Positions 1-64,000 of a stretch of 64,000 nucleotides of DNA are shown here, piece by piece. Each line of letters starts with the position of its first letter. The first letter of the stretch is position 1. Position numbers and translations under genes: made by a program. Under the pieces are notes generated by a model, which was not told the origin of the DNA, did not search any database, and was given only the letters and a program-made list of their open reading frames with translations. Source of the DNA: Verrucomicrobiota bacterium (lineage in GTDB: Bacteria; Verrucomicrobiota; Verrucomicrobiia; Limisphaerales; UBA9464); NCBI GenBank assembly GCA_947471985.1, contig CANIZL010000004.1, positions 1 through 64,000 of the forward strand, written 5' to 3'.

Positions 1-928
<928 letters not shown>

Positions 929-958
929 GGCGCGGTTCAACGATTCCCTTTAAGTGAC

Positions 959-2365
959 ATGAGGAACCCAAAGGTTTGGATTCTGGGGGCGGCTCTCTTG
1001 GGCCTTTCGTGCTGTTCCGGGGTGGCCGCCGACGTCGGTTTGGAACGTCGGATTGCCGATTTGGAGGCATACATCCGCAACGAGACGGCCACCGGGCCGA
1101 TCCTATCCGAGGTTCCCGGACCGGGTCATAACGCTTGGATGATGATCAGTGCGGCACTGGTGTTGTTCATGACCCTCCCAGGTTTGGCTCTGTTTTACGG
1201 GGGGCTGGTTCGGCGCAAGAACGTCCTGTCCATTCTGGGGCAATGTCTGGGTCTGACCGGCTTGGTCATCGTTCTGTGGTGGGTTTGCGGGTACTCGCTG
1301 TCCTTTGCCGAGGGCGGGCCGTTTCTGGGGGGCTGGGGTTGGTCCTTTTTTAAGGGCGTGGGGTCCCGGCCGAACGATGTCTACGGGACGTGGGTGTCCC
1401 ACAACATCCACGCGATGTATCAGCTGATGTTTGCCATCATCACGCCGGGTTTGTTCATCGGTGCCGTGGCGGAACGGATGAAGTTCAAGGCGATCCTGGT
1501 TTTCAGCCTTTTTTGGATGTTTCTCGTCTACTTCCCGGCCGCTCACATGATCTGGGGCGCCGACGGATGGATGAATGGGCTGGTCAACGACCGGGCGGCG
1601 ATCAAGGCCATCGACTTTGCCGGTGGGATTGTGGTTCACATGACCTCGGGATGGTCCGCGTTGATTTTGTGCCTCTTGCTGGGACCCCGCCGGGGATACG
1701 GCCGGGAGCCCATCAGCCCCCACAGCATGGTCCTCTGTATGGTGGGCACCGGGATGCTCTGGTTCGGTTGGTACGGATTCAATGCGGGCAGCGCAGTGGC
1801 GGCCGACGTCGTCTCGTCCACCGCCTTTACTGCCACCACGCTGAGTGCCGGAATCGGCCTGTGCACGTGGGCGGTCCTGGAACAAGGCTTACGGGGGAAG
1901 TGCAGCATCCTGGGTATGTGTTCCGGCGCCGTCGGTGGTCTTGCCACCATCACCCCCGCCAGCGGGTTTGTGACGCCGAATGGGGCGGTGCTGATCGGCC
2001 TGCTTTCCGGTATCAGCACCTATTTTGCCTGCGCCAAATTGAAGGCGTGGTTCCGCTATGACGATTCGCTGGATACCTTCGGTGTCCATGCCGTGGGCGG
2101 AACGGTCGGCACCTTCATGGCAGGGATCCTGGCCACGGCCGAAGCCCATCCGGGTCTGGCGGCGGATCGGATCAAGTCGTTGGTCGGCCATGGATTGTGG
2201 CTGGAACAGGTCAAGGCCGGCGGGATCATCCTGGTTTGGTCCTGTTTGGTAACCGTGGCCTTGTACTATCTGACCAACGCCTTGGTGGGCTGTCGGGTGG
2301 ATGTCGAGACCGAAACGCAGGGCCTGGACCTCTCCGAGCACGGGGAAGGCGGCTACGAGCATTAA
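959..2365 (+). CDS. amtB: Ammonium transporter AmtB
   Basis: A 468-residue polytopic inner-membrane ammonium channel with a cleavable signal-like N-terminus (about residues 1-24). The first core helix reads MTLPGLALFYGGLVRRKNVL. The family signature DFAGGIVVHMTSG holds the first pore histidine (near residue 225), and GVHAVGG holds the second (near residue 377). The gate region FAIITPGLFIGAVAERMKF is present. The cytoplasmic tail ends TETQGLDLSEHGEGGYEH, the region contacted by GlnK. It is very likely co-transcribed with the upstream P-II gene. Length and motifs are complete, with no sign of decay. Confidence 0.96.
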   Translation: MRNPKVWILGAALLGLSCCSGVAADVGLERRIADLEAYIRNETATGPILSEVPGPGHNAWMMISAALVLFMTLPGLALFYGGLVRRKNVLSILGQCLGLTGLVIVLWWVCGYSLSFAEGGPFLGGWGWSFFKGVGSRPNDVYGTWVSHNIHAMYQLMFAIITPGLFIGAVAERMKFKAILVFSLFWMFLVYFPAAHMIWGADGWMNGLVNDRAAIKAIDFAGGIVVHMTSGWSALILCLLLGPRRGYGREPISPHSMVLCMVGTGMLWFGWYGFNAGSAVAADVVSSTAFTATTLSAGIGLCTWAVLEQGLRGKCSILGMCSGAVGGLATITPASGFVTPNGAVLIGLLSGISTYFACAKLKAWFRYDDSLDTFGVHAVGGTVGTFMAGILATAEAHPGLAADRIKSLVGHGLWLEQVKAGGIILVWSCLVTVALYYLTNALVGCRVDVETETQGLDLSEHGEGGYEH

Positions 2366-2380
2366 GCTCCGATCGAACGC

Positions 2381-2436
2381 CGGTGGACGATGGAGAGCCG
2401 CTCGTTAGACGCGAGCGGGATTGCCATTGTCCACCG
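2381..2436. repeat. Two-tier inverted repeat after amtB
   Basis: Starting 16 nt after the amtB stop, CGGTGGACGATGG (2381-2393) pairs with CCATTGTCCACCG (2424-2436) with one G-T wobble over 13 bp. Inside it CCGCTCG (2398-2404) pairs perfectly with CGAGCGG (2412-2418). There is no T-tract after the stem, so it is not a classical intrinsic terminator. It may be a 3' stabiliser, an attenuator between amtB and the next gene, or a member of the structured intergenic family seen elsewhere in the window. Confidence 0.5.
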
Positions 2437-2461
2437 GGCGGCGGCGTAGTATCGATGCCCG

Positions 2462-2770
2462 ATGACGCCCGCCGATTCCTCCGAGCCGGACTTGTTTTCG
2501 CAGCCCATGGGTGACGAAAACGCCAACGGTTACGTCACCTGGCAGCAACAGCGGACGGGCGTGGTCAATCGGCTGGGGCAGTTGAGCGGATTGCCCCTGA
2601 ATCACTGGGTCGAACTCACCCTGCGCGACGGGGTCCGGCTGAAAGGGAAACTGCGGCTCCGCGAGGAGAAGCTGTTTGTTGAAGAGACGGATGCGCGCGG
2701 ACTCGAATTGGTCATCGACGGTTTTGAATTCCGCTCGACCGAGGTCGAGACCTGCCTGCGCTTGGATTGA
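2462..2770 (+). CDS. Small Sm/Hfq-like fold protein of unknown function
   Basis: A 102-residue protein. About 35 N-terminal residues are low in structure and rich in D, S and P. The rest reads as a compact all-beta unit: NRLGQLSGLPLNHWVELTLR, DGVRLKGKLRLREEKLFVEE, then VIDGFEFRSTEVETCLRLD. A helix followed by bent strands with a G-K-L and an F-V-E-E strand resembles an Sm/Hfq-type barrel. That is a shape judgement; no Hfq signature (YKHA or similar) is present. It follows amtB by 96 bp with a stem-loop between, so it may or may not share the transcript. No signal peptide or membrane segment is seen. It could equally be an unrelated small beta protein. Confidence 0.6.
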   Translation: MTPADSSEPDLFSQPMGDENANGYVTWQQQRTGVVNRLGQLSGLPLNHWVELTLRDGVRLKGKLRLREEKLFVEETDARGLELVIDGFEFRSTEVETCLRLD

Positions 2771-2874
2771 GGCGGCGCACCCCCGTTACCGTGCACGGAG
2801 GGAAGCCCATATTTCCAACCTCCTCCGTTTGGTACCGACGCCGACACCGCTGGACTCGCCGGTTGGAATACCAG

Positions 2875-2918
2875 CGGAACAGGTAGCGCTGAGTTTCCTA
2901 TCGGCGTGTGAGGTTCCG
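2875..2918. repeat. Structured intergenic repeat, copy 1 (diverged)
   Basis: An inner hairpin CGCTGA/TCGGCG with loop GTTTCCTA sits in the core GTAGCGCTGAGTTTCCTATC. It is enclosed by an outer stem CGGAAC (2875-2880) / GTTCCG (2913-2918). The core matches copies at 35400 and 63933, while the outer stem sequence differs from both and is still self-complementary. It lies between two convergent genes. Confidence 0.6.
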
Positions 2919-2966
2919 GCTGCCCTAAATTTATTCAAAACACTTCCCTGCCGGGTACCGATGCGA

Positions 2967-3000
2967 AAAACCCGCACCGACGATTGCCGGTACGGGTTTT
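2967..3000 (-). terminator. Rho-independent terminator of the Gfo/Idh/MocA gene
   Basis: On the minus strand AAAACCCGTACCG pairs with CGGTGCGGGTTTT through one G-U wobble, around an 8-nt loop, and is followed by a T-rich tail. It lies 36 bp beyond the stop codon of the minus-strand oxidoreductase. Because of the wobble the stem is better on the minus than on the plus strand. Confidence 0.75.
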
Positions 3001-3035
3001 AGTGTGATTAGAGCCGCCCCAGCGGGCGGGCTTCG

Positions 3036-4391
3036 TTAAACGATCCGCTTGCGCCATTCGCTGTTGCCGGGGACGGCAATCGCGTAACGGCCTTCGGAGT
3101 CCGGCAGGCTCTTCACCTTGGAATTGAAGGTGAGATGGTCGTAATCATCCGGCGTCAGGACGACCTTGGAGTTGAGCGCCTCATCCCAGGTGACTTCAGT
3201 ACCGGAATACGTCGCCATGCGGCCGAGAATGGCGGTCATGGTCGATTTGGCGCCATTGAAGGCCTCGTTGTAGGCGGTGTTGCTACGGATGGCCTCGAAG
3301 AGGTCGAAATGCTCCTGCTGATAAGGATCGACCTGCTTGTCGCTCCGGAAGCGCCACGCGTCGCCGCTCGACGGCTTGATCATGTGGCCGCTGATGTCGC
3401 ACTGACCCTTCGATCCCTGGGCGTATTCGCTCACGGAGCTCCAGGCGCCGCGGATGTGCCGGCACTGGCTGAACATCCAGGAACCGTCGGCAAACTGATA
3501 TTCGACGGCGTGGTGATCGAAAATCTCGCCGTACTGCTTCTCGGTGCGGACCTGGCGGCCGCCGAGACCCCGGGCGCGGACGGGATAGCCGTTTTTCACC
3601 CAGCAGCCCACGTCGAGATTGTGGATGTGCTGTTCGTTGATGTGATCACCGCAGAGCCAGTTGAAGTAGTACCAATTCTTCATCTGGTACTCGATCTCCG
3701 TGGGCTCGTGGCCGAGCATCTTGGCCACGGCTTCACGGGGATAATTCCACACACCACCGTCGTTCCAGTACACGCGCAGGGAGTGGATATCGCCGATCGC
3801 GCCGTCATGGAGGCGTTTGATGGTTTCGAGGTAACCGGCCTGGTGATGCCGTTGGAGACCGACGCCCACCTTGAGGTTCTTCTGCTTGGCGATTTCCGCC
3901 GCGGCGAGTACGCGCCGGATGCCGGCGGCGTCGGTGGCCACGGGCTTCTCCATGAAGATGTTCTTCCCCTGCCGGACGGCTTCTTCGAAGTGCAGCGGGC
4001 GGAATCCGGGCGGCGTGGCCAGGATGCACACGTCGGCCAGCGCTATGGCCTGCTTATAGCCGTCCAAGCCGACAAACTGACGTTCCGCGGGGACATCGAC
4101 TTTCGCGCCGTGCTGCTCCTTGAGGTTGTTCAGCGAGGAGTTCAGGCGGTCGGGGAAGGCATCCGCCACGGCCACCAGGCGGGTGCCGGGAACGTTCAGA
4201 GCTTGATTGGCGGCGCCGGAACCACGGCCACCGCAACCAATCAGCGCGATCTTCAGTTCGCTGCTGCCTTGGGCGAAGGCGACGCGGTCGATGGCCAACG
4301 TTCCAATGGCGGCAGCGCCGAGGAGAGTGCCGGACGAGGAGAGAAAGCCGCGGCGGGTAACGCCGTTGGCCGGAGGAATATTCTGGCTCAT
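3036..4391 (-). CDS. Gfo/Idh/MocA-family NAD(P)-dependent oxidoreductase, Tat-exported
   Basis: A 451-residue protein when started at the ATG at 4389-4391; the longer ORF uses an upstream GTG and adds 80 residues with no family resemblance. The N-terminus has a twin-arginine signal (TRRGFLSSSG) followed by a hydrophobic stretch ending near AIDRVAFA. The mature part opens with a Rossmann motif LKIALIGCGGRGSGAANQAL and contains the family EKP motif (FMEKPVATDAAG). The family uses NAD(P) to oxidise or isomerise sugars and related polyols; the substrate cannot be read here. Tat-exported members are very common in Verrucomicrobia and Planctomycetes. A terminator follows at 2967-3000. The next gene upstream is about 160 bp away, so it is probably a single-gene unit. 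Confidence 0.93.
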   Translation of the reverse strand: MSQNIPPANGVTRRGFLSSSGTLLGAAAIGTLAIDRVAFAQGSSELKIALIGCGGRGSGAANQALNVPGTRLVAVADAFPDRLNSSLNNLKEQHGAKVDVPAERQFVGLDGYKQAIALADVCILATPPGFRPLHFEEAVRQGKNIFMEKPVATDAAGIRRVLAAAEIAKQKNLKVGVGLQRHHQAGYLETIKRLHDGAIGDIHSLRVYWNDGGVWNYPREAVAKMLGHEPTEIEYQMKNWYYFNWLCGDHINEQHIHNLDVGCWVKNGYPVRARGLGGRQVRTEKQYGEIFDHHAVEYQFADGSWMFSQCRHIRGAWSSVSEYAQGSKGQCDISGHMIKPSSGDAWRFRSDKQVDPYQQEHFDLFEAIRSNTAYNEAFNGAKSTMTAILGRMATYSGTEVTWDEALNSKVVLTPDDYDHLTFNSKVKSLPDSEGRYAIAVPGNSEWRKRIV

Positions 4392-4554
4392 ATGCGGGAC
4401 ATTTTGCTTACGGCAAACCTCGACGAGCCCCAAGGCGCGTCGATTCAGCCATATTCGGTGGAAATGTCCGCTTAAGCTATCGGTCGCAGCGCTCGCGACC
4501 AAGGAAACTTCTCCGCCCACGGAATATTTCCCATGACGCCATCCGCCGCCCGGC

Positions 4555-5274
4555 TCACTGCGCGCCCCGAACCAACAAATGTTCCAAAGCGGCAAACAAC
4601 GCGGCCACGTCGGCGCACGGCAAAACGCCACCCGGAGTTACGAGACTGAATCCCGGACCATGAGCCGGCCCGTTGGCCACGCATGCGTCCGATCGGGCCG
4701 CCGCGAGCTGCGCGCGCGCCCGCTCCAACGTGTCCGCCGGGAGCCCGTCCACTTCATACTTCCAACCCACCAGAACACTGCGGGGATACCATTCCCGCAG
4801 CCCGGTGATCAGCTTGGGAGTCGGTTTCAATTCCACCCAAAGCGATCCACCGCGCGTGGAGAGTTTGCCGGCATGGACGGGCGTCTGGTGTCCATCGGCG
4901 TGGCGTTCAAAGACCGGGCCAAAGGAGAAATCACTAACGGCGGCAGCGTGAAAAATGGCCACCGGCTCGCTGGTGGCATGTTTCAAAAACAAAGTGGCCA
5001 GATCCGCCGTGGTGGAAAAGGGCTCCACGGTCACCGCCGATACCGGCGGGCCGGCCACAGCGCTTTCCCCGCGGAACAGCCGCACCCGGTGCCCTGCCGC
5101 CACCAAATGATTGGCCAGGGCCGTACCCAGGGTGCCGGTCGAAAAATTGGTGAGCCGCCGCACTCGATCCAGCGGCTCAAAAGTGGGCCCCGCGGTGACC
5201 AAGCAGTCCATGGGGGAAAGGGAGACCAATTCACCCCGTTGTGGAAGGGAGATCTGGGAAATTTTCGCCCCCAT
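4555..5274 (-). CDS. CoaB-like phosphopantothenate-cysteine ligase domain protein (stand-alone)
   Basis: A 239-residue protein matching only the CoaB half of bifunctional Dfp/CoaBC. The opening CLVTAGPTFEPLDRVRRLTN and FSTGTLGTALANHLVAAGH are the nucleotide-binding motifs of the family. AAVSDF is the conserved motif of the CTP/phosphopantothenate site, and KLITGLREWYP and LVGWKYEVDG follow in the expected order. CoaB joins cysteine to 4'-phosphopantothenate in coenzyme A synthesis. No CoaC flavodomain is attached or adjacent. The ATG at 5272-5274 has GGAAG upstream; a second ATG at 5209-5211 (residue 22) lacks a Shine-Dalgarno but would start directly at the domain. The next upstream gene ends 26 bp away, so the two are probably co-transcribed. 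Confidence 0.85.
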   Translation of the reverse strand: MGAKISQISLPQRGELVSLSPMDCLVTAGPTFEPLDRVRRLTNFSTGTLGTALANHLVAAGHRVRLFRGESAVAGPPVSAVTVEPFSTTADLATLFLKHATSEPVAIFHAAAVSDFSFGPVFERHADGHQTPVHAGKLSTRGGSLWVELKPTPKLITGLREWYPRSVLVGWKYEVDGLPADTLERARAQLAAARSDACVANGPAHGPGFSLVTPGGVLPCADVAALFAALEHLLVRGAQ

Positions 5275-5299
5275 CCGCCCGCTTCCAGGCTTCGCAGGG

Positions 5300-6754
5300 C
5301 TAGCCCGACGCGGACAAATCCTTCAGGTCCGCCCGCACCGTTTCGTAGGTGGTGTGATACGCCAGCGCCGCGGCATCAGGTTGCCGGCCGTTTTGTTGGC
5401 AGTATTCCGTGTAGAGCCCAGGCCACCAATTCGCGTGCGTCGTCTGCCCCGACCGCTTCCAGGCGCCCCAATCCAGCAACACCTTGTTCCAGCAGCGATC
5501 ACCGTACGCCACGGCTTCCTGGGGACTGGACATGTCGCTGACATACCAATCCCGGCCCACCCGCGCGTGCAGGACTTCATCGGCCCAATCGTAGTCCTGG
5601 AAGGTCGCCGCGAGGGGGTTGGCCGATTGCAGGGCCACTTCCCATTCGTGGCGTTTGCCGGTTCGCGGCATCAATCCTTGTTCGATGAAATACAGAACCG
5701 CGTGACGTTCCTTCGGTGTGAGCTGGGAGTTGAGCCCGAGGGACCAGGTGAAGTTGACCCGGACATACCGCGACCAATCGATGCCCAGGCTGGCGAAACC
5801 GATTTCGCCCATCATGGCGTGACGGGCTTCATCCCAGAGCTGCCGCGTCATGTCGCGATAATAGCCCCAGGGTTTGCCGGTGGTTTCCACCAGGATGCTG
5901 GCCATCATTTCCGGGACATCGATTTCGCGCAGGCGCTTGTAAAACATCATCAGCACCTTGCCCTCCGCGGGCTGCGCCGGGTCGTAGAGAAACACCTCCG
6001 CGTTGACGCCCATGTTGTACGGATCCGCAAAACGCTCGTCCCGCTGCGGCACGCCGTCGTACCGGAAGGGTTGCACCGAACGGAGTCGCGCGGGCAAAGG
6101 CGCCTGGCCGGTACCGTCGAATCCCCCGAGTGCGGCCGCAGCCGCCGACAGCAAAGCCAGCGCGGGTTGGGCCGCGGCCCGATCGTCTGTCGAGACCAGG
6201 GCGCTGATGGCCGCCCGGCCGTAGGTGAGCATTTCCTCAATCTCGATGCGGGCGAATTTCAACACCCGGCGGGTCGTTTGCTCCGCCAGCAAATGGGCCG
6301 CCGCGTAATGCCGTTCCACCGTTGCGAGGAGCGCCGGCACCGCAAACTCGTACAGGCCCAGCAGCAGTTCGCTGGTGGTGGGCGCCGCGAGAATCTCGTC
6401 GAAGATCAACGCCAAGGCCGGCTGGGGCACCACGTCCAGGCCCAAGGGTGGTTCGCGCATTTCGCCGACCCGTGCCCGCAGGGCGGCGACGTGCTCGGCG
6501 CAATAATGGGCGTGCAGACTGAACGCCATCTTCAGTTCATAGACCGGCTCGGCCGTCAACCGGGCGAGGAAGATCTGATGCAACCGCTTCAAGGCATAGT
6601 GCGCCACCTTGAGCCGCCGCACGCTCTCCTCCACCGACAACCCCGGGGCCACGGCGTCGATCATCGTTCCCAAGCCCGCGAGCGGAGGCAGGCCACGATA
6701 GGTTTCATAACGGGCCGCCAGCTCCCGGGACCGCTCCAGTGTCGATTGGTTCAT
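5300..6754 (-). CDS. Ferritin-like diiron-type protein of unknown function
   Basis: A 484-residue, mostly helical, soluble protein. Two ExxH motifs typical of ferritin-like four-helix bundles are visible in the C-terminal half: WDEARHAMMGE and DWADEVLHARVG. An earlier helix reads HAHYCAEHVAAL. The paired ExxH arrangement suggests a dinuclear iron site, but the reaction (oxygenase, oxidase or storage) cannot be told. No signal peptide is seen. The ORF track starts at a TTG at 6790; the ATG at 6752-6754 (MNQSTLERSREL) is preferred. It lies directly upstream of the CoaB-like gene on the same strand (26-bp gap). Single-domain ferritin-like proteins are normally much shorter, so most of the protein is extra helical sequence. 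Confidence 0.65.
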   Translation of the reverse strand: MNQSTLERSRELAARYETYRGLPPLAGLGTMIDAVAPGLSVEESVRRLKVAHYALKRLHQIFLARLTAEPVYELKMAFSLHAHYCAEHVAALRARVGEMREPPLGLDVVPQPALALIFDEILAAPTTSELLLGLYEFAVPALLATVERHYAAAHLLAEQTTRRVLKFARIEIEEMLTYGRAAISALVSTDDRAAAQPALALLSAAAAALGGFDGTGQAPLPARLRSVQPFRYDGVPQRDERFADPYNMGVNAEVFLYDPAQPAEGKVLMMFYKRLREIDVPEMMASILVETTGKPWGYYRDMTRQLWDEARHAMMGEIGFASLGIDWSRYVRVNFTWSLGLNSQLTPKERHAVLYFIEQGLMPRTGKRHEWEVALQSANPLAATFQDYDWADEVLHARVGRDWYVSDMSSPQEAVAYGDRCWNKVLLDWGAWKRSGQTTHANWWPGLYTEYCQQNGRQPDAAALAYHTTYETVRADLKDLSASG

Positions 6755-6826
6755 GCCCTGTTTCTTACCTTCCCGAAGCCGGTACGCCAAAAATCAGAGG
6801 CGGGCAATCCGGCTTGAAGTCCTGAA

Positions 6827-9229
6827 TTACTCCACGGGACGGGATCCGGACGTGACCGGTGCCACGCCATTCGTCGATTGAGCGAGGGAAGCCAAGCGGG
6901 CTACGCGGGCCTGAAGCAGGGGATTCCCGGGATACATCCGGGCCATCTCCCGCAGATCGGGCAGCGACGCGGCCGCGAGCGGGGCGGCGGACCGGGTGTC
7001 CCCGCGAGCGGCGAGGACTTCCGCCAGGCAACCGTCCAGACTCCGGGTACTGCGATGTTCCGCGCCGAAAACCACCCGGCAGATTTCCCGACTTTCCCGG
7101 AAGCACGCCTCGGCCTCGGCCCAGCGCCCGGAATCGAAATAAATGCTCCCTTGCACCCGCAGGCCGAAAAACAGATCGCGATGCTGCGCGGGCAACAGCG
7201 CGCGCTGAAGTTGCACCGCCCGTGCCGCCTCCCGGGCGGCGGGGACCAGATTGGTGCGGGCCCGCAGCACCATCGCGAGACGTGCATGGGCGTAGGCCGT
7301 GGGCGTGGAATTCGTGCCGAACAATTGCAAGCGCAACGCCAGGGCTTCCTGCGCCGCGGCCTCGGCTTCAGGCAGTTGGTTGGCCAGCATCAACTCCTCG
7401 GCCAGATTGCTCAAACCGGTCGCGAGATTGATCTTTCCGCCGGGCAGGGACCGATTGAGCGCGATGGCCTCGCGCTGCCAGTGCCGCGCTTCCTCGACGG
7501 TGGCGGGATCGTAGCCGAGGGCCGTCGCCAAATCCCCGTATGCGGCCACGAGAGTGCTTTCGGCGGGCGCACCCAAGCGCTGGCAGAGGGCCACGGACTC
7601 CCGCAGGCTGGCCACGGCCGCCAAATATTGACCCGCGCTCACCTGACTGGAGCCGAGATCCTCCAGATGACTGGCCAACTGCAGGTCATGCGCGGGCGAA
7701 ACCCGACGGAGCGCGCGTACGGCCCGCTGCAATTCCTCGATGCCCTCGGCGTATTTTCCCGCCCAGCCGAGCATCGCGCCCAGCGTGCCGCGGGTCGTGG
7801 CAGTCTGCCAGTGATCCGGTCCCAACTCCTGCGTGAACAAGGCCAACGCCGACCGCAGCAAGGGTTCCGCTTCGTCGTAGAGCGAAAGCTGGTAGTACGT
7901 GTTGCCCAGCGTGGTCTCAATTTCCGCCCGCACGCGCGGTTGATCCGCGAGTTCCCGCGCCGCCCGTTGGGCCGCCCGCTGGAGGAGTTGGACGACGCGG
8001 ACTTCGCGTCCGTCCTGGGAGGGATCGGCCGACGCGAGGATGTCCTGGAGAAATCCCTTCACCTGTTCGGCCGCCCGCCGTTGGGCATCCAGCCGCCGAT
8101 TCGAAACCAACGTTCCGACCACCACGGTGACGAGAAAGAGCACGCCCAGAGTGGCCAAAGCGGCCAGCGCCGGGCGCCGACGACACCACCGCCAGGTGCG
8201 TCCGGACCAGCCCAGTGGCCGGGCCAGGATGGGTTCGTCGCGCAGGAATCGCTCGAGTTCCTCGGCCAGCGCCAGAGCACTGGCGTAACGCCGTCCGGGT
8301 TCCTTGGCGAGGGCCTTGAGGGCGATGGTCTCCAGGTCCAGCGGCAGCGAGGGATTGAGCACGCGCAAGCTCACCGGATCATTACGTTCCAGCTGCTGCA
8401 AAACGCGGGTGGGGGATTCCGCCACGAAGGGCGCCCGCCCACTGAGCAGATGAAAGAGCAACGCCCCCAAGGCATAGATATCCACCGCGGTGGTGACATC
8501 CCGCGCCCGACCGAAGGCTTGCTCCGGCGCCATGTAGCCCGGCGTGCCCAAAACCTGGCCGGTCAGGGTCAGGTGATTCGGCGCATCCATCCGCCGGGCC
8601 AGTCCGAAATCGGTGACGTGCGGTTCATCCGCAGCATCCACCAACACGTTGGAGGGTTTGAGATCGCGATGGAGGATTCCCCGCTCATGAGCGTGTTGAA
8701 TCGCCCGGGCCACGGTGGCGACGAGCCGGGCCGATCGCGGCGCCGACAACGGACCGTCGCGGGTCAGCACCGCCAAATCCTGCCCGTGGATCAGTTCCAT
8801 GGCGTAGAACGGCTGCCCGTCGTGTTCGCCGAATCCGTGAATGGCCACGATATTCGGGTGCTGCAGCGAGGCGGCGGCGGCGGCCTCCGCCCGGAAACGG
8901 TCCGCCCCGGTGCCGTCGTTGATGGCACTGTCCCGCAGGATTTTTAGGGCAACATCACGACCGAGGCTCGCCTGCCGCGCCCGATAAACCACGCCCATGC
9001 CGCCCCGCGCCAGCTCCTCGAGTATTTCGTAGTCCGCGAAACGCTGGGCACCGGCGTCGGATCCGGGCAGACCCTCATCGATCCAAGGAGCAGGAGGTGG
9101 CTCCGCGCCAAACGCCGCGCGGGCCAGGCAACGCCGACACAGTCCATCGGGTCCGCGCGCCGTCGCGCCACAACGCGAACACGTTTTCGGCGGCGGCGGG
9201 GGCGCAGCGGAAGAGGCGTCAGCCGACAT
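6827..9229 (-). CDS. Transmembrane serine/threonine protein kinase with TPR sensor domain
   Basis: An 800-residue Hanks-type kinase. A small zinc ribbon (CSRC...CRRC, residues 17-34) precedes the catalytic domain. Kinase motifs are complete: glycine loop LARGGMGVVYRAR, VALK (Lys96), HRDLKPSN (187-194), DFG (207-209) and the APE equivalent YMAPEQA. A single membrane helix spans about 354-375. The remaining 420 residues are repeated helical pairs of tetratricopeptide type (YDEAEPLLRSALALF, LPEAEAAAQEALALRLQLFG), so the TPR part should lie outside the cytoplasm. This architecture is abundant in Verrucomicrobia and Planctomycetes. No partner sigma factor is adjacent, unlike the kinase at 24924. 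The ATG at 9227-9229 gives the full zinc ribbon. Confidence 0.94.
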   Translation of the reverse strand: MSADASSAAPPPPPKTCSRCGATARGPDGLCRRCLARAAFGAEPPPAPWIDEGLPGSDAGAQRFADYEILEELARGGMGVVYRARQASLGRDVALKILRDSAINDGTGADRFRAEAAAAASLQHPNIVAIHGFGEHDGQPFYAMELIHGQDLAVLTRDGPLSAPRSARLVATVARAIQHAHERGILHRDLKPSNVLVDAADEPHVTDFGLARRMDAPNHLTLTGQVLGTPGYMAPEQAFGRARDVTTAVDIYALGALLFHLLSGRAPFVAESPTRVLQQLERNDPVSLRVLNPSLPLDLETIALKALAKEPGRRYASALALAEELERFLRDEPILARPLGWSGRTWRWCRRRPALAALATLGVLFLVTVVVGTLVSNRRLDAQRRAAEQVKGFLQDILASADPSQDGREVRVVQLLQRAAQRAARELADQPRVRAEIETTLGNTYYQLSLYDEAEPLLRSALALFTQELGPDHWQTATTRGTLGAMLGWAGKYAEGIEELQRAVRALRRVSPAHDLQLASHLEDLGSSQVSAGQYLAAVASLRESVALCQRLGAPAESTLVAAYGDLATALGYDPATVEEARHWQREAIALNRSLPGGKINLATGLSNLAEELMLANQLPEAEAAAQEALALRLQLFGTNSTPTAYAHARLAMVLRARTNLVPAAREAARAVQLQRALLPAQHRDLFFGLRVQGSIYFDSGRWAEAEACFRESREICRVVFGAEHRSTRSLDGCLAEVLAARGDTRSAAPLAAASLPDLREMARMYPGNPLLQARVARLASLAQSTNGVAPVTSGSRPVE

Positions 9230-9263
9230 CAGACGTCACGGTAGCGGGAACTCGCCGGCGGCA

Positions 9264-10403
9264 TCAACGCCCGGCTTTCTCCCGGAGTTCGTTGGCCCGT
9301 TGCACCGCGTCGAGCTGCCAACCCCGGCCGTTGGTGGCGGTGACATTCCAGTCCGCCGCCTGGCTGTCGAAATCAAAAACCCAAAGGGCAGCGAGGGGAA
9401 CGCGATTCGTTGCCAGCGCCTGCAGGATCGCCGCGAACTGCGCCCGCGAGGCCGGCGTGTCGGCACCCGGCACCCCAAATTCTCCCACAAATATAGGCTT
9501 TCGAGCCACACGGGCCACTTCCATGGCGGCGGCCAGCCGGGGAAGATCACTCGCCGCATCGTAAGCCCGGACACTCAGGGAATTAACCGGGCCCGGATTA
9601 TCTTCCGCCAAAACACGGGCGAATTGCTCCGGGGTGTCCCGCTCCCAACTTCCCCGCTGCATCTGATGCCACGCGGAGTTTCGGGGAAAGGCATGGCCGG
9701 AAAGGATGAGACGATCCGCATCATGACGGCGGACTTCCTGCGCAAAGGCACGCACCGCCTCGCGCACCTGCGCATGGGTCACTTCGTCTTCTTTCGTCCG
9801 GCGATCCGGAGTGCCCAGCGAAGGAACCACCGGCGGGCGATGCTCCGCGGCATTGGGCAGATCGGCCGCCAGATTGTATTCGTTGCCAAACTCCCAAGCC
9901 CAAATCGCTGGAGATTGCGCGTAGCGCGTCACGACCTCGCGGGTGTACGTGCGCAGGAAGGCGTGGGTCAGGCTGTTCGTGTCCCCCCAGCGACGGCACG
10001 GTTCGCCCACGAGATCGGGAATGGTGCTCAGCTGCCAGAAAAGGGACGGGATCAAGCCTATCCCCTGGCGTTCGGCACAATGAACCAAACGATCGAATCG
10101 GGCGAAATACTCGACGCGATTGGTCTGATAGAGCCGCCAATCCGCCGGCCAATAGCCGCCCGCGGAAAAGCGAACGAAGGGAATTTTCCGCTGGGTGAGT
10201 TCCCGAAAGCCCGCTTCGTAATCGGTGCGATCCGACGGGCCCAGGGTGCGGACGAAGGCGTCGTAGTAGTTGACCCCCACGCCGGTGTACGGCCCGCCGT
10301 TGCGTCGCAATTCACCCGCGTCATTCACGGACAATCCGCGCGGCCCCGCAGCGCACAAACACCCGCAACCAATCACCCAAGCCCAGGCCCACGTGAATCT
10401 CAT
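9264..10403 (-). CDS. Secreted glycoside hydrolase, GH5/mannanase-like
   Basis: A 379-residue protein starting at the ATG at 10401-10403, which begins a signal peptide (MRFTWAWAWVIGCGCLCAAG); the longer ORF adds 21 residues before it. The body is a TIM-barrel glycosidase of the GH-A clan: GVGVNYYDAF at strand 1, WAWEFGNEYNL with the acid/base Glu in the expected NE motif, and PIFVGEFGVPG with the nucleophile Glu. Residues such as ALWVFDFDSQ near the end correspond to the last strand. The substrate is likely a beta-1,4-glycan or beta-mannan, but specificity cannot be read from motifs. It lies 34 bp upstream of the kinase gene and may be co-transcribed. It is divergent from ubiD. Confidence 0.85.
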   Translation of the reverse strand: MRFTWAWAWVIGCGCLCAAGPRGLSVNDAGELRRNGGPYTGVGVNYYDAFVRTLGPSDRTDYEAGFRELTQRKIPFVRFSAGGYWPADWRLYQTNRVEYFARFDRLVHCAERQGIGLIPSLFWQLSTIPDLVGEPCRRWGDTNSLTHAFLRTYTREVVTRYAQSPAIWAWEFGNEYNLAADLPNAAEHRPPVVPSLGTPDRRTKEDEVTHAQVREAVRAFAQEVRRHDADRLILSGHAFPRNSAWHQMQRGSWERDTPEQFARVLAEDNPGPVNSLSVRAYDAASDLPRLAAAMEVARVARKPIFVGEFGVPGADTPASRAQFAAILQALATNRVPLAALWVFDFDSQAADWNVTATNGRGWQLDAVQRANELREKAGR

Positions 10404-10520
10404 GGGGCAGCATCGACACTCCGTCCGGCGAGGCAAACCGCATCGGGGCGGGCCAGCCTGCCGCATTCTGCCTTCATCCGGCGGTTTCGGTTCGCCGCAA
10501 CCGTGTTAGGGTCGGAGTGC

Positions 10521-12020
10521 ATGGCGTTTGGATCCTTTCGTGACTGGTTGGCGGAGTTGGAGCGGGCAGGCGAGCTGCGGCGCATCGTCGAGCCGGTGGC
10601 CACCGAGCTGGAACTAACCGCGCTGGCCGATGCCGAGATGAAGCGGCCCGGCGGCGGTCAGGCGCTGCTCATCGAGCGCCCCACCGTCAACGGCGTGGTG
10701 AGTCCATTCCCGCTCGCGATCAACACCCTCGGCTCGTGGAAGCGCATGGCGCTGAGTCTCGGGGCGGAATCGGTCGACGCCGTGGCGGCGGATCTGGGCG
10801 AGCTCGTGAAGGCCCGCCCGCCCGCTTCGTTGAAGGAAGCGGTGCAGCTGATTTCGCGCGGACTGGAATTGCGCCACGCCCGTCCCCGGGTGGTTCACGA
10901 CGGTCCCTGCAAAGAGGTGATCCATCGGTTCGATCCCGTCCCGGTGCGCACCGAACCGTGGCCGGCCGCACCAGACATCCTGGTGAAATCGCCCCGTACC
11001 CCGGCGCAACCGCCGTCGTTGCTCAACCTGCCGATCCTCAAATGCTGGCCGCTGGATGGCGGCCGATTCGTGACGCTGCCGTGTGTCGTCACCCAGGATC
11101 CGGACACGGGCGCCCGCAATCTGGGCATGTACCGCGTCCAGGTGTACGACGACCAAACCGTGGGCCTGCACTGGCAGTTGCAGAAAGTCGCGGCCCGCCA
11201 TGGTCGACGCTACTACGAAACCGGGACGCCCATGCCGGTGGCGATCTTTCTGGGCGGCGATCCCGTTTATCCGTTCGCTGCCACCGCACCTTTGCCCGAT
11301 GGCCTGGATGAATTCCTGCTCGCCGGATATCTGCGGAAGAAGTCCATCGAACTGGTGAAGTGCGAGACCAGCGACCTGCAGGTGCCGGCGAATGCGGACT
11401 TTGTCATCGAAGGCTACGTGGATCCGCGGGAACCGCTGCGGATGGAAGGTCCGTTCGGGGATCACACGGGCTACTACACCCTGCCCGAACCCTATCCAGT
11501 GATGCACATCACGGCGATCACGCATCGCCGGGATGCGGTGTATCCGGCGACGATCGTGGGTCGGCCGCCGATGGAGGATTTCTACATTGGCGCGGCTTCC
11601 GTGAAGTTGTTCCTGCCGATCTTTCAGGCGAACTTCCCGGAGATCGTGGACATCGCCCTGCCGGCCGAGGGCGTGTTCCACAATCTGGTCGTGGTCAGCA
11701 TCCGCAAAACCTACCCGCTGCAGGCGTTCAAGATCATGCACGGACTCTGGGGCATGGGGCAGATGATGTTCACCAAGTACATCATTGTGGTGGATCACGA
11801 CGTCAACGTGCACAACACCAGCGAGGTTATGTTTCACTGGCTCTCCAACACGGATCCGCAACGCGACAGCATTTTCACCCGCGGCCCCGCGGACGTCCTG
11901 GACCATGCGACCACCGAGATTGCCATGGGCACGAAGCAGGGTTTCGATGCGACCCGCAAACTCGCGAGTGAGGGATTTAAGCGTCCCTGGCCGCCGCTGA
12001 TCCGGATGGAACCGGGCTGA
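10521..12020 (+). CDS. ubiD: UbiD-family prenylated-FMN-dependent decarboxylase
   Basis: A 499-residue protein from the ATG at 10521; the ORF-track entry starting at 9300 is a read-through of antisense sequence. The family layout is complete: an N-terminal dimerisation part (MAFGSFRDWLAELERAGELR), the prFMN-binding core with NLGMYRVQVYDDQTVGLHWQ, the catalytic region (FVIEGYVDPREPLRMEGPFG, then DHTGYYTLPEPYP), and the C-terminal helix region ending RPWPPLIRMEPG. UbiD decarboxylates 4-hydroxy-3-polyprenylbenzoate in ubiquinone synthesis or related aromatic acids; menaquinone-using bacteria employ homologues in the futalosine route. No ubiX flavin prenyltransferase is in the window. It is a single gene, 195 bp before sucA. 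Confidence 0.93.
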   Translation: MAFGSFRDWLAELERAGELRRIVEPVATELELTALADAEMKRPGGGQALLIERPTVNGVVSPFPLAINTLGSWKRMALSLGAESVDAVAADLGELVKARPPASLKEAVQLISRGLELRHARPRVVHDGPCKEVIHRFDPVPVRTEPWPAAPDILVKSPRTPAQPPSLLNLPILKCWPLDGGRFVTLPCVVTQDPDTGARNLGMYRVQVYDDQTVGLHWQLQKVAARHGRRYYETGTPMPVAIFLGGDPVYPFAATAPLPDGLDEFLLAGYLRKKSIELVKCETSDLQVPANADFVIEGYVDPREPLRMEGPFGDHTGYYTLPEPYPVMHITAITHRRDAVYPATIVGRPPMEDFYIGAASVKLFLPIFQANFPEIVDIALPAEGVFHNLVVVSIRKTYPLQAFKIMHGLWGMGQMMFTKYIIVVDHDVNVHNTSEVMFHWLSNTDPQRDSIFTRGPADVLDHATTEIAMGTKQGFDATRKLASEGFKRPWPPLIRMEPG

Positions 12021-12100
12021 ACGCGGATCCGGGGATGGCCGGTGGCCGCGGGGATTTTGCCCCGGACAACCGTGCGCTGTGACGATCATTTTTCGGGACT

Positions 12101-12119
12101 TGATGAGGAAAACTCATCA
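12101..12119. other. Perfect 7-bp hairpin upstream of sucA
   Basis: TGATGAG-GAAAA-CTCATCA forms a perfect stem with a purine loop, 80 bp beyond the ubiD stop and about 100 bp before the sucA start. No T-tract follows. It could be an operator for the sucAB-lpdA operon or a weak terminator for ubiD. The remainder of the 195-bp gap shows nothing recognisable. Confidence 0.35.
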
Positions 12120-12215
12120 CCCGAGGCCTTGGGACGCACCGATGTCCCACTTGTCAGCGGGTGGTTTTGATCAATGGTGGGGAGGCGTCGATTTCCATCC
12201 CCTAACGACGCGGAT

Positions 12216-15014
12216 ATGACCACCCCCGGAAATCAAAATCTCGCCAACGTCGCGTTCGTTGAGGAATTGTATGAGCGCTATCGTCAGGATCCGCGCTCGG
12301 TGGCGGAACCGTGGCGGGAGTGGTTTGCCAACGGGAATTTTCAGGAGGGCACCGATTCGCCCGCCCGATTTGGCCCGTCAACGACACCGGCCAGTCTGTT
12401 CGCGCCGCCGGTGCCGTCCGTCGAGGCCCGCCAGGTCAGCGCCCTGCAGGACAAGGTCGATCAACTCGTCCGTGCGTACCGCTTCCGCGGCCACGCCATC
12501 GCTCAACTGGATCCGCTGGGCAGCCCGCGGCCGCCGGTCCGGGAATTGGATCCCGCCCACTACGGCTTCACCGAGCAGGACATCGACCGGGAGTTTTCCG
12601 TGGAAGGCGTCGGGCCGGCCGACCGCGCCACCATGCGGCTCGGCGAAATCCTCCGGAATCTGCGCAACACCTACTGCCGTACGATCGGTGTGGAGTACAT
12701 GCACATCGATGAGGTGGAGGTCCGGCGTTGGCTGCAGTCGCGCATGGAGCACACCGAGAACCGTCTCGCCCTGTCGCGCGAAACCCAGCTGCGCATTCTG
12801 ACGCGCCTCACCGATGCCTCGGTGTTCGAGGAATTCATCCGCAAGAAGTTCATTGGGGCCAAGTCGTTTTCGTTGGAGGGCTCGGAGAGTCTGATCCCGC
12901 TGCTGGATCTGGCGATTGAAAAGGCGGCCGAGCAGGGTGTCGTGGAGATTGATTTAGGCATGGCCCACCGGGGTCGGCTGAACGTGCTCGCGAACATCAT
13001 GGGCAAACATCCCAAGGTGATTTTCCGCGAGTTCGCCGATGCGGAACCGGAGAAGTACCGCGGTGCCGGCGATGTGAAATATCACCTGGGCCATTCGAAG
13101 AAGTTCAAGACCGCGTCGGGCCGGCAGGTGCACATCTCCCTTTCCTTCAACCCGAGCCATTTGGAATTCGTCAATCCGGTGGTGCTGGGACGCGCCCGTG
13201 CCAACAGCGACCGGCTCAACGATTCCGATCGACGGAAGGCCATGGCGCTGCTCATCCACGGCGATGCCGCGTTCGCGGGCCAGGGTGTCAGTCAGGAGAT
13301 TCTCAATCTCAGCCAGCTGCCCGGCTACCGGATCGGCGGCACGCTGCACATCATCACCAACAATCAGATCGGCTTCACCACAGGGCCGGATGAGGGACGT
13401 TCCACAATGTATTGCACCGATGTGTGCAAGATGCTCCCGATTCCCATCTTCCATGTGAACGGGGAGGATCCCGAGGCGGTGGCCCAGGTGGTGAGCCTGG
13501 CCATGGAATTCCGGCAGGAATTCCAGCGGGACGTCGTCATCGACATGTACGGATACCGCAAGCTCGGCCACAACGAGGCCGATGAACCCTCGTTCACGCA
13601 GCCGCAGATGTACCGCGCCATCGAGGTGCGGAAACCGGTCCGCGAAGGGTACGTCGATTACCTGTTGAAGCTCGGCGGCATTACGCGGGAGGAATCGGAT
13701 CAAATCGCCGAGGAACGACGTCAGTTCCTCAATGACGCCCTCACCCAATCCCGGGCCGGAACCTACAAACTCCCGACCGACGCGGCTTCGGGCGTGTGGG
13801 CCCAGTACGTCGGCGGCGCGGATGCCGTCGTGGCGGATGCCATTCCGCCGGTGGAAGTCGCCCGACTTCAGACCTTGCTCGCGAAATCCTGCGACGCACC
13901 GGCCGGATTCACGCTGCATCCGAAATTGGCGAAGATCCTCGACTCCCGTCGGACCATGGCGGCCGGCGGACAGCCCCTCGATTGGGCCGCGGCCGAGACC
14001 CTCGCCTATGCCACGTTGGTCACCGACGGCCAGCGCGTGCGCCTCGCGGGGCAGGACGCCGGTCGGGGCACCTTCAGTCACCGCCACGCCTTGTTTACGG
14101 ATTACGAGAATGGCCAGCGCTACATGCCCCTGCGGCACCTGGCGCCCGGGCAGGCGCCGATTGACATCATCAACAGTCCGCTCAGCGAAGTGGCGGTGCT
14201 GGGATTTGAATACGGCTACAGCCTGGAATATCCCGACGCCCTGGTGGCGTGGGAGGCGCAATTCGGGGATTTCTGCAATGTCGCCCAGGTCATCATCGAC
14301 CAGTTCATCATCAGTGCCGAGGACAAGTGGCGGCGGCTGAGCGGCGTGACACTGCTCCTGCCCCATGCCTTCGAGGGCCAGGGCCCCGAGCACAGTTCCG
14401 CCCGCCTCGAACGCTTTCTCAACATCTGCGCCCAGGACAACATTCAGGTCGTGTATCCGACGACGCCGGCGCAGATCTACCATCTGCTCCGCCGCCAGGT
14501 GCATCGCAAATTGCGCAAACCGCTGGTGGTGATGACGCCGAAGTCGCTGCTGCGACATCCCCGGGTCGTCTCCAGTCTGGACGACCTCGCTTCCGGCAGC
14601 TGGCAGCGCGTGCTGGGCGACACCACGGTGGCACCGGCCGGGGTGCGGCGGATCCTCATGTGCACGGGAAAAATTTACTACGATCTCGAAGCCCGGCGCG
14701 CGCAGTTGCAGGCCTACGACACCGCCATCATTCGGCTGGAGCAGCTTTATCCTCTGAATCTGCCGCTCCTGCAGCAGGAGCTGGACCGCTACGCTCCGGG
14801 TCTCCCGGTGACGTGGGTGCAGGAAGAGCCGGAGAACATGGGCCCCTGGCGTTTCTTCCGCCTCCGGGTCGCGGACCGGATCCTGCGGGATCGGGTCGTC
14901 CAGTCCGTCAGCCGTCCCGAATCCGCCAGCCCGGCCACCGGTTCGGCCAACAGTCACAAGCAGGAGCAGGACCAGTTGCTGACCGCTGCCTTTGCTCCCA
15001 CGCCGGCGAATTGA
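12216..15014 (+). CDS. sucA: 2-Oxoglutarate dehydrogenase E1 component
   Basis: A 932-residue thiamine-diphosphate enzyme starting at the ATG at 12216 (MTTPGNQNLANVAFVEELY). The conserved N-terminal E1o segment FVEELYERYRQDPRSVAEPW docks the other subunits. Core motifs include DLGMAHRGRLNVLANIMGK, LIHGDAAFAGQGVSQEILNL and the ThDP/Mg site near NNQIGFTTGP, then LLPHAFEGQGPEHSSARLER in the transketolase-like second half. It decarboxylates 2-oxoglutarate and passes the succinyl group to lipoyl-E2, in the TCA cycle. sucB follows after 32 bp and lpdA overlaps sucB, so the whole complex is one operon. Length and motifs fit the family. Confidence 0.97.
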   Translation: MTTPGNQNLANVAFVEELYERYRQDPRSVAEPWREWFANGNFQEGTDSPARFGPSTTPASLFAPPVPSVEARQVSALQDKVDQLVRAYRFRGHAIAQLDPLGSPRPPVRELDPAHYGFTEQDIDREFSVEGVGPADRATMRLGEILRNLRNTYCRTIGVEYMHIDEVEVRRWLQSRMEHTENRLALSRETQLRILTRLTDASVFEEFIRKKFIGAKSFSLEGSESLIPLLDLAIEKAAEQGVVEIDLGMAHRGRLNVLANIMGKHPKVIFREFADAEPEKYRGAGDVKYHLGHSKKFKTASGRQVHISLSFNPSHLEFVNPVVLGRARANSDRLNDSDRRKAMALLIHGDAAFAGQGVSQEILNLSQLPGYRIGGTLHIITNNQIGFTTGPDEGRSTMYCTDVCKMLPIPIFHVNGEDPEAVAQVVSLAMEFRQEFQRDVVIDMYGYRKLGHNEADEPSFTQPQMYRAIEVRKPVREGYVDYLLKLGGITREESDQIAEERRQFLNDALTQSRAGTYKLPTDAASGVWAQYVGGADAVVADAIPPVEVARLQTLLAKSCDAPAGFTLHPKLAKILDSRRTMAAGGQPLDWAAAETLAYATLVTDGQRVRLAGQDAGRGTFSHRHALFTDYENGQRYMPLRHLAPGQAPIDIINSPLSEVAVLGFEYGYSLEYPDALVAWEAQFGDFCNVAQVIIDQFIISAEDKWRRLSGVTLLLPHAFEGQGPEHSSARLERFLNICAQDNIQVVYPTTPAQIYHLLRRQVHRKLRKPLVVMTPKSLLRHPRVVSSLDDLASGSWQRVLGDTTVAPAGVRRILMCTGKIYYDLEARRAQLQAYDTAIIRLEQLYPLNLPLLQQELDRYAPGLPVTWVQEEPENMGPWRFFRLRVADRILRDRVVQSVSRPESASPATGSANSHKQEQDQLLTAAFAPTPAN

Positions 15015-15046
15015 ACTTTTTTGTCCCTTCCAACCACCCCTGAATT

Positions 15047-16297
15047 ATGGCGCTAGAACTCAAAGTTCCCTCGGTGGGAGAATCCATCCGCGAAGTCGAA
15101 ATCGGCCAGTGGCTGAAAAAGGAGGGCGACGCCATCCGGGAAGGTGAAACGGTCGCCATCCTTGAATCCGAAAAGGCCACTGTCGACCTGCCCGCTCCGG
15201 GTGCGGGTGTCATGGGCCGGCAACTAAAAACCCCGGGCCAGGTGGCCACCGTCGGTGAGATCATTGGACTGATTGAGCCTGCCGGCAGCACCGGATCGGT
15301 CCCACCGGCCGCGGCGTTGGCGGCTCCCGCAACCGCGAGCGAGGCCGCCACAACCGCCCCCGTCCGGGTGGCGGAAAGCAAGGTCATGCCGGCTGCAGAG
15401 CGACTGCTCACCGAAGAGAAGGTACCGGTCGGCAGCGTCACCGGGACCGGTCCGGGTGGACGGATGCTCAAGGAAGATGTCCAGCGGACCGTGGACGCCC
15501 GCAAAACGGCGGCACCCGCTCCGGCACCGACACCCACGCCGGTCGCATCGCCCGCTCTGCCCGTCGCGGCCCCGGCTTCGGCATCACCCGCGGGATTCCG
15601 TCGGGAGGAAGTTGTGCGCATGTCCAAGCTGCGGCGCACGGCGGCGGCGCGATTGGTTTCGGCCAAGCAAACCATGGCCCTGCTCACGACCTTCAACGAG
15701 ATCGACATGAGCCCGGTCATGGCGCTGCGCAAGGAGTTGCAGGAAAGCTTCACCGCCCGGCACGGCTGCAAGCTCGGCTTCATGTCCTTTTTCGTGAAGG
15801 CGGTCATCGATGGTTTGAAACTCGTTCCCCAACTCAACAGCGAGATCCGCGGCGACGACATCGTTTACAAAAACTTCTACGACGTCGGCGTGGCCATCGG
15901 GGGCGGACGCGGCCTCGTCGTGCCGGTGTTGCGGCACGCCGAGCGCATGAGCTTCGGCGAGATCGAACGGGCGATTGTGGAATTCGCCGGTCGGGCGAAG
16001 GACGGCAAGCTGCTGCCGGAGGAACTCGAAGGCGGCACCTTCACCATCAGCAACGGCGGCGTGTACGGCTCGTTGCTGTCGACCCCCATTGTAAATCCAC
16101 CCCAGTCCGGCGTGCTGGGCATGCACACGATTCAGGAGCGGCCCATCGCGTTGAACGGACAGGTGGTCATCCGGCCCATGATGTACGTCGCCCTGACCTA
16201 TGATCATCGCATCGTCGACGGCAAGGAGGCAGTGACGTTCCTCAAGCGCGTTAAAGAGACCGTGGAGAACCCGGCGCGGATGCTGCTCGAAGCCTGA
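15047..16297 (+). CDS. sucB: Dihydrolipoyllysine succinyltransferase (2-oxoglutarate dehydrogenase E2)
   Basis: A 416-residue E2 subunit with standard architecture. The lipoyl domain (about 1-78) has the lipoylated lysine in [12 protein letters not shown]. An Ala/Pro-rich linker follows, then the E3-binding domain ([20 protein letters not shown] and [10 protein letters not shown]), a second Ala/Pro linker, and the catalytic domain with the active-site HxxxDG motif in [16 protein letters not shown]. It transfers the succinyl group to CoA. It sits between sucA and lpdA; its TGA stop shares a base with the lpdA ATG, which suggests translational coupling. Confidence 0.96.
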
Positions 16298-17685
16298 TGC
16301 CCATGAGTAATTTTGACGTTCTGATCATTGGTGGCGGACCGGGTGGTTACGTGGCCGCGATCCGCGCGGCGCAGCTTGGTTTCAAGACCGCCTGCATCGA
16401 GCGGGAATCCACGCTCGGTGGCACCTGCCTCCGGGTTGGTTGCATTCCCAGCAAAGCCCTGCTGGAATCCAGTGAACTCTTCCGGGAGGCGTCACAAAGC
16501 TTCGGCCGACACGGCATCATCCTTCCCGAGGTGAAGCTGGATCTGGCGGCCATGCTCCGGCGCAAAGACGAGGTGGTGGCGCAGTTGACCAAGGGCATCG
16601 ACGGGCTTCTCCGAAAAAATCAAATCACCCGACTGCTCGGCCACGGCCGCATCACCGGCCCCGGGGCCGTCGAACTCACCGCCGGTGACCGGACGGAAAC
16701 GTTCACCGCCAAACACATCATCATCGCCACCGGCAGCAAGGTTTCCCTGCTGCCCGGCGTGGAACTGAGCGGCAGCACGATTGGCACCAGCACCGAAGCG
16801 TTAAACTACGAGGCCGTGCCTGGTCACCTCGTAGTGATTGGCGCGGGTTTCATCGGGCTTGAACTCGGTTCCGTCTGGTCGCGATTGGGCGCCCGGGTAA
16901 CGGTGGTGGAGTACCTGGATCGCATCCTGCCCGGCATGGATCGCGAAATTGCGGACGCTGCCCAGAAGGTTTTTACGCAACAGGGAATCACCTTTCGACT
17001 GCAACACCGGGTGCAATCGGCCCGGATGGAGGACGGCCAGGCCGTGGTGCGCTGCGAGGGGCAGGAACCGATCTTGGCGGACAAGGTGCTGGTGGCCGTC
17101 GGACGCAACCCCAACACGGACGAGCTTGGCTTGGAATCCATCGGCCTCTCGACCGAACGCGGTCGCATTCCGGTGAATGCGCAGTTCGCCACGCCGGTGC
17201 CCGGATTCTATGCGATCGGCGACGTGATCCGCGGCCCGATGCTCGCGCACAAGGCCGAGGAGGAGGGGATTGCGGTCGTCGAACATCTGGCCGGGCGGGT
17301 GGGGCACGTGAATTACGACGCCATTCCCTCGGTAGGTTACACCCATCCGGAGGTGGCCAGCGTGGGCCGGACGGAGGAACAGCTCGTGGAGGCCAAGGTG
17401 GCGTACAAAAAGGGCGTGTTTCCGTTCCGGGCAAACGGCCGCGCCCTCGCGCTGGGCCAGACGGAGGGCCGGGTGAAGATCCTGGCGGACGCAGTCACGG
17501 ATCGGATCCTCGGCGTCCACATTTTGGGACCTCGGGCGGGTGACTTGATTGCCGAGGCGGTGACGGCGATTTCCTTCCACGCGAGCGCGGAGGATCTTTT
17601 TCTCACGTCCCACGCGCACCCGACCCTGGCCGAGGCCTTGAAAGAGGCCGCCCTGGCGGTGCATGGTCGGGCGATTCACGCGTAG
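16297..17685 (+). CDS. lpdA: Dihydrolipoyl dehydrogenase (E3)
   Basis: A 462-residue FAD/NAD-dependent disulfide oxidoreductase. The N-terminal FAD motif is VLIIGGGPGGYVAAIRAAQ, the redox-active disulfide is GGTCLRVGCIPSKALL, and the NAD motif is LVVIGAGFIGLELGSVWSRL. The second FAD motif GFYAIGDVIRGPMLAHKAEEE and the C-terminal His-Glu pair (SHAHPTLAEALKEAAL) are present. It reoxidises the dihydrolipoyl group of SucB and makes NADH. The first ATG overlaps the sucB stop (TGATG); a second ATG two codons on (MSNFDVLIIGG) is equally possible. The same E3 may serve other complexes such as pyruvate dehydrogenase or glycine cleavage. Confidence 0.97.
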   Translation: MPMSNFDVLIIGGGPGGYVAAIRAAQLGFKTACIERESTLGGTCLRVGCIPSKALLESSELFREASQSFGRHGIILPEVKLDLAAMLRRKDEVVAQLTKGIDGLLRKNQITRLLGHGRITGPGAVELTAGDRTETFTAKHIIIATGSKVSLLPGVELSGSTIGTSTEALNYEAVPGHLVVIGAGFIGLELGSVWSRLGARVTVVEYLDRILPGMDREIADAAQKVFTQQGITFRLQHRVQSARMEDGQAVVRCEGQEPILADKVLVAVGRNPNTDELGLESIGLSTERGRIPVNAQFATPVPGFYAIGDVIRGPMLAHKAEEEGIAVVEHLAGRVGHVNYDAIPSVGYTHPEVASVGRTEEQLVEAKVAYKKGVFPFRANGRALALGQTEGRVKILADAVTDRILGVHILGPRAGDLIAEAVTAISFHASAEDLFLTSHAHPTLAEALKEAALAVHGRAIHA

Positions 17686-17697
17686 CCCGTACCCTGA

Positions 17698-18384
17698 ATG
17701 CAACATACCGAGAAACACTTTACCGCTGGGGAAGCCGTCCGGGACGTCGTCATCGGCATGTCCGATGGCTTGACCGTTCCGTTCGCCCTCGCCGCCGGAC
17801 TCACCGGCGCCATCTCCCAGACCCACATCATCCTGACGGCGGGATTTGCGGAAATTGCCGCGGGGTCGATTGCGATGGGGCTCGGTGGTTACCTGGCGGC
17901 GCGCGGCGACGCGGAACACTACGCGCATGAACTCGCGCGGGAAGAAGCCGAGATCATCCACCTCCCGGAAATCGAGGCCCAGGAGGTGCGCGACATTTTT
18001 CGAACCTACGGCCTCACGGACGAGGAATCCGCCACGGTGGTGGCGTCGCTGCGGCAACGTCCCAAGGATTGGGTGAACTTCATGATGCGGTTCGAATTGG
18101 GGCTGGAGGAACCGGATCCGAGTCGGGCGTGGAAGAGTGCGCTGACGATTGCCCTGGCGTATATCGTCGGCGGGATCATTCCGCTCAGCGCCTACTGGTT
18201 TGTCACGGACGCGCAGGGGGCGTTGCGTGTTTCGGTGGTGGTGACGCTGATCGCGTTGGCGATTTTCGGCGGCATCAAGGGACGCTTCACCGGGGTGCCC
18301 GTACTGCGCAGTGCATTGCAGACCAGTTTCATTGGCGGGCTGGCGGCGGCCGCGGCGTTTGGCATCGCCCGGTGGATTTCCTGA
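17698..18384 (+). CDS. VIT1/CCC1-family iron/manganese transporter
   Basis: A 228-residue membrane protein of the VIT1/CCC1 family, which moves Fe(II) or Mn(II) out of the cytoplasm. Helix 1 carries the family motif VRDVVIGMSDGLTVPFALAAGL. Helix 2 has AEIAAGSIAMGLGGYLAARGD. The soluble metal-binding helices are rich in Glu (HELAREEAEIIHLPEIEAQEV). Three further hydrophobic segments follow to the C-terminus. It starts 12 bp after lpdA and is probably transcribed with the 2-oxoglutarate dehydrogenase operon, though a functional link is not obvious. Confidence 0.9.
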   Translation: MQHTEKHFTAGEAVRDVVIGMSDGLTVPFALAAGLTGAISQTHIILTAGFAEIAAGSIAMGLGGYLAARGDAEHYAHELAREEAEIIHLPEIEAQEVRDIFRTYGLTDEESATVVASLRQRPKDWVNFMMRFELGLEEPDPSRAWKSALTIALAYIVGGIIPLSAYWFVTDAQGALRVSVVVTLIALAIFGGIKGRFTGVPVLRSALQTSFIGGLAAAAAFGIARWIS

Positions 18385-18394
18385 TCGGCGCCCC

Positions 18395-18406
18395 CTGCCC
18401 GGGCAG
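18395..18406. other. 12-bp perfect palindrome between convergent genes
   Basis: CTGCCCGGGCAG lies in the 31-bp gap between the transporter gene and the minus-strand DciA-like gene. It has no loop and no T-tract, so it is a weak terminator candidate at best. It is noted because it is the only structure in that gap. Confidence 0.25.
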
Positions 18407-18415
18407 CATTGCGGT

Positions 18416-18928
18416 TCAACCCACGCGGAGGGAAAGGCGCTCCACCTTGTCCTTGCCGACACTCAACTGGAGCTTCTCCAGCATCTCGTCGTACCGATAC
18501 CGCACCAACTCGGACAGCCAGGTATTGCTGTCCACGTTGATGAACAGGGTGCCGCGGCGCAGGCCGACCGGCTTCGCGTGGGCGGTGATCGTGCGATCCA
18601 TGACGCGATCCCACATCTGCAGAATCTGCGATTCCGCGAGCCGCTGTTCGAGGTTGAGGCGCGACAGGACCAGCGGCATGACATCGCTGGTGGGCCGGGA
18701 GCGGTCGTGCCACGGGGCCTCCAGACCGGCAACGTCGATGCGCCGCCACTCGGTCAGCACTTGCCGTTGTGCCCGCACCTGGCGCCGGTGCTGCTGGGCC
18801 ATTTCGGTGGCGACGGTGGGAGGGGGGCCGGGAGGAAGGACCGCGGGTGCCGGTGGCAGCGCCGGGGCCGGGATCGATCCACCGCCCCGCGAATTGGCGG
18901 ATTTTCTGCGCTGGAAGGGGACCGACAT
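18416..18928 (-). CDS. DciA-like (DUF721) protein, probable replicative helicase loader
   Basis: A 170-residue protein. The first 45 residues are Pro/Ala-rich and probably disordered; a basic helix follows (QQHRRQVRAQRQVLTEWRR). The C-terminal 100 residues fit the DUF721/DciA fold: LNLEQRLAESQILQMWDRVM, then HAKPVGLRRGTLFINVDSNT, then WLSELVRYRYDEMLEKLQ. DciA proteins interact with DnaB and help load it at origins in bacteria lacking DnaC or DnaI. The order of domains differs from typical DciA, where the globular domain comes first. It is convergent with the VIT1-like gene and divergent from the next gene. Confidence 0.75.
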   Translation of the reverse strand: MSVPFQRRKSANSRGGGSIPAPALPPAPAVLPPGPPPTVATEMAQQHRRQVRAQRQVLTEWRRIDVAGLEAPWHDRSRPTSDVMPLVLSRLNLEQRLAESQILQMWDRVMDRTITAHAKPVGLRRGTLFINVDSNTWLSELVRYRYDEMLEKLQLSVGKDKVERLSLRVG

Positions 18929-19020
18929 GATATCACGCTGCCGTGCCCATCCGGGGGGTCAAGCGGGGGATGTAAAAAGTTGCTCGCCCGGCACCCGGAT
19001 CGTTGCCATCGTTGCGAATC

Positions 19021-19950
19021 ATGCTTTGGCGTCGAGTAACTTCTTTCTGCCTGGGACTGTTGGCGATCACCGCAGCGGTGTTCGCCACGGATTTCCATTT
19101 CAATAGTGGCGACAAGATCACCGGTGAATTGGCGGCGATCGATGCCAACGGTTTTGTGATCCGTCTGCCGGACGGCACGTACACCCCGCGTTTCCCGTGG
19201 TTGAAGCTCTCCGACGAGACCTTGGAAACCTTGAAGGATCATCCGAAGGCCAAGAAGTTCGTGGAGCCGCTGATCATGCCGCCCGCCGAGGAAGTGGCCG
19301 TGAAGCAGGCCAAGGCGGCCATCAAGCTGAGCCCGGCGGCGATGCCGCCGCCGGTGGACGGCAAGAAGGGGTGGCTGACCGCGCTGACGTCGCCGCCCGG
19401 ATTGCTTTTCCTGGGTCTCCTGTACCTCGCCAACCTGTATACGGCGTTTGAGATTTCCAAGTTCAAGTGGCGCCCGGCCGCTCTGGTGTGCGGAACGGCG
19501 GCGGTTTTGCCCGTCCTGGGTCCGGCAGTGTTCCTCATCCTGCCGCGTTATGTCGCCCCGGTGGTGGAGGACGCGACCAAGGTCGCCTCGGCCGACATGA
19601 AGCTGGCGGTCGCCGATTCCGGACCGTCCTTGGTCAAGCAGATGGGTATGTCCCGCGCCGGCGCCAACCAGAGCGTCGAGGAAGTCACCGGTGGTGCCCG
19701 GTCCTTCACTCGCGCCACGCACACGTTTAATCGCAAATTTCTCGAAGGTCAGCTGACCAACTTCCTCAAGCCGGTGGTGGCCGGATCCGATGCGGGCATG
19801 ATCCTCGAAGTGGTGCACGGCCGCGGGACCAACGTCTGTCAGCGCATTTCCCGACTCACCATGAGTGACGCGGTGTTTCTGGATGCGGAAGGACGGGAGA
19901 TTCCGGTCGAATACACCGATCTTAAGGAAATCCACGTTCGGCCCGCCTGA
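19021..19950 (+). CDS. Secreted/membrane protein with SHD1-like N-terminus, function unknown
   Basis: A 309-residue protein from the ATG at 19021; the ORF track starts six codons earlier at a TTG. A signal peptide (MLWRRVTSFCLGLLAITAAVFA) is followed by about 65 residues (FHFNSGDKITGELAAIDANG, then FPWLKLSDETLETLK) that resemble small beta domains found in PVC secreted proteins. Two adjacent membrane segments lie near 125-145 and 153-175 (PPGLLFLGLLYLANLYTAF and PAALVCGTAAVLPVLGPAVF). The C-terminal half has no motif I recognise. It ends 24 bp before the adenylate kinase gene on the same strand, so the two may be co-transcribed. Confidence 0.8.
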   Translation: MLWRRVTSFCLGLLAITAAVFATDFHFNSGDKITGELAAIDANGFVIRLPDGTYTPRFPWLKLSDETLETLKDHPKAKKFVEPLIMPPAEEVAVKQAKAAIKLSPAAMPPPVDGKKGWLTALTSPPGLLFLGLLYLANLYTAFEISKFKWRPAALVCGTAAVLPVLGPAVFLILPRYVAPVVEDATKVASADMKLAVADSGPSLVKQMGMSRAGANQSVEEVTGGARSFTRATHTFNRKFLEGQLTNFLKPVVAGSDAGMILEVVHGRGTNVCQRISRLTMSDAVFLDAEGREIPVEYTDLKEIHVRPA

Positions 19951-19974
19951 CGCGCAACCGTCCCCGCCGTCTTC

Positions 19975-20625
19975 ATGCGATATCGCGCAATTTTGTTGTT
20001 CGGAGCACCCGGTGCCGGCAAGGGCACGCAGGGTAAAATTCTCGGGCAAATCCCCAATTTCGTCCATTTCTCCTGCGGCGACGCCTTCCGGTCCCTGCGG
20101 GTGGATTCGCCTCTGGGCCGGGTTTTCGTGGACTACGCGGGTAAGGGCAATCTGGTGCCCGACGAGCCGACCATCGAGTTGTGGAAGCAGTCGATGAACG
20201 GCATGGCGGCCACCGGTCGATTCAATCCGGAGGCCGACACGCTGCTGCTGGATGGCATTCCACGGAATCCCAACCAGGCACGGATCATGGCCGACATGAT
20301 CGAGGTGAAGGCCATTTTCAATTTGTTCTGCCCGGTGGTGGACAAGCTGATCAACCGCCTGCAACGCCGGGCCCTCAAGGACAACCGGCTGGATGACGCC
20401 AATGTGGAAGTCATCCGCAGCCGGCTGGAGACGTACAAACGGGAGACCCGGGCGGTGTTGGAGTGTTATCCGGAGTCCATGATCCATCAGATCGATTCCA
20501 CCCAGGAACCGCTGCAGGTGCTGCTGGACATTCTTAAGATTGTGTCCCGCCTGCCGAAGCCCGCCGTGAGCGACGGGACGACCGTGTTTTCCCGGACTTC
20601 CCCGCTCAGTTCGACAGGATCCTGA
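19975..20625 (+). CDS. adk: Adenylate kinase family protein
   Basis: A 216-residue P-loop nucleoside monophosphate kinase. The Walker A loop is GAPGAGKGT (residues 10-18), the AMP-binding region has HFSCGDAFRSL, and the DGIPRNPNQA motif matches the family DGFPRT region. The LID region is short (RALKDNRLDDANVEVIRSRL) with no zinc-binding cysteines. It would interconvert ATP plus AMP and 2 ADP. The last 25 residues are a Ser/Thr-rich tail not usual in Adk. It is convergent with the minus-strand propeller gene, only 11 bp away. The replacement of the usual DGFPR by DGIPR and the short lid leave some doubt between Adk and a related NMP kinase. Confidence 0.85.
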   Translation: MRYRAILLFGAPGAGKGTQGKILGQIPNFVHFSCGDAFRSLRVDSPLGRVFVDYAGKGNLVPDEPTIELWKQSMNGMAATGRFNPEADTLLLDGIPRNPNQARIMADMIEVKAIFNLFCPVVDKLINRLQRRALKDNRLDDANVEVIRSRLETYKRETRAVLECYPESMIHQIDSTQEPLQVLLDILKIVSRLPKPAVSDGTTVFSRTSPLSSTGS

Positions 20626-20636
20626 CCGGACCGGAC

Positions 20637-21533
20637 CTAACGGTGGATGGCTCCCCGGGTGACATCACCCGGGACGTCGAGCAATTGGACCTGGTTGATG
20701 GTCTTGAAGTGGAGATCATCCCGGAATTGCCAGACCACCTGTTTGTCCGGGGTAACCTCAAAGAACTGCGGCTGCTCGCCGATGTGGCCGTGTCCGAGGT
20801 AATTGCAGCAAATCGTATTGCCATTGGGCAATCGCTGACAACCCGCCATGAGGCGCAGGGTGTTTCCGGGAAGATCATGTTCCTTCAGCTCCCAAACGAT
20901 CCGCCCCTTGCGATCGACCTCCACGACCTTGTGCCCGTCCCCGCAGCTGATGAGCAGGTGGCCCCACCGGACCGGGACTACCTCATGGGGATCACCGGAC
21001 ACCTTGATCTCGCGGAGCACCTTACCGCGGCCGGAGAGTTCGACGACCTTACCCTCGCCCTTAAAGCAGACGAGGTAGTGGCCGTTGGGGAGTTTCCGGG
21101 TGCCCCGAAATTGATTGTGCGCGGTGATGCTGGGCAGCGTGGTGAGTTTGATTTCCTTGGCGATGTGTCCCTGGCGATCGACTTCAATAATCCGGCTGGT
21201 GCCTCCCTCGACCAGAAGAACCCGCCCATTAGGCAATGGCTGGCACGCGTGAACCTCCACACCGGCGGGGGCCTGGTATTCCCAGACGACCTTCTTGGCC
21301 GGGGTGACTTCCAGCGCTCCGTTGAGATGACAAAAGAGGTAATTTCCGCTGGGAAGACGCCAGCAATCCTGGGGATTCTTACAAGCGTATTCCCACTCGA
21401 TCTGACCCGTCGCGGAGACCACGCAGACGCGGCTGGAATTGTAATCGCAGGCCAGAAACGGATGAGCCGCCAGGGAGCGGAAAGCGAGCGCACCGAGCAA
21501 GCCCATCAGGCGGCCGATTTGCGGGAGAGTCAT
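20637..21533 (-). CDS. Secreted beta-propeller protein (PQQ/NHL-like repeats)
   Basis: A 298-residue protein with a signal peptide (MTLPQIGRLMGLLGALAFRS, cut near LAA). The mature part consists of about six repeats of roughly 40 residues built on the pattern xRLPNGNxLxC...GxVxExxxxGKVVWE, for example WRLPSGNYLFCHLNGALEVT, RKLPNGHYLVCFKGEGKVVE and QRLPNGNTICCNYLGHGH. This spacing is that of a beta-propeller of the PQQ/arylsulfotransferase-like kind. No catalytic residue set is recognised, so it may be a binding protein. Odd for a secreted protein, it holds several cysteines (EYACKNPQDC, ICCNYL). It is not obviously part of an operon. Confidence 0.8.
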   Translation of the reverse strand: MTLPQIGRLMGLLGALAFRSLAAHPFLACDYNSSRVCVVSATGQIEWEYACKNPQDCWRLPSGNYLFCHLNGALEVTPAKKVVWEYQAPAGVEVHACQPLPNGRVLLVEGGTSRIIEVDRQGHIAKEIKLTTLPSITAHNQFRGTRKLPNGHYLVCFKGEGKVVELSGRGKVLREIKVSGDPHEVVPVRWGHLLISCGDGHKVVEVDRKGRIVWELKEHDLPGNTLRLMAGCQRLPNGNTICCNYLGHGHIGEQPQFFEVTPDKQVVWQFRDDLHFKTINQVQLLDVPGDVTRGAIHR

Positions 21534-21683
21534 AAGGCCAATGTGACGGGCGAATTGAGCCGGTCACGCTGGAAATTGCGCCGGAGGCAGTGTGCCAGGC
21601 TCATTGAGCCGCCTTTTGGAGGTTTCGGTCCGCGGATTGCCGTGCCGGAGGACCGGAGCACTTGAGGTGAACCAGGCCGCTTC

Positions 21684-23081
21684 TCAGGGGATCAGGAGGG
21701 CTCGGTAGAAGCCAGCCGTCGTCGCGGTCTCGGCGAACTCCAGTTCGGTACCCATCCCAACCAGATCGCCGCGAGAAGCCCAAACTGAGTCGCCCAGTGC
21801 TGCCTTGAACTCCACCCGATAAGCCTTCCCGGCCAATGCGATAAAGCGGAGTTTCACCTGACCGTTGACCACGACGGGTGCGGTCAACAGGGGCGCCGGC
21901 GGTGGCGGTATTGCGCCGCCGATTGCGGCGTAGATGGCCTGAGTTCCACCTTCGAGGGTGACGAGAAGTGCCACGTCATCGCCTTGACCGTCCACCAATG
22001 TTACCCCGGTTAGCGTCTTGCCATCCAGCTTGGGTGGCGTGATGCCGTCGGGATACGGCAGGAGCATTTCGGAGGTGCCGTTGTCGCCGAAGGTCGCCGT
22101 GGCGACATTCAGGGTACCCTCGCTGTAGCGTATGCCGGGCTGATAGAAACTGTTCCCGGTGCCAGCGGCCGAAACCATTTCGTAAACTCCGAGGAAGGAG
22201 TTGGCGCCATCCAGGTCGAGATTCACGAATGGCGCATTGCGTTGGAAGTAGGTCTTGGATCCGTTTTGTGCCGGATGCTTGTCGTTACCGTCGATGAGTT
22301 TGATCAACACCCCATCCGGCCCGGCCCGATACATGCCGAACGGCCCTTTTCCCTGCGGATCCGCCGAGGCAACAAAGCCGACATTCTGTCCGTCGAAAGC
22401 GATCTGATAGCGGCCGGGTTGTCCGGTGAAGCCACCCAGCGAGCCTGGCAGATCATCACCACTTTGAACGACGGTCCGCAGGGTGATGCCGTCCCAGCGG
22501 AAAACGCCGTTCTTTAACGCACCATTTTCCGTAAACTGCGTTGCACCCGCCACCTCGTGGCCGACTCGAACGGGATATCCCAGCCCATTCAATTTCTTGC
22601 CGGCTATTTCCCGTTGCCCGTCAAAGACCGTCGTGATCACGCCGTCCCGCCACTCGAAGAAGCCATTGATGGCACCTGGACGGCCAAAGAAGACCTCGGC
22701 GCTGAAATTCAAAGCCCCCTCGGTTTCGTCGGTCGTGAAATGAACGGTGTCGAACGTGCTCCCGGTCGGCGCCAGCGTGTCGGCATAAATCAGCTTGGTC
22801 AGCGCGCCATTCTGCCAACGGAACAGGCCCTGCCGGCTGGCAGTTTCACCCGCCACGATATGGAGCTTGCCGTCGCGCAGGGTAAAGCGCTCGATGGCAT
22901 TGAAGAGTGCGTTCGCCGTTCCAGGAATCGGATCACCCTTGGCCAGGACCTTCACAAAGGTGCGCCCCTTCCAAACGGGATTGGCCTGCCCCAATACGCT
23001 GGGAGTCAGGGCCAAAGTGGCGACGACGACCCAAACCGCCAGACCAGCGGGACGACTTTGGAAACACTGTGAGATACGCAT
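21684..23081 (-). CDS. Secreted repeat protein with C-terminal Verrucomicrobial beta-sandwich
   Basis: A 465-residue protein from the ATG at 23079-23081, which starts a clear signal peptide (MRISQCFQSRPAGLAVWVVV, cut near VLGQA). The ORF track adds 74 unrelated residues. The body is built from repeats of about 60 residues with the pattern GLFRWQNGALTKLIYAD..., GFFEWRDGVITTVFDGQ..., GVFRWDGITLRTVVQSGDDL..., consistent with a beta-propeller. The last 70 residues (LRFIALAGKAYRVEFKAALG, then EFAETATTAGFYRALLIP) form a beta-sandwich that recurs in secreted Verrucomicrobial proteins, including the N-terminus of the protein at 35545. No enzymatic motif is seen; a surface or polysaccharide-related role is an inference. 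Confidence 0.78.
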   Translation of the reverse strand: MRISQCFQSRPAGLAVWVVVATLALTPSVLGQANPVWKGRTFVKVLAKGDPIPGTANALFNAIERFTLRDGKLHIVAGETASRQGLFRWQNGALTKLIYADTLAPTGSTFDTVHFTTDETEGALNFSAEVFFGRPGAINGFFEWRDGVITTVFDGQREIAGKKLNGLGYPVRVGHEVAGATQFTENGALKNGVFRWDGITLRTVVQSGDDLPGSLGGFTGQPGRYQIAFDGQNVGFVASADPQGKGPFGMYRAGPDGVLIKLIDGNDKHPAQNGSKTYFQRNAPFVNLDLDGANSFLGVYEMVSAAGTGNSFYQPGIRYSEGTLNVATATFGDNGTSEMLLPYPDGITPPKLDGKTLTGVTLVDGQGDDVALLVTLEGGTQAIYAAIGGAIPPPPAPLLTAPVVVNGQVKLRFIALAGKAYRVEFKAALGDSVWASRGDLVGMGTELEFAETATTAGFYRALLIP

Positions 23082-23348
23082 CGACCCGCGAGCATTGATG
23101 CCCGCGTTTGCTGGAGCAAGTCGCGAGCTTGATATGGCACTAGGTGCCCCGCTCCGTACCGACCGGACGGTACATCGGATCGAAGGCGCGGGCGATCGCA
23201 CAGTGCTGGCTTCCATTGTCGCGGCCGCTGCACAAGGCCCCTCTACGGTCGATACGCAGTTCACCGGCAGCCGAAATGATCGGGCGCTAGCCGAACGCGC
23301 CAACCCCTCCCCAACCCCCGATGTGTCATCGCCCGTCGTGATATATAG

Positions 23349-23480
23349 CGTGCCAGGTTCACTGCTCCACGCAGCGCGACAGGCTCCCTACGCGATCCCA
23401 CTGAAAACGGTGCCACCCTCCCTATTCGCCCGGCGTAGCGATCGTGCCAGGTTCGGTATTTCGCCGGATAGGGAGCCAGC
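23349..23480. repeat. REP-like repeat cluster, left of RAYT gene
   Basis: This cluster holds several short units that recur, mostly inverted, on the other side of the transposase: GTGCCAGGTTCACT (23350-23363), AGGCTCCCTA (23381-23390), GTGCCACCCTCCCTATT (23410-23426), GTGCCAGGTTCGGT (23444-23457) and GATAGGGAGCCAG (23467-23479). Read on the minus strand they become AATAGGGAGGGTGGCAC and AGTGAACCTGGCAC, matching the right-hand cluster. The rest of the 23082-23705 gap has no convincing gene. Confidence 0.6.
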
Positions 23481-23499
23481 CTCAGTATCGTGCGCAGCG

Positions 23500-23529
23500 G
23501 CCTCCGACAGCGATGTCGCGGTCGGAGGC
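23500..23529. other. Long imperfect hairpin near RAYT repeats
   Basis: GCCTCCGAC (23500-23508) pairs perfectly with GTCGGAGGC (23521-23529), and inside it GCGA pairs with TCGC around a TG loop with one A/G mismatch between the two stems. This gives a nearly continuous 13-pair hairpin beside the REP-like cluster. No T-tract follows. Confidence 0.5.
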
Positions 23530-23705
23530 GTGAACTTTGGACGGCGGGATTGGACCAGGATGGGTGTTTGGGCAGGCGCTCAGCTCACATTTGATCTTCG
23601 TGAGGCACGGGGCGGCCCGAAGTGACCTGAGATCGGCAAAGTTCTCCCCTTCCGGCGCGGGAATTTCGCCGGTTCGGCCGGTTGAAGGTTGGGTTCTCTG
23701 TGCCG

Positions 23706-24674
23706 TCAGCCGATGGCGTCGACGCGCAGGTCGCGGAGGACGCTGATTCCGGGGAGGGGGACGCCCCGGATGGGGCGAGCCCCATCCTTCCGCTTCGGGC
23801 TGAATCGGTCCCGAAACCGCATGAACTGCTGATCCACAAACTCCCGCGATCCCAGAATCACTCCATCGCTGAAATGCCGTATCCGCAGGCGTAGCACTTG
23901 GCCCCCGCCCAACTCACCGCCACGCGCCAGTTCGGCACGAATCGTTTCCGGGTCCAGGACCTGCTTATCGCTCGCATTGGCGGAACCGGCCGTTACGAAG
24001 AGCAGGCAGCGGTAGGCGGCCGCGGCCGCCGGCCAGTCCTGGGGTTCCAGGAAGCTCATCAATCCCTGCTGGATCCTGCTATTGCCCACCAGCGCGGCGG
24101 CGTAGCCGCAGTGCCGGTAGTCCTTCGGATCCGAGACCAGTCCCGCCCGCACGGGATTCAGATCAATGTAAGCCGCCAGTGTCTTCAGGGCGGTCGGGGA
24201 ATCCTCCACCAGAAGACTTGTAAAGCGTTCGGCCCACAGGGTACCGAAGCGATCGTTCCGCTCGTTGTACCACCGGCTGAAGCTTTGCTTGAACTCCTTC
24301 ATGAAGGCCGAGACATCCCCCTGACGCGCTTCCACCGACGCTCGGATCAGTGGATCGATCTTCCCCGTCTTTTTCAACGCCTCGTGCGCCAGCACGGTCC
24401 ACACGCCCTGTGGGCCGTAGAACGCCGTCAGCTTTTCCAGCAGGGCCTCCTCGGAAAGTTCGGTCGGTGGGGGGATTCGCACGAGCAGGTGGAAGTGATT
24501 GGACATCATGCAGTAGGTCAGCACCTCCACCCCGCAGAAGCGGGCCAGTGGCCAGAGTAATTGGACCAACTTCTCCTTCCCCAAGTCATCCAACAGCTTC
24601 TGCCCGCCCACAATCCGTGAAAGGCAGTGATACACGGCCGTCTCCCCCACCGGTTTGATTCGCTTCAGTCTCAT
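23706..24674 (-). CDS. REP-associated tyrosine transposase (RAYT, IS200-like Y1 domain)
   Basis: A 322-residue protein from the ATG at 24672-24674 (MRLKRIKPVGETAVYHCLSR); the ORF track adds 83 residues from an upstream start inside repeat sequence. The HUH metal-binding motif is H60-F-H62 in MMSNHFHLLVRIP. A helix KEFKQSFSRWYNERNDRFG carries the candidate catalytic tyrosine, and the C-terminal part DLNPVRAGLVSDPKDYRHCG is a family signature. RAYTs are domesticated single-strand transposases that process REP hairpins. Inverted REP-like repeats lie on both sides (23349-23480 and 24806-24890). The C-terminal 100 residues after the Y1 domain are longer than the minimal IS200 enzyme. It appears intact. 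Confidence 0.88.
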   Translation of the reverse strand: MRLKRIKPVGETAVYHCLSRIVGGQKLLDDLGKEKLVQLLWPLARFCGVEVLTYCMMSNHFHLLVRIPPPTELSEEALLEKLTAFYGPQGVWTVLAHEALKKTGKIDPLIRASVEARQGDVSAFMKEFKQSFSRWYNERNDRFGTLWAERFTSLLVEDSPTALKTLAAYIDLNPVRAGLVSDPKDYRHCGYAAALVGNSRIQQGLMSFLEPQDWPAAAAAYRCLLFVTAGSANASDKQVLDPETIRAELARGGELGGGQVLRLRIRHFSDGVILGSREFVDQQFMRFRDRFSPKRKDGARPIRGVPLPGISVLRDLRVDAIG

Positions 24675-24805
24675 GTTGTTCTTCGTGGTGTTTGCGGACC
24701 CCAGCCCAACGGGGCGGGGGTTCCACGCCCTGCTACGAAGAATTCGGGCTGGAGTTACAGACTTTTTTATACCAAGCCTGCTACGATCTCCGGAGGGCGG
24801 CCGGG

Positions 24806-24890
24806 GATAGGGAGCCTGGCACGCTATCTGGTGCGCGGGGGAATAGGGAGCGTGGCACCACTTACACGCGATAGTGAACCTGGTACCGTT
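24806..24890. repeat. REP-like repeat cluster, right of RAYT gene
   Basis: GATAGGGAGCCTGGCAC (24806-24822), GAATAGGGAGCGTGGCAC (24841-24858) and AGTGAACCTGGTACCGTT (24873-24890) are direct copies of one another in their first parts and inverted relatives of the units at 23349-23480. They lie upstream of the RAYT start and immediately after the end of the kinase gene, whose last codons are at 24924. Confidence 0.6.
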
Positions 24891-24923
24891 TCGGTGTTTC
24901 CAACGTCCAGGCCGTCGTTTCAA

Positions 24924-26102
24924 TCAGAATACTGGCTCGGACGCCGGTGCCACACCCGAGGAATCCGGTCCGCCACGGGATACCGCCTCCACGTCTGTTT
25001 TCACCGCCCCGGCGGTCTGGTAGCGCTGCTGGGGATCGGGCTCCAAGGACTTGAGAACAATCGCGTCCACGCGCGTGTCCAGCGGGAGCTTTTGTGAGGG
25101 CGGACCAAACCGGCCCAAGGGCAGTTCCCCGGTCAGCATTTCGTAGAAGACGACTCCCAGGGAATAGATGTCGGCACGGTGATCGACGTGTTCGGAGGCG
25201 CCCACCTGCTCCGGCGCCATATAGTGGGGCGTCCCAAGACTCTGCTGCCGCCCGGTCAGCGTGACGTCGGGCTTCCGGTCCATGAGTTTCGCAATGCCGA
25301 AATCGGCTATTTTTACCCGCCCTTGGCGATCAATAAGAATGTTCTCCGGTTTCACGTCCCGGTGCACCACGCCCGCGTCATGGGCAAACTGTAGCCCTTC
25401 ACAGATTCGCGGGATGATGGCGAGCGCCTCCGCGGGACTGAGGCGACGCGACTGCTCCAACTCGCGCAGGTTCGAGCCCTCGACATATTCCATGACCAAA
25501 TAGTAATACGGTCCGGCCTGCCCGAAGTCGTGGATCGCGACGATGTTGGGATGACACAATCGGGCCAACGTCCGGGCTTCGCGCCGGAAGCGTTCGGCAA
25601 ACGCCGGATCCCGGGCACTCTCCGGCGGCAGGATTTTCAAGGCCACATCGCGATCCAGGTCCGATTGCCGTGCCCGGTATACCCAACCCATGCCACCCCC
25701 TCCGATGAGCTTCTGAATCTCCAGTTGGGGGAAATGCGGCTGAAGTTCCGCGGGCACAGGCGCAGGCGTCCGGACGTCCGAAGACTCCGATGAAGCCGCC
25801 TCCGGTTGGGTGTCAAACCCGGCCGCCAGCACGCACTTCGGACACAGCCCTTGCGGCGAATCCGCTCCCCTGGGAGTACCACAACGCGGACATGGCGGTG
25901 GACGCACCGACACCGACGGCAACGGCGGCGGCGGCGGCGAACCCAAGGTGTTCGACGGAGCCAACCGATTCCGTCGAACCGACAGCCAGATCACCACACC
26001 CAGCGCGGTGGCAATCACGACGGCGGGAACACCCAGGCAAATCAGGATGAAGATCAGCTCCGTCACCCCCAACATGGCCAGGAGACCCATGGAATGATCC
26101 AT
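24924..26102 (-). CDS. Membrane-anchored serine/threonine protein kinase
   Basis: A 392-residue kinase starting at the ATG at 26100-26102, overlapping the stop of the upstream mini-anchor gene (ATGA). One N-terminal membrane helix (about 11-41, LGVTELIFILICLGVPAVVI onward), a Pro-rich linker, and a zinc ribbon (CPRC...CPKC, 71-90) precede the catalytic domain (129-370). Motifs: IGGGGMGWVYRAR, VALK, HRDVKPEN (247-254), DFG (267-269), YMAPEQV. Unlike the kinase at 6827 there is no C-terminal sensor: the protein ends about 20 residues after the catalytic domain, so sensing may come from the anchor or partner proteins. It is the third gene of a sigma factor / anchor / kinase unit. Confidence 0.93.
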   Translation of the reverse strand: MDHSMGLLAMLGVTELIFILICLGVPAVVIATALGVVIWLSVRRNRLAPSNTLGSPPPPPLPSVSVRPPPCPRCGTPRGADSPQGLCPKCVLAAGFDTQPEAASSESSDVRTPAPVPAELQPHFPQLEIQKLIGGGGMGWVYRARQSDLDRDVALKILPPESARDPAFAERFRREARTLARLCHPNIVAIHDFGQAGPYYYLVMEYVEGSNLRELEQSRRLSPAEALAIIPRICEGLQFAHDAGVVHRDVKPENILIDRQGRVKIADFGIAKLMDRKPDVTLTGRQQSLGTPHYMAPEQVGASEHVDHRADIYSLGVVFYEMLTGELPLGRFGPPSQKLPLDTRVDAIVLKSLEPDPQQRYQTAGAVKTDVEAVSRGGPDSSGVAPASEPVF

Positions 26103-26308
26103 CACAATACCCGTTCGCCAGGTGAGGAGGGTCCGCCAGGGATCGGCGCTGACGGGGATACGGGGGCCCGATTCCGCCGCAAGATCGCCCACAACAGCAC
26201 GCCGACCACGGTGCCTACCACCACTGCGCCCACCGCCGCCACTATCAAGAGGATCAGGATCTCGGTCGTCCCCAGCATCGCCAGCAGGCCCATCGAAGTA
26301 TTATTCAT
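26102..26308 (-). CDS. Small membrane-anchor protein, paralogue of the kinase N-terminus
   Basis: A 68-residue protein starting at the ATG at 26306-26308. It begins MNNTSMGLLAMLGTTEILIL, followed by a membrane helix and RRNRAPVSPSAPIPGGPS. The kinase immediately downstream begins MDHSMGLLAMLGVTELIFIL and continues to SVRRNRLAPS, so the small protein is a copy of the kinase anchor without the catalytic part. Its TGA stop overlaps the kinase ATG by one base, which suggests coupled translation. It might form helix-helix contacts with the kinase and tune its dimerisation; that is inference. About 75 bp upstream, on the minus strand, is a GGTAAC motif (26383-26388) that could be an ECF-type -35 element. 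Confidence 0.7.
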   Translation of the reverse strand: MNNTSMGLLAMLGTTEILILLIVAAVGAVVVGTVVGVLLWAILRRNRAPVSPSAPIPGGPSSPGERVL

Positions 26309-26396
26309 AAGTAATTTTTCCCGGCGGCCGAGTCCAACAATGGATCGTCCACCACCTCTCATTGAAGAAATCCGCGGAGAATGTTACCAACTTTCT

Positions 26397-27131
26397 TCAA
26401 TTCGATACCGCGGCCAACAGATGGCGAAGCTCATCCTCGATCTCCCCCGGGGTCGCGACGGTCTGGGCAATCTCTTCCCGCAGCACCTCGCGATAGCGCT
26501 GTCGCAACCGGTGGGCGGCCACCCGCACCGCACCCTCGCTCAAGCCCAATTCGGCGGCCAACTGGGCGCCGGATAACTCCGCGACGTCGCCGCCCACCGT
26601 TCCCTTCAGACAGCCAAACAACGGCGCCTTGCCCTGTGCGGCATATTCCCGTTCGAGGCGACCGAGCACGGTGTCGAGCAACGCCAGGGCCCAGCATCGA
26701 TCGAAATCCTGTTCAGGCGTTCGCGGGGTGGCGGGTTCGAGCCCGAAGCGCTCCTCGCCCACCCGGGCATCCAGGGAAATCATCGGGATACCGCCACCGC
26801 GTTTCAGGGCCCGCGCACGATCGCCTTCATTGCTAAGGAAATGTTGCAACGCCGCCAGGAGAAAGGAGCGAAAGCGACCCCGTTCCGGTTGCACCCCGGC
26901 GAGCCAATCCTTCTCCAAAAACCGGGCAAAAAAGGACTGCGTCAGATCCTCCGCTTCGGCCGGCGCGTGCCCCCGGCGACGCACCTGCGCATACAGCGGA
27001 TACCAATACGCCCCGCACAATTGTTCCAGCGCCCGCGCCACCACCGGCGACTCCGTCCCTTGAGCCGCCAACACGACCGACCAACGGGTCGTCGCAAAGA
27101 CCGGTAGGGAGACTCCAGGCGTGGCGGGCAT
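26397..27131 (-). CDS. ECF-type RNA polymerase sigma factor associated with Ser/Thr kinases
   Basis: A 244-residue sigma factor. The N-terminal TRWSVVLAAQG is characteristic of the PVC kinase-linked ECF groups. Region 2 reads LCGAYWYPLYAQVRRRGHAP, then EAEDLTQSFFARFLEKDWL, and region 4 reads LAAELGLSEGAVRVAAHRLR, then QRYREVLREEIAQTV. The long linker (RFRSFLLAALQHFLSNEGDR and onward) is also usual in these groups. It directs RNA polymerase to a limited promoter set. It lies 88 bp upstream of the anchor/kinase pair, and the kinase is likely to control it by phosphorylation or vice versa, as proposed for related pairs. The ATG at 27129-27131 is the natural start. Confidence 0.93.
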   Translation of the reverse strand: MPATPGVSLPVFATTRWSVVLAAQGTESPVVARALEQLCGAYWYPLYAQVRRRGHAPAEAEDLTQSFFARFLEKDWLAGVQPERGRFRSFLLAALQHFLSNEGDRARALKRGGGIPMISLDARVGEERFGLEPATPRTPEQDFDRCWALALLDTVLGRLEREYAAQGKAPLFGCLKGTVGGDVAELSGAQLAAELGLSEGAVRVAAHRLRQRYREVLREEIAQTVATPGEIEDELRHLLAAVSN

Positions 27132-27208
27132 TTGAGTGGATCGCGTAAAGAAGTTTTCCGGTCAACGATTCAACCTGCACGCGAAGAATCGCCCGCACCG
27201 ATCCGCCC

Positions 27209-29668
27209 CTACGGCGCCTCCTGCAGGAGATAGGTCATTAAATTGCGCAATTCGGGCGGTGTGAGCGCGCGGTCGAGTCCGACCGGCATCAGGGAGAGTG
27301 CCAGCGGTTCGGTCCGGACAATGCTGGTCTTCCGAATCTTCACCACGGCACCGCCCGCCTGGGCGAGGTGCAGTTCCTCCGCCGTTTCCGCCACGCGCGT
27401 GCCCGTGACATCCTCGCCCTCCGTGCGATGCACGAGGTACGCGATGGCGTCGGGATTGATCGTCGCACTGGGCTCGGCGATGTCCTTGAGCACACTCGCG
27501 TAGTCCCGGTGAATGAGATTGCCGAGATCGGGCCCGACCTTCACGCCGTCACCGCGTAATTGATGGCAGGTGGCGCAGGTGCCCTTGCCTAAAAAGAGGG
27601 CCCGCCCCGCCTGCCAGTCGCCCCCGGCCAGCTCCGGGATTGCACGTCGCTGGGTCTCCGTCGGCGCGGGCGTGGCGAAGGGGACGAGGAAGCGGCGGGT
27701 CGGCAACGCGCGCGGACGCGGATCGCGCGTGGTGAAAAAGGACACCGCCAGATCGCGCGCGGGCGTTTCAAGCTGAAGGCGGAAGGCGGGCCATTGATTC
27801 TCCTTGGGCGCCACCGCCGTGAATCGGGATTCGCGTTCGTTTACGCGTTCGACCCGAGTGCCAGAAACCTCCAACTGCAATGCGGCATCACTGCGGACGA
27901 CCACCGTGATCGTCTCCGGTTCCGGAATGTAATCCAGCACCGAACCCGGCTGGGTCGCCGGTATCAGCATCTGCCAGAGATCCAGCTGGCCCTGCAATGT
28001 CAGGGTTCCGGCCGTCGTGACGTCCTGCCACAAGGCCTCGTGCAAGGCACTGCCGCGGGTGAATTCACGGGCGGCGGTGAAATCGGGATGCGGCAACCAG
28101 CCTTCCTTGGTCGCGCCCTTCGCACCGGTCCACCGAAAGGACAAACCGGAAAGCGTATAGGCCAGATCCATTGCACTCCCACCCGCCCGATCCGAGGCGA
28201 CAGCGAGGGCGTAATTGACCGCGGACATGCGGGGTACGGTGGTCACCACGAGGCTACGACGATCCGCCGCCAGGTGCGCTTCCGTCACTGCCACCGGAAA
28301 CGGCTTCTGACTCTGCTGCAGTTCCACCACGGCGTAGCCCGGGCGCATGGTTTCCAGTCGATCCGCCGCGGCGACATTGCGACCCGCTTGCACCTTCATT
28401 CGTTCCACCGCCCGGCTCCACGCCGCTGCGTCGAGGGCCTGATCGAATGCGACCACGGTCTCGGTGGCGCTCGCCGGCCAGGTCAGCACCGGCTGCGGCA
28501 CGGCGGGGTAGTTGAAGCTGATCTTGAAAATTCGTCCTTCGCCCTGCGGTCCATTGCCCCAATCGGGTTTGCCCGTGTGGGCGCAAATCAGCAGATCCCC
28601 CCGCGGAGAGATCGCACAATCCACCAGCAGCAACGGCACGCGGGCGATCAATTCCGTGCGGGCGACGTAACCCGCGGCGGTTTTCGCGAGTTGCGTGCGC
28701 CACACCTTGCCGCGGGATTCGCCGGTGATCAGCGCATTGTCTGCCCACGATTCCGGGCCAAATCGTCCACGCCCTTTACCCGGCGTATTAAAACGGAAGC
28801 CACACGTACTCTCGTGCTGCGGGGTGTAGTCAAAAACACTCGGTTCATCGATCACGTCCGGCAGCTCCCGCGGGTGGCGCGGCGGGAAGCCGTAGTGACG
28901 GCCCGTTTGCAAGTGAAGCAGTTCATCAAAGGGATTGCCGTTGGGAACCCACGTCGCGCCCTCCTGATCCGTGCCGAAAAGATCGCCGTATTTATTGAAC
29001 TGCAGCGACATGATGTAGCGCAGTCCGGAGGCCAGCTGCTCGAAGCGTCCGTCCGGGCCAAACCGCAGGAGGCAGCCGCGACGCCGATCGGTCGCGTAGT
29101 GCGAGACGCCGGCCTTGTCCTTCCAGTAGGCGTTGTTGTACCCCGCATTCCCCATCGTCACGTAAAGCGAACCCTCGGGGCCGAAGGCGAGCGCCATGGA
29201 GCTGTCCACGCGGCGATGATTGAGATAGGACGCCGCCACCAGCGCGGGATCGTCGAAGCCCTTCACCACCGTCTCACGCTGATCGGGAATGCCATCGCCA
29301 TTCGTATCGCGCCAGCGTACGACTTCATCCGTGAGAACCGCGTAGGGCTCCCCATCCTTCACCGCCAGGCCCAAAGGATAATTGGGCCCGGCCTCGGGCG
29401 AGAAGGTGTCCACTCGATCCTCCAGACCGTCGCCATCGGTGTCGCGCAGCAGGTGGAAGCGACCGTCGTAGCCGCCCGCGAAGAGGCGCCCATCCGGGGC
29501 ATACTCGACGTTGTTGAGGCTGGTGAGTTTGACCGGCAGTTCCCGAACGGTGAAGCCGGGCACGAGCATCTGAAACAACGACGCCGATGAGGCCGGCACG
29601 GGCGCGGGCGTCAGTGGCTCGCCAGCAACGGCTGCCGTGGCGAGGAGGAGCGGGAGCAGATGTCTCAT
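27209..29668 (-). CDS. PVC-type secreted beta-propeller / c-type cytochrome fusion
   Basis: An 819-residue protein from the ATG at 29666-29668 (MRHLLPLLLATAAVAGEPLT, a signal peptide). Residues about 40-430 are a six-bladed propeller of the glucose/sorbosone dehydrogenase type with calcium-like loops (RDTDGDGLEDRVDTF and RDTNGDGIPDQRETV). A beta-rich middle region follows. Near residue 690 is a class I cytochrome c with haem motif GTCATCHQLRGDG and a C-terminal domain (GEDVTGTRVAETAEELHLAQ) found in large PVC membrane-bound dehydrogenase-like proteins. A role in periplasmic oxidation of sugars or alcohols is typical of the family, but the substrate is unknown. It is divergent from the cyclase gene at 29854 and not obviously in an operon. 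Confidence 0.88.
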   Translation of the reverse strand: MRHLLPLLLATAAVAGEPLTPAPVPASSASLFQMLVPGFTVRELPVKLTSLNNVEYAPDGRLFAGGYDGRFHLLRDTDGDGLEDRVDTFSPEAGPNYPLGLAVKDGEPYAVLTDEVVRWRDTNGDGIPDQRETVVKGFDDPALVAASYLNHRRVDSSMALAFGPEGSLYVTMGNAGYNNAYWKDKAGVSHYATDRRRGCLLRFGPDGRFEQLASGLRYIMSLQFNKYGDLFGTDQEGATWVPNGNPFDELLHLQTGRHYGFPPRHPRELPDVIDEPSVFDYTPQHESTCGFRFNTPGKGRGRFGPESWADNALITGESRGKVWRTQLAKTAAGYVARTELIARVPLLLVDCAISPRGDLLICAHTGKPDWGNGPQGEGRIFKISFNYPAVPQPVLTWPASATETVVAFDQALDAAAWSRAVERMKVQAGRNVAAADRLETMRPGYAVVELQQSQKPFPVAVTEAHLAADRRSLVVTTVPRMSAVNYALAVASDRAGGSAMDLAYTLSGLSFRWTGAKGATKEGWLPHPDFTAAREFTRGSALHEALWQDVTTAGTLTLQGQLDLWQMLIPATQPGSVLDYIPEPETITVVVRSDAALQLEVSGTRVERVNERESRFTAVAPKENQWPAFRLQLETPARDLAVSFFTTRDPRPRALPTRRFLVPFATPAPTETQRRAIPELAGGDWQAGRALFLGKGTCATCHQLRGDGVKVGPDLGNLIHRDYASVLKDIAEPSATINPDAIAYLVHRTEGEDVTGTRVAETAEELHLAQAGGAVVKIRKTSIVRTEPLALSLMPVGLDRALTPPELRNLMTYLLQEAP

Positions 29669-29853
29669 GAGTCGTTCAACGAGTGGTGGCGCCGCAAAAG
29701 TGGCGCGGCGGTCCGACGTTTCGAAGGAAATGCCCAAAAACTTTCCTCGCGCAGGAGGCGGGCGAGGCGAGGTGAAATAGTGCGACCCAACGTCACCCGA
29801 GATCGCGGATTTTTCGCTTCCCCAGCTCCCGCGGGGCGGGCCAGATTTGCTCG

Positions 29854-30684
29854 GTGAATCGCCAATTGTTTCCTGTCGCTGTTGCCGTCGCCGGAGCGAT
29901 CTTCGTCCATCTGCTGCTGACCGGCTGCGCGACCCAGCATCCCGCCGCCCGGAGTGGCGACTCCCTTTCCGAGGCGTGGCGGATCCTCTCCCAAAAGAAG
30001 TTCGTGGATCTCACCCACACCTTCAGTCCCACCACGCCCGTCTGGTCCGGTTTCGGTCCGGCAGTCTTCGCGCCGGCCGTGGATCCCACGACTGGCCAGG
30101 CCTACACGATTGAAAAGGATGGCGCTCGTGCGTTTCAATACACCCTCGTCGGCCAGTACGGCACGCACATCGATCCCCCCGCGCATTTCGATCCGCAGGG
30201 CAAGACCCTCGACGAACTGCCCGTCAAAGAGATGATCCTGCCGCTGGTGGTTTTCGATCTCACGCCCAGGATGAAGCAGGATCCCAGTCCCGCTCTGAGC
30301 GTCGCCGACATCCTCGCGTGGGAGCAGGTGAACGGTCGCGTCCCCGCGGGCGCCTTTGCGGCGCTGCGAACGGACATGCACAAGGATTGGACGACGCATC
30401 CGGAGCGCCTCCAGCGCAATCCCTTTCCGGCCTGGTCGCTGGAAGCCATTCGTTTCCTGTACGAACAACGCGGCATCGTCGCCACCGGACACGAGTCGCT
30501 CGATTCCGACACCACCCCGGACTTCCAATCCGAGTCCTGGCTCCTGCGGCATGGGCATTGGCAGATCGAGGCGATGGCCCATCTGGATCAGGTACCCGCC
30601 CACGGTGCCTTGATCGTGGTGGCCTGGCCGAAGCCCAAGGGTGGCCTCGGATTTCCCGTGCGGGCCTTCGCGATTCTGCCCTGA
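29854..30684 (+). CDS. Cyclase-family lipoprotein (kynurenine-formamidase-like)
   Basis: A 276-residue protein with a GTG start at 29854. The N-terminus is a lipoprotein signal with lipobox LLLTGCA, so the mature protein should be tethered to a membrane. The catalytic fold is that of the cyclase/KynB superfamily, metal-dependent amide or lactone hydrolases: FVDLTHTFSPTTPVWSGFG and the hallmark HxGTHxDxPxH pattern here as QYGTHIDPPAHFDPQ, with later GHESLDSD. The first histidine of the hallmark is replaced (QYGTH), which might change the metal site. The substrate is unknown. The gene is 80 bp upstream of the histidine phosphatase gene. Confidence 0.85.
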   Translation: MNRQLFPVAVAVAGAIFVHLLLTGCATQHPAARSGDSLSEAWRILSQKKFVDLTHTFSPTTPVWSGFGPAVFAPAVDPTTGQAYTIEKDGARAFQYTLVGQYGTHIDPPAHFDPQGKTLDELPVKEMILPLVVFDLTPRMKQDPSPALSVADILAWEQVNGRVPAGAFAALRTDMHKDWTTHPERLQRNPFPAWSLEAIRFLYEQRGIVATGHESLDSDTTPDFQSESWLLRHGHWQIEAMAHLDQVPAHGALIVVAWPKPKGGLGFPVRAFAILP

Positions 30685-30763
30685 GGAAGCCGGAGCCCGG
30701 CGGCCACGGCCGGCGGGTCGACGGAATACCGAACAAAATGGGCAGCGAGGGAGTCCAAGGCGC

Positions 30764-31285
30764 ATGAAGTTGCTTGCCTGGTGCCTACTTCCGCTGCTTG
30801 CGTTTCCGGCGCTCGCCGAGCCCGCGCGCATTTTTCTGATCCGCCACGCGGAGAAGCCGGAGGACCGCTCCGATCCCCACCTGACCGCCGCCGGCCGGGA
30901 GCGCGCCCACCGTTGGGTGTCCTATTTCACGAACTCGCCCACGCGCCAACCCACCATCGTGCTGGCGGCGCGGGCTACCAAAGGACATCCCAGTGTGCGT
31001 CCCGTGGAAACCCTGGAACCACTGGCGCAGGCCCTGCATTTGGAGATCCAGACACCGTTTGCCTCCAGCGATTATGAAAAGCTGGCCCATCGATTATTAA
31101 CCGCTCCGGAATTCAACGGCCGCACGGTGGCGATCTGTTGGGTGCACCAATCCATTCCGCAATTGGTCGCGTCGCTCGGGATCCGGCCGGAGCCGGGGCC
31201 GTGGAAGGACAGTGATTTCTCCGGGGTCTACCAAATCACCTTCGAAAACGGAAAGCCCCGTCTCGCGGTGACCCACACCGAGTGA
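30764..31285 (+). CDS. Secreted histidine phosphatase superfamily protein
   Basis: A 173-residue protein from the ATG at 30764 with a signal peptide (MKLLAWCLLPLLAFPALAEP). It has the branch-1 histidine phosphatase motif RIFLIRHAEKPEDRSDPHLT with catalytic RHA, followed by LTAAGRERAHRW. The second conserved histidine may be in CWVHQSIPQLV. Members dephosphorylate small molecules or proteins, and the RHAEKP variant is widespread in Bacteroidetes and Verrucomicrobia. No later acidic motif is clear. It may be transcribed together with the cyclase lipoprotein gene. Confidence 0.85.
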   Translation: MKLLAWCLLPLLAFPALAEPARIFLIRHAEKPEDRSDPHLTAAGRERAHRWVSYFTNSPTRQPTIVLAARATKGHPSVRPVETLEPLAQALHLEIQTPFASSDYEKLAHRLLTAPEFNGRTVAICWVHQSIPQLVASLGIRPEPGPWKDSDFSGVYQITFENGKPRLAVTHTE

Positions 31286-31371
31286 TTCCGCGGCGGCCCT
31301 TGGTCGGAGAAAAATCGCATTTCCGCAGTGGAAAATTTCGCCGGTTTCATCAATCCGTCATAGGGTTGGGC

Positions 31372-33840
31372 ATGTTTCTCTGGCGTGGATTTCGGGCACT
31401 CCTGGCAATGGCCGGAACGGGGGTCGTCGTTTTGGGCGCGGACCCGGAACCGACCGCGGAGGCCATCGCCCGCCTGCCGGCGGCCGTGACCCGTCCCGTG
31501 GATTTTCGGCGGGAGATTCAGCCCATCCTCGAATCCAGTTGCGTCAAATGCCACGGACGCGGGAAGGCCAACGGCGAGTGGAAGCTCGATACCCGTGAGA
31601 GTTTTCTCCAACCCGGCGAATCGGGTTCGGTGGTCGTCCCGGGCAGCAGCGCCCGCAGTCGCATCATCCATCTGGTCGCCGCCACAGATCCGGACTCCGT
31701 GATGCCGAAGAAGGGCTCCCGGCTGACCCCCGAGCAAATCAGTCTCCTGCGGGCTTGGGTGGATCAGGGCCTGCCGTGGGAACCCGGCGTGACCTTCGCG
31801 AAACCGCCGGCCAACAACCTGCAACCGCATCGCCCGACGTTGCCGGCCAATATCGCCGAGCATCCCCTCGATGGCATTCTCTCCACGTATTTCGTCGCGC
31901 AAGGACTGGCTCCGGCCGCGCGGGTGGACGACCGCCTCTTCGCCCGCCGCGTCTATCTCGACGTCATCGGACTGCTGCCCACGCCGGCGGAATTGGAAAC
32001 GTTCCTCGGGGATCGCTCGCCTGACAAACGCACCCGCCTCGTCCGGCAACTGCTCGCCGATCCCCAGCGCTACGCCCAGCATTGGTTGAGTTTCTGGAAC
32101 GATCTCCTCCGCAACGATTACAAGGGCACCGGCTACATTGATGGCGGGCGCAAGTCCATCACCACCTGGCTGTACACCGCCCTGCGGGACAATCGGCCCT
32201 ACGACCAGATGGTGCGGGAGCTGGTCAATCCGACCGAGGCCAGCGAGGGCTTTTCCAAAGGCATCGTCTGGCGCGGTACGGTCAATGCCTCGATGACCCC
32301 GCCCATGCAGGCGGCACAGAACATCGGGCAGGTGTTGATGGGCGTGAATCTCAAGTGCGCCTCGTGCCATGATTCGTTCATCGACGACTGGCAGTTGAGC
32401 GACGCCTACGGTCTGGCGGGCATCTACGCGGACAGTTCGCTGGAGATGGTCCTGTGCGACAAACCGACCGGCAAGCGCGCCCCGCTCCGATTCCTGTTCC
32501 CCGAACTCGGCGCCGTGGATGCCCAGGCACCGCGCACCAATCGACTGGAACAACTCGCCCGGATCATCACGCGCCCGGAAAACGGCCGCCTGCCCCGCAC
32601 GATCGTCAATCGCCTGTGGGCCCGGTTCCTGGGTCGCGGCCTCGTCGAACCCCTCGACGTCATGCAGAACCCGGCTTGGAATCCCGCCCTGCTGGATTGG
32701 CTCGCCGAAGATCTGGTGGAGCATCGCTGGGATCTGAAGCGGACCATGGAGATGATCCTCACGTCGTGGGCGTACCAACTGCCGTCGATCGATGTCACGG
32801 ACAAACCGGATCCGAATTTTGTCTTCCACGGCCCCGCCATTCGCCGCCTGACCGCCGAACAATTCCGTGACGCTCTGGGCTCATTGACCGGCGTATGGCA
32901 GGAGAAACCCGAGGGAGGAATCGACCGGCTGCTGCTGGAACCCGGCGATCTCAAACCGCTCCCGGTGACGCCGTTCTGGGTTTGGTCCGATGCCCACGCC
33001 GCCTCGGCCGCACCCCGCGGGACCAACTGGTTCCGGAAGGAAATCGTCCTCACCGCCCCGATGACGGAGGCCACACTTTTTGTGCACGCGGACAATTCCG
33101 CCCGGGTGTTCGTCAACGGCCAGGCAGCTCGTGGATCCGTAGCAACCGAATGGGAACAACCCAGTGTCTATGACCTGCGCGCCGCGCTCAAGACCGGCAC
33201 CAACGTGGTGGCCATCGAAGCCATTAATGGCGGCGATACCCCCAATCCAGCGGGCGTCATCGCGTATGGTCGATTGCGACCCGCCGCGGATGCGGGTGTG
33301 CGGAATTCCGACTTCGCGACGGACGCTTCCTGGCAGGTCCGCACCACTCCGACCGGCGATTGGAAAACCACCGCCGGAAGTGAGGGTTGGACGGCCGCCG
33401 TGGTGCTCGGACCCGCGGATCTCGCCCCCTGGAAACTGGGTGAGCGGCTGACGGGAACGATTGCCGGCCGGAGCATTTACGGACGCGTCCGCGCGTCGCT
33501 GACGACGGCGGATCCGCTGGCCCTGGCGCTGGGACGTCCGAACCGGGAGCAGGTCACAACGGTGCGCCCGTACACGGCGACGACCCTGCAGGCGTTGGAA
33601 CTGACCAACGGCGAAACGCTGGCCACGCTGCTACGCCGCGGCGCGGAACAATTGCTCACCACCCGCCTCGACGGACGCGCCCTCAGCGAGCGCGTCTTCC
33701 GGCAGGCGCTCAGTCGCCCCCCCACCCCGGCGGAGCTCGACCTCGCCGTGGAACTGATCGGACCGCAACCCGCCCGCGAAGGCGTGGAAGACCTGCTCTG
33801 GAGCGTGGCCATGCTGCCGGAGTTCCAACTCACCTACTGA
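31372..33840 (+). CDS. Planctomycete-type cytochrome c / DUF1549 / DUF1553 protein
   Basis: An 822-residue exported protein from the ATG at 31372 (MFLWRGFRALLAMAGTGVVV, signal peptide). The N-terminal PSCyt1-like domain has the haem motif SCVKCHG followed by DSVMPKKGSRLTPEQISLLR. DUF1549 covers about residues 165-370 (RVYLDVIGLLPTPAELETFL). Then comes ARIITRPENGRLPRTIVNRL, WARFLGRGLVEPLDVMQN and DUF1553. Between and after are beta-rich segments, one resembling a glycoside-hydrolase-associated sandwich (FRKEIVLTAPMTEATLFVHA). This family is always paired with DUF1501, as here (45-bp gap to the next gene). The pair is thought to act on sulfated or other complex polysaccharides outside the cytoplasm, but no reaction is proven. 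Confidence 0.92.
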   Translation: MFLWRGFRALLAMAGTGVVVLGADPEPTAEAIARLPAAVTRPVDFRREIQPILESSCVKCHGRGKANGEWKLDTRESFLQPGESGSVVVPGSSARSRIIHLVAATDPDSVMPKKGSRLTPEQISLLRAWVDQGLPWEPGVTFAKPPANNLQPHRPTLPANIAEHPLDGILSTYFVAQGLAPAARVDDRLFARRVYLDVIGLLPTPAELETFLGDRSPDKRTRLVRQLLADPQRYAQHWLSFWNDLLRNDYKGTGYIDGGRKSITTWLYTALRDNRPYDQMVRELVNPTEASEGFSKGIVWRGTVNASMTPPMQAAQNIGQVLMGVNLKCASCHDSFIDDWQLSDAYGLAGIYADSSLEMVLCDKPTGKRAPLRFLFPELGAVDAQAPRTNRLEQLARIITRPENGRLPRTIVNRLWARFLGRGLVEPLDVMQNPAWNPALLDWLAEDLVEHRWDLKRTMEMILTSWAYQLPSIDVTDKPDPNFVFHGPAIRRLTAEQFRDALGSLTGVWQEKPEGGIDRLLLEPGDLKPLPVTPFWVWSDAHAASAAPRGTNWFRKEIVLTAPMTEATLFVHADNSARVFVNGQAARGSVATEWEQPSVYDLRAALKTGTNVVAIEAINGGDTPNPAGVIAYGRLRPAADAGVRNSDFATDASWQVRTTPTGDWKTTAGSEGWTAAVVLGPADLAPWKLGERLTGTIAGRSIYGRVRASLTTADPLALALGRPNREQVTTVRPYTATTLQALELTNGETLATLLRRGAEQLLTTRLDGRALSERVFRQALSRPPTPAELDLAVELIGPQPAREGVEDLLWSVAMLPEFQLTY

Positions 33841-33885
33841 TTTCCCACCGATTCGCCGCCTCAATTTCCCTCCCCGTTGTCCCGT

Positions 33886-35388
33886 ATGAAGACACCCGAC
33901 TATTCCCGCCGCGATTTTGTGAAAGGCCTCAGCGCCGCAACGCTCGGCGCCCTGGCCGCCGGTTATCCCCGCCTCGCATCGGGCGCCGAAGCCTCCGCGG
34001 CGATTCCCGCCACGGCGGACACCGTGATCGTCCTCTGGATGGGCGGAGGCATGGCCGCAACGGAGACGTTCGATCCCAAGCGCTACACCGCCTTCGAGAA
34101 GGGGATGAATCCGAACTCGGTTCTCTCCACCTTTCCCTCCATTCCCACGTCCGTCGACGGCATCCGGTTCAGCGAAGGACTGGAGCGCCTCGCCCGGGTG
34201 ATGGATCGCGGCACGCTGATCCGCAGCTACACGGCGGGCGATCTCGGTTTCATCCTGCATTCCCGGCACCAATATCACTGGCACACCGGTTACGCTCCGC
34301 CGCAATCCGTCGCCTGCCCGCACATTGGCGCGATGATTTCGCGGACGCTCGGACCCAAGAACCCGGCGGTGCCCGCGTTCATCAACATCGGGCAGCGCTT
34401 CGACAACGGGGAAAGCGAAGAGCTGAAGGCCTTCAGCACCGGCGGCTTTCTCGGCAGCGAATTCGGTCCCTTCAACGTGGCGTTTCCGGATGCGGCGAAG
34501 GACGTCGTGACGCCGCCCGGCGGCATGAGTCCGGCGCGATTTGAAAACCGGGACAAATTCCTGCGCCGGCTCGCCGACGCCTCGCCCGTGGGGCAGCTCG
34601 GCAGCGGTTACCAGAAGGAGTCGTTGATCCGCTCCCTCGACAACGCGCATCGCCTGCTCGGTTCGTCGGCCGCCAAGGCGTTTGATCTGACGTTGGAAAA
34701 GCCGGAGGTCGTGGCGAAGTACGTGCCGGGCGGCTGGGATTTCAGTCGACGACTCGGCGGTGATCAGAACCGCGAAGGCAGCTACGAGAAGGCGAACGTG
34801 CAGCGCTTCGGTCTCGGCTGCCTGCTCGCCCGCCGCCTCGCCGAAGCCGGCGCGCGCTACATCGAAGTCACCACCGAATACATCCCCTTCCTGAATTGGG
34901 ACACGCACGAGCACGGCCACGAAAAGCTCGTGCACATGAAACAGGCGATCGACGGCGCGGTGTCGCAACTGGTGCTGGACCTGGAAGAACGCGGCATGCT
35001 GGACCGCACGTTGATCGTGCTCGCCAGCGAATTCAGCCGCGACATGATGCAGGAGGGCAAGCCCGACAAACCGATCACCAATCAGGTGCCGGTCCCGGAA
35101 AAGATCGAGGAGCTGACCCACTACGGCATGCACCGGCACTTCACGGACGCCGGGTGCGTGTTGATGTTCGGCGGCGGCCTCAAGCGCGGACACCTGCACG
35201 GCCTCACCGCGGACGAACGGCCCTGCAAAACCATCAAGGACCGGGTGGTGATCGAGGACCTGCACGCGAGCATTTACCAGGCGCTGGGGATTGCTCCGAA
35301 CCTCTCGTACGAGATCGAGAAGCGGCCGTTTTACGTCACCCGCGACGGCCTCGGGAAACCGATCCGCGACCTGTTCCGCGCGGGCTGA
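33886..35388 (+). CDS. DUF1501 protein (sulfatase-like fold), Tat-exported
   Basis: A 500-residue protein from the ATG at 33886 (MKTPDYSRRDFVKGLSAATL); the ORF track adds three residues from a TTG. The twin-arginine motif SRRDFVKG directs Tat export. The fold is related to alkaline phosphatase/sulfatase: VIVLWMGGGMAATETFDPK at the start, RQYHWHTGYAPPQ-like (SRHQYHWHTGYAPPQSVACP) in the middle, and LIVLASEFSRDMMQEGK toward the end, with HYGMHRHFTDAGCVLMFGG. DUF1501 genes follow DUF1549/1553 genes in PVC genomes, as here; a joint periplasmic role is likely. Reaction unknown. Confidence 0.92.
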   Translation: MKTPDYSRRDFVKGLSAATLGALAAGYPRLASGAEASAAIPATADTVIVLWMGGGMAATETFDPKRYTAFEKGMNPNSVLSTFPSIPTSVDGIRFSEGLERLARVMDRGTLIRSYTAGDLGFILHSRHQYHWHTGYAPPQSVACPHIGAMISRTLGPKNPAVPAFINIGQRFDNGESEELKAFSTGGFLGSEFGPFNVAFPDAAKDVVTPPGGMSPARFENRDKFLRRLADASPVGQLGSGYQKESLIRSLDNAHRLLGSSAAKAFDLTLEKPEVVAKYVPGGWDFSRRLGGDQNREGSYEKANVQRFGLGCLLARRLAEAGARYIEVTTEYIPFLNWDTHEHGHEKLVHMKQAIDGAVSQLVLDLEERGMLDRTLIVLASEFSRDMMQEGKPDKPITNQVPVPEKIEELTHYGMHRHFTDAGCVLMFGGGLKRGHLHGLTADERPCKTIKDRVVIEDLHASIYQALGIAPNLSYEIEKRPFYVTRDGLGKPIRDLFRAG

Positions 35389-35399
35389 GGCCGGGCGGC

Positions 35400-35435
35400 G
35401 CAAGTACCGCTGACTTTCCAGTCGGCGAGTCTTGC
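35400..35435. repeat. Structured intergenic repeat, copy 2
   Basis: The core CGCTGACTTTCCAGTCGGCG folds into an 8-bp hairpin with a TTCC loop and one G-T wobble. It is enclosed by GCAAG (35400-35404) and CTTGC (35431-35435). The core is identical to copy 3 at 63933, but the outer stem is a different sequence. It lies 12 bp after the DUF1501 stop. Confidence 0.75.
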
Positions 35436-35481
35436 CCAGGTTTCCTTACGTTCCCGCCTGACGGGTTCGTTCACAGAAAAA

Positions 35482-35516
35482 AAAGGCCGGGCATCCTCCA
35501 CGGACACCCGGCCTTT
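35482..35516 (-). terminator. Bidirectional rho-independent terminator
   Basis: AAAGGCCGGG (35482-35491) pairs with CCCGGCCTTT (35507-35516), with an additional inner TCC/GGA. On the minus strand it is followed by a run of eight T residues, which makes it a strong terminator for the minus-strand gene ending at 35545. On the plus strand TTTACTT follows, so it may also stop the DUF1501 transcript. Confidence 0.85.
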
Positions 35517-35544
35517 ACTTATTCTACCCGCATTCCGCTCCCGC

Positions 35545-36942
35545 TCAGTTGCCCGTCGGCGCCACCGTGAACGGTCCGGAGGTCGTCCGATTCAACTTGC
35601 CGTTCCGGAACTGACGTCGCACGAGGGATCCCTGCGCGCCGTTGGTGAAGGTGAGATCAAACTCGTCCCAGCGATCCGCCTTGTACTGCACCCGTAAGCT
35701 ATAGGTCAGCGCACCCGTCGCTTGATAGGTGAAGCTGAATTCGTCCGGCGCGCTGTCATCGAAGAGGATGCCGGCAGCGGTGGATTGAAACACCAACCGG
35801 GAGGGCGTTGAATCGTCGTGCAGCGTGAAGGTGAGGCCGACCGGATTGACGGGCGGGTTCGTGCTGATGACGACGGGAGGATTGGTGCCACCGGTGGTCG
35901 GCGGCGTCACCGCAGCGAAGGGGCTGAACGCACCCGTGTCGGTCGAATACAGCACGCCGAGGCGGTAAATGCGGCGGGTGAAGGTGCCGGACGGACCGTC
36001 GGTGTAGGTGAGATCATACTCGTTCTTGTCCCCGCCGAAGCCGTAGTAACCGAAGTTGACGATCAGCGACGCCGTATTGGTGCTGAGAACCTGGTGCGAG
36101 TAGGTGAAGGTGTTGCCGCCCGGGCTGACTTCCACTTCGAATTCTCCAGCACTGGAAGGGGGTGTGGGCAGCTCCAATCCCGTCGTCGCCGTCACGAAAC
36201 GCAGTTCGTCCGGCCGCGAGCCACTGAGTACGTGATAGACCAGACCGGTCAGCACGTTCGGCGGGGCGGGCGGTTGGAGGCCGGCGATCACCACGGGCGG
36301 CAGGCTTACGCCCGGCACCTGATTGGTGGTATCGGCGAGATACCGGAACACCCCCAGCACACGCCGTTCGAACACGCCCTGGCGATACTCCTCGCGCACC
36401 CACGTGCCCACGCCCGGCGCCGAATAGGAATAGGTGAGTGACTCGCGACGATCCGCGGTGAAGGTCCGATCCACTCGCGCCAGATTGTCGTCGACCCGGG
36501 TGTATTCATAAGTGAACGGATCGGGCGCTCCGGCGTAGCTGTCGCGACCCGAGTCGTCGGTCTGAAACTCCACGACGTTGTTCGACGAATGATCATCCAT
36601 CTGCAGCCGGGCACCGGCGAGCGACCACGGAGCAAAACCATTGGTCGTGGCATTGCCCACCTGGAGCCGATACGCGGCGTACGCCACGGCCGAATCGCTC
36701 TTGGCGGAGAACGTCCGCGTGACCGACCGACCGTGGCCGAACACGCGATTACCGATGGCGGTCCAGTTCGTGAGGTTCACGGCGCCCTGGAGCTGGTAGA
36801 TTTTGCCAATCTCGGTGGGGAACTCGATTTCCACCGCCGGTGAGATTTTCAACGACGACGAGGGCGATTGGGCCGCGGTGCGGAGGTTCGCCGCGGCCAT
36901 CCAGCAGGCGGCCGCGGTGAGAAGGAAGTGCAGACGTTTCAT
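35545..36942 (-). CDS. Secreted protein with three tandem beta repeats, function unknown
   Basis: A 465-residue protein with a signal peptide (MKRLHFLLTAAACWMAAANL). Residues about 30-100 form the same Verrucomicrobial beta-sandwich that closes the 21684 protein (IYQLQGAVNLTNWTAIGNRV, ending YRLQVG). The rest is three repeats of about 110 residues, each opening with a GxxLxxxD(D/G)S...LxF pattern and closing with a strand pair such as TFTRRIYRLGVLYSTDTGAF or SLVRRQFRNGKLNRTTSGPF. Pro/Thr-rich linkers (TTGGTNPPVVISTNPP) separate repeats 2 and 3. No catalytic motif is recognised. A terminator follows at 35482-35516. It is probably a surface or matrix protein. Confidence 0.75.
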   Translation of the reverse strand: MKRLHFLLTAAACWMAAANLRTAAQSPSSSLKISPAVEIEFPTEIGKIYQLQGAVNLTNWTAIGNRVFGHGRSVTRTFSAKSDSAVAYAAYRLQVGNATTNGFAPWSLAGARLQMDDHSSNNVVEFQTDDSGRDSYAGAPDPFTYEYTRVDDNLARVDRTFTADRRESLTYSYSAPGVGTWVREEYRQGVFERRVLGVFRYLADTTNQVPGVSLPPVVIAGLQPPAPPNVLTGLVYHVLSGSRPDELRFVTATTGLELPTPPSSAGEFEVEVSPGGNTFTYSHQVLSTNTASLIVNFGYYGFGGDKNEYDLTYTDGPSGTFTRRIYRLGVLYSTDTGAFSPFAAVTPPTTGGTNPPVVISTNPPVNPVGLTFTLHDDSTPSRLVFQSTAAGILFDDSAPDEFSFTYQATGALTYSLRVQYKADRWDEFDLTFTNGAQGSLVRRQFRNGKLNRTTSGPFTVAPTGN

Positions 36943-37776
36943 AAAAGACGGATACTAAGATTCTGTTTAATTTGGCGCCGATCACCGCCGGAACGATGAC
37001 CCGCGTCTCTGGTCCCACCTTTTGCAACGGGCGTGCCAACTCAAAATACCCAATAAATGCTTGGTTTTTGGTGGCGGCGGAACTCTCGGTGTTCCGTTCG
37101 TGGAACAAGTGTTCCGAATTCCCGGCATCTGCCGTTACGCGAGCCGGCGACGCGGCCTGCTGTCGGGAGTATCGTCATTTCGGCCCTGCTGGGTGGTGAT
37201 CGAGATGCCCAGCGCTGGATCCAGCTTCCCGGGCCGCACGGCGGGTCTGGACTCCCATCCTCATTACGCCTGGAACCCTCCGCTTGCTGCGCCCGTTCAC
37301 AACCATGGCATCCGGTCACGGTTTCGGCTGGATGATCCGTGCCCCGATTGGAGCAATTCCTCGGTCTCACGATAGGTTGCACAGAGACCCCCAGCGGACT
37401 GAGGTCGGCAATACCTGATCGGTGGGTGATTTGGGCCTGCCTTCGGATCGTACGATTGCCTGCCAACGCGGCCGAACCGAGGTTACTCCTCGGGATCTTT
37501 CGGCTGATCGCCAACAGCTTGGTCATCCATTGGCGAAGCCAGCAACCCAGACTCCGGCACCTCCCCCCCGATTCTCAACCGGTCACAGCGGAATCGCGCC
37601 GCACCCCAGCCCTACTTCTCTTCTCAAAACGCCTGACTCTCAAAGGCCCTGCGTGAAAAGGCAAAAAGGGGGCAGGCATTCCTTCTCCAAAATTAGCTTG
37701 CCAGCGAAACTAGGAAGCACAGAATAGAAAAATAAGAAAACCAACCAACACCAGACCCGGCAAATCCCTAGTTACC
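36943..37776. other. 834-bp intergenic region before the giant gene
   Basis: No gene is convincing. ORFs 37041..37526 (minus) and 37422..37727 (plus) have no family features and run through repeat sequence. The region holds one leader copy of the island repeat (37382-37475) and a small inverted repeat GTTCC-N6-GGAAC with a further GTTCC around 37092-37117 that could be an operator. The 3' part near 37700-37776 turns A/T-rich just ahead of the giant gene and probably contains its promoter. Confidence 0.5.
37382..37475 (+). repeat. Solitary leader copy of the island inverted-repeat array
   Basis: CAGAGACCCCCAGCGGACTG is followed by GTCGGCAATACCTGATC (37404-37420), then GGTGGGTGATTTGGGC and a diverged continuation. 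The same order opens array 2 (from 46121) and, from GTCGGCAATACC onward, array 1 (from 44584). Here no 195-bp units follow, only about 60 bp of decayed similarity. Its place upstream of the giant gene means repeat sequence brackets the whole giant-gene/PEP-CTERM unit. Confidence 0.65.
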
Positions 37777-40700
37777 ATGTTTGCACTTCCCTATCTACGC
37801 TTCCTGGCTGGCACCGTACTAATTGCTTCAGCCTTTAGCCCGTTGTTCGCGGCCAAACCTGAGGAGGGAGCGCCAGCAGTCGAAGCGATTGAATCGTCCA
37901 ACTCCGAAGGCGAAACCGGCCTTCCTTCCAAACTCAAGAAAATCCGTGAAGAAATTACCCGGACCGAGCACACCGAACATTCCCATCGCGAGCAATTCGT
38001 TCGACACTTCCTCGATTCCAACGGCGCCGAACTAGTCGTCACCAATACCTACACCGTTCTGGAATCCGGAATGCACTATCAGGAAGACGGTCAATGGAAG
38101 AACACGGAGGCAACCTTTGAGGAATTTCCCAGCGGTTTTGTCGCCCGCCACGGACCCCACAAAGCCATCATCGCCCGACGCCTCGGCACGCAAACCGTGG
38201 TGGATCTCCTCTCCGCCGCCGGTCACCGGCTCCAAAGTGCACCCCATTTCCTTGCCTATCAGGACAAAAACACGGGACAACAGCAAAGTCTCGCCCGAGT
38301 GCGACCTGTAGAGGGCCAACTGGTAAACCCCAATACCATTCTCTTTGAAGACGCCTTCGATGGCATCCTCGCGGATGTCAGAGTTGTCTACAAACTAGGC
38401 GGCCTTGAGTGCGATGTTGTTCTACGACAGCAGCTTCCAGATCCCACTGAGCTGGGATTGGATCCCCTGAACACAGTCTTCCAAGTCTATACGGAATTCA
38501 CCGACACGGAAGCTACCGTCGTAAACTCCGTCCAGCGGCCACGGGCCACCAAAAAGCCGCGCACGGGAGGCGAGAAATCAGGTTCAATTTCAGCACCAAA
38601 TACAGACGAGACCGATACCGATGACCTCCTGTCATTTGGCGATCTCCACCTGCCGACCGGCACGTCTTTTCCCTTGGGAAACTCCGCCGGGGCCGATCTC
38701 CCCAATGTCCGTAAAGCCTGGACCGAGCTGGATGGACGAAAATTCCTCATCGAGCAAATCGACCAGCATGAATTGGTCAAAGGCCTTACCAAGGCGTTGC
38801 CTGAGGGTGCCCAGAACAAAGCCCGGTCGCCCGGTCAGCAAAATTCCAAATTCCCGCCGCCCCTGCAACCAGCGGAACCAGCTGAAACTCAAGCAAAGTC
38901 GTGGCAGATGCGGTGCAATGAAATCGCGCTAGTCGACTCCCTGCGAACGCCTCCGGGGCAGGAAATCGTTCAATTCGACCAGAGGCCAGCCAATCCCGGC
39001 TATGTTGTCGACTGGACCCTCGTCACGAGTACCTTCGATCAATTTACCTTCGCAACTGGCCAAACCTATTTCATCAGCGGAACCGTCAATTTCCTCCCTA
39101 CCAACCCAACTTCCGGCCCCTTGGCAAACGTCCGATTCGAGCCGGATGTTGTCATCAAATACGCCCAAAACACCGCCGCCTCCATCTGCCTTTATCCTAG
39201 GACAACCGTTGATTGCGCCACGGAAATGTACCGACCGGCCCACCTCGTCCCCGTCGACGACAACACAGTGGGCGAGATTGTTTCCGGTTCGACCGGCATA
39301 GTCACCGGCACCTACGCCAATCCGGCGATCCGAATTGACGGGACCGGATCGGGATCCCCACCGGCAACCTACGGAAGTCCCCGCCTCCGTTGGCTGAGAA
39401 TCAAGAACGCAGAGCTCGGCGTCCAATTCATCCTATGCGAAAAGCCCGGTGTCATCAATTCCCAGTTTCTTAACTGCAACAATGCGTTTCGCTGCAATTA
39501 CACGATCGGCTCATCCCCGGCGATGGATGCCTTTAATTGCCTGATCGTCGGCGGCGCCAACTGCTTCTCACAGATCAATTCGTGCACGATCAACGCCTCG
39601 TGCTTGACCCTCGATATTACCGGGAGCATCAACTCGAATCCCGGAGCAAGCGCTGCCATTTGGCTGGGCAACAGCATCGTGCTCAATACCGCAGCGCTTC
39701 CCGGCAATGTCTCCGCCCCATCACCCTCAGGTAACTTCATAACTCCGTTGTCACGCAGCCAGATATTCGACTCGACAACCACAATGACCTACTGCCTGAG
39801 TCCGCTCAGCTCGACCATAATTACCGGAGTCGAGCCACCCCTATTCGGAGACAATGACATGGATTTACGAAGAGAACTATCAATTTTCAAGCCAAAACTG
39901 CTCACAGGAACCCTCTATAACCTTCCAATGATTGGCCCTTGGAATACGGCGGAAGATAAATATTTATATGCACCAGGATATCGTTACCCAGTCATCGACT
40001 ACATCATCCAGAATGCGACAGTGCCATCGGGCACACTAATCATCAAACCTGGAACGCGGATAGGCTTCAGCGGCGGGCCGGGTCTTACACTGGCGGATGG
40101 GACCAGCGTCAAAAGTTGGGGCACTGGTCCCCTGCGTGGCAGCATCCCCACGATATACAAGCCGGGAACGACCAACGTTTTTATAAGAGACACTTCAGTC
40201 GGCGAGCAATCCGCGGGATTTGCCGGATCGACAAAATCTGGAACTTACTTTACTTTGGGCGGCGCCGCCACTGTGGACTTGCGGTTTACCCAATTGATGG
40301 GTGGAACATCGCAACAAACATTGGCAGATTTCCAAGTCGCCGGAGGGGGCAGAATTAATAGTCTGTCGGTCCGCGACTGCGTTGCCTTCAAAATGGGGGT
40401 GACGATCTATAACTACAGCGCAGGCCAAAGGCAAATCATCAATTTCAAAAACAACCTGCTCTACCAGTGTTCCCTTACCGCCATGTCCGGCTATGTCTCA
40501 ACTCCTTATCCGTTGGATTTGGAATTCTCCAATAATTTAGTTTCCCAAGGTTCTGTAACCCTTACGTGGCTCGCTGGAACTGGGTCAACCTGGAACATTC
40601 GCGACAATGTATTCAGCACAGTTACCACCTCGGCGACTGGAATTCAATCCAATGGCAGTCTATCGGATGGCAATGTGCCACCTGTGTTTACCACTGCGGT

Positions 40701-43700
40701 CAGAAATAACGCTTATTATTCAACCACGGCTCTACCTCAACTTTCCCCAATCACTTTGTCGACGCTGACTTACACTTCCGGCGATGGCTGGCCGTACTAT
40801 ATTTATCACCGGGATCTGCCAAATTGTGGCAATCCGCCGGTCGTCACCATGTCCAGCTTATACAAAATGGGGAGCCGGAGTATTTCCGCCGCAGGCCTCT
40901 TCCACTACACCACGGGCAAAGTATTTGATATGATTGGCGGCTCCCGCCACGGTTGCTATGGCGTCGTAAATGACAAAGCTGGCAACAGTCCTGGCGCCAA
41001 CCCAATGACAGACCCAGTGGATATTGGACCCTATACTTACTCAAACCAGACAGATTACGACAACGATTTCCTAGCCGACGCGATTGAGGATTCAAATGGC
41101 AATGGAACGTATGAGCCGACTGTGGAGTTGTCGGATTGGACCCATACCAGTACTGACGACCCCTTCCCCCAATCTGACCCCCTTGGTGATGGCGCAGAAA
41201 TCGAATTCGGTCTGGATCCAAGAGCGGGTAATGATACCGACGGTGATGGTGCATCGGATTGGGACGAAGTTCGAGAGGGCACCAATCCAAGGAGCAATCA
41301 GCTCTCGCCGAACTACGACCCCGCCACACCCACGAGACTTTCGCTTTGGGAGTTTGACGAACAGCCCCTTCCCGGCGGCGTTTGGCTGCCCCGGGGCGGC
41401 TTGGGCTTGGACCCCAATCCCACCATTTTCGTGAACTCAATGGCATCCCTGTCAGCCAACCAGCGCGTGGAATCTTATGCCGGAACTGCGGTGTATTTTC
41501 CAGCAACACTGCCGGGGGGAGGTGCTACACAGCCCCTTGGAATTCCCTTGAACTACACCATCCCCAGTCCGGTTCAAACCGTTGCATTGGCCAGCCTTGC
41601 TCATGGAAGCATTCAATTTACGTACTCTCCGGATTGGCTCCAATCCGGTGGTACGGGTGCACCGGGCGCGTGGTGTACGCTCCTTGACGGTGGAAGCGCG
41701 ACGAGAATCTGGCGTCTCAGTATTGATCCCACCGGCACGTACGTTGTCTTTCAAACGCCCTTCGGGAGCGCCAGCCGCATCAATTTTCAAGCTACGCTTC
41801 CCCGTAATCCCGGACTCAATCCCGTCCCGAGCGGCGGGCGGGCGGTTTGGAGGCTTTCCCTCAATTACTCGTCAACCTCCTCGTCGCTTGAATTCATCCC
41901 TTCCAGTTCCGGGGACGCGTTCAAATTGCCTGTTACCACGTCCGGAGGAATCTGGCCGGGTGAAGGATTGGGGGTCGACGCGGCGAGTGTGAACACCCTC
42001 GTGGGTTTGGGCGCCAAGCTGGATGTCGGAACGGCGATCAATGGCGCCGGGCAAGCGGTTGAACCCGCCTTGGGGTGGATAGAAGATCTTGAGATTTTTA
42101 ATTGCGTCTTCTCCAATCGGATTCCGGGAGCCGATGGCTCCAAAGCAACCCCGTTTGCCAACTCCTGGAAAGACAGATTCCGGCGAATCTGGTGCGCTCC
42201 GGACCCCACGGGAGTCAAGGTGCAATTCTACCGTCACTGGGAAACCAGCTGGCCCACTACTACCGCATATGTCATCGAAAGAAGACCCTATGGGACAGCC
42301 AACTGGACCACCTTGGCTACAAATTGGCGGCAGAATACCTACATCGATACGACGGCTTCCTTAAATACGCTTTACGAGTACCGCTGTGAGCCGGACATTC
42401 GAACCGCCTATGGCGTCCGCGGAACCTATGATCCCGGCTACCGGGTGATCGTGGTGGTCGATAAGCAACTGAAGCAATGGGATACTAACACGACTGTTGC
42501 GGCCGCGGGCAGCATTGGCGCATTTAACGTCAAACTATCCGCGTATTTGGCACAGCTAAGTTTAAAGTTCGGTTCAGCCAATGTAACGACGACTCCCATT
42601 GAAGCCGAACGAATGAACGATGAGGACCCTAATTATGTCAATCCGCTAATCAATCCAACCTGCTTTATTAGCGATCCAAATCCCTCCAGCGCAAATTCGA
42701 TTTGGCGGGCAAATTGCGCTCTGGTCAAGCAAGCGATTCAAGCGGCGATTGTCCCGGGAAAAATTAATCTGGTTGTTTTGATTGGCCATGTCCCGGTACC
42801 CATGGCAGGGAACGTCACCGCCGGCGGGCATGACGAGACCAGTGGTGCAAAGGCGGCCGATGTTTGGTATGGCGATTCGCAGGCATGGGATGACTCCATC
42901 AGTACTTTCGATCCATACAACGCAGCCGACCCGGTTACTCTCCACCTCTTCGATAGTATTCCAAATACCGCCCCGGACTACCTTAGAGACATCGCCAAGA
43001 AGGTTTATGCCAATACGGCGAATGATGGCAAATGGACGAACAATGTGCTACCGAACCAATCCGACGGCAGTCCTGGCCAATTGGAAGCAGCGGTAGGACG
43101 GATTGATTTTGCCCGAATGCCCTATCACAAGCGAGCCAATGAGAGCCTGCGGCAATCAGAGCTTCGTTTGACTGCGGCCTATCTGGATAAGGTCCTTCGT
43201 TACCGCAATCAACAGTTGACGTTTTCCAAAGGCGGCTATTCATTTGCGGGTTCCGCCAGCAAGTATGACCCCAACAGCCTCTATTCCAGTTCATCGCCGC
43301 TGGACACCCCGGCGAACCTAGGAAACGTGATTGTTCCCGAGAGCTGCCTCGGCGCATTGCCCGCTGGACAGTATGTAGATCTATTCAATCCAATCATAAG
43401 TTCGGGGAAGCCAGCACGAGTATGGGGCTTCCATGGTGGATATGGAGGCGCCGATTCGATTCAAGGATATAGACAGATTCCCATTCAATCATGGCAGTTA
43501 TCTCGGGAGATTAACGACCTAGCAAGAAGGGAACCAGCGTCCGCTATTTGTATTATTTATGGTTCGTATTTTGCTGACTGGTATCCGGCTCCAGGCGGCT
43601 CAAACACTTATGACCTGAATCAGCTTATGATATCCGGTTTCATGCGAAGTGTCTTGGCGGCACCAAACAGCGGATTGGTGGTTATGTCCCTCGAGGGTTT

Positions 43701-43824
43701 CCAACCGAACTTGCGACGTGTTGGAATTGGCGCCCCGGTTGGGGTGGGGCAGATTGACTCGTTCAAGACGGACTCAAGTATTCATTATAAATCTATTTTG
43801 GGCGATCCAACTCTAACCTTTTAA
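37777..43824 (+). CDS. Giant secreted multidomain protein with C25/caspase-like C-terminal domain
   Basis: A 2015-residue protein with a signal peptide (about 1-25). Residues 60-340 are an unrecognised N-terminal domain (TNTYTVLESGMHYQEDGQWK). About 400-1080 reads as a right-handed beta-helix rich in Asn/Ser/Thr. Near 1093-1165 are calcium-binding DxDxDG loops (YDNDFLADAIEDSNGNG and NDTDGDGASDWDEVREGTNP). About 1180-1440 is lectin-like, and a fibronectin-III-like unit lies near 1480. The last 380 residues resemble the alpha/beta domain of gingipain-type C25 proteases: KINLVVLIGHVPVPM, GFHGGYGGADS (candidate His, near 1886), and CIIYGSYFADW (near 1928) where the catalytic Cys is expected. No PEP-CTERM tail. 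The PEP-CTERM gene starts 2 bp after its stop. Codon choice is more A/T-rich than in neighbouring genes. Confidence 0.8.
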   Translation: MFALPYLRFLAGTVLIASAFSPLFAAKPEEGAPAVEAIESSNSEGETGLPSKLKKIREEITRTEHTEHSHREQFVRHFLDSNGAELVVTNTYTVLESGMHYQEDGQWKNTEATFEEFPSGFVARHGPHKAIIARRLGTQTVVDLLSAAGHRLQSAPHFLAYQDKNTGQQQSLARVRPVEGQLVNPNTILFEDAFDGILADVRVVYKLGGLECDVVLRQQLPDPTELGLDPLNTVFQVYTEFTDTEATVVNSVQRPRATKKPRTGGEKSGSISAPNTDETDTDDLLSFGDLHLPTGTSFPLGNSAGADLPNVRKAWTELDGRKFLIEQIDQHELVKGLTKALPEGAQNKARSPGQQNSKFPPPLQPAEPAETQAKSWQMRCNEIALVDSLRTPPGQEIVQFDQRPANPGYVVDWTLVTSTFDQFTFATGQTYFISGTVNFLPTNPTSGPLANVRFEPDVVIKYAQNTAASICLYPRTTVDCATEMYRPAHLVPVDDNTVGEIVSGSTGIVTGTYANPAIRIDGTGSGSPPATYGSPRLRWLRIKNAELGVQFILCEKPGVINSQFLNCNNAFRCNYTIGSSPAMDAFNCLIVGGANCFSQINSCTINASCLTLDITGSINSNPGASAAIWLGNSIVLNTAALPGNVSAPSPSGNFITPLSRSQIFDSTTTMTYCLSPLSSTIITGVEPPLFGDNDMDLRRELSIFKPKLLTGTLYNLPMIGPWNTAEDKYLYAPGYRYPVIDYIIQNATVPSGTLIIKPGTRIGFSGGPGLTLADGTSVKSWGTGPLRGSIPTIYKPGTTNVFIRDTSVGEQSAGFAGSTKSGTYFTLGGAATVDLRFTQLMGGTSQQTLADFQVAGGGRINSLSVRDCVAFKMGVTIYNYSAGQRQIINFKNNLLYQCSLTAMSGYVSTPYPLDLEFSNNLVSQGSVTLTWLAGTGSTWNIRDNVFSTVTTSATGIQSNGSLSDGNVPPVFTTAVRNNAYYSTTALPQLSPITLSTLTYTSGDGWPYYIYHRDLPNCGNPPVVTMSSLYKMGSRSISAAGLFHYTTGKVFDMIGGSRHGCYGVVNDKAGNSPGANPMTDPVDIGPYTYSNQTDYDNDFLADAIEDSNGNGTYEPTVELSDWTHTSTDDPFPQSDPLGDGAEIEFGLDPRAGNDTDGDGASDWDEVREGTNPRSNQLSPNYDPATPTRLSLWEFDEQPLPGGVWLPRGGLGLDPNPTIFVNSMASLSANQRVESYAGTAVYFPATLPGGGATQPLGIPLNYTIPSPVQTVALASLAHGSIQFTYSPDWLQSGGTGAPGAWCTLLDGGSATRIWRLSIDPTGTYVVFQTPFGSASRINFQATLPRNPGLNPVPSGGRAVWRLSLNYSSTSSSLEFIPSSSGDAFKLPVTTSGGIWPGEGLGVDAASVNTLVGLGAKLDVGTAINGAGQAVEPALGWIEDLEIFNCVFSNRIPGADGSKATPFANSWKDRFRRIWCAPDPTGVKVQFYRHWETSWPTTTAYVIERRPYGTANWTTLATNWRQNTYIDTTASLNTLYEYRCEPDIRTAYGVRGTYDPGYRVIVVVDKQLKQWDTNTTVAAAGSIGAFNVKLSAYLAQLSLKFGSANVTTTPIEAERMNDEDPNYVNPLINPTCFISDPNPSSANSIWRANCALVKQAIQAAIVPGKINLVVLIGHVPVPMAGNVTAGGHDETSGAKAADVWYGDSQAWDDSISTFDPYNAADPVTLHLFDSIPNTAPDYLRDIAKKVYANTANDGKWTNNVLPNQSDGSPGQLEAAVGRIDFARMPYHKRANESLRQSELRLTAAYLDKVLRYRNQQLTFSKGGYSFAGSASKYDPNSLYSSSSPLDTPANLGNVIVPESCLGALPAGQYVDLFNPIISSGKPARVWGFHGGYGGADSIQGYRQIPIQSWQLSREINDLARREPASAICIIYGSYFADWYPAPGGSNTYDLNQLMISGFMRSVLAAPNSGLVVMSLEGFQPNLRRVGIGAPVGVGQIDSFKTDSSIHYKSILGDPTLTF

Positions 43825-43826
43825 TT

Positions 43827-44498
43827 ATGAGAATTACGATGAAGTGTTGCTGCCTTCTTTTGTTTTCACTGCCATCCCGGGCCACGGATTTCGTCAACTT
43901 GGATTTTGACGATCCGAATCTGACAAATCTCGCTTTTTATAATACACCACCGTTCGGCGAGCGTCGACTTTACGGCCCGATTCTTGATTTGCTCAGAGGA
44001 TGGTCGGTTACAGAGGGAGGCAAGCCCTATTCGGGATTGATGGCCTATTCGGTGGCTCCTGATGGGGGGGGGGTATTTCCGAGCGTCCAAATGGCGCTTG
44101 CAGTGGGCACTTATACAATAGGAAAATATAATATCGAGTTTGCCTCAATCAGGCCTCCGCAGCGACCTGGATTGGAACCGCTCGACATGGTAATTTCCCA
44201 GGTCGGAACCGTGCCGGCAGATGCCTACTACTTGACCGGAATTGGTGGAACCTTTGCCGCAATCAACGGCAGCCCCCTGACGGTAACGCGTCCTTATGAT
44301 TTTTTGATACCCTTCTGGGATGTGCACGAGTACGCCGGCAAGGAAGTTACCTTAAGTTTCACTTTTCACGGTAATGGCAATTACGATCTGGCGGTACTGG
44401 ACATTGTCGGTTTTACCACTCCCGAGCCATCGACGTGGGCACTTCTGGCGGTCGGGACCCTGATACTGGGCGTTGGCTGTTTGCCCCGAAGACGATGA
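43827..44498 (+). CDS. PEP-CTERM sorted secreted protein, copy 1
   Basis: A 223-residue protein with a signal peptide (MRITMKCCCLLLFSLPSRAT). The body is a beta-rich, lectin-like domain (DFVNLDFDDPNLTNLAFYNT, GWSVTEGGKPYSGLMAYSVA, DVHEYAGKEVTLSFTFHGNG). The C-terminus is a complete PEP-CTERM signal: PEPSTWALLAVGTLILGVGC followed by LPRRR, the substrate of an exosortase that releases or anchors extracellular-matrix proteins. No exosortase lies in the window. It follows the giant gene by 2 bp and is surely co-transcribed with it. A paralogue of identical length lies at 45445. An array of inverted repeats starts 86 bp downstream. Confidence 0.9.
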   Translation: MRITMKCCCLLLFSLPSRATDFVNLDFDDPNLTNLAFYNTPPFGERRLYGPILDLLRGWSVTEGGKPYSGLMAYSVAPDGGGVFPSVQMALAVGTYTIGKYNIEFASIRPPQRPGLEPLDMVISQVGTVPADAYYLTGIGGTFAAINGSPLTVTRPYDFLIPFWDVHEYAGKEVTLSFTFHGNGNYDLAVLDIVGFTTPEPSTWALLAVGTLILGVGCLPRRR

Positions 44499-44520
44499 GG
44501 CACGGGGCGGGAACTGCCCC

Positions 44521-44590
44521 ACGGGACTCTTATCCACCTGCGGATTTGAGTCCGTGAAGTTGCAGGAAATTGCCCATGTTGATGTCGGCA
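44521..44590 (-). pseudogene. Remnant of a homologue of the ADP-ribosyltransferase-like gene
   Basis: Read on the minus strand, this stretch gives DINMGNFLQLHGLKSAGG then a stop. The intact gene at 46901 has AVINMGNCLNLIDAAH at its middle, and the DNA agrees over roughly 34 bp (GGGCAATTxCCT). The fragment has no start and is cut off by the array leader at 44584. The match is short, so homology is likely but not certain. It links array 1 to the same gene that flanks array 2. Confidence 0.5.
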
Positions 44591-45307
44591 ATACCTGATC
44601 GATGGGTGATTCGAGCGTGCATTCGGCTCGTACGTCGGTCTCCAAAGCGTCAGAGGACTGCCGCAGTCCAAAACCTGGCGGAATCCTCCCACACGTGAGA
44701 AGTCGCGAAAGCGTCTTGGACTGCGGTTGTCCCCTACCGCTTTGGAATGGGGCGTTAACAAACCCAACGCGCACCGAAACGTTCAACGCCAGTCCGCATG
44801 GAGAGCTCGACATCCGTCCGGCTCGTACGTCTGTCTCCAAAGCGTCAGCGGACTGCCGAAGTCCAAAACCTGGCGGAATCCCACCCGCCGCGAGAGAAGT
44901 CGCGAAAGCGTTTTGGACTGCGGTTGCCCCCTACCGCTTTGGAATGGGGCGTGAACAAACCCAACGCGCACCAAAACGTTCAACGCCGTTCCGCTGGGAG
45001 ATCTCGACGTCCGTTCGGCTCGTACGTCTGTCTCCAAAGCGTCAGAGGACTGCCGCTGTCCAAAACCTCGCGGTATTCCCCCGGCCGCGAGAGACGTCGC
45101 GAAGCGTTTTGGACTGCGGTTGTCTTCTACCGCTTTGGAATGGGGCGTGAACAAACCCAACGCGCACCGATACGTTCAACGCCGGTCAGCTGTGAAAGCT
45201 CTACGTCCATCCGGCTCGCACGTCTGTCTCCAAAGCGTCAGAGGACTGCCGCAGTCCAAAACCTCGCGGAATTCCCCCCGCCGCGAGAGACACCGCGAAG
45301 TTGTCAG
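44584..45307. repeat. Array 1 of about 195-bp inverted-repeat units
   Basis: The array opens with GTCGGCAATACCTGATC (44584) and holds units whose GGCTCG landmark falls at 44625, 44820, 45017 and 45213, giving periods of 195-197 bp; the fourth unit is a half unit. In each full unit a left arm of about 35 bp (44641-44675 in unit 1, with CCGCAGTCCAAAACC) pairs with a right arm (44712-44746, with GGACTGCGG and CGCTTTGG) with about five mismatches. Inside are two smaller hairpins (GGCGG/CCGCC and CGCGA/TCGCG in some units). The array ends at CGCGAAGTTGTCAG. All three frames are largely open on both strands, but the reading is repeat-derived and is not called coding. Confidence 0.85.
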
Positions 45308-45320
45308 ACCCGGCTGGCAC

Positions 45321-45442
45321 AACCAAAATTTGCCGCAGGTCGGGATTGGTGCTCCGGTTGGCGTGGGCCAGATCACTCGTTCAGGGTGCACCCAATTATT
45401 CTTTATAAATTCATTCTGAGCGATCCAACTTTGACCTTCTAA
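45321..45442 (+). pseudogene. Duplicated 3' end of the giant gene (frameshifted)
   Basis: This 122-bp piece copies the last codons of the giant gene. One frame gives VGIGAPVGVGQI, as in the giant protein, then a frameshift moves the match to another frame ending ILYKFILSDPTLTF against SIHYKSILGDPTLTF. The TAA and the two bases before the next ATG are also conserved. It is the left edge of the tandem duplication that produced the second PEP-CTERM gene, and has no start of its own. Confidence 0.85.
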
Positions 45443-45444
45443 TT

Positions 45445-46116
45445 ATGAGGTATACAAAGAAGACCTATTGCTTGCTTCTGCTGTCACTGCCAACCCTGGC
45501 CAAGGATTTTGTCAATTTGGATTTTGATGATCCTATTTTGACGAATATCGCCTACTATACCCCACCCCTAAACAGCGGACGGCGACTTTACGGCCCAGTC
45601 GAGGATTTGCTAAGAGGTTGGACGGTTACCGAGGGAGGCAAACCCTATTCGGGATTCATGGCCTATTCGGTCGGCCCCGATGGGGGCTTGGCTTTTCCAG
45701 GCCTCCAGATGGCACTAACGGTGGGCAATTATACCATCGGGAAATACAATATTGAGTTTAGGTCATTTAGACCCCCGGAGCGGCCGGGATTGGATCCGCT
45801 CAACATGACCATTTCGCAGATTGGAACTGTGCCGGCGGGCGCCTACTATTTGACTGGAGTCGGTCGAGGACTTGCTTCGATCAACGGCATCCCGCTGACA
45901 GAGACGCGTCCTTATGATTTTCTGCTACCCTTTTGGGATGTGCACGAATACGCTGGCAAAGAGGTCACCTTAAGTTTTGAATTTCACGGCGACGGCGAGG
46001 GCAGCGTAATGCCTCTTGATATTATCGGTTTTACTGCGCCCGAACCATCGACGTGGGCGCTGCTGGCGGTCGGGTCCTTGGTATTGGGCGTCGGCTGTTG
46101 GCCCCGAAGAAGATGA
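45445..46116 (+). CDS. PEP-CTERM sorted secreted protein, copy 2
   Basis: A 223-residue paralogue of the gene at 43827, alignable without large gaps: DFVNLDFDDPILTNIAYYTP, GWTVTEGGKPYSGFMAYSVG, DVHEYAGKEVTLSFEFHGDG. The signal peptide is MRYTKKTYCLLLLSLPTLAK, and the sorting signal PEPSTWALLAVGSLVLGVGC plus WPRRR is intact. The reading frame is open and both signals are kept, so it should be functional, but its natural promoter upstream has been replaced by array 1 and the giant-gene fragment. An array of repeats begins almost directly after its stop. Confidence 0.9.
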   Translation: MRYTKKTYCLLLLSLPTLAKDFVNLDFDDPILTNIAYYTPPLNSGRRLYGPVEDLLRGWTVTEGGKPYSGFMAYSVGPDGGLAFPGLQMALTVGNYTIGKYNIEFRSFRPPERPGLDPLNMTISQIGTVPAGAYYLTGVGRGLASINGIPLTETRPYDFLLPFWDVHEYAGKEVTLSFEFHGDGEGSVMPLDIIGFTAPEPSTWALLAVGSLVLGVGCWPRRR

Positions 46117-46120
46117 GACG

Positions 46121-46871
46121 CGCAGAGACACCCAGCGGACTTAGGTCGGCAATACCTGATCGACGGGTGATTCGGGCGCGCATTCGGCTCGCACGGTTGC
46201 CGGCCAAAGCGTCAGAGGACTACCGCAGTCCAAACCCTGGCGAATTCCCCCCCCCGCCGCGGGAGAGGTCGCGAAGCGTCGTGGACTGCGGTTGTCTTCT
46301 ACCGCTTTGGAATGGGGCGCTAATAAACCCAACGCGCACCGATACGTTCAACGCCGGTCAGCTGTGAAAGCTCTACGTCCGTCCGGCTCGTACGTCTGTC
46401 TCCAAAGCGTCAGAGGACTGCCGCAGTCCAAAACCTGGCGGAATTCCCCCCCCGCCGCGTGAGAAGTCGCGAAAGCGTCTTGGACTGCGGTTGTCTTCTA
46501 CCGCTTTGGAGTGGGGCGCTAACAAGCCCAACGCGCACCGAAGCGTTCAACGCCGGTCCGCTGGGAAAGCTCGACGTCCGTCCGGCTCGTACGTCTGTCT
46601 CCAAAGCGTCAGAGGACTGCCGCAGTCCAAAACCTGGCGGAATCCCCCCGCCGCGTGAGAAGTCGCGAAGCGTCGTGGACTGCGGTTGTCCCCTACCGCT
46701 TTGGAATGGGGCGCTAACAAGCCCGACGCGCACCGAAACGTTCCACGCCGTTCCGATGGGAAAGCTCGACGTCCGTCCGGCTCGTACGTCTGTCTCCAAA
46801 GCGTCAGCGGACTGCCGCAGTCCAAAACCTGGCGGAATTCCCCCCACCGCGAGAAGTCGCGAAGGTGTCAG
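46121..46871. repeat. Array 2 of about 195-bp inverted-repeat units
   Basis: The array starts 5 bp after the PEP-CTERM stop with the leader CGCAGAGACACCCAGCGGAC and GTCGGCAATACCTGATC (46145-46161). GGCTCG landmarks fall at 46186, 46385, 46584 and 46779 (periods 199, 199, 195), and the last unit is again a half unit ending CGCGAAGGTGTCAG (to 46871), the same right end as array 1. Each full unit keeps the long inverted arms (CCGCAGTCCAAAAC against GGACTGCGG and CCAAAGCG against CGCTTTGG). C-tracts of seven to nine bases (for example at 46248-46255) vary between units. Confidence 0.85.
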
Positions 46872-46900
46872 TCACCACTGGCAACTCGGCTTCACGCTTC

Positions 46901-47488
46901 TTAGCGGTAAGCGAAGTCCTTTGGATTGGGCACATGAAAGAATCCAAGGATCTGCTGGACGTTGGTGACGCAGATCTGGATGTGGTCGAGGGTTCGCAGT
47001 CCGGCAGTCTCGTAAAGTGGAATGCCCTCGATGAAAAAGGCGCGGATGGTGTCGAAGGAGGGATGGCCATCGTCCTTACGCATCCGGTGGAGAGTCTCGA
47101 AGACGGCATGATCGAGAAACCGGGCGTCCAAGTTCGGCCCTTTGTTCCTGGGAATATCCACACCCGCTGCCTTGCAGGTTTTGAGGTAGGTATCGTGAGC
47201 GGTGATGACCAACTCCAAGTGGGCTGCGTCGATCAGGTTAAGGCAATTGCCCATATTGATGACGGCACCGACAACGGCAGGATTGCCAATTTTTCCGGTT
47301 CGTCTTTGGGTCGCTTCGGCCCAAAGCTGTGCGCGTGAGGGGCTCTCTTCCCAAAAATAGACTCCAGGGCCCAGCCAGTGGTGCTTGTGAGACCCCGGAT
47401 CTGGCCGCAGAGAGCCGTCGACCAAACCGTTGGCGATGGATTGATCGCAACCGTGATACCCGAGTACCAAGGCGCGAGAAAGTGTCAT
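46901..47488 (-). CDS. Putative ADP-ribosyltransferase-like protein, probable toxin
   Basis: A 195-residue soluble protein. Near the N-terminus it has LVLGYHGCDQSIANGLVDGS and then HHWLGPGVYFWEESPSRAQL; an H-G pair followed by a G-x-Y-F/W-x-x-S segment and a helix is the pattern of the NAD-binding half of PARP-like ADP-ribosyltransferases (compare HG... GxxYF). A strand VVGAVINMGNCLNLID follows, and the C-terminal half is mixed alpha/beta with RTLDHIQICVTNVQQILGFF. The catalytic acidic residue cannot be assigned, so the activity is an inference. Its ATG overlaps the stop of a 57-residue ORF (ATGA), the usual layout of toxin-antitoxin pairs. The gene ends 30 bp from array 2. Alternatives: an uncharacterised phage-defence or phage-derived protein. 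Confidence 0.7.
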   Translation of the reverse strand: MTLSRALVLGYHGCDQSIANGLVDGSLRPDPGSHKHHWLGPGVYFWEESPSRAQLWAEATQRRTGKIGNPAVVGAVINMGNCLNLIDAAHLELVITAHDTYLKTCKAAGVDIPRNKGPNLDARFLDHAVFETLHRMRKDDGHPSFDTIRAFFIEGIPLYETAGLRTLDHIQICVTNVQQILGFFHVPNPKDFAYR

Positions 47489-47658
47489 CGAAACTCAGGC
47501 TTAAGCCGACCGTCGGCCTCGTGCATGCCGAGGGCGAGAATGAAGCGCAGGGCGCTTTTTTTGGTCCTTAGAATTCGTTTGGCCGTAGCACGGAGCCGCT
47601 GGACCTCTTGTTCAGGGGTCTTTACTTCGGATACCCGGCGATTTGTTACGGTAGCCAT
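47485..47658 (-). CDS. 57-residue ORF overlapping the ADP-ribosyltransferase-like gene, putative antitoxin
   Basis: Not in the ORF track because it is under 60 residues. From the ATG at 47656-47658 it reads MATVTNRRVSEVKTPEQEVQ, then RLRATAKRILRTKKSALRFI, then LALGMHEADGRLKPEFR and TGA. The TGA overlaps the start of the next gene (ATGA), so the two are translationally coupled. It is basic and predicted helical, with a RLRATAKRILRTKKSALRFI amphipathic stretch that could bind DNA or the toxin. No known antitoxin family is recognised. A GGAAT purine-rich stretch lies about 10 nt before the start. It is supported mainly by its exact overlap with the larger gene. Confidence 0.65.
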   Translation of the reverse strand: MATVTNRRVSEVKTPEQEVQRLRATAKRILRTKKSALRFILALGMHEADGRLKPEFR

Positions 47659-47846
47659 CGCGCTCTATTCCAGACCGTGCACCAGGAGCCCGTCTTCTGG
47701 CAAATGCGTTCTTGGCGGGCCGAGTGGAGTGGCGCCGCGCAAGGTGCCCCCGCCCCAATGCAGTTTTTTGCTTCCGGGAATTGTCAACCCGCCCGGGTCG
47801 GACTAACCAGAGGCTTGGTCCGTGCTCCTCTGTCCGGACCAGCGGC

Positions 47847-47922
47847 GGACGGTTGGCGCAGCGGTTAGCGCAACTGCTTTACACGCAGTGGGTCGGGGGT
47901 TCAAATCCCTCACCGTCCACCA
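47847..47922 (+). tRNA. tRNA-Val (anticodon UAC), CCA encoded
   Basis: The cloverleaf is complete: acceptor GGACGGT/ACCGTCC, D-stem GCGC/GCGC, anticodon stem ACTGC/GCAGT around loop TTTACAC (anticodon TAC, reading GUA), and T-arm GGGGG-TTCAAAT-CCCTC with one G-T pair. The CCA end is encoded (47920-47922). It lies at the right edge of the accessory island, and tRNA genes are common integration sites; no direct repeat of its 3' end was noticed on the left side of the island. Confidence 0.96.
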
Positions 47923-48004
47923 CTCCCTTTTCCCCCGCGACCACGCCGAAGGCCCTTAAGGCTCCACGGTGCACCGGGAGCCACACTTCCATTCCAACCG
48001 CACC

Positions 48005-49819
48005 TTACGGCGTTCCGCTCACCAGGGTCTTGCGGCGCCAGACCTTGTCCTTGTCGCAGACAAAGAGGTACTGCCGTCCCGGTCCGCCAAAGGCACAGCT
48101 CACCGGCGTCGTGTCCGCCCGGGGCTTCGCAATCACGCCGCCGAGACGGCCCGTCCAGTCGAACATCTGAATGCCCGCCGTCGATGTCACATAGGCGCGT
48201 CCATCGGCGTCCATCGTGGAGCCGTCGCCGGCGCTCTCCGTCTTGCCGGGAGGCACCACCAGGGTCATGTAACGTTCGCCGCCGAAAAGCGCGCCTTCTT
48301 CACCGATCAGGAACGTCCAGACGTTCGTGCCTTTGTATTCGGAAACGATCAGCTGCTTCTGATCCGCGCTCAGGGCGATGCCGTTCGGTGCCGTGATGCC
48401 GCCGGCCACCGGGCGGGGGCCACCAAGATTCCGCGCCGAGGTCGGCACCATGACCACCTGGCCGGCACCGGTATCGGTGAAATAAATTCGTCCATTCCGG
48501 GTCACCACAAGGTCGTTCGGCTTCACGTTCGAGGCGACGGTTTCCACTTCCTTGGTGACAGGATCGATCACCACGATGCGTTGCTTGAGGTCGCCCGGAC
48601 CGCCCTGGGTGGCTGCGTAAAGTTTGCCGTCCGCGCCCCATTTCATGCCGCTGATCTTCGGGCCGCCGGCGAGCCATTTTTCAGGCTGACCCTCGGGCGG
48701 CACCCGCCAGAGATCGGACTTGTTCAGGTCACTGAACCAGAGGTTGCCCTGGGCATCGCCCGCGGCACCATCCGTGAAACCGTAGCCTTCACCCACCAAT
48801 TGCCAGTCGCCCGGTTGCCCGCCGCCGGGCAGGACCTTGTTGAGCGCCTCGTCGCCGCGCCAGTTGTTGGTGCTCGGCGCGGGGGCAATCGTGGCCGGCC
48901 GCCAGAGCCAGCGCAGGGTGTCAGGCAGGATGGCCCCGCCGTGCTGCCCGCTGTGCGAGCCGTCGCCGAAGACGAACTTGAAATCGTACCCGGCAAACGC
49001 GAGGGCGCTGGCCATGGTCTGGTTCGCCAGCGGCCAGTCGCCGTGGACATTGTTCAGGTCGTTGCGACCGTCCTGCAAAAACACGCGGATGGGCTTGCGC
49101 TCGGTCTTGCGAATCAGCGCCGGATACACGTGCCCGCCGCGGATGTTCACGAAGCTGCCAATCTGGCTGAGCACGCGACCGAATTGATCCGGCCGTTCCC
49201 ACGCGGCCGTGAAGGCGCAGATGCCACCGCTGCTCATGCCGCACAACGCCCGTTGGGACGGATCGGTCGAAAGATTTAACGAGAACGTCTTGGTCACGAA
49301 CGGCAGCGCCTCTTCCAGGAGGAACTTCACATATTGGCTGCCCAGCGAATCATATTCGAAACTGCGATTGCTGCGATTCCCCCAGCCGCTGGCCGGCGGG
49401 GCATCCCCGCCGACGTGGCCGGGATTCAGAAATACCCCCACCGTCACGGGCATCTCGCCGGCCGCGATGAGATTGTCGAACACGATCGGCACCCGTTGCT
49501 GGCCCTTTTCGTCGACGTAGGCATGTCCATCCATGAACACCATGAGGGCGGCCGGCTTGGCGGGATCGTATTGGGCCGGGATGTAAATCCAGCCATCGCG
49601 GGCGGCGTCGCGGAAGACCACGGAATTGCTGAGCGCAAAACTCTGCACGCGGCCCTGCGGCACGCCGGCCTTGCGCGCGGTGGATTCCGCCGGGAGCGGA
49701 TACAACTCGGCCGAATGCACAGCCGGACCGACCAGCGACCAAGCCAATAGCATCGTCCCGGCGGCCCGGGCGACCGGAGACGACGACGCGTGGGCGGCGC
49801 GAAGAATACGGGGAATCAT
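48005..49819 (-). CDS. Secreted esterase / SMP-30-gluconolactonase fusion
   Basis: A 604-residue protein with a signal peptide (IPRILRAAHASSSPVARAAG and onward). Residues about 55-300 are a Fes/esterase-D type alpha/beta hydrolase: YIPAQYDPAKPAALMVFMDG, the nucleophile elbow in LCGMSSGGICAFTAAW, and GDGSHSGQHGGAILPDTLRW with the candidate catalytic His. Residues about 330-600 are an SMP-30/gluconolactonase propeller (GAAGDAQGNLWFSDLNKSDL, PNGIALSADQKQLIVSEYKG, GDGSTMDADGRAYVTSTAG). Such fusions occur in carbohydrate-degrading bacteria, and would join ester hydrolysis (for example feruloyl or acetyl groups) with lactone hydrolysis. The gene is divergent from the serine hydrolase at 49988, sharing an upstream region with a 9-bp repeat. 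Confidence 0.88.
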   Translation of the reverse strand: MIPRILRAAHASSSPVARAAGTMLLAWSLVGPAVHSAELYPLPAESTARKAGVPQGRVQSFALSNSVVFRDAARDGWIYIPAQYDPAKPAALMVFMDGHAYVDEKGQQRVPIVFDNLIAAGEMPVTVGVFLNPGHVGGDAPPASGWGNRSNRSFEYDSLGSQYVKFLLEEALPFVTKTFSLNLSTDPSQRALCGMSSGGICAFTAAWERPDQFGRVLSQIGSFVNIRGGHVYPALIRKTERKPIRVFLQDGRNDLNNVHGDWPLANQTMASALAFAGYDFKFVFGDGSHSGQHGGAILPDTLRWLWRPATIAPAPSTNNWRGDEALNKVLPGGGQPGDWQLVGEGYGFTDGAAGDAQGNLWFSDLNKSDLWRVPPEGQPEKWLAGGPKISGMKWGADGKLYAATQGGPGDLKQRIVVIDPVTKEVETVASNVKPNDLVVTRNGRIYFTDTGAGQVVMVPTSARNLGGPRPVAGGITAPNGIALSADQKQLIVSEYKGTNVWTFLIGEEGALFGGERYMTLVVPPGKTESAGDGSTMDADGRAYVTSTAGIQMFDWTGRLGGVIAKPRADTTPVSCAFGGPGRQYLFVCDKDKVWRRKTLVSGTP

Positions 49820-49894
49820 ACCCCGTTGATGTCGCCGCCGATTGGTGGGCGTTCAACCCCAAAAACGGCTGGCGCGGTTTTTTCGCCCGATCCG

Positions 49895-49943
49895 CACCAT
49901 TCCCACCATTCCCACCATTCCCACCATTCCCACCATTCCCACC
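49895..49943. repeat. CACCATTCC microsatellite in a divergent promoter region
   Basis: Five perfect copies of CACCATTCC plus CACC lie between two divergent genes, 76 bp from one start and 45 bp from the other. Changes in copy number would shift the spacing of any promoter here. The repeat is in frame with an upstream extension of the serine hydrolase ORF (HHSHHSHHS), but that extension is unlikely to be translated because a signal peptide starts at 49988. Confidence 0.9.
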
Positions 49944-49987
49944 GTGACGGACCGCGCGGTGTGGATTATGCGTCCGGTCCGATCCCC

Positions 49988-51490
49988 ATGAGAAACATCG
50001 CCCTCCTTTGCGGACTCCTGCTGGCCACGTCCGCCGGCTGGCTGCGGGCCGACCGACTGCCCCGCCCCACTGCGACCTCGCTGCCCCGCAGCACACCGGA
50101 ACGGCAGGGCGTTTCCTCGGCCGGGTTGCTCGAGTTCCTTGAGGCGCTTGATCCCATCGACGCCGTGCACAGCGTTATGCTGGTGCGGCACGGGCACGTG
50201 GTGGCCGAGGGTTGGTGGGCGCCGTACGACGCCGTCAGCAATCACGAACTCTACTCCCTAAGCAAGAGCTTCACCTCCACCGCCGTGGGGTTGGCCGTGG
50301 CAGAAGGCCGCATGAGTATCGACGACGAAGTGCTGAAGTTTTTCCCTCAGGACGCGCCCAAGGAGCCCAGTGCCAATCTCAAGGCGATGCGCGTGCGGGA
50401 CCTCCTGAGCATGTCCACCGGCCATCAGGACGAACCCCCGACGGCAGCGGACAAGGTCTCGCCCGCGACGTTCCTCGCCCAGCCAGTGCCGCACAAACCC
50501 GGCACTCACTTCAAATACAACACGGCCGCCACCTTCATGCTGTCCGCCATCGTGCAGAAGCAGACGGGCCAGACCGTGCTGGATTACCTGCAACCGCGGC
50601 TCTTCGTCCCTCTCGGCATCACTCAGCCCGTGTGGAGCACCAATTTTCAGGGCATTTCCCTGGGCGGCTCTGGACTGCGCGTCCGCACGGAGGACCTGGC
50701 CCGATTCGGTCAGGTGTATCTGAACCACGGTCGCTGGCAGGGTCGGCAATTGATTCCCGCCGGCTGGGTCGAGGCGGCTACTTCCCGACAAGTCTCCAAC
50801 GGCAGCAATCCCCGGAGCGATTGGGATCAGGGCTACGGCTATCAATTCTGGCGCTGCCAACACGGCGCGTTCCGCGGGGACGGCGCCTATGGACAATACT
50901 GCGTGGTCCTGCCGGAACAGGACGCCGTACTGATCATCACCAGTGGGGTCAAGGACATGCAGGGCATCCTGAACGTGGTGTGGGACAAACTCCTGCCCGC
51001 CTTCAAACCCCGCGCCTTGCCATCGGACTCGCGCAACCTCCAACGCCTCAAGACCCGCCTGGCCGGGCTGACCCTGCCGACGCCCAAAGATGCCGCCACC
51101 GCCAGCGCCAGCACCCGCGCCCTCGGACGTCGTTTCCGGTTCGCCGCCAATGATCAAAAGCTGGAATCATTGAGCGTGGAGGCCAATCCCAACGGCCCCG
51201 GGTGGATCCTGGTGACCCAAGTCGGCGGTGTGGAGAGCCGCATTCCCTGCGGGTATCTATCCTGGTTGCGCGGTCGCGGCCCGTTCAACAATCGCCCGGA
51301 GGAACCGCTGGCCGGCAGCGGCGCGTGGAGCAGCGACGACACGCTTTCGCTCAAGATCTGCGCCTACGAGACGCCCTTCCACACGGTGGTGAAGTTGCGC
51401 TTCGACGGCAATCAGGTGACCCGCGAGAGCACCGGCAATGTGGGCGCTGGCGCGACTCCATCGGCCCCGCTGATCGGTCAAGCCGAGTGA
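49988..51490 (+). CDS. Secreted serine hydrolase (beta-lactamase / class C, DD-peptidase-like)
   Basis: A 500-residue protein from the ATG at 49988 (MRNIALLCGLLLATSAGWLR, signal peptide). It has the SxxK motif in ELYSLSKSFTSTAVGLAVAEG and the YxN motif in FKYNTAATFMLSAIV. LRVRTEDLARFGQVYLNHGR and YGYQFWRCQHGAFRGDGAYG are also conserved in the family; the third motif is probably the HGAFRGDG region. Family members act as esterases, DD-peptidases or aminopeptidases, and the substrate cannot be deduced. The last 130 residues form an extra beta-rich domain. The gene precedes the OppA gene by 79 bp. Confidence 0.88.
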   Translation: MRNIALLCGLLLATSAGWLRADRLPRPTATSLPRSTPERQGVSSAGLLEFLEALDPIDAVHSVMLVRHGHVVAEGWWAPYDAVSNHELYSLSKSFTSTAVGLAVAEGRMSIDDEVLKFFPQDAPKEPSANLKAMRVRDLLSMSTGHQDEPPTAADKVSPATFLAQPVPHKPGTHFKYNTAATFMLSAIVQKQTGQTVLDYLQPRLFVPLGITQPVWSTNFQGISLGGSGLRVRTEDLARFGQVYLNHGRWQGRQLIPAGWVEAATSRQVSNGSNPRSDWDQGYGYQFWRCQHGAFRGDGAYGQYCVVLPEQDAVLIITSGVKDMQGILNVVWDKLLPAFKPRALPSDSRNLQRLKTRLAGLTLPTPKDAATASASTRALGRRFRFAANDQKLESLSVEANPNGPGWILVTQVGGVESRIPCGYLSWLRGRGPFNNRPEEPLAGSGAWSSDDTLSLKICAYETPFHTVVKLRFDGNQVTRESTGNVGAGATPSAPLIGQAE

Positions 51491-51569
51491 GCGAGTCCGG
51501 CGCGCGGGCGCGCGGGATTTCACGACGCGGTTTGACCATTCGACCCGCGCCCCGCAATCTCGCCCAATA

Positions 51570-53240
51570 ATGCCACGGTCGTGGTGGGCTCGAATTCGTA
51601 AAAACCCGGGTCGGCCGGGAAGCGGGTGGAGCGTCTTCGCCCTCGGCCTGCTGTTGCTGGCGACCGGTCTGTCGGGGTGTCATTCGGAGCCCCGGGCGGA
51701 TTTCGCCATCTTCAACGGCAATGAACCCGAGACGATTGATCCCCAGACTCTGACCGGACAACCCGACGGGCGGATTGCGGCGAGTCTTTTTGAAGGCCTG
51801 ACGCGGTTCAATCCGACCAACGCGCGGGCCCAACCCGGACTGGCCCACTCGTGGACGCTGTCGCCGGACGGACGGACCTACACCTTTCACCTGCGCACCA
51901 ATCTGACGTGGTCCACCGGCGAACCCATCCGCGCGGAGGATTTCGTGTGGTCCTGGCAACGGGCGATCGATCCCAAAACTGGCGCCGACTACGCCGGACA
52001 ACTCTTCTACGTCAAAAATGGCGAGGCGATCAATACCAACGGGGTGACCGACGTGAAGCAACTCGGGATCCGCGCGCTGGATCCCTTCACGGTGCAGGTG
52101 GAGGTCACCCAACCCACGCCGTTTTTTCTGGAGTTGATCGCCAGCCGGATCTTTACCGTGGTGCCCCGCTGGCACGTGGAGAAGTACGGGGAGAACTGGA
52201 TCCGTCACGGCCCGGTGCCGTGTTCCGGGGCGTTTCAACTGGTGGATTGGCGGGTGAACGACCGCGTGCGCGTGCGCAAAAACCCCCGCTACTGGGACGC
52301 CGCCAACGTCGACCTGGAGACCGTGGATTTCCGCTCCGGCGACAACGCGAACGCCGCGCTGAACATCTATCTCACCGGTGGGGTGGATTGCATCATCGAC
52401 AAAACCGCGATGCCAGTGGATCTGCTGGATGAATTACTGAAGCGCCCGGACGTGCAGAAATTCCCGTATCTGGCGACGTACTTTCTGCGATTCAACACCA
52501 CGAAAGCGCCGTATTCGGATCCGCGGGTGCGTCAGGCCATCTGCCTGGTGGTGGACAAGGCCCGGATCACCGCCCGCACCACGCGCGCCGGGGAGATTCC
52601 GACGGACACGCTCACGCCCCCGGGCACGGGCGGCTATCAGCCCCCGGCGGGACTCACCCGCAACGTCGCCCGCGCCCGCGAACTCCTGGCCGCGGCCGGT
52701 TACCCCGAGGGCAAGGGCTTCCCGGTCATTGAATACACCTACAACGTCGGCACCAAACTGCACGAGCAGGTCGCCATCGAATTGAAGGAAACCCTGGCCG
52801 CCGAACTCGGTTTGCGGCTCGAGCTGCATCCGATGGAATGGGGTCCGTATTTGCGCGAGATGAATGCGCTGAACTTCGACATGATCCGCGGCTCGTGGGT
52901 CGGCGACTACGAATATCCCAACACCTTTCTGGACCTGTTCACCAGCAACAACGGCAACAACCGGACGGGCTGGAAGAATCCGGAATACGACCGCCTGCTG
53001 GGGGAAGCGGCGGCAACGGTGGACACGGCCGCCCGCTTTGAGCTGCTGCGCCGCGCAGAGACGCTGTTGATCCACGACGAAGTGCCCATCCTGTGCCTGC
53101 ACCATTACGTCGGCGTGTTCGCCTTTGATCGCACCAAATGGACCGGGATTTTTCCCAACCTGATCGATGAACATCCGGTGAACGCAATCCATCGCCTTAC
53201 AGGGGCGAAGCCGGTGGCCGGCGGGGAGGCGCGTCGATGA
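51570..53240 (+). CDS. oppA: Oligopeptide ABC transporter substrate-binding lipoprotein (OppA/DppA family)
   Basis: A 556-residue family 5 extracellular solute-binding protein. It starts MPRSWWARIRKNPGRPGSGW with a lipobox LSGC near residue 36. Family features: FNGNEPETIDPQTLTGQPDG, then SLFEGLTRFNPTNARAQPGL, WTLSPDGRTYTFHLRTNLTW and DFVWSWQRAIDPKTGADYAG (the OppA signature). It would bind peptides and pass them to OppB/OppC. The next gene, oppB, overlaps by 4 nt (ATGA). The ATG at 51570 gives the full signal peptide. Confidence 0.95.
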   Translation: MPRSWWARIRKNPGRPGSGWSVFALGLLLLATGLSGCHSEPRADFAIFNGNEPETIDPQTLTGQPDGRIAASLFEGLTRFNPTNARAQPGLAHSWTLSPDGRTYTFHLRTNLTWSTGEPIRAEDFVWSWQRAIDPKTGADYAGQLFYVKNGEAINTNGVTDVKQLGIRALDPFTVQVEVTQPTPFFLELIASRIFTVVPRWHVEKYGENWIRHGPVPCSGAFQLVDWRVNDRVRVRKNPRYWDAANVDLETVDFRSGDNANAALNIYLTGGVDCIIDKTAMPVDLLDELLKRPDVQKFPYLATYFLRFNTTKAPYSDPRVRQAICLVVDKARITARTTRAGEIPTDTLTPPGTGGYQPPAGLTRNVARARELLAAAGYPEGKGFPVIEYTYNVGTKLHEQVAIELKETLAAELGLRLELHPMEWGPYLREMNALNFDMIRGSWVGDYEYPNTFLDLFTSNNGNNRTGWKNPEYDRLLGEAAATVDTAARFELLRRAETLLIHDEVPILCLHHYVGVFAFDRTKWTGIFPNLIDEHPVNAIHRLTGAKPVAGGEARR

Positions 53241-54151
53241 ATTTTGTGCTCCGCCGACTGATCCAGGTGCCGCTGGTGGCGCTGCTGGTGGCCAGTCTCT
53301 GCTTCTTCCTGATGCACATCCTGCCGGGCAGTCCGTTTGACCGCGAGCGGGCCGGGCCGGCGGCCGCCAAGGCGGCGGTGGAAGCCCGGTATCACCTCGA
53401 TAAACCGTTGCCGGTGCAATATCTGTACTGGCTGTCGGACGTGGTGCGCGGCGATCTCGGTCCATCCCTGAAGTATCGCAATCATTCGGTCAACGACATC
53501 CTCGCCCAGACACTGCCGGTCTCGTTCACGCTGGGCTGGCTGGCCTTTGGTGTGGCGCTCGGCGTGGGCGTGCCGCTCGGGGCCTGGGCCGCGTTGCGCC
53601 CCGGATCGTGGGGCGATTGGTGCGCGGCGTTTCTGGTGCTGTTGGGTGTCTGCGTGCCGTCGTTCATTGTCGGCCCGCTGCTGATCCTGATTTTTTCGCT
53701 CAAGCTCGGCTGGTTCCCGGCGGCGCTCTGGGGTGGGGTTTCAAACGCGGTGTTGCCGGTGACCGCCCTCGGCCTCTTTTTCGCCGCCCGCGTGGCCCGG
53801 CTCGCCCGGGAAGGCATCACGGAAACGCTGCGAAGTGAATTCATCATGGCGGTGCGGGCCAAGGGCGCGGGTGAATTCCGGGTCCTGACCCGGCACGCCT
53901 TTCGCACCGGTCTCCTGCCGGTGGTGTCCTATTGCGGCCCCATGCTGGCGGACCTGCTCACCGGTTCGTTTGTCATCGAAACCGTCTTCCAAATCCCCGG
54001 CACCGGCACGTTCTTCATCAATGCCTTCAACAACAAGGACTACACCATGATCGTCGGAATCACCCTGTTGTACGCGGTGCTGTTGCTCAGCCTGAACCTG
54101 ATCGTGGACCTGGCCTACGCGTGGTTGGACCCCCGCGTCCGACACGACTGA
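53237..54151 (+). CDS. oppB: Oligopeptide ABC transporter permease OppB
   Basis: A 304-residue permease with six membrane segments. The first helix (LIQVPLVALLVASLCFFLMH) and PGSPFDRE are typical of OppB/DppB. The cytoplasmic EAA loop is LTRHAFRTGLLPVVSYCGPM. Its start overlaps the stop of oppA by 4 nt, and oppC follows after 22 bp. It forms the translocation pore with OppC. No OppD or OppF ATPase gene lies in the window, so the energising subunits must be encoded elsewhere. Confidence 0.95.
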   Translation: MNFVLRRLIQVPLVALLVASLCFFLMHILPGSPFDRERAGPAAAKAAVEARYHLDKPLPVQYLYWLSDVVRGDLGPSLKYRNHSVNDILAQTLPVSFTLGWLAFGVALGVGVPLGAWAALRPGSWGDWCAAFLVLLGVCVPSFIVGPLLILIFSLKLGWFPAALWGGVSNAVLPVTALGLFFAARVARLAREGITETLRSEFIMAVRAKGAGEFRVLTRHAFRTGLLPVVSYCGPMLADLLTGSFVIETVFQIPGTGTFFINAFNNKDYTMIVGITLLYAVLLLSLNLIVDLAYAWLDPRVRHD

Positions 54152-54173
54152 TCAACCGAAATTGCCGATCACG

Positions 54174-55082
54174 ATGCAACCGACTCCCACCCCCAATCAG
54201 CGAGCCTGGCGCCGGTTTCGCGGACAACACCGAGCCGTGTGGGCGACCGTCTTTCTGGGTCTCGTCGTGCTGGGTTCCCTGCTGGGGCCGAGTCTGACCG
54301 GCTTCGACCCCAATGCCGGGGGCGAACTGCAATACGCCGCCCCCACCGCCGCCCATTGGTGCGGGACGGATGTCCATGGCCGGGACCTTCTGACGCGACT
54401 GCTGGTGGGTACGCGCATCTCGCTGCTGGTCGGGGCGGTCGGGGCCGCGGTGGCCTTGGTGATCGGGGTGATTTGGGGCATGACCGCCGCGTACGTTGGA
54501 GGACGAGTGGACAACCTCATGATGCGGTTCGTCGACGTCCTGTATTCCCTGCCCAATATTTTGTTCGTGATGTTGGGTCTGATCACGCTGGAGGCGTTTT
54601 CCACCCGATACCTCAACGCCCACGCCCCGGAACTCGTAGCCACCCTGCATCTGACCGCCCTGTTTGTCCTGATCGGCGCGGTGTCGTGGCTCAACATGGC
54701 GCGCATCGTCCGGGGCCAGGTCTTGAGTCTGCGGACCCGTCCCTTTGTCCTCGCCAGCCAGGCCCTGGGCGCCGGGCACATCCGGGTGCTGGCCCGGCAG
54801 ATTCTGCCCAACATCCTTGGGGTGGTGATTGTGTACCTGTCCCTGACGATTCCGGCCGTGATTCTTTACGAGTCCTTTCTGAGCTTCCTCGGCCGCGGCA
54901 TCCGACCGCCCCAGGCGAGTCTGGGGACGCTGATCGCGGATGGCGCCGCCCAGTTGAACCCCCTGCGCATCCGGTGGTGGCTGGTGGGATTTCCCGCCGG
55001 GTTGCTGGCCAGCCTGCTGCTGGCGCTGACGTTTATCGGCGATGGACTCCGGGTGGCGCTGGATCCGAAGGCAGACCGCTAG
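54174..55082 (+). CDS. oppC: Oligopeptide ABC transporter permease OppC
   Basis: A 302-residue permease from the ATG at 54174 (MQPTPTPNQRAWRRFRGQHR); the ORF track starts four codons earlier at TTG. It has the OppC/DppC N-terminal helix, the WCGTDVHGRDLLTRLLVGTR motif that is a signature of the family, and the EAA-loop region VLASQALGAGHIRVLARQIL followed by PNILGVVIVYLSLTIPAVIL. Six membrane segments in all. It ends 48 bp before a small lipoprotein gene. Confidence 0.95.
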   Translation: MQPTPTPNQRAWRRFRGQHRAVWATVFLGLVVLGSLLGPSLTGFDPNAGGELQYAAPTAAHWCGTDVHGRDLLTRLLVGTRISLLVGAVGAAVALVIGVIWGMTAAYVGGRVDNLMMRFVDVLYSLPNILFVMLGLITLEAFSTRYLNAHAPELVATLHLTALFVLIGAVSWLNMARIVRGQVLSLRTRPFVLASQALGAGHIRVLARQILPNILGVVIVYLSLTIPAVILYESFLSFLGRGIRPPQASLGTLIADGAAQLNPLRIRWWLVGFPAGLLASLLLALTFIGDGLRVALDPKADR

Positions 55083-55130
55083 CGGAAATCGGCGTTGCAA
55101 GAATGGGCTTCGTCCCTACTTTGACAGCCT

Positions 55131-55337
55131 ATGAAGGTCCCAGCTCGCTGGTTGATTCTCGCCGCCGCGCTTGCCGGAACGATGGTGGTTTCGGGGTGCA
55201 GTGGTGTGAATGCGTCGCACAGCGTTTCCCCCGCGACCTTCCTGCTGCCCGGTCTGCTCAAGACCGCGCCGCCGAAACCGGCCCCCACGGACGCCACGGC
55301 CGTGACCCATCGGGAAGTGGCCGTTTACCAGCCCTGA
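55131..55337 (+). CDS. Small putative lipoprotein
   Basis: A 68-residue protein with a lipoprotein signal peptide (MKVPARWLILAAALAGTMVV then SGC at the lipobox). The mature part is about 45 residues, Pro/Ala/Thr-rich (PGLLKTAPPKPAPTDATAVT), with no known fold. It lies between oppC and hpnH, about 48 and 69 bp from each, on the same strand. It may be transcribed with either. Function is not apparent; small Verrucomicrobial lipoproteins of this kind are common. Confidence 0.7.
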   Translation: MKVPARWLILAAALAGTMVVSGCSGVNASHSVSPATFLLPGLLKTAPPKPAPTDATAVTHREVAVYQP

Positions 55338-55406
55338 TTCCGTCTGCCCGCTGTCGGTCGCCATCCCCGGCACCGGCCCTCTGACCTTTATCCTACTGAC
55401 TGACCC

Positions 55407-56855
55407 ATGCGCTTTCCGTTAGCTCTCACGTACAAGATCGCCAAGCACATCACCAAGAACCGGATGCGTCGGACGCCGAAGTTCGCGATGGTGCTGCAGT
55501 TGGAACCGCTGCATACCTGCAATCTGACCTGCACCGGCTGCGGGCGGATCCGCGAGTATTCCACCAGTCTCAAGGACATGGTGCCGCTGGATCAATGCCT
55601 CGCGGCTGCGCAGGAATGCGATGCCCCGATGGTGTCCATCTGCGGCGGTGAGCCGCTGATTTATCCCCAGATCGAGGCCCTGGTGGTCGGCCTGCGGGAG
55701 CAGGGACGCATCATTTACATCTGCACCAATGCCATGTTCATGCGCAAAAAGATGCGCGAATACATGGCCGCCCACTGGTCCCCGACGATGGAAGGCCATC
55801 TGAAGGAGCTGGAGGCGCAGCAGCTGATCCTACCCAAGGAAGCGGAAGCCATCCGCAACGCCGACGAAGCCGCCCGCAAGAAGGTCACGATCGTTCCCAG
55901 CAAGTGGCAGTATTGGAACGTGCACGTCGACGGCCTGGAGTTCACCCACGATTTGATCGTGGAACGGGAAGGCGTCTTCCGGGAATGCGTGGCCGCCATC
56001 CGCATGGCCAAGATCCTCGGCTATCAGGTCGCCACCAACACGACGGTCTACCGGGAGACCGACAGCCAGGAGATCGAGGACATGTTCAAGTACCTCAGCT
56101 CCCTGAACGTGGACGGACACACGATCTCCCCGGGCTACGATTACGATGCCGCCAAGAAGGACATGGTGAAACGGCTCGGCCGCGATCCGAAGGAATTCTT
56201 CCTCACGCGCGATATGACGCGGAAGAAGTTCGCCAAGATCGAGGAGTGGGGGCAGATGTTCACGATTTTCGGCACCCCGGTCTACCAGGAATTCCTCGCC
56301 GGCAAGCGCGAGCTGACCTGCACGGCCTGGGCCATCCCGACCTACAACGTCCGGGGCTGGAAGGCCCCGTGCTATCTCATGACCGACGGCCACTACCAGG
56401 GCTATCAGGAGATGCTGGACAAGGTCGATTGGGAAAAGTACGGCGTGGTGGACGGAGTGGCGCGGGATCCGCGTTGCGAGAACTGCATGGTCCACTGCGG
56501 TTACGATCCGAGCGGCGCGCTGAGCACCAAGCCGCGCGACACGTGGATCAATATGAAGTTCAACTTCAGCGCCCGTCCGAAGCCGTTCCCCGCCACGCCG
56601 GAACTGGCCCAGCGCGCCTTCAACGGCGTCTCCATCGGCAAGGGGCACCTGGCCGAGGCCAAGGCGGCGGTGAACAAGGAATTTTCCGGAGCCAAGTCCG
56701 CCTTCCAACGCGGCGGACACGACTCCGCCGCCCCGGCCGCGGAGCACACCCACGGCGAAGCCGGCGGATGTTCCACGGGAGCCGGCACCCAACAGCGCGA
56801 CGAAGTCCTCGCCAAACTGGGTGACGCGAAACGCATTTCGGTGAAATCCGAATAA
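55407..56855 (+). CDS. hpnH: Adenosylhopane synthase HpnH (radical SAM), with insertion and Cys/His tail
   Basis: A 482-residue radical SAM enzyme. The cluster motif CNLTCTGC (Cys38, Cys42, Cys45) sits after the typical QLEPLHT. SICGGEPLIYPQIEALV and NVHVDGLEFTHDLIVEREGV follow, as in HpnH, which adds a 5'-deoxyadenosyl radical to diploptene to start extended hopanoids. Two features are unusual: about 45 extra residues (MAAHWSPTMEGHLKELEAQQ onward, near 118-160) between the CTNAMF strand and the VHVDGLE strand, and a C-terminal extension ending in GGHDSAAPAAEHTHGEAGGC and more. The bottom CENCMVHCGYD motif may bind a second metal or cluster. hpnJ follows directly. Confidence 0.92.
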   Translation: MRFPLALTYKIAKHITKNRMRRTPKFAMVLQLEPLHTCNLTCTGCGRIREYSTSLKDMVPLDQCLAAAQECDAPMVSICGGEPLIYPQIEALVVGLREQGRIIYICTNAMFMRKKMREYMAAHWSPTMEGHLKELEAQQLILPKEAEAIRNADEAARKKVTIVPSKWQYWNVHVDGLEFTHDLIVEREGVFRECVAAIRMAKILGYQVATNTTVYRETDSQEIEDMFKYLSSLNVDGHTISPGYDYDAAKKDMVKRLGRDPKEFFLTRDMTRKKFAKIEEWGQMFTIFGTPVYQEFLAGKRELTCTAWAIPTYNVRGWKAPCYLMTDGHYQGYQEMLDKVDWEKYGVVDGVARDPRCENCMVHCGYDPSGALSTKPRDTWINMKFNFSARPKPFPATPELAQRAFNGVSIGKGHLAEAKAAVNKEFSGAKSAFQRGGHDSAAPAAEHTHGEAGGCSTGAGTQQRDEVLAKLGDAKRISVKSE

Positions 56856-56888
56856 CCGGCCGGCTGAAGACCCCTTGTTCCCAGATTC

Positions 56889-58319
56889 ATGAGCGCACTT
56901 TTTCTCTCTCCGCCGTCCTTTGATGGTTTCGACGGCGGGGCTGGTTCCCGTTATCAGGCCCGTCGCGAAGTCACTTCCTTCTGGTACCCCACCTGGCTCG
57001 CCCAGCCCGCCGCGCTGGTTCCCGGCTCCCGGCTGCTGGATTGCCCGCCCCACGGCATCAACATCGCGGAGACGCTCCGCATCGCGAAGGACTACGACCA
57101 CGTCATCATCAACACATCGACGCCGTCGCTTAAAAACGACTCGCGGGTGGCGGAGGCCATCAAGAACCAGCGGCCCGGGACGCGGATCGGATTCATCGGG
57201 GCGCACACCGCGGTGCTGCCGACGGAAACCTTGAAGGCCTCGCCGGCGATCGATTGGGTCGGCCGCAAGGAGTTCGATTTCACCTGCAAGGAAGTCTGCG
57301 AAGGCCGCGAGCTCGAGACGATCACCGGGCTCAGCTTCAAGAAGGACGGCCGGATCATCCACAATCCGGAGCGCGAGCTGATCTCCAACATGGACGCCTT
57401 GCCGTGGGTGGCGGACGTCTACAAGCGCGATCTGCAGATCGAGAAGTATTTCATCGGCTACCTGCAGCACCCCTACGTTTCCATGTACACGGGACGGGGC
57501 TGCCCGGCCCAGTGCACGTTCTGTCTCTGGCCGCAGACCATCGGCGGTCACAAGTACCGCGTCCGTTCCGCCGACAATGTCGCGGCGGAAATGGCCTACA
57601 TGAAGAAGCTCTTCCCGCAGGTGAAGGAGTTCTTCTTCGACGACGACACCTTCACGGCCAACCTCCCCCGCGCCCGTGAGATCGCCAAGAAGCTCGCGCC
57701 CCTGGGCCTGACCTGGTCGTGCAACAGCCGTGCGAACCTGGATTACGACACCATCAAGTTCTTTAAGGACTGCGGTCTCCGCCTGTTCCTCGTGGGGTAC
57801 GAATCCGGCAGCGACGACACCCTGAAGCGCATCAAGAAGGGCGTTACGACCGACGAAATGCGCCGCTTCACCAAGGCCTGTCACAAAGCGGGTGTCGTGG
57901 TGCACGGCACCTTCATTCTCGGCCTGCCGGTGGAGACGCCGGAAACCATTGAGCAAACCATCCGGTTCGCGCAGGAACTCGATGTGTTCTCCATTCAGGT
58001 CTCGCTCGCCGCGCCGTATCCCGGCACGGAGCTCTACGAAATGGCCCGGCAAAACGGTTGGTTCGCCAAGAAGGACAAGACCGACATCGTCCACGATGAC
58101 GGCTTCCAACAATCCACGCTGGAGTATCCCGGGCTGTCGAAGCAGGAAATCTACGACTCGCTGGAGCGTTTCTATCACCGGTACTACTTCCGTCCGAAGC
58201 CGATCGCCCGGATCATCCGGACGATGCTGGAAGACAAGGATTTGTGCGTCCGCCGGGTGCGCGAAGGTTACGAATTCTTCCGCAGCCTGAAGCAACGCCG
58301 CAACGAATCGGCCGCGTAA
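56889..58319 (+). CDS. hpnJ: Hopanoid biosynthesis radical SAM protein HpnJ
   Basis: A 476-residue B12-binding radical SAM enzyme. The N-terminus LFLSPPSFDGFDGGAGSRYQ is the characteristic HpnJ start, and FWYPTWLAQPAALVPGSRLL follows. The N-terminal half is a cobalamin-binding-like fold, and the radical SAM cluster is CPAQCTFC (Cys205, Cys209, Cys212). HpnJ is required for the cyclitol ether head group of bacteriohopanetetrol in other bacteria. It follows hpnH by 33 bp and a hairpin lies after its stop. Squalene-hopene cyclase and other hpn genes are not in this window. Confidence 0.93.
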   Translation: MSALFLSPPSFDGFDGGAGSRYQARREVTSFWYPTWLAQPAALVPGSRLLDCPPHGINIAETLRIAKDYDHVIINTSTPSLKNDSRVAEAIKNQRPGTRIGFIGAHTAVLPTETLKASPAIDWVGRKEFDFTCKEVCEGRELETITGLSFKKDGRIIHNPERELISNMDALPWVADVYKRDLQIEKYFIGYLQHPYVSMYTGRGCPAQCTFCLWPQTIGGHKYRVRSADNVAAEMAYMKKLFPQVKEFFFDDDTFTANLPRAREIAKKLAPLGLTWSCNSRANLDYDTIKFFKDCGLRLFLVGYESGSDDTLKRIKKGVTTDEMRRFTKACHKAGVVVHGTFILGLPVETPETIEQTIRFAQELDVFSIQVSLAAPYPGTELYEMARQNGWFAKKDKTDIVHDDGFQQSTLEYPGLSKQEIYDSLERFYHRYYFRPKPIARIIRTMLEDKDLCVRRVREGYEFFRSLKQRRNESAA

Positions 58320-58326
58320 TTCGACC

Positions 58327-58353
58327 AGCCGGCGCGCACGATTCGCGCCGGCT
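58327..58353. terminator. Terminator-like 10-bp hairpin after hpnJ
   Basis: AGCCGGCGCG (58327-58336) pairs perfectly with CGCGCCGGCT (58344-58353) around a 7-nt loop, starting 8 bp after the hpnJ stop. No T-tract follows, so it may be a rho-independent stem of the weak type or a 3' stabiliser. Its place at the end of the hpnHJ unit supports a terminating role. Confidence 0.55.
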
Positions 58354-58414
58354 GTCTCCCGCCGTGGTGGGTCCCGGGCTTTCCCGGCCAAGCGTCGCCG
58401 GTTAACCTGCTTCC

Positions 58415-59578
58415 GTGTCTCCGGTTTATCTCGATTACAACGCCACGACTCCGCTGGATCCGGCGGTGCGCTTGGCGATGCAGCCCTATGGAGAAGGCCT
58501 TTGGGGCAATCCTTCCAGCGTCCATCAAGTGGGCCAGGCGGCTCGCGCAGCGTTGGACACCTGCCGCTATCGCCTCGCCAGCCTCTGGCATGCGCGTCCC
58601 AGCGAAGTCGTTTTCACCAGCGGCGGCACGGAAGCCAACAATCTCGCGGTATTGGGCACCGCGCGATTCCTGCGGGCCGCGGGGCGCGGTCGGCACCTGA
58701 TCACCTCCCCCATTGAGCACCATGCGGTGCTGCACGCTTTTCAGTACCTGGCCCGGCACGAAGGCTTTGAAGTGACCTACCTGCCGGTCGATGAACGCGG
58801 CCGCGTGGCCGTTTCCGACGTGGCCGCCGCGCTGCGACCCGACACCGGACTGGTCTCCGTGATGACCGCCAACAACGAGGTGGGGACCGTGCAACCGGTG
58901 GCGGAGATCGGCGCCTTGTGTCGGGAGCGAAAGGTGCTTTTTCACACGGACGCCGTGCAGGCCTTCGGCAAGCTGCCGTTCCAAGGCATGCACCAATTCC
59001 AGGCCGATCTGGTCTCGGTTTGCGCGCATAAATTCTACGGACCGAAAGGGGCCGGGGCACTGTACATCCGATCGCCCCTCCAGCCGCACCCCACCCAAAT
59101 GGGCGGTGGTCACGAAAATGAGCGTCGCGCGGGGACGGAAAACCTCGCGGCGATTGCCGGATTGGTCGCCGCCTTTGAGCGCTTTGTCCCGGAACCGGTT
59201 TTTCCCGCGGAACGACTGCTGAACCTGAGTCAGGAACTCGCCCGCGCCGCAGCCGCCCTTCCCGGCGTGACCCTGCGGGGTGATCCAGGGAACCGCCTGC
59301 CCAATACGGTGGCCTTCACCGTGACCGATACCGATAGCATCGCCTTGATGGCCGGATTGGATCTGGCCGGCGTCTGCGCCTCCAGCGGATCGGCCTGCTC
59401 GGCCGGATCCATCGAACCCAGCCACGTTTTGCAGGCGATGCATGTTCCCGCCGCCGAGGCGAATGCCTTGGTCCGATTCAGCCTGGGCCGGGAAACCACC
59501 GAGGCCGAGATCGCCCACACCGTGCGGGTGCTGCCGGAGGTCATCCAGCGCCTTCGCCGTCCCGCGACCCGGCGGTAA
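58415..59578 (+). CDS. Cysteine desulfurase (NifS/IscS family)
   Basis: A 387-residue PLP-dependent enzyme starting at a GTG at 58415 (MSPVYLDYNATTPLDPAVRL). The PLP lysine is Lys206 in CAHKFYGPKG and the persulfide-bearing Cys328 is in SSGSACSAG. TSGGTEANNLA and HTDAVQAFGK are the other family motifs. It takes sulfur from cysteine for Fe-S clusters or tRNA thiolation. The catalytic Cys loop is short and of the NifS/IscS type. No iscU or nifU is adjacent. It is followed by the M20 peptidase gene on the same strand. Confidence 0.95.
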   Translation: MSPVYLDYNATTPLDPAVRLAMQPYGEGLWGNPSSVHQVGQAARAALDTCRYRLASLWHARPSEVVFTSGGTEANNLAVLGTARFLRAAGRGRHLITSPIEHHAVLHAFQYLARHEGFEVTYLPVDERGRVAVSDVAAALRPDTGLVSVMTANNEVGTVQPVAEIGALCRERKVLFHTDAVQAFGKLPFQGMHQFQADLVSVCAHKFYGPKGAGALYIRSPLQPHPTQMGGGHENERRAGTENLAAIAGLVAAFERFVPEPVFPAERLLNLSQELARAAAALPGVTLRGDPGNRLPNTVAFTVTDTDSIALMAGLDLAGVCASSGSACSAGSIEPSHVLQAMHVPAAEANALVRFSLGRETTEAEIAHTVRVLPEVIQRLRRPATRR

Positions 59579-59660
59579 CCGTCGGCAGTCTGAACTGCCG
59601 CCCCCGCCGCCCCGGTCGCCCGCGGCCACCCCGGGGCAACGGCTGGATTCAGATTTGTTG

Positions 59661-60890
59661 ATGGAACCGGGGGCCGCTCAAGTCTGGGATACCATGGCTC
59701 GTACCGCTTCGATCCGCCGTTCCTCCGCCCTGCCCCCGGTGGCCGGGCTGCTTTCCGAGCTGATCGCCCTGCCGAGCGTCAATCCGGCATTTCTGCCCGC
59801 GGGTGACCGCCGCACCGGCGAAGCGGGTGTGGCCGCGCACCTCGCCGAATTGGGACAGCGGGCTGGTTTGAGCGTGGAACGTCAGGCCGTGACCCCCGGA
59901 CGCGAAAACCTCATCGTCCGCCTCACCCCCGCCGGACCGGCGCGACAGCGGATCCTGCTCACGCCCCACCTGGACACGATCGGCGAACCCAATCTCGATC
60001 CCCAACTGAAGCCCCGCACGGCCGACGGGCGCATTTATGGGCGCGGCGCCTGTGACACCAAGGGCTGCGTGGCCGCCATGTTCCAAGCCCTTCTGGACGT
60101 CGCCGCCAGCGGATCGCGGCCCGCCGGGACCGAATTGGTTTTCGTCGGCTTTGTGGACGAGGAGAACGCCCAATTGGGTTCGCGGTTTTACGCAGACCAA
60201 TCCCGTAAGGGATCGCAGGCCGACGCGCTGCGTGCCGATCTGGCCATCGTCGGCGAGCCCACACGACTGGAAGTGGTCTCCGCGCACAAGGGCGATGTCT
60301 GGCTGCGTCTCCGGACGCACGGCGTGGCGGCTCACGGCGCCACCCCGCACCTCGGCACCAATGCCGTCACGGCCATGGCCCGTGCGGTTCTGGCGCTCGA
60401 AGTGGACTACGCCGCGGAATTGCGCCAACGCCCGGCCCACCCGCTGCTGGGACGTCCGACCATCAACGTCGGAGCCATCCGCGGAGGTACGCAGCCAAAC
60501 GTGGTTCCCGCCCTGTGCGAAGTGGATTTGGATCGCCGCTTCCTGCCGGGGGAAACCTCCGCCGGTGTTCAACGGGAAATTCAAACCGTGCTCCGCCGGG
60601 CCGGTGTGCGGGCGGAGTTTGTGGATCTCCGGAGCGCACCTTGTGCGGCGTTGGAGACCGATCCCTCCCTGCCGCTGGTGCAGAAGTTTCTTAAAGCGGC
60701 GGGTCGTCGTCGGACCCGGGGCGTACACTATTTCTGCGACGCCGCGCCACTCGCCGCTGCAGGCATCCCGGCGATTGTCTTCGGACCGGGTGACATCGCC
60801 CAGGCGCACACGTCGGAGGAATGGATTGATGTGGGCCAGTTGGAGGCGGCGCGCGCGAGCCTGGTGACGTTCCTGCGGGCGCAGGTTTGA
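59661..60890 (+). CDS. M20-family metallopeptidase (ArgE/DapE-like deacylase)
   Basis: A 409-residue protein if started at the ATG at 59661; the ATG at 59694 (residue 12) is an alternative and neither has a strong Shine-Dalgarno. The dinuclear zinc site is visible: LLTPHLDTIG (His, Asp), GRGACDTKGC (bridging Asp), FVDEENAQLGS (catalytic Glu-Glu) and AIVGEPTRLEVVSAHKGD. The dimerisation domain starts near HGVAAHGATPHLG, and the last zinc His is in DIAQAHTSEEWID. It would deacylate N-acyl amino acids such as acetylornithine or succinyl-diaminopimelate; the exact substrate is open. Confidence 0.9.
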   Translation: MEPGAAQVWDTMARTASIRRSSALPPVAGLLSELIALPSVNPAFLPAGDRRTGEAGVAAHLAELGQRAGLSVERQAVTPGRENLIVRLTPAGPARQRILLTPHLDTIGEPNLDPQLKPRTADGRIYGRGACDTKGCVAAMFQALLDVAASGSRPAGTELVFVGFVDEENAQLGSRFYADQSRKGSQADALRADLAIVGEPTRLEVVSAHKGDVWLRLRTHGVAAHGATPHLGTNAVTAMARAVLALEVDYAAELRQRPAHPLLGRPTINVGAIRGGTQPNVVPALCEVDLDRRFLPGETSAGVQREIQTVLRRAGVRAEFVDLRSAPCAALETDPSLPLVQKFLKAAGRRRTRGVHYFCDAAPLAAAGIPAIVFGPGDIAQAHTSEEWIDVGQLEAARASLVTFLRAQV

Positions 60891-60989
60891 GTCGTCCGAC
60901 AGGGGTGGAATCCCCACCCGGGAGGCGAGTCGGCCCGGGATGTCCTTGCGGGCGACACAAACGCCGCCTCTGTTTTGCAGGTGACTCCC

Positions 60990-62303
60990 TTGTTGAAAAA
61001 GACTCTCCCAGCCCTGCTGGCGATTTTTTCCCTCACGCCCACCACCTCGGCGGCGGATTTTCTGATCCATGATGGCGATCGCGTGGTCTTCCTCGGCGAC
61101 AGCATCACCGAGCAACGCCTGTATACGACCTATATCGAGGCGTACACACTGACCCGGCATCCCGATTGGAAACTCAGTTTTCGCAACGTGGGCTGGGGTG
61201 GCGACACCTCCTGGTTGCGGCAGCGGGCGCATCCTGACGAGAATAAACTGTTCGCGGCGGACGAAACCGCCCAGCAACAGATGGTGGAAGACTCCGTCGG
61301 ACGCGGCCTCGCCCGGGATGTGCTCCCGCTGCGGCCCACCGTGGTGACCGTGAAGTTCGGCATGAACGATCACTCGTATCAGACCTTCCGGCCGGACATC
61401 TTCCGCGCCTACAGCCGCAGTCAGACCCAGATCAACAAGGTCCTGAAGGAGAGCGGTGCCCGCGTCGCCTTCCTGACGCCACAACCGATTGAAGAACGCC
61501 GGGCCGATCCCGACCAGGACGTGCGGAATCAGAGTCTGAGCAAGTTTTCCCTCGGCCTCCGGGATCTCGCCGCCAAGGGCGGGGCGGAATTCGCCGATCA
61601 ATTTGAGCCCTATATGAAGATCATGATGGCCGCCCGGGCCACCGATCCCAAGGCCTTCATTGGGGGGGGTGACGCCATTCATCCGGGGCCGTCCGGTCAG
61701 ACCCTGATGGCTTGGGCCGTGCTGAAGAGTCTGGGAGCCACGCCTCTGGTGGCCCGCGCGGAAATCGATGCCGCCAGCAAGAAGATCACGGGAGAAAACT
61801 GCCGGGTCGATAACCTCGAAACCGCGAACGGGGGTGTCTCGTTTGATCGTTTGGATCAAGCCCTGCCGATGCCCATCGACCAACGCGCTGAATCCGCGCT
61901 TCCTCTGGCACCGGTCCTGAACGACCTCAGCCGCTATGAACTGCGCGTCTCGGGTCTCGCCGCCGGCACCTATGAGGTGACCATCGATGGCGAATCGGCC
62001 GGCAAGGTGGACGCCGCGGCTTTGGCCAGTGGTTGGAACCTGTCGAATGCCGGCGGCCCGATCACCAAGCAGGCCCGGGAGGTTCTGTCCTTGGTTTTCC
62101 GCAAGAACGATGTGTACTTCAACCGTTGGCGCAACGTTCAGCTCTACACCTTCCCGGGTTGGGCTCAAGGTCCTGACACCGAAAAGGGTCGCGCCGCTGA
62201 ACTCAAGCGCCTCGACGGTGAGATCGCCGACTTGGAAGTGAAGATTGATTCGGCGCGAAAGCCCGTCTCGCACCACTTCGTCGTCAAGCCGGTGAGTCAG
62301 TAA
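60990..62303 (+). CDS. Secreted SGNH/GDSL hydrolase
   Basis: A 437-residue protein if started at the TTG at 60990, which has AGGTGA five nt upstream; GTG at 60981 and TTG at 60975 are alternatives. The signal peptide continues KKTLPALLAIFSLTPTTSAA. Block I (VVFLGDSITEQRLY) carries the nucleophile Ser, block II is NVGWGGDTSWL, block III is VTVKFGMNDHSYQ, and block V (DAIHPGPSGQTLMAWAVLK) holds the catalytic Asp and His. After about residue 270 comes a beta-sandwich and a coiled C-terminal helix (RAAELKRLDGEIADLEVKID). Such enzymes remove acetyl or other ester groups from plant or algal polysaccharides, but the substrate is not known. Confidence 0.9.
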   Translation: MLKKTLPALLAIFSLTPTTSAADFLIHDGDRVVFLGDSITEQRLYTTYIEAYTLTRHPDWKLSFRNVGWGGDTSWLRQRAHPDENKLFAADETAQQQMVEDSVGRGLARDVLPLRPTVVTVKFGMNDHSYQTFRPDIFRAYSRSQTQINKVLKESGARVAFLTPQPIEERRADPDQDVRNQSLSKFSLGLRDLAAKGGAEFADQFEPYMKIMMAARATDPKAFIGGGDAIHPGPSGQTLMAWAVLKSLGATPLVARAEIDAASKKITGENCRVDNLETANGGVSFDRLDQALPMPIDQRAESALPLAPVLNDLSRYELRVSGLAAGTYEVTIDGESAGKVDAAALASGWNLSNAGGPITKQAREVLSLVFRKNDVYFNRWRNVQLYTFPGWAQGPDTEKGRAAELKRLDGEIADLEVKIDSARKPVSHHFVVKPVSQ

Positions 62304-62314
62304 ACCGCGCCCGA

Positions 62315-62347
62315 CGGAAGGCCGGCTCCCCGGACGCCGGCCTTCCG
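62315..62347. terminator. Terminator-like 12-bp hairpin between convergent genes
   Basis: CGGAAGGCCGGC (62315-62326) pairs perfectly with GCCGGCCTTCCG (62336-62347) around a 9-nt loop. It lies between the SGNH hydrolase stop (62303) and the AAA ATPase stop (62376) and could serve both transcripts. No T-tract is present, so the call rests on stem strength and location. Confidence 0.6.
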
Positions 62348-62375
62348 ATGGCTCCTGGGGAGTCCCCGCCGCTCA

Positions 62376-63890
62376 TTACGTGGAGGCCCGACGCGCCCGG
62401 CCTTCTGCCCAGTGACGCAGCCGCCGGATCTGTTCATCCATGGTGCGCGCCAAGGGCACGGTGGCTTGGATGGCCGCGAGGATGTGATCCGTCGTGATCT
62501 CAATGCCCGCGTAAAACGCCTCGTAGAGAGCGCTGTTGATCGCCTCTTCCAATTCCGCACCGCTGAAATCCTCAGCGGCCTCCGCCAAGGTCCCCACCTC
62601 ATAGTGCTCCGGGGACCGTCCCCGCTTGGCGAGATGAACGCGCAGGATCTGCGCCCGCTCCGTGGCATTCGGCAGGTCGACGAAGAAGATCTCGTCCAGT
62701 CGTCCCTTGCGCAACAACTCCGGCGGCAGGTGTGAAATGTCGTTGGCGGTCGCCACGACGAACACCGGCGACCGCTTCTCCGCCAGCCAGGTCAGGAACG
62801 TCCCAAAGACCCGCGCCGCCGTGCCGCCATCCCCCGCGCCCGCTCCGGACGCACCGGCAAAGGCCTTGTCGACTTCATCGATCCAGAGCACCGCTGGCGC
62901 GACACTCTCCGCAACGGCGATGGCCCGGCGCATGTTTTCCTCGGAAGAGCCCACGAGGCCGCTGAACATCCGTCCCATGTCGAAGCGCAACAAAGGCAGC
63001 TGCCACAGCGTGCTCACGGCTTTGGCCGACAGACTCTTTCCGCAACCCTGCACGCCCAGCAACAGCACCCCGCGCGGCGCGGGCAGCCCGAAGGCGCGGG
63101 CTTCCGGGGTAAACGCCGAGGAGCGTTTCACCAGCCAGTCCTTCAGGACATCCAGTCCGCCCACCTGATGGAAATCCTCCAGGGTGGTTTGGTACTCCAG
63201 CAGTCCGGACTTGCGGACAATCTGCTGCTTCTCGGCGAAGACCGCGTGGACGTCATCGCCGGAGAGACGTCCATCGGCCACGATGATCTTGGCGAACACG
63301 TTCTCCGCTTCGCCCAGGGTGAGCCCCAGGGCCGCCCGCAACAGACGCTCCCGCCCGGCGGCATCCAGGTCCAACTGCACCTGCTTTAATTCGGTGACCT
63401 CGCGTACGATCTGATCCAGCAGCTCGCCCAGTTCCTCCGCGCCCGGCAGCGGCAAGGGCAGGACGGTGATCTCCTTCTCCAATTCGGGCGGTACTTCGAG
63501 CACCGGTCCGACGAGGATCAGGGTCTTCAGACTGTGCTTGAGATTCAGCGCGATGTCCTTGAGCCGGCGGACGACCTGCGGATGTTGCCGGGTAAGGAAA
63601 GGATGCAGATCCTTGAAGACAAAGAGCGCGGGCTCGATCTGTTCCAGGATCACTTCCAAAGCGGCCAGGGGATCCCGCGTGGCGGGCGAGTGGTTTTTCC
63701 GGGACTGAAGACTCGTGCCTCCGGGCACCAGCCCGGTGGAACTGGTCCACTCATAAACCTTTTTACCCCGCTGCCCGGCCAACGCCGCCACCAGGGCCTG
63801 CGCCCGCAATTCCTCGGCGGTGACGACGTAAATCAGCGGGTACCGGGAACGAACCAGTAATTCCAGTTCGGCGGCAAAGGCGGCAGACAT
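62376..63890 (-). CDS. Ycf46-like AAA+ ATPase
   Basis: A 504-residue protein. The first 230 residues form a degenerate ATPase-like domain ([40 protein letters not shown]) as in the Ycf46 family. The catalytic AAA+ domain follows: Walker A GVQGCGKS (279-286), Walker [14 protein letters not shown], sensor [20 protein letters not shown] and the arginine finger region. The C-terminal lid has [20 protein letters not shown]. Ycf46 in cyanobacteria influences CO2 use; its role in heterotrophs is unknown. The ATG at 63888-63890 gives the full N-terminal domain. It stands alone. Confidence 0.9.
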
Positions 63891-63932
63891 GAATCAAAGA
63901 TGACGCGGCCCCGCCATTTGTCAGGAAACGAT

Positions 63933-63988
63933 GCAGGGAGCCCGTAGCGCTGACTTTCCAGTCGGCGTGCCAATTTCCGACTCCCTGC
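63933..63988. repeat. Structured intergenic repeat, copy 3
   Basis: The core CGCTGACTTTCCAGTCGGCG (63948-63967) forms an 8-bp hairpin with one G-T wobble. An outer stem GCAGGGAG (63933-63940) / CTCCCTGC (63981-63988) encloses it, again different in sequence from copies 1 and 2. It lies upstream of the AAA ATPase gene, 43 bp before its start codon. Confidence 0.75.
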
Positions 63989-64000
63989 GCTTCCCACTTC

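Follow-up and report, generated by a model that had tools for sequence, protein, structure and literature searches.

Peptidase family C25 (PF01364) is represented by gingipain RgpB (1CVR, 4IEF), an enzyme with a two-subdomain fold. In gingipain K (Kgp) the catalytic residues are C477, H444 and probably D388, and one structural calcium is bound in the N-terminal subdomain, with another at the subdomain interface (PMC6426963). Serine at the catalytic cysteine site is known from other cysteine-protease folds. The pseudo-orthocaspases are bacterial caspase-like pseudoproteases in which His and Cys are replaced mostly by Tyr and Ser (PMC6426788). SERA5 of the eukaryote Plasmodium is a papain-fold protein with Ser at the catalytic Cys site that, unlike the domain described here, retains the remaining putative triad residues; it is essential in a non-enzymatic role (PMC4671257).

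The window analysed here is a stretch of 64,000 nucleotides from the genome of a Verrucomicrobiota bacterium (contig CANIZL010000004.1). It encodes a giant protein whose C-terminal domain is probably a catalytically dead peptidase C25 module of gingipain fold, a pseudoprotease that ends a presumably exported protein. The family of this domain resembles RgpB in the two-subdomain fold, in the sD..Y, GR and terminal GDP motifs, in the placement of the nucleophile loop and in a beta-sandwich-like (FN3-type) stretch that lies C-terminal of the domain in most homologues. It differs by Ser in place of Cys, by the absence of the catalytic His and by a strict conservation that has moved to the N-terminal subdomain, into which a W.D...N..DGkfD segment is inserted. 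The Tyr/Ser pair of the window protein is that of most pseudo-orthocaspases, which are its closest precedent, but these possess a caspase p20 domain instead of C25 and are linked neither to giant extracellular proteins nor to PEP-CTERM partners.

The giant protein and the relation of its C-terminal domain to family C25

The giant protein of 2015 amino acids is encoded by an open reading frame on the forward strand (37777..43824; its parts given below lie on the same strand); judged from the sequence, its N-terminal residues, MFALPYLRFLAGTVLIASAFSPLFAA (37777..37854), are likely a signal peptide. Residues 59-2013 align with a similar giant protein of another genome, G009 (28% identity, E 4e-145). 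The sole Pfam match across the entire protein is a bacterial TSP3 repeat at residues 1153-1171 (41233..41289; PF18884, 25.4 bits, above the cut-off). Immediately N-terminal of the C25-like domain, the sequence pattern suggests a fibronectin-III-like stretch (42181..42399), for which Pfam gave no match. The C25-like domain itself comprises the approximately 470 C-terminal residues (about 42400 to 43821), and its last residue is the end of the protein. An earlier note on this DNA had located the domain correctly at the C-terminus, at 42770-43824, but its extent is longer than given there.

All three motifs named in that note were found where it had placed them in the reading frame. The first one (residues 1665-1676, 42769-42804) falls into the conserved core of the N-terminal subdomain, LIGHxxxP..G...AD.wYGD..W.D...N..DG...VGRIDF (42769..43110). 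The second is GFHGGYGG (residues 1884-1891, 43426..43449) and the third is IIYGSYFADW (residues 1926-1935, 43552..43581), which contains Ser1930 (43564-43566). The protein terminates with the C25-type motif GDPTLTF (43801..43821).

Searches with the window domain alone failed to reveal its relationship: no relevant Pfam match was obtained, PF01364 did not match in the window's own genome, and neither phmmer nor a profile search of PDB sequences with the window domain found C25. NCBIfam yielded no match among 29 family members, and PHROGs gave none either. The C25 link was settled only by the family-wide alignment and by a better structure model of another member. PF01364 was matched by 19 of 29 family members and subsequently by 46 of 71 at E<=0.001, several of them above the gathering score; where a position was given, the match spans the first subdomain (model positions ~43-130). 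A comparison of the family with 20 true C25 domains taken from related genomes by hhalign resulted in Prob 95.9 and E 5e-9.

The AlphaFold2 model of the window domain, calculated with 29 sequences, reached a pLDDT of 74.6 and a pTM of 0.84, and Foldseek detected no significant PDB match for it. Its top non-significant matches by probability were to TPR-CHAT of Craspase, followed by several weaker ones to separase, caspases and legumain-type proteins, all clan CD-like folds. A canonical member of the family (L103, model m8d8bbc009b61, 71 sequences) was modelled with a pLDDT of 94.6 and a pTM of 0.94, and gingipain RgpB was the only PDB match below E 0.001 (4ief, 1cvr; E 3e-10 to 2e-9, probability 1.00, TM 0.51-0.55). 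The high-confidence model thus is that of L103, which is ~28% identical to the window domain, and the fold is transferred to the latter by sequence homology. The window domain scores 332 bits against the family profile, of which it is itself a row; independent support for its membership comes from pairwise matches of 28-36%. That the resemblance is not due to chance is shown by the PF01364 matches, the hhalign score and the exclusive fold match to RgpB. We therefore predict the gingipain two-subdomain fold for the family, as the earlier note had proposed, and regard the window domain, on the grounds of sequence, as homologous to peptidase family C25, the link to PF01364 being established via the family alone.

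Active site, conservation and descent of the family

When 56 members of the family were aligned jointly with 20 C25 domains and no register was imposed, the GHG motif of C25 fell on the family's GxG motif, which reads GYG in the window domain, and the nucleophilic Cys on Ser; the register obtained by hhalign was identical. Ser1930 hence occupies the nucleophile position, as had been suggested for the GSYFADW motif, no Cys is present at that site, and Tyr1889 is found at the site of the catalytic His. The His of GFHGG was considered as the catalytic one and was ruled out, since in both alignments the GHG of C25 corresponds to the later GYG. The region of Kgp Asp388 was poorly aligned, and the window domain has no clear acidic counterpart there. 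The alignments indicate that the Cys/His dyad is lost in the window domain.

The replacement extends over the family. Among 90 homologues in which the nucleophile column is filled, 89 have Ser and a single one (L092) has Cys; in the reduced set Ser is found in 55 of 55 sequences, compared to Cys in 20 of 20 true C25s. The aromatic position after Ser is Trp in 52 of 55 sequences of the reduced set, and the Gly before Ser is largely conserved. At the catalytic His column, in contrast, 20 of 20 C25s have His, while the entropy within the family amounts to 2.76 bits, the 58th percentile of its columns, and no conserved His was detected across the family alignment at the C25 His position, nearby or at the FHGG position. 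Alignment of homologues, recommended in the earlier note, thus identifies the GSxxx(D/E/N/Q)W proteins, by sequence, as a large family of their own that was previously unnamed. In a divergent branch (L083, L085-L087, L091) the Ser is kept, the GxG loop at the His site is gone, and the Ser is followed by GYW or GFW in most members.

Strict conservation appears to have moved to the N-terminal subdomain. In the family, 22% of the columns of this subdomain and 9% of those of the C-terminal subdomain have an entropy below 1 bit, compared to 13% and 10% in C25, a rough comparison of 55 with 20 sequences. D1695, D1706, D1750 and R1775 are invariant and Y1698 and D1777 nearly so; D1695 and R1775 are common to C25, while D1706 and D1750 are specific for the family. 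A near-invariant His is part of a DGH motif in this subdomain, which is not that of the nucleophile. Whether the Asp cluster binds calcium is a guess.

The family is widespread. The window's genome harbours a second copy (33% identity; L002/L113), 84 of 194 related genomes have a match, and a search with the family profile identified matches in 32 of 388 genomes of the phylum, in several classes. One homologue is present in a metagenome-assembled genome of Saprospiraceae (L003, a single locus from the scan of genome contigs); read by eye, its C-terminal end resembles a T9SS sorting domain. In the phylogenetic tree, a quick one with long branches, the 55 rows of the Ser family are on one side of a branch with an SH-aLRT of 93 (99 for the C25 set), and a single change from Cys to Ser is required. 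Three proteins (L092, L131, L132) share the segment of the N-terminal subdomain (cDlFY.DldG.W.D...GkyD) with the family and differ from it in that they have kept SHGY and VCSG(C/S)DY. Judged by their sequences, they probably represent an active sister group that retains His and Cys. Of these, the tree held L092 only, and its exact placement is unsure because it is a long branch and the sole row of this group.

A family-wide replacement of the catalytic Cys by Ser usually is the sign of an enzyme that was turned into a binding or structural module. The earlier note had left the choice between an inactive module and a Ser nucleophile; our data favour the former, since the Ser is invariant while the His position varies freely, a combination that speaks for a pseudoprotease and against a serine protease. 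An active serine hydrolase or transpeptidase nevertheless has to be considered as an alternative, with Ser1930 as nucleophile and other conserved residues in place of the lost His. Catalytic residues may have migrated, and candidates are Asp or His residues of the N-terminal subdomain or the Asp/Glu that precedes Trp1935. An invariant Ser, its mostly conserved Gly and Trp neighbours and the near-invariant His of the DGH motif would fit such an enzyme, but this His sits in the other subdomain, none is conserved where C25 or the FHGG motif has one, and no clan CD peptidase is known to work with Ser. In SERA5, moreover, the Ser protein had no detectable peptidase activity, and replacement of the Ser by Ala was without effect (PMC4671257). 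We therefore consider a serine enzyme unlikely. Quite improbable is also the more specific assumption of a new class of C25-fold enzymes with Ser1930 as nucleophile and relocated partners, for example a transpeptidase or esterase that would join surface proteins or act on the PEP-CTERM partner. Both the pseudo-orthocaspases (PMC6426788) and SERA5 (PMC4671257) illustrate that Ser at the Cys site is compatible with a role that is non-enzymatic or presumed to be so.

The PEP-CTERM partner and the neighbourhood of the gene

The start codon of the next gene, which codes for a PEP-CTERM protein of 223 amino acids (43827..44498, forward strand), is located 2 nt past the stop codon of the giant gene. 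Against PF07589 the protein scores 20.6 bits, which is just below the cut-off; the genome scan gave 23.3 bits. In comparison with the PEP-CTERM/exosortase system (PMC1569441), the partner carries a tail of the PEP-CTERM type and four exosortase homologues are encoded in the genome, whereas the giant protein itself lacks a PEP-CTERM tail; 16 PEP-CTERM matches, including both of the window, were found in this genome. A homologue of the partner immediately follows a family member in G007 (+4 nt), G009 (-4), G026 (+5), G052 (-1), G174 (+14) and G179 (+121), so that, with the window's genome (G000), the gene pair is present in seven genomes. By chance far less than one case would be expected (a rough estimate from ~30 partner hits and genomes of ~5 Mb). 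Ten other genomes have both genes in non-adjacent positions or on different contigs, and many family members have no adjacent PEP-CTERM gene. Scans for promoters and terminators remained at chance level. The linkage to a PEP-CTERM protein that the earlier note had pointed out thus is real and evolutionarily conserved; the joint surface role which it derived from this linkage is what we, too, infer.

In relatives of genus g3 (L007, L008, L010, L012, L014, L017-L019, L021, L023, L025) the downstream gene codes for another conserved protein (ETPDILSLTWTNGRPSLEFRL) instead of a PEP-CTERM protein, and the neighbour of the C25-like gene therefore varies by lineage. Upstream in the window (31282-35388), the genes for a PSCyt1/DUF1549/DUF1553 protein and, after it, a DUF1501 protein form a pair that planctomycetes and verrucomicrobia typically have.

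Positions 43720-44499, i.e. the 3'-terminal 105 nt of the giant gene and the partner gene, are duplicated at 45339..46117 on the forward strand (76.7% identity), which gives a 3' remnant of the C25-like gene and a second PEP-CTERM gene (45445-46116). The remnant (45339-45444) has a disturbed frame and ends with SDPTLTF. The copies are set apart by an array of ~197-nt repeats. Two such arrays (44611-45290 and 46204-46864), each with ~3.5 copies of 197-199 nt and internal inverted arms, lie on either side of the second PEP-CTERM gene and may have mediated the duplication. This truncated duplicate, 1.6 kb downstream, and the presence of Thr1688 and Lys1692 in the window copy, where relatives have His and Trp, could be taken to mean that the giant gene is decaying and that its protease has simply rotted. 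Given that the frame of 2015 codons is intact, that the Ser motif is retained in nearly all homologues across classes and that other genera retain the giant form and its partner, we consider this very unlikely.

Possible role of the domain

It is extremely unlikely that the likeness to C25 is superficial and that the domain has another Rossmann-like fold, as the unsuccessful searches with the window domain and its own model might suggest, because Pfam, hhalign and Foldseek all indicate C25 for the family, which shares with C25 its terminal GDP motif and the core of sD..Y and GR.

For the favoured pseudoprotease, the most likely function is that of a secreted dead C25 module that binds or scaffolds at the surface together with its PEP-CTERM partner. 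The giant protein would be exported, and its C-terminal domain would bind a peptide or glycan ligand or the PEP-CTERM partner, the binding site being either the former substrate cleft or the conserved N-terminal subdomain. Without cleaving anything, it could then serve in adhesion or as part of a scaffold, either at the cell surface or in the matrix. The main unexplained fact is the invariant Ser, which would be odd if it were chemically idle, because a purely structural site might tolerate Ala or Gly. It is possible that it has a structural function in the nucleophile loop, contacts a ligand or is part of a rebuilt active site.

In the open-access literature we found no paper on a C25 pseudoprotease family, on pseudo-gingipains, on C25 in this phylum or on the gene pair, which is weak evidence of novelty. 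Many members match the Pfam C25 model, so that studies of environmental metagenomes risk annotating them, and counting them, as gingipain-like extracellular peptidases. The present analysis defines a broad C25-fold pseudoprotease family. Its dyad was presumably lost just once, and a living sister group still possesses it, which makes the family a natural case for the study of the conversion of a secreted protease into a binding module. The Ser that is strictly retained without the His poses a puzzle that can be tested, and the fact that PEP-CTERM proteins recur as partners offers a handle on the role of exosortase-sorted surface proteins in these bacteria.

Follow-up and report, generated by a model that had tools for sequence, protein, structure and literature searches.

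The window analyzed here, a stretch of 64,000 nucleotides from a Verrucomicrobiota genome (the host genome), contains two neighboring tandem arrays whose units are built from long inverted arms. Such arrays could be a local accident of duplication, a structured RNA or DNA, a row of protein-binding sites or the local form of an element that is copied elsewhere, and we asked which of these accounts fits them best.

Layout of the arrays and the duplication around them

A sequence-only reading of this DNA had described two arrays of about 195-bp units, each with three full units and a half. Both were recovered by Tandem Repeats Finder, at 44611-45290 (period 197, 3.5 copies, 89% matches) and at 46204-46864 (period 199, 3.4 copies, 92%), and with their margins they extend over 44584-45304 (array A) and 46145-46869 (array B), with a unit period of 195 to 199 bp and 3.5 units in either. 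The unit is directional and consists of an arm L, 38 to 42 bp of loop, an inverted arm R and 89 bp of spacer. Both arrays start within a spacer and break off immediately ahead of where an R arm would be expected, as follows:

44584-45304 (+), array A: partial spacer, three units (L arm, loop, R arm, spacer) and a half unit (L arm, loop)
46145-46869 (+), array B: laid out as array A, with partial spacer, three units and a half unit
44641-44674, 44836-44869, 45033-45066 and 45229-45262 (+), L arms of array A: stem type TC/GC, 47-57 bits with the arm matrix
46203-46236, 46401-46434, 46600-46633 and 46795-46828 (+), L arms of array B: stem type TC/GC, 47-57 bits with the arm matrix
44713-44746, 44910-44943 and 45106-45139 (-), R arms of array A: stem type GT/AC, 52-58 bits with the arm matrix
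46278-46311, 46477-46510 and 46672-46705 (-), R arms of array B: stem type GT/AC, 52-58 bits with the arm matrix
44675-44712 (+), inner loop (38-42 bp) from L arm to R arm: genome-wide consensus CTCGCGGAATTCACCCGCCGCGTGAGAAGTCGCGCCAGC, judged by eye from 31 loops in one orientation
44747-44835 (+), outer spacer from R arm to the following L arm: 89 bp in all units of the window

The inverted arms of about 35 bp with few mismatches that had been reported were also borne out, as arms of 34 bp that pair at 26 to 28 of 34 positions in the six full window units. In nearly all window units the mismatches between arms recur at arm positions 10, 11, 19 and 20, which are stem positions and belong to the variable inner pairs. 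Folded as DNA, the hairpin of one unit reaches -35.9 kcal/mol, compared with -15.7 ± 2.5 for shuffled sequences (z = -8.2), and a weight matrix for the arm gave 0 matches in 320 kb of shuffled sequence. On the strength of these two results, chance is excluded and the window arrays with their inverted arms are confirmed as real.

The common start and stop of the two arrays are likewise present: a left block of 51 bp (GTCGGCAATACCTGATC...) is 92% identical between arrays A and B, and both end with the same last bases, CGCGAAGKTGTCAG. These fixed ends had been taken as a property of the element itself, and this part of the claim did not hold. By blastn, 43720-44499 and 45339-46117 are 77% identical over 780 bp, in addition to the 51-bp block at the array start, and the two arrays lie in the two copies of a segmental duplication with the following parts:

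43720-45308 (+), copy 1 of the tandem duplication (~1.6 kb, blastn): tail of a large ORF (37777-43824), PEP-CTERM gene and array A
45339-46869 (+), copy 2 of the duplication (blastn): pseudo-tail of the large ORF, second PEP-CTERM gene and array B
43827-44498 (+), PEP-CTERM protein gene copy 1, 223 aa: ORF with a match to Pfam PF07589 at E = 4.8e-4, 0.1 bit below the cut-off
45445-46116 (+), PEP-CTERM protein gene copy 2, 223 aa: ORF with nucleotide similarity to copy 1

Arrays A and B thus share their ends because each sits in one copy of this duplication and goes back to one ancestral array. Elsewhere in the host genome, the borders of arrays fall at varied points of the unit (L arms, R arms or the loop), and fixed ends are therefore no property of the element. 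The ~1.6-kb duplication of large-ORF tail, PEP-CTERM gene and array is an old one. The six full window units are 86 to 95% alike, with no excess at matching positions (A1-B1 88%, A2-B2 90%, A3-B3 88%, A1-B2 92%), while the duplicated genes are only 77% alike. This pattern suggests that, once the PEP-CTERM gene and the array downstream of it had been duplicated as one piece, the two arrays exchanged sequence.

Two further observations concern the surroundings of the arrays. Just before array A (44500-44583), GGAAATTGCCCATGTTGATGTCGGC resembles part of the downstream gene at 46901-47488 (GGCAATTGCCCATATTGATGACGGC, 47230-47280), perhaps as a remnant of an older rearrangement. At 49895-49943, at or just before the start of a predicted gene (ORF 49790-51490), 5.4 copies of a 9-bp unit (CACCATTCC) form a perfect tandem repeat.

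Dispersal of the arm and the hairpin inside it

The sequence-only reading had suggested a discrete element copied as a unit, as opposed to random tandem expansion, and the host genome agrees with it. With one window unit as the query, we found 115 matches in the host genome, and the arm weight matrix identified 118 arms of 34 bp at 39 loci, the window included, in a census of the retrieved loci rather than the whole genome in which 40 of 81 first-look candidates were scored. These arms share the consensus TCCAAAGCGGTAGAGGACTACCGCAGTCCAAGAC and alternate strictly in orientation, with spacers of 38 to 42 and 88 to 93 bp; the outer spacer keeps to the latter range at nearly all sites, with a single one of 97 bp. 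The linkers can be aligned across the host genome, the spacers sharing homology with one another. Isolated sites mostly hold a two-arm doublet, with few single arms.

A search of other Verrucomicrobiota genomes, which had been proposed along with that suggestion, was run with the arm pattern. This pattern, in which the stem bases were free, matched 67 of 146 genomes from the order, where a reversed control pattern gave 0 matches, and 16 of 289 genomes of a phylum-wide draw. The named records that match a stricter arm pattern are nearly all Verrucomicrobia MAGs, one of them labeled Limisphaerales; single matches labeled Acidimicrobiia and Methylacidiphilum may be binning errors. The spacing is specific to each genome, with 39/90 bp in the host, ~40/53 in a second genome (G005), ~10 in the K_Offshore MAG and, counted between 27-bp cores, 27/40-44 in G115, a genome from a different family than the host. 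Separately, a contig of 11.8 kb that is classed as viral in IMG/VR (L214) carries three arms in the same orientation, at 2281, 2814 and 6266; it may represent a prophage region, or else bacterial DNA that was misclassified.

Each arm holds a 7-bp stem and a 4-base loop (GCGNNAG-AGGR-CTNNCGC). Among 107 distinct arms outside the host genome, Watson-Crick pairing is seen in 85% at stem pair 7-18 (47% expected) and in 87% at stem pair 8-17 (54% expected), where the expectation comes from base composition and leaves the descent of these related arms unmodeled; the changes recur in many lineages. GC, CG, AT and TA combinations all occur at the variable pairs in these arms, and the commonest forms of the middle stem (GC/GC, CC/GG, GT/AC and GG/CC) are all complementary. 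A further stem form, from G115, is GCTGTAG/CTACAGC, and other classes have GCGGCAC/GTGCCGC, GCGAAAC/GTTTCGC or GCGACAC/GTGTCGC. Stems in the host genome are more degenerate than those of its relatives, with pair 9-16 Watson-Crick in 71%. These data indicate that the conserved structure is the 7-bp hairpin within each arm, kept by compensatory change across genomes.

Readings of the unit

The units are dispersed through the genome and intergenic, with a compensated hairpin in each arm, unlike stem types and a rigid, genome-specific spacing. We read them, with a probability of roughly 0.85, as REP/BIME/REPIN-like palindromic doublets that spread as small non-autonomous elements and were amplified locally by recombination. 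As such they extend a known kind of bacterial repeat by a new family and are no new system.

A nucleoid or regulatory protein might instead bind the arrays as an ordered row of sites by recognizing the palindrome GCGNNAGAGGRCTNNCGC, an idea that agrees with the palindromic core, the fixed flanks (AAAGC...GCASTCCA) and the rigid spacing. We consider it unlikely, given that changes in the stem core are compensated, as fits a hairpin more than a duplex site, that the spacing differs between genomes (39/90, 27/42 and ~10), without a shared helical phase, and that there is no consistent arrangement relative to promoters.

A second alternative is that the unit acts as RNA, as a transcribed multi-hairpin element serving as a terminator, an mRNA stabilizer or a processed RNA. 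The hairpins fold well, and the host units are mostly antisense to flanking genes (24 loci versus 5, among 29 informative; arrays L016-L053; p = 0.0005), but this bias is absent in G115, where the counts are 20 versus 20. With a simple codon-based gene caller, 0 of 41 arrays in the host genome and 1 of 63 in G115 overlap a called gene. Host arrays with both neighbors called lie in 12 co-directional, 8 divergent and 4 convergent contexts, the window arrays being 2 of the 4 convergent ones, and those in G115 lie in 21, 11 and 6, respectively. Since divergent contexts outnumber convergent ones in both genomes, a terminator role is not favored. Moreover, G-U pairs are rare in the arms of other genomes (1 to 5% per stem pair), and Rfam 15 covariance models gave no match to 43500-47500 up to E = 1. 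A role as RNA is thus quite improbable in our judgment.

The third alternative, in which the unit functions as DNA through pairing of its two arms into a cruciform or long hairpin, had been raised by the sequence-only reading, and it stood in part. The arms are always inverted and one unit does fold stably (-35.9 kcal/mol as noted above, or about -36, with z = -8.2), but the mismatches are fixed at the four arm positions given earlier, and partner arms in the host genome are less complementary than shuffled partners, matching at 26.9 of 34 positions versus 28.3 for randomly matched arms. Covariance between the arms had been proposed as a check, with its absence counting against the long hairpin; there is no compensatory pattern from arm to arm, and compensation is strong inside the arms instead. 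The partners also differ in stem type, with L being NC/GN and R being GT/AC. Partners of the same type number 0 of 34 across the loop (7.2 expected) and 0 of 41 across the spacer (10.3 expected) in the host genome, an absence that is partly due to descent from one directional unit. In G115, nearly all neighbors combine a TGT-stem arm with a GGC- or GGT-stem arm, so that the stem pair differs from that of the host and the alternation is alike. A long arm-arm hairpin may form, yet it is not what selection or copying preserves, and we give a function that depends on it little credence.

Local tandem duplication alone, with no dispersed element, is scarcely credible: units within an array resemble each other more closely than do units at most other loci and the arrays sit in a segmental duplication, but the presence of the same arms at ~40 unlinked loci and in 67 of the 146 genomes of the order refutes it as a full account. 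A CRISPR array, which would consist of direct repeats and unrelated spacers, was also rejected, as the arms are inverted and the spacers mutually homologous.

Likeness to REP elements and a mobile element in the arm

REP, BIME and REPIN elements are thought to move via single-stranded hairpins acted on by RAYT enzymes. REPs are palindromes of 20 to 50 nt, high in copy number and mostly intergenic, and the present arm has 34 bp and 118 copies, with none of its 41 arrays in genes. As in BIMEs, the palindromes alternate strictly at regular spacing with conserved linkers, and as in REPINs, the inverted doublet is the common unit and singlets are few. No GTAG or CGTC tag lies outside the stem, where AAA and ASTCCA are conserved. 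GTAG is confined to the interior of one stem type; other arms have GCAG, CCAG, CGAG, GCAC and others at that point.

Among ~50 Y1/RAYT loci of nine genomes, we found a single arm beside such a gene and none at the other ~49. At this locus (L054), a 354-aa RAYT gene (1456-2520) is followed by an arm at 2556-2589 that starts 36 bp past the stop codon; we estimate the probability of one such neighbor by chance at roughly 0.1. On this count, the arms are probably not carried in RAYT flanks. The presence of a Y1 gene was rejected as a feature separating arm-rich from arm-free genomes, as such genes occur in 8 of 8 of the former and 13 of 16 of the latter; the host genome has 26 Y1 matches. Given the missing GTAG tag and the one arm beside ~50 RAYT loci, we therefore file the family as REP-like and untagged, and not as proven REP. 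In addition, there is a multi-copy family of ~348-aa Y1/RAYT-like transposases, with a copy in the window at 24450-24632 (-) and others at L059-L069, of which 0 are flanked by arms.

On the REP-like reading, the unit of two unlike, inverted hairpin arms, L (NC/GN) and R (GT/AC), at fixed distances of ~39 and ~90 bp in the host, would spread as a small non-autonomous doublet. A nuclease or transposase acting in trans would recognize the single-stranded hairpins, with a RAYT-type HUH enzyme as the leading candidate. The two unlike stems would prevent the pair from forming one perfect long hairpin, and unequal recombination would then multiply units locally into tandem arrays. A more speculative extension, which we hold doubtful, is that one of the unlike stems marks a left end and the other a right end, and that a putative hairpin-recognizing nuclease of the phylum reads the two separately. 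The variable stem pairs would then form a recognition code, coevolving with this enzyme lineage by lineage, and mobility would depend on unlike partners instead of just tolerating them.

A close parallel in layout is found in the ordered tandem REP arrays of P. fluorescens SBW25 (GI-GIII; REPINs), in which two REP types alternate at 112 and 72 bp with a period of 184 (PMC3116915). The same two-type alternation is found here, at 124 and 73 bp from start to start and a period of ~197. Both are inverted extragenic doublets in ordered clusters with conserved flanks, a comparison made by layout; unlike the SBW25 arrays, those described here have no GTAG tag, are not tied to RAYT genes and belong to a different phylum. 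E. coli BIMEs, in which REP y is joined with z1 or z2, are similarly imperfect inverse palindromes connected by linkers, in tandem and with partners of different types (PMC8266576). In contrast to the present arms, whose flanks AAA and ASTCCA are conserved and whose stem varies with compensation, E. coli REPs carry the GTAG and the stem bulge that TnpA-REP needs (PMC8266576).

Of the papers found on palindromic repeats in Verrucomicrobiota, one had a bearing on the present family (PMC3733652). The GTAG/CGTC-tagged repeats described there, which include some from Opitutus terrae, a member of the same phylum as the host, resemble the present family in having stems of 6 to 13 bp, complementary changes between subfamilies, frequent heterodimers, an intergenic location and a high copy number. 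The present family differs in having neither tag outside the stem, and it is set apart from the O. terrae families by description, so that overlap is possible. The same study remarked that the two REPs of a pair frequently differ in type, with "no obvious explanation", and proposed that, by being unlike, the partners evade the enzymes removing long perfect hairpins (PMC3733652). Our data bear on this remark in that nearly all partners differ in two genomes from different families, with the stems intact by compensation, and unlike partners with compensated stems fit the proposed escape. It is this combination of compensatory stem change within arms and consistently unlike partners that is noteworthy. 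With this family, a field that has drawn mostly on Proteobacteria also gains an untagged palindromic repeat, which is found mainly in one order of Verrucomicrobiota and sporadically in the rest of the phylum.

REPs are known as targets of insertion sequences (PMC1525189), and the arm described here is itself entered by a mobile element. Of 11 copies of the element end CTCATCCTTACCCACATTTCTTGG..., 10 are joined to an arm at exactly the same point (CT^ACCGC), at host-genome contig ends (loci L106-L116, e.g., L107:1501); the eleventh copy is at a non-arm site ending in GGACT. The insertion point is in the variable part of the stem and is used in either half of the palindrome. Insertion at one exact position of a palindrome is shared with ISPpu9, ISPsy8 and other REP-targeting insertion sequences; unlike these, the present element is cut by contig ends and without family assignment (PMC1525189). 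As the contigs break inside it, the element is known from its end alone. IS110 transposases (PF01548) and the DruA family (PF14236) were rejected as its source, since copies of both exist and none has the element's ends. A related element end, CTCACCCTTACCCACAAATC..., whose partial ORF has no Pfam match, is joined at the same arm point in three further arms (L021, L032 and L039).
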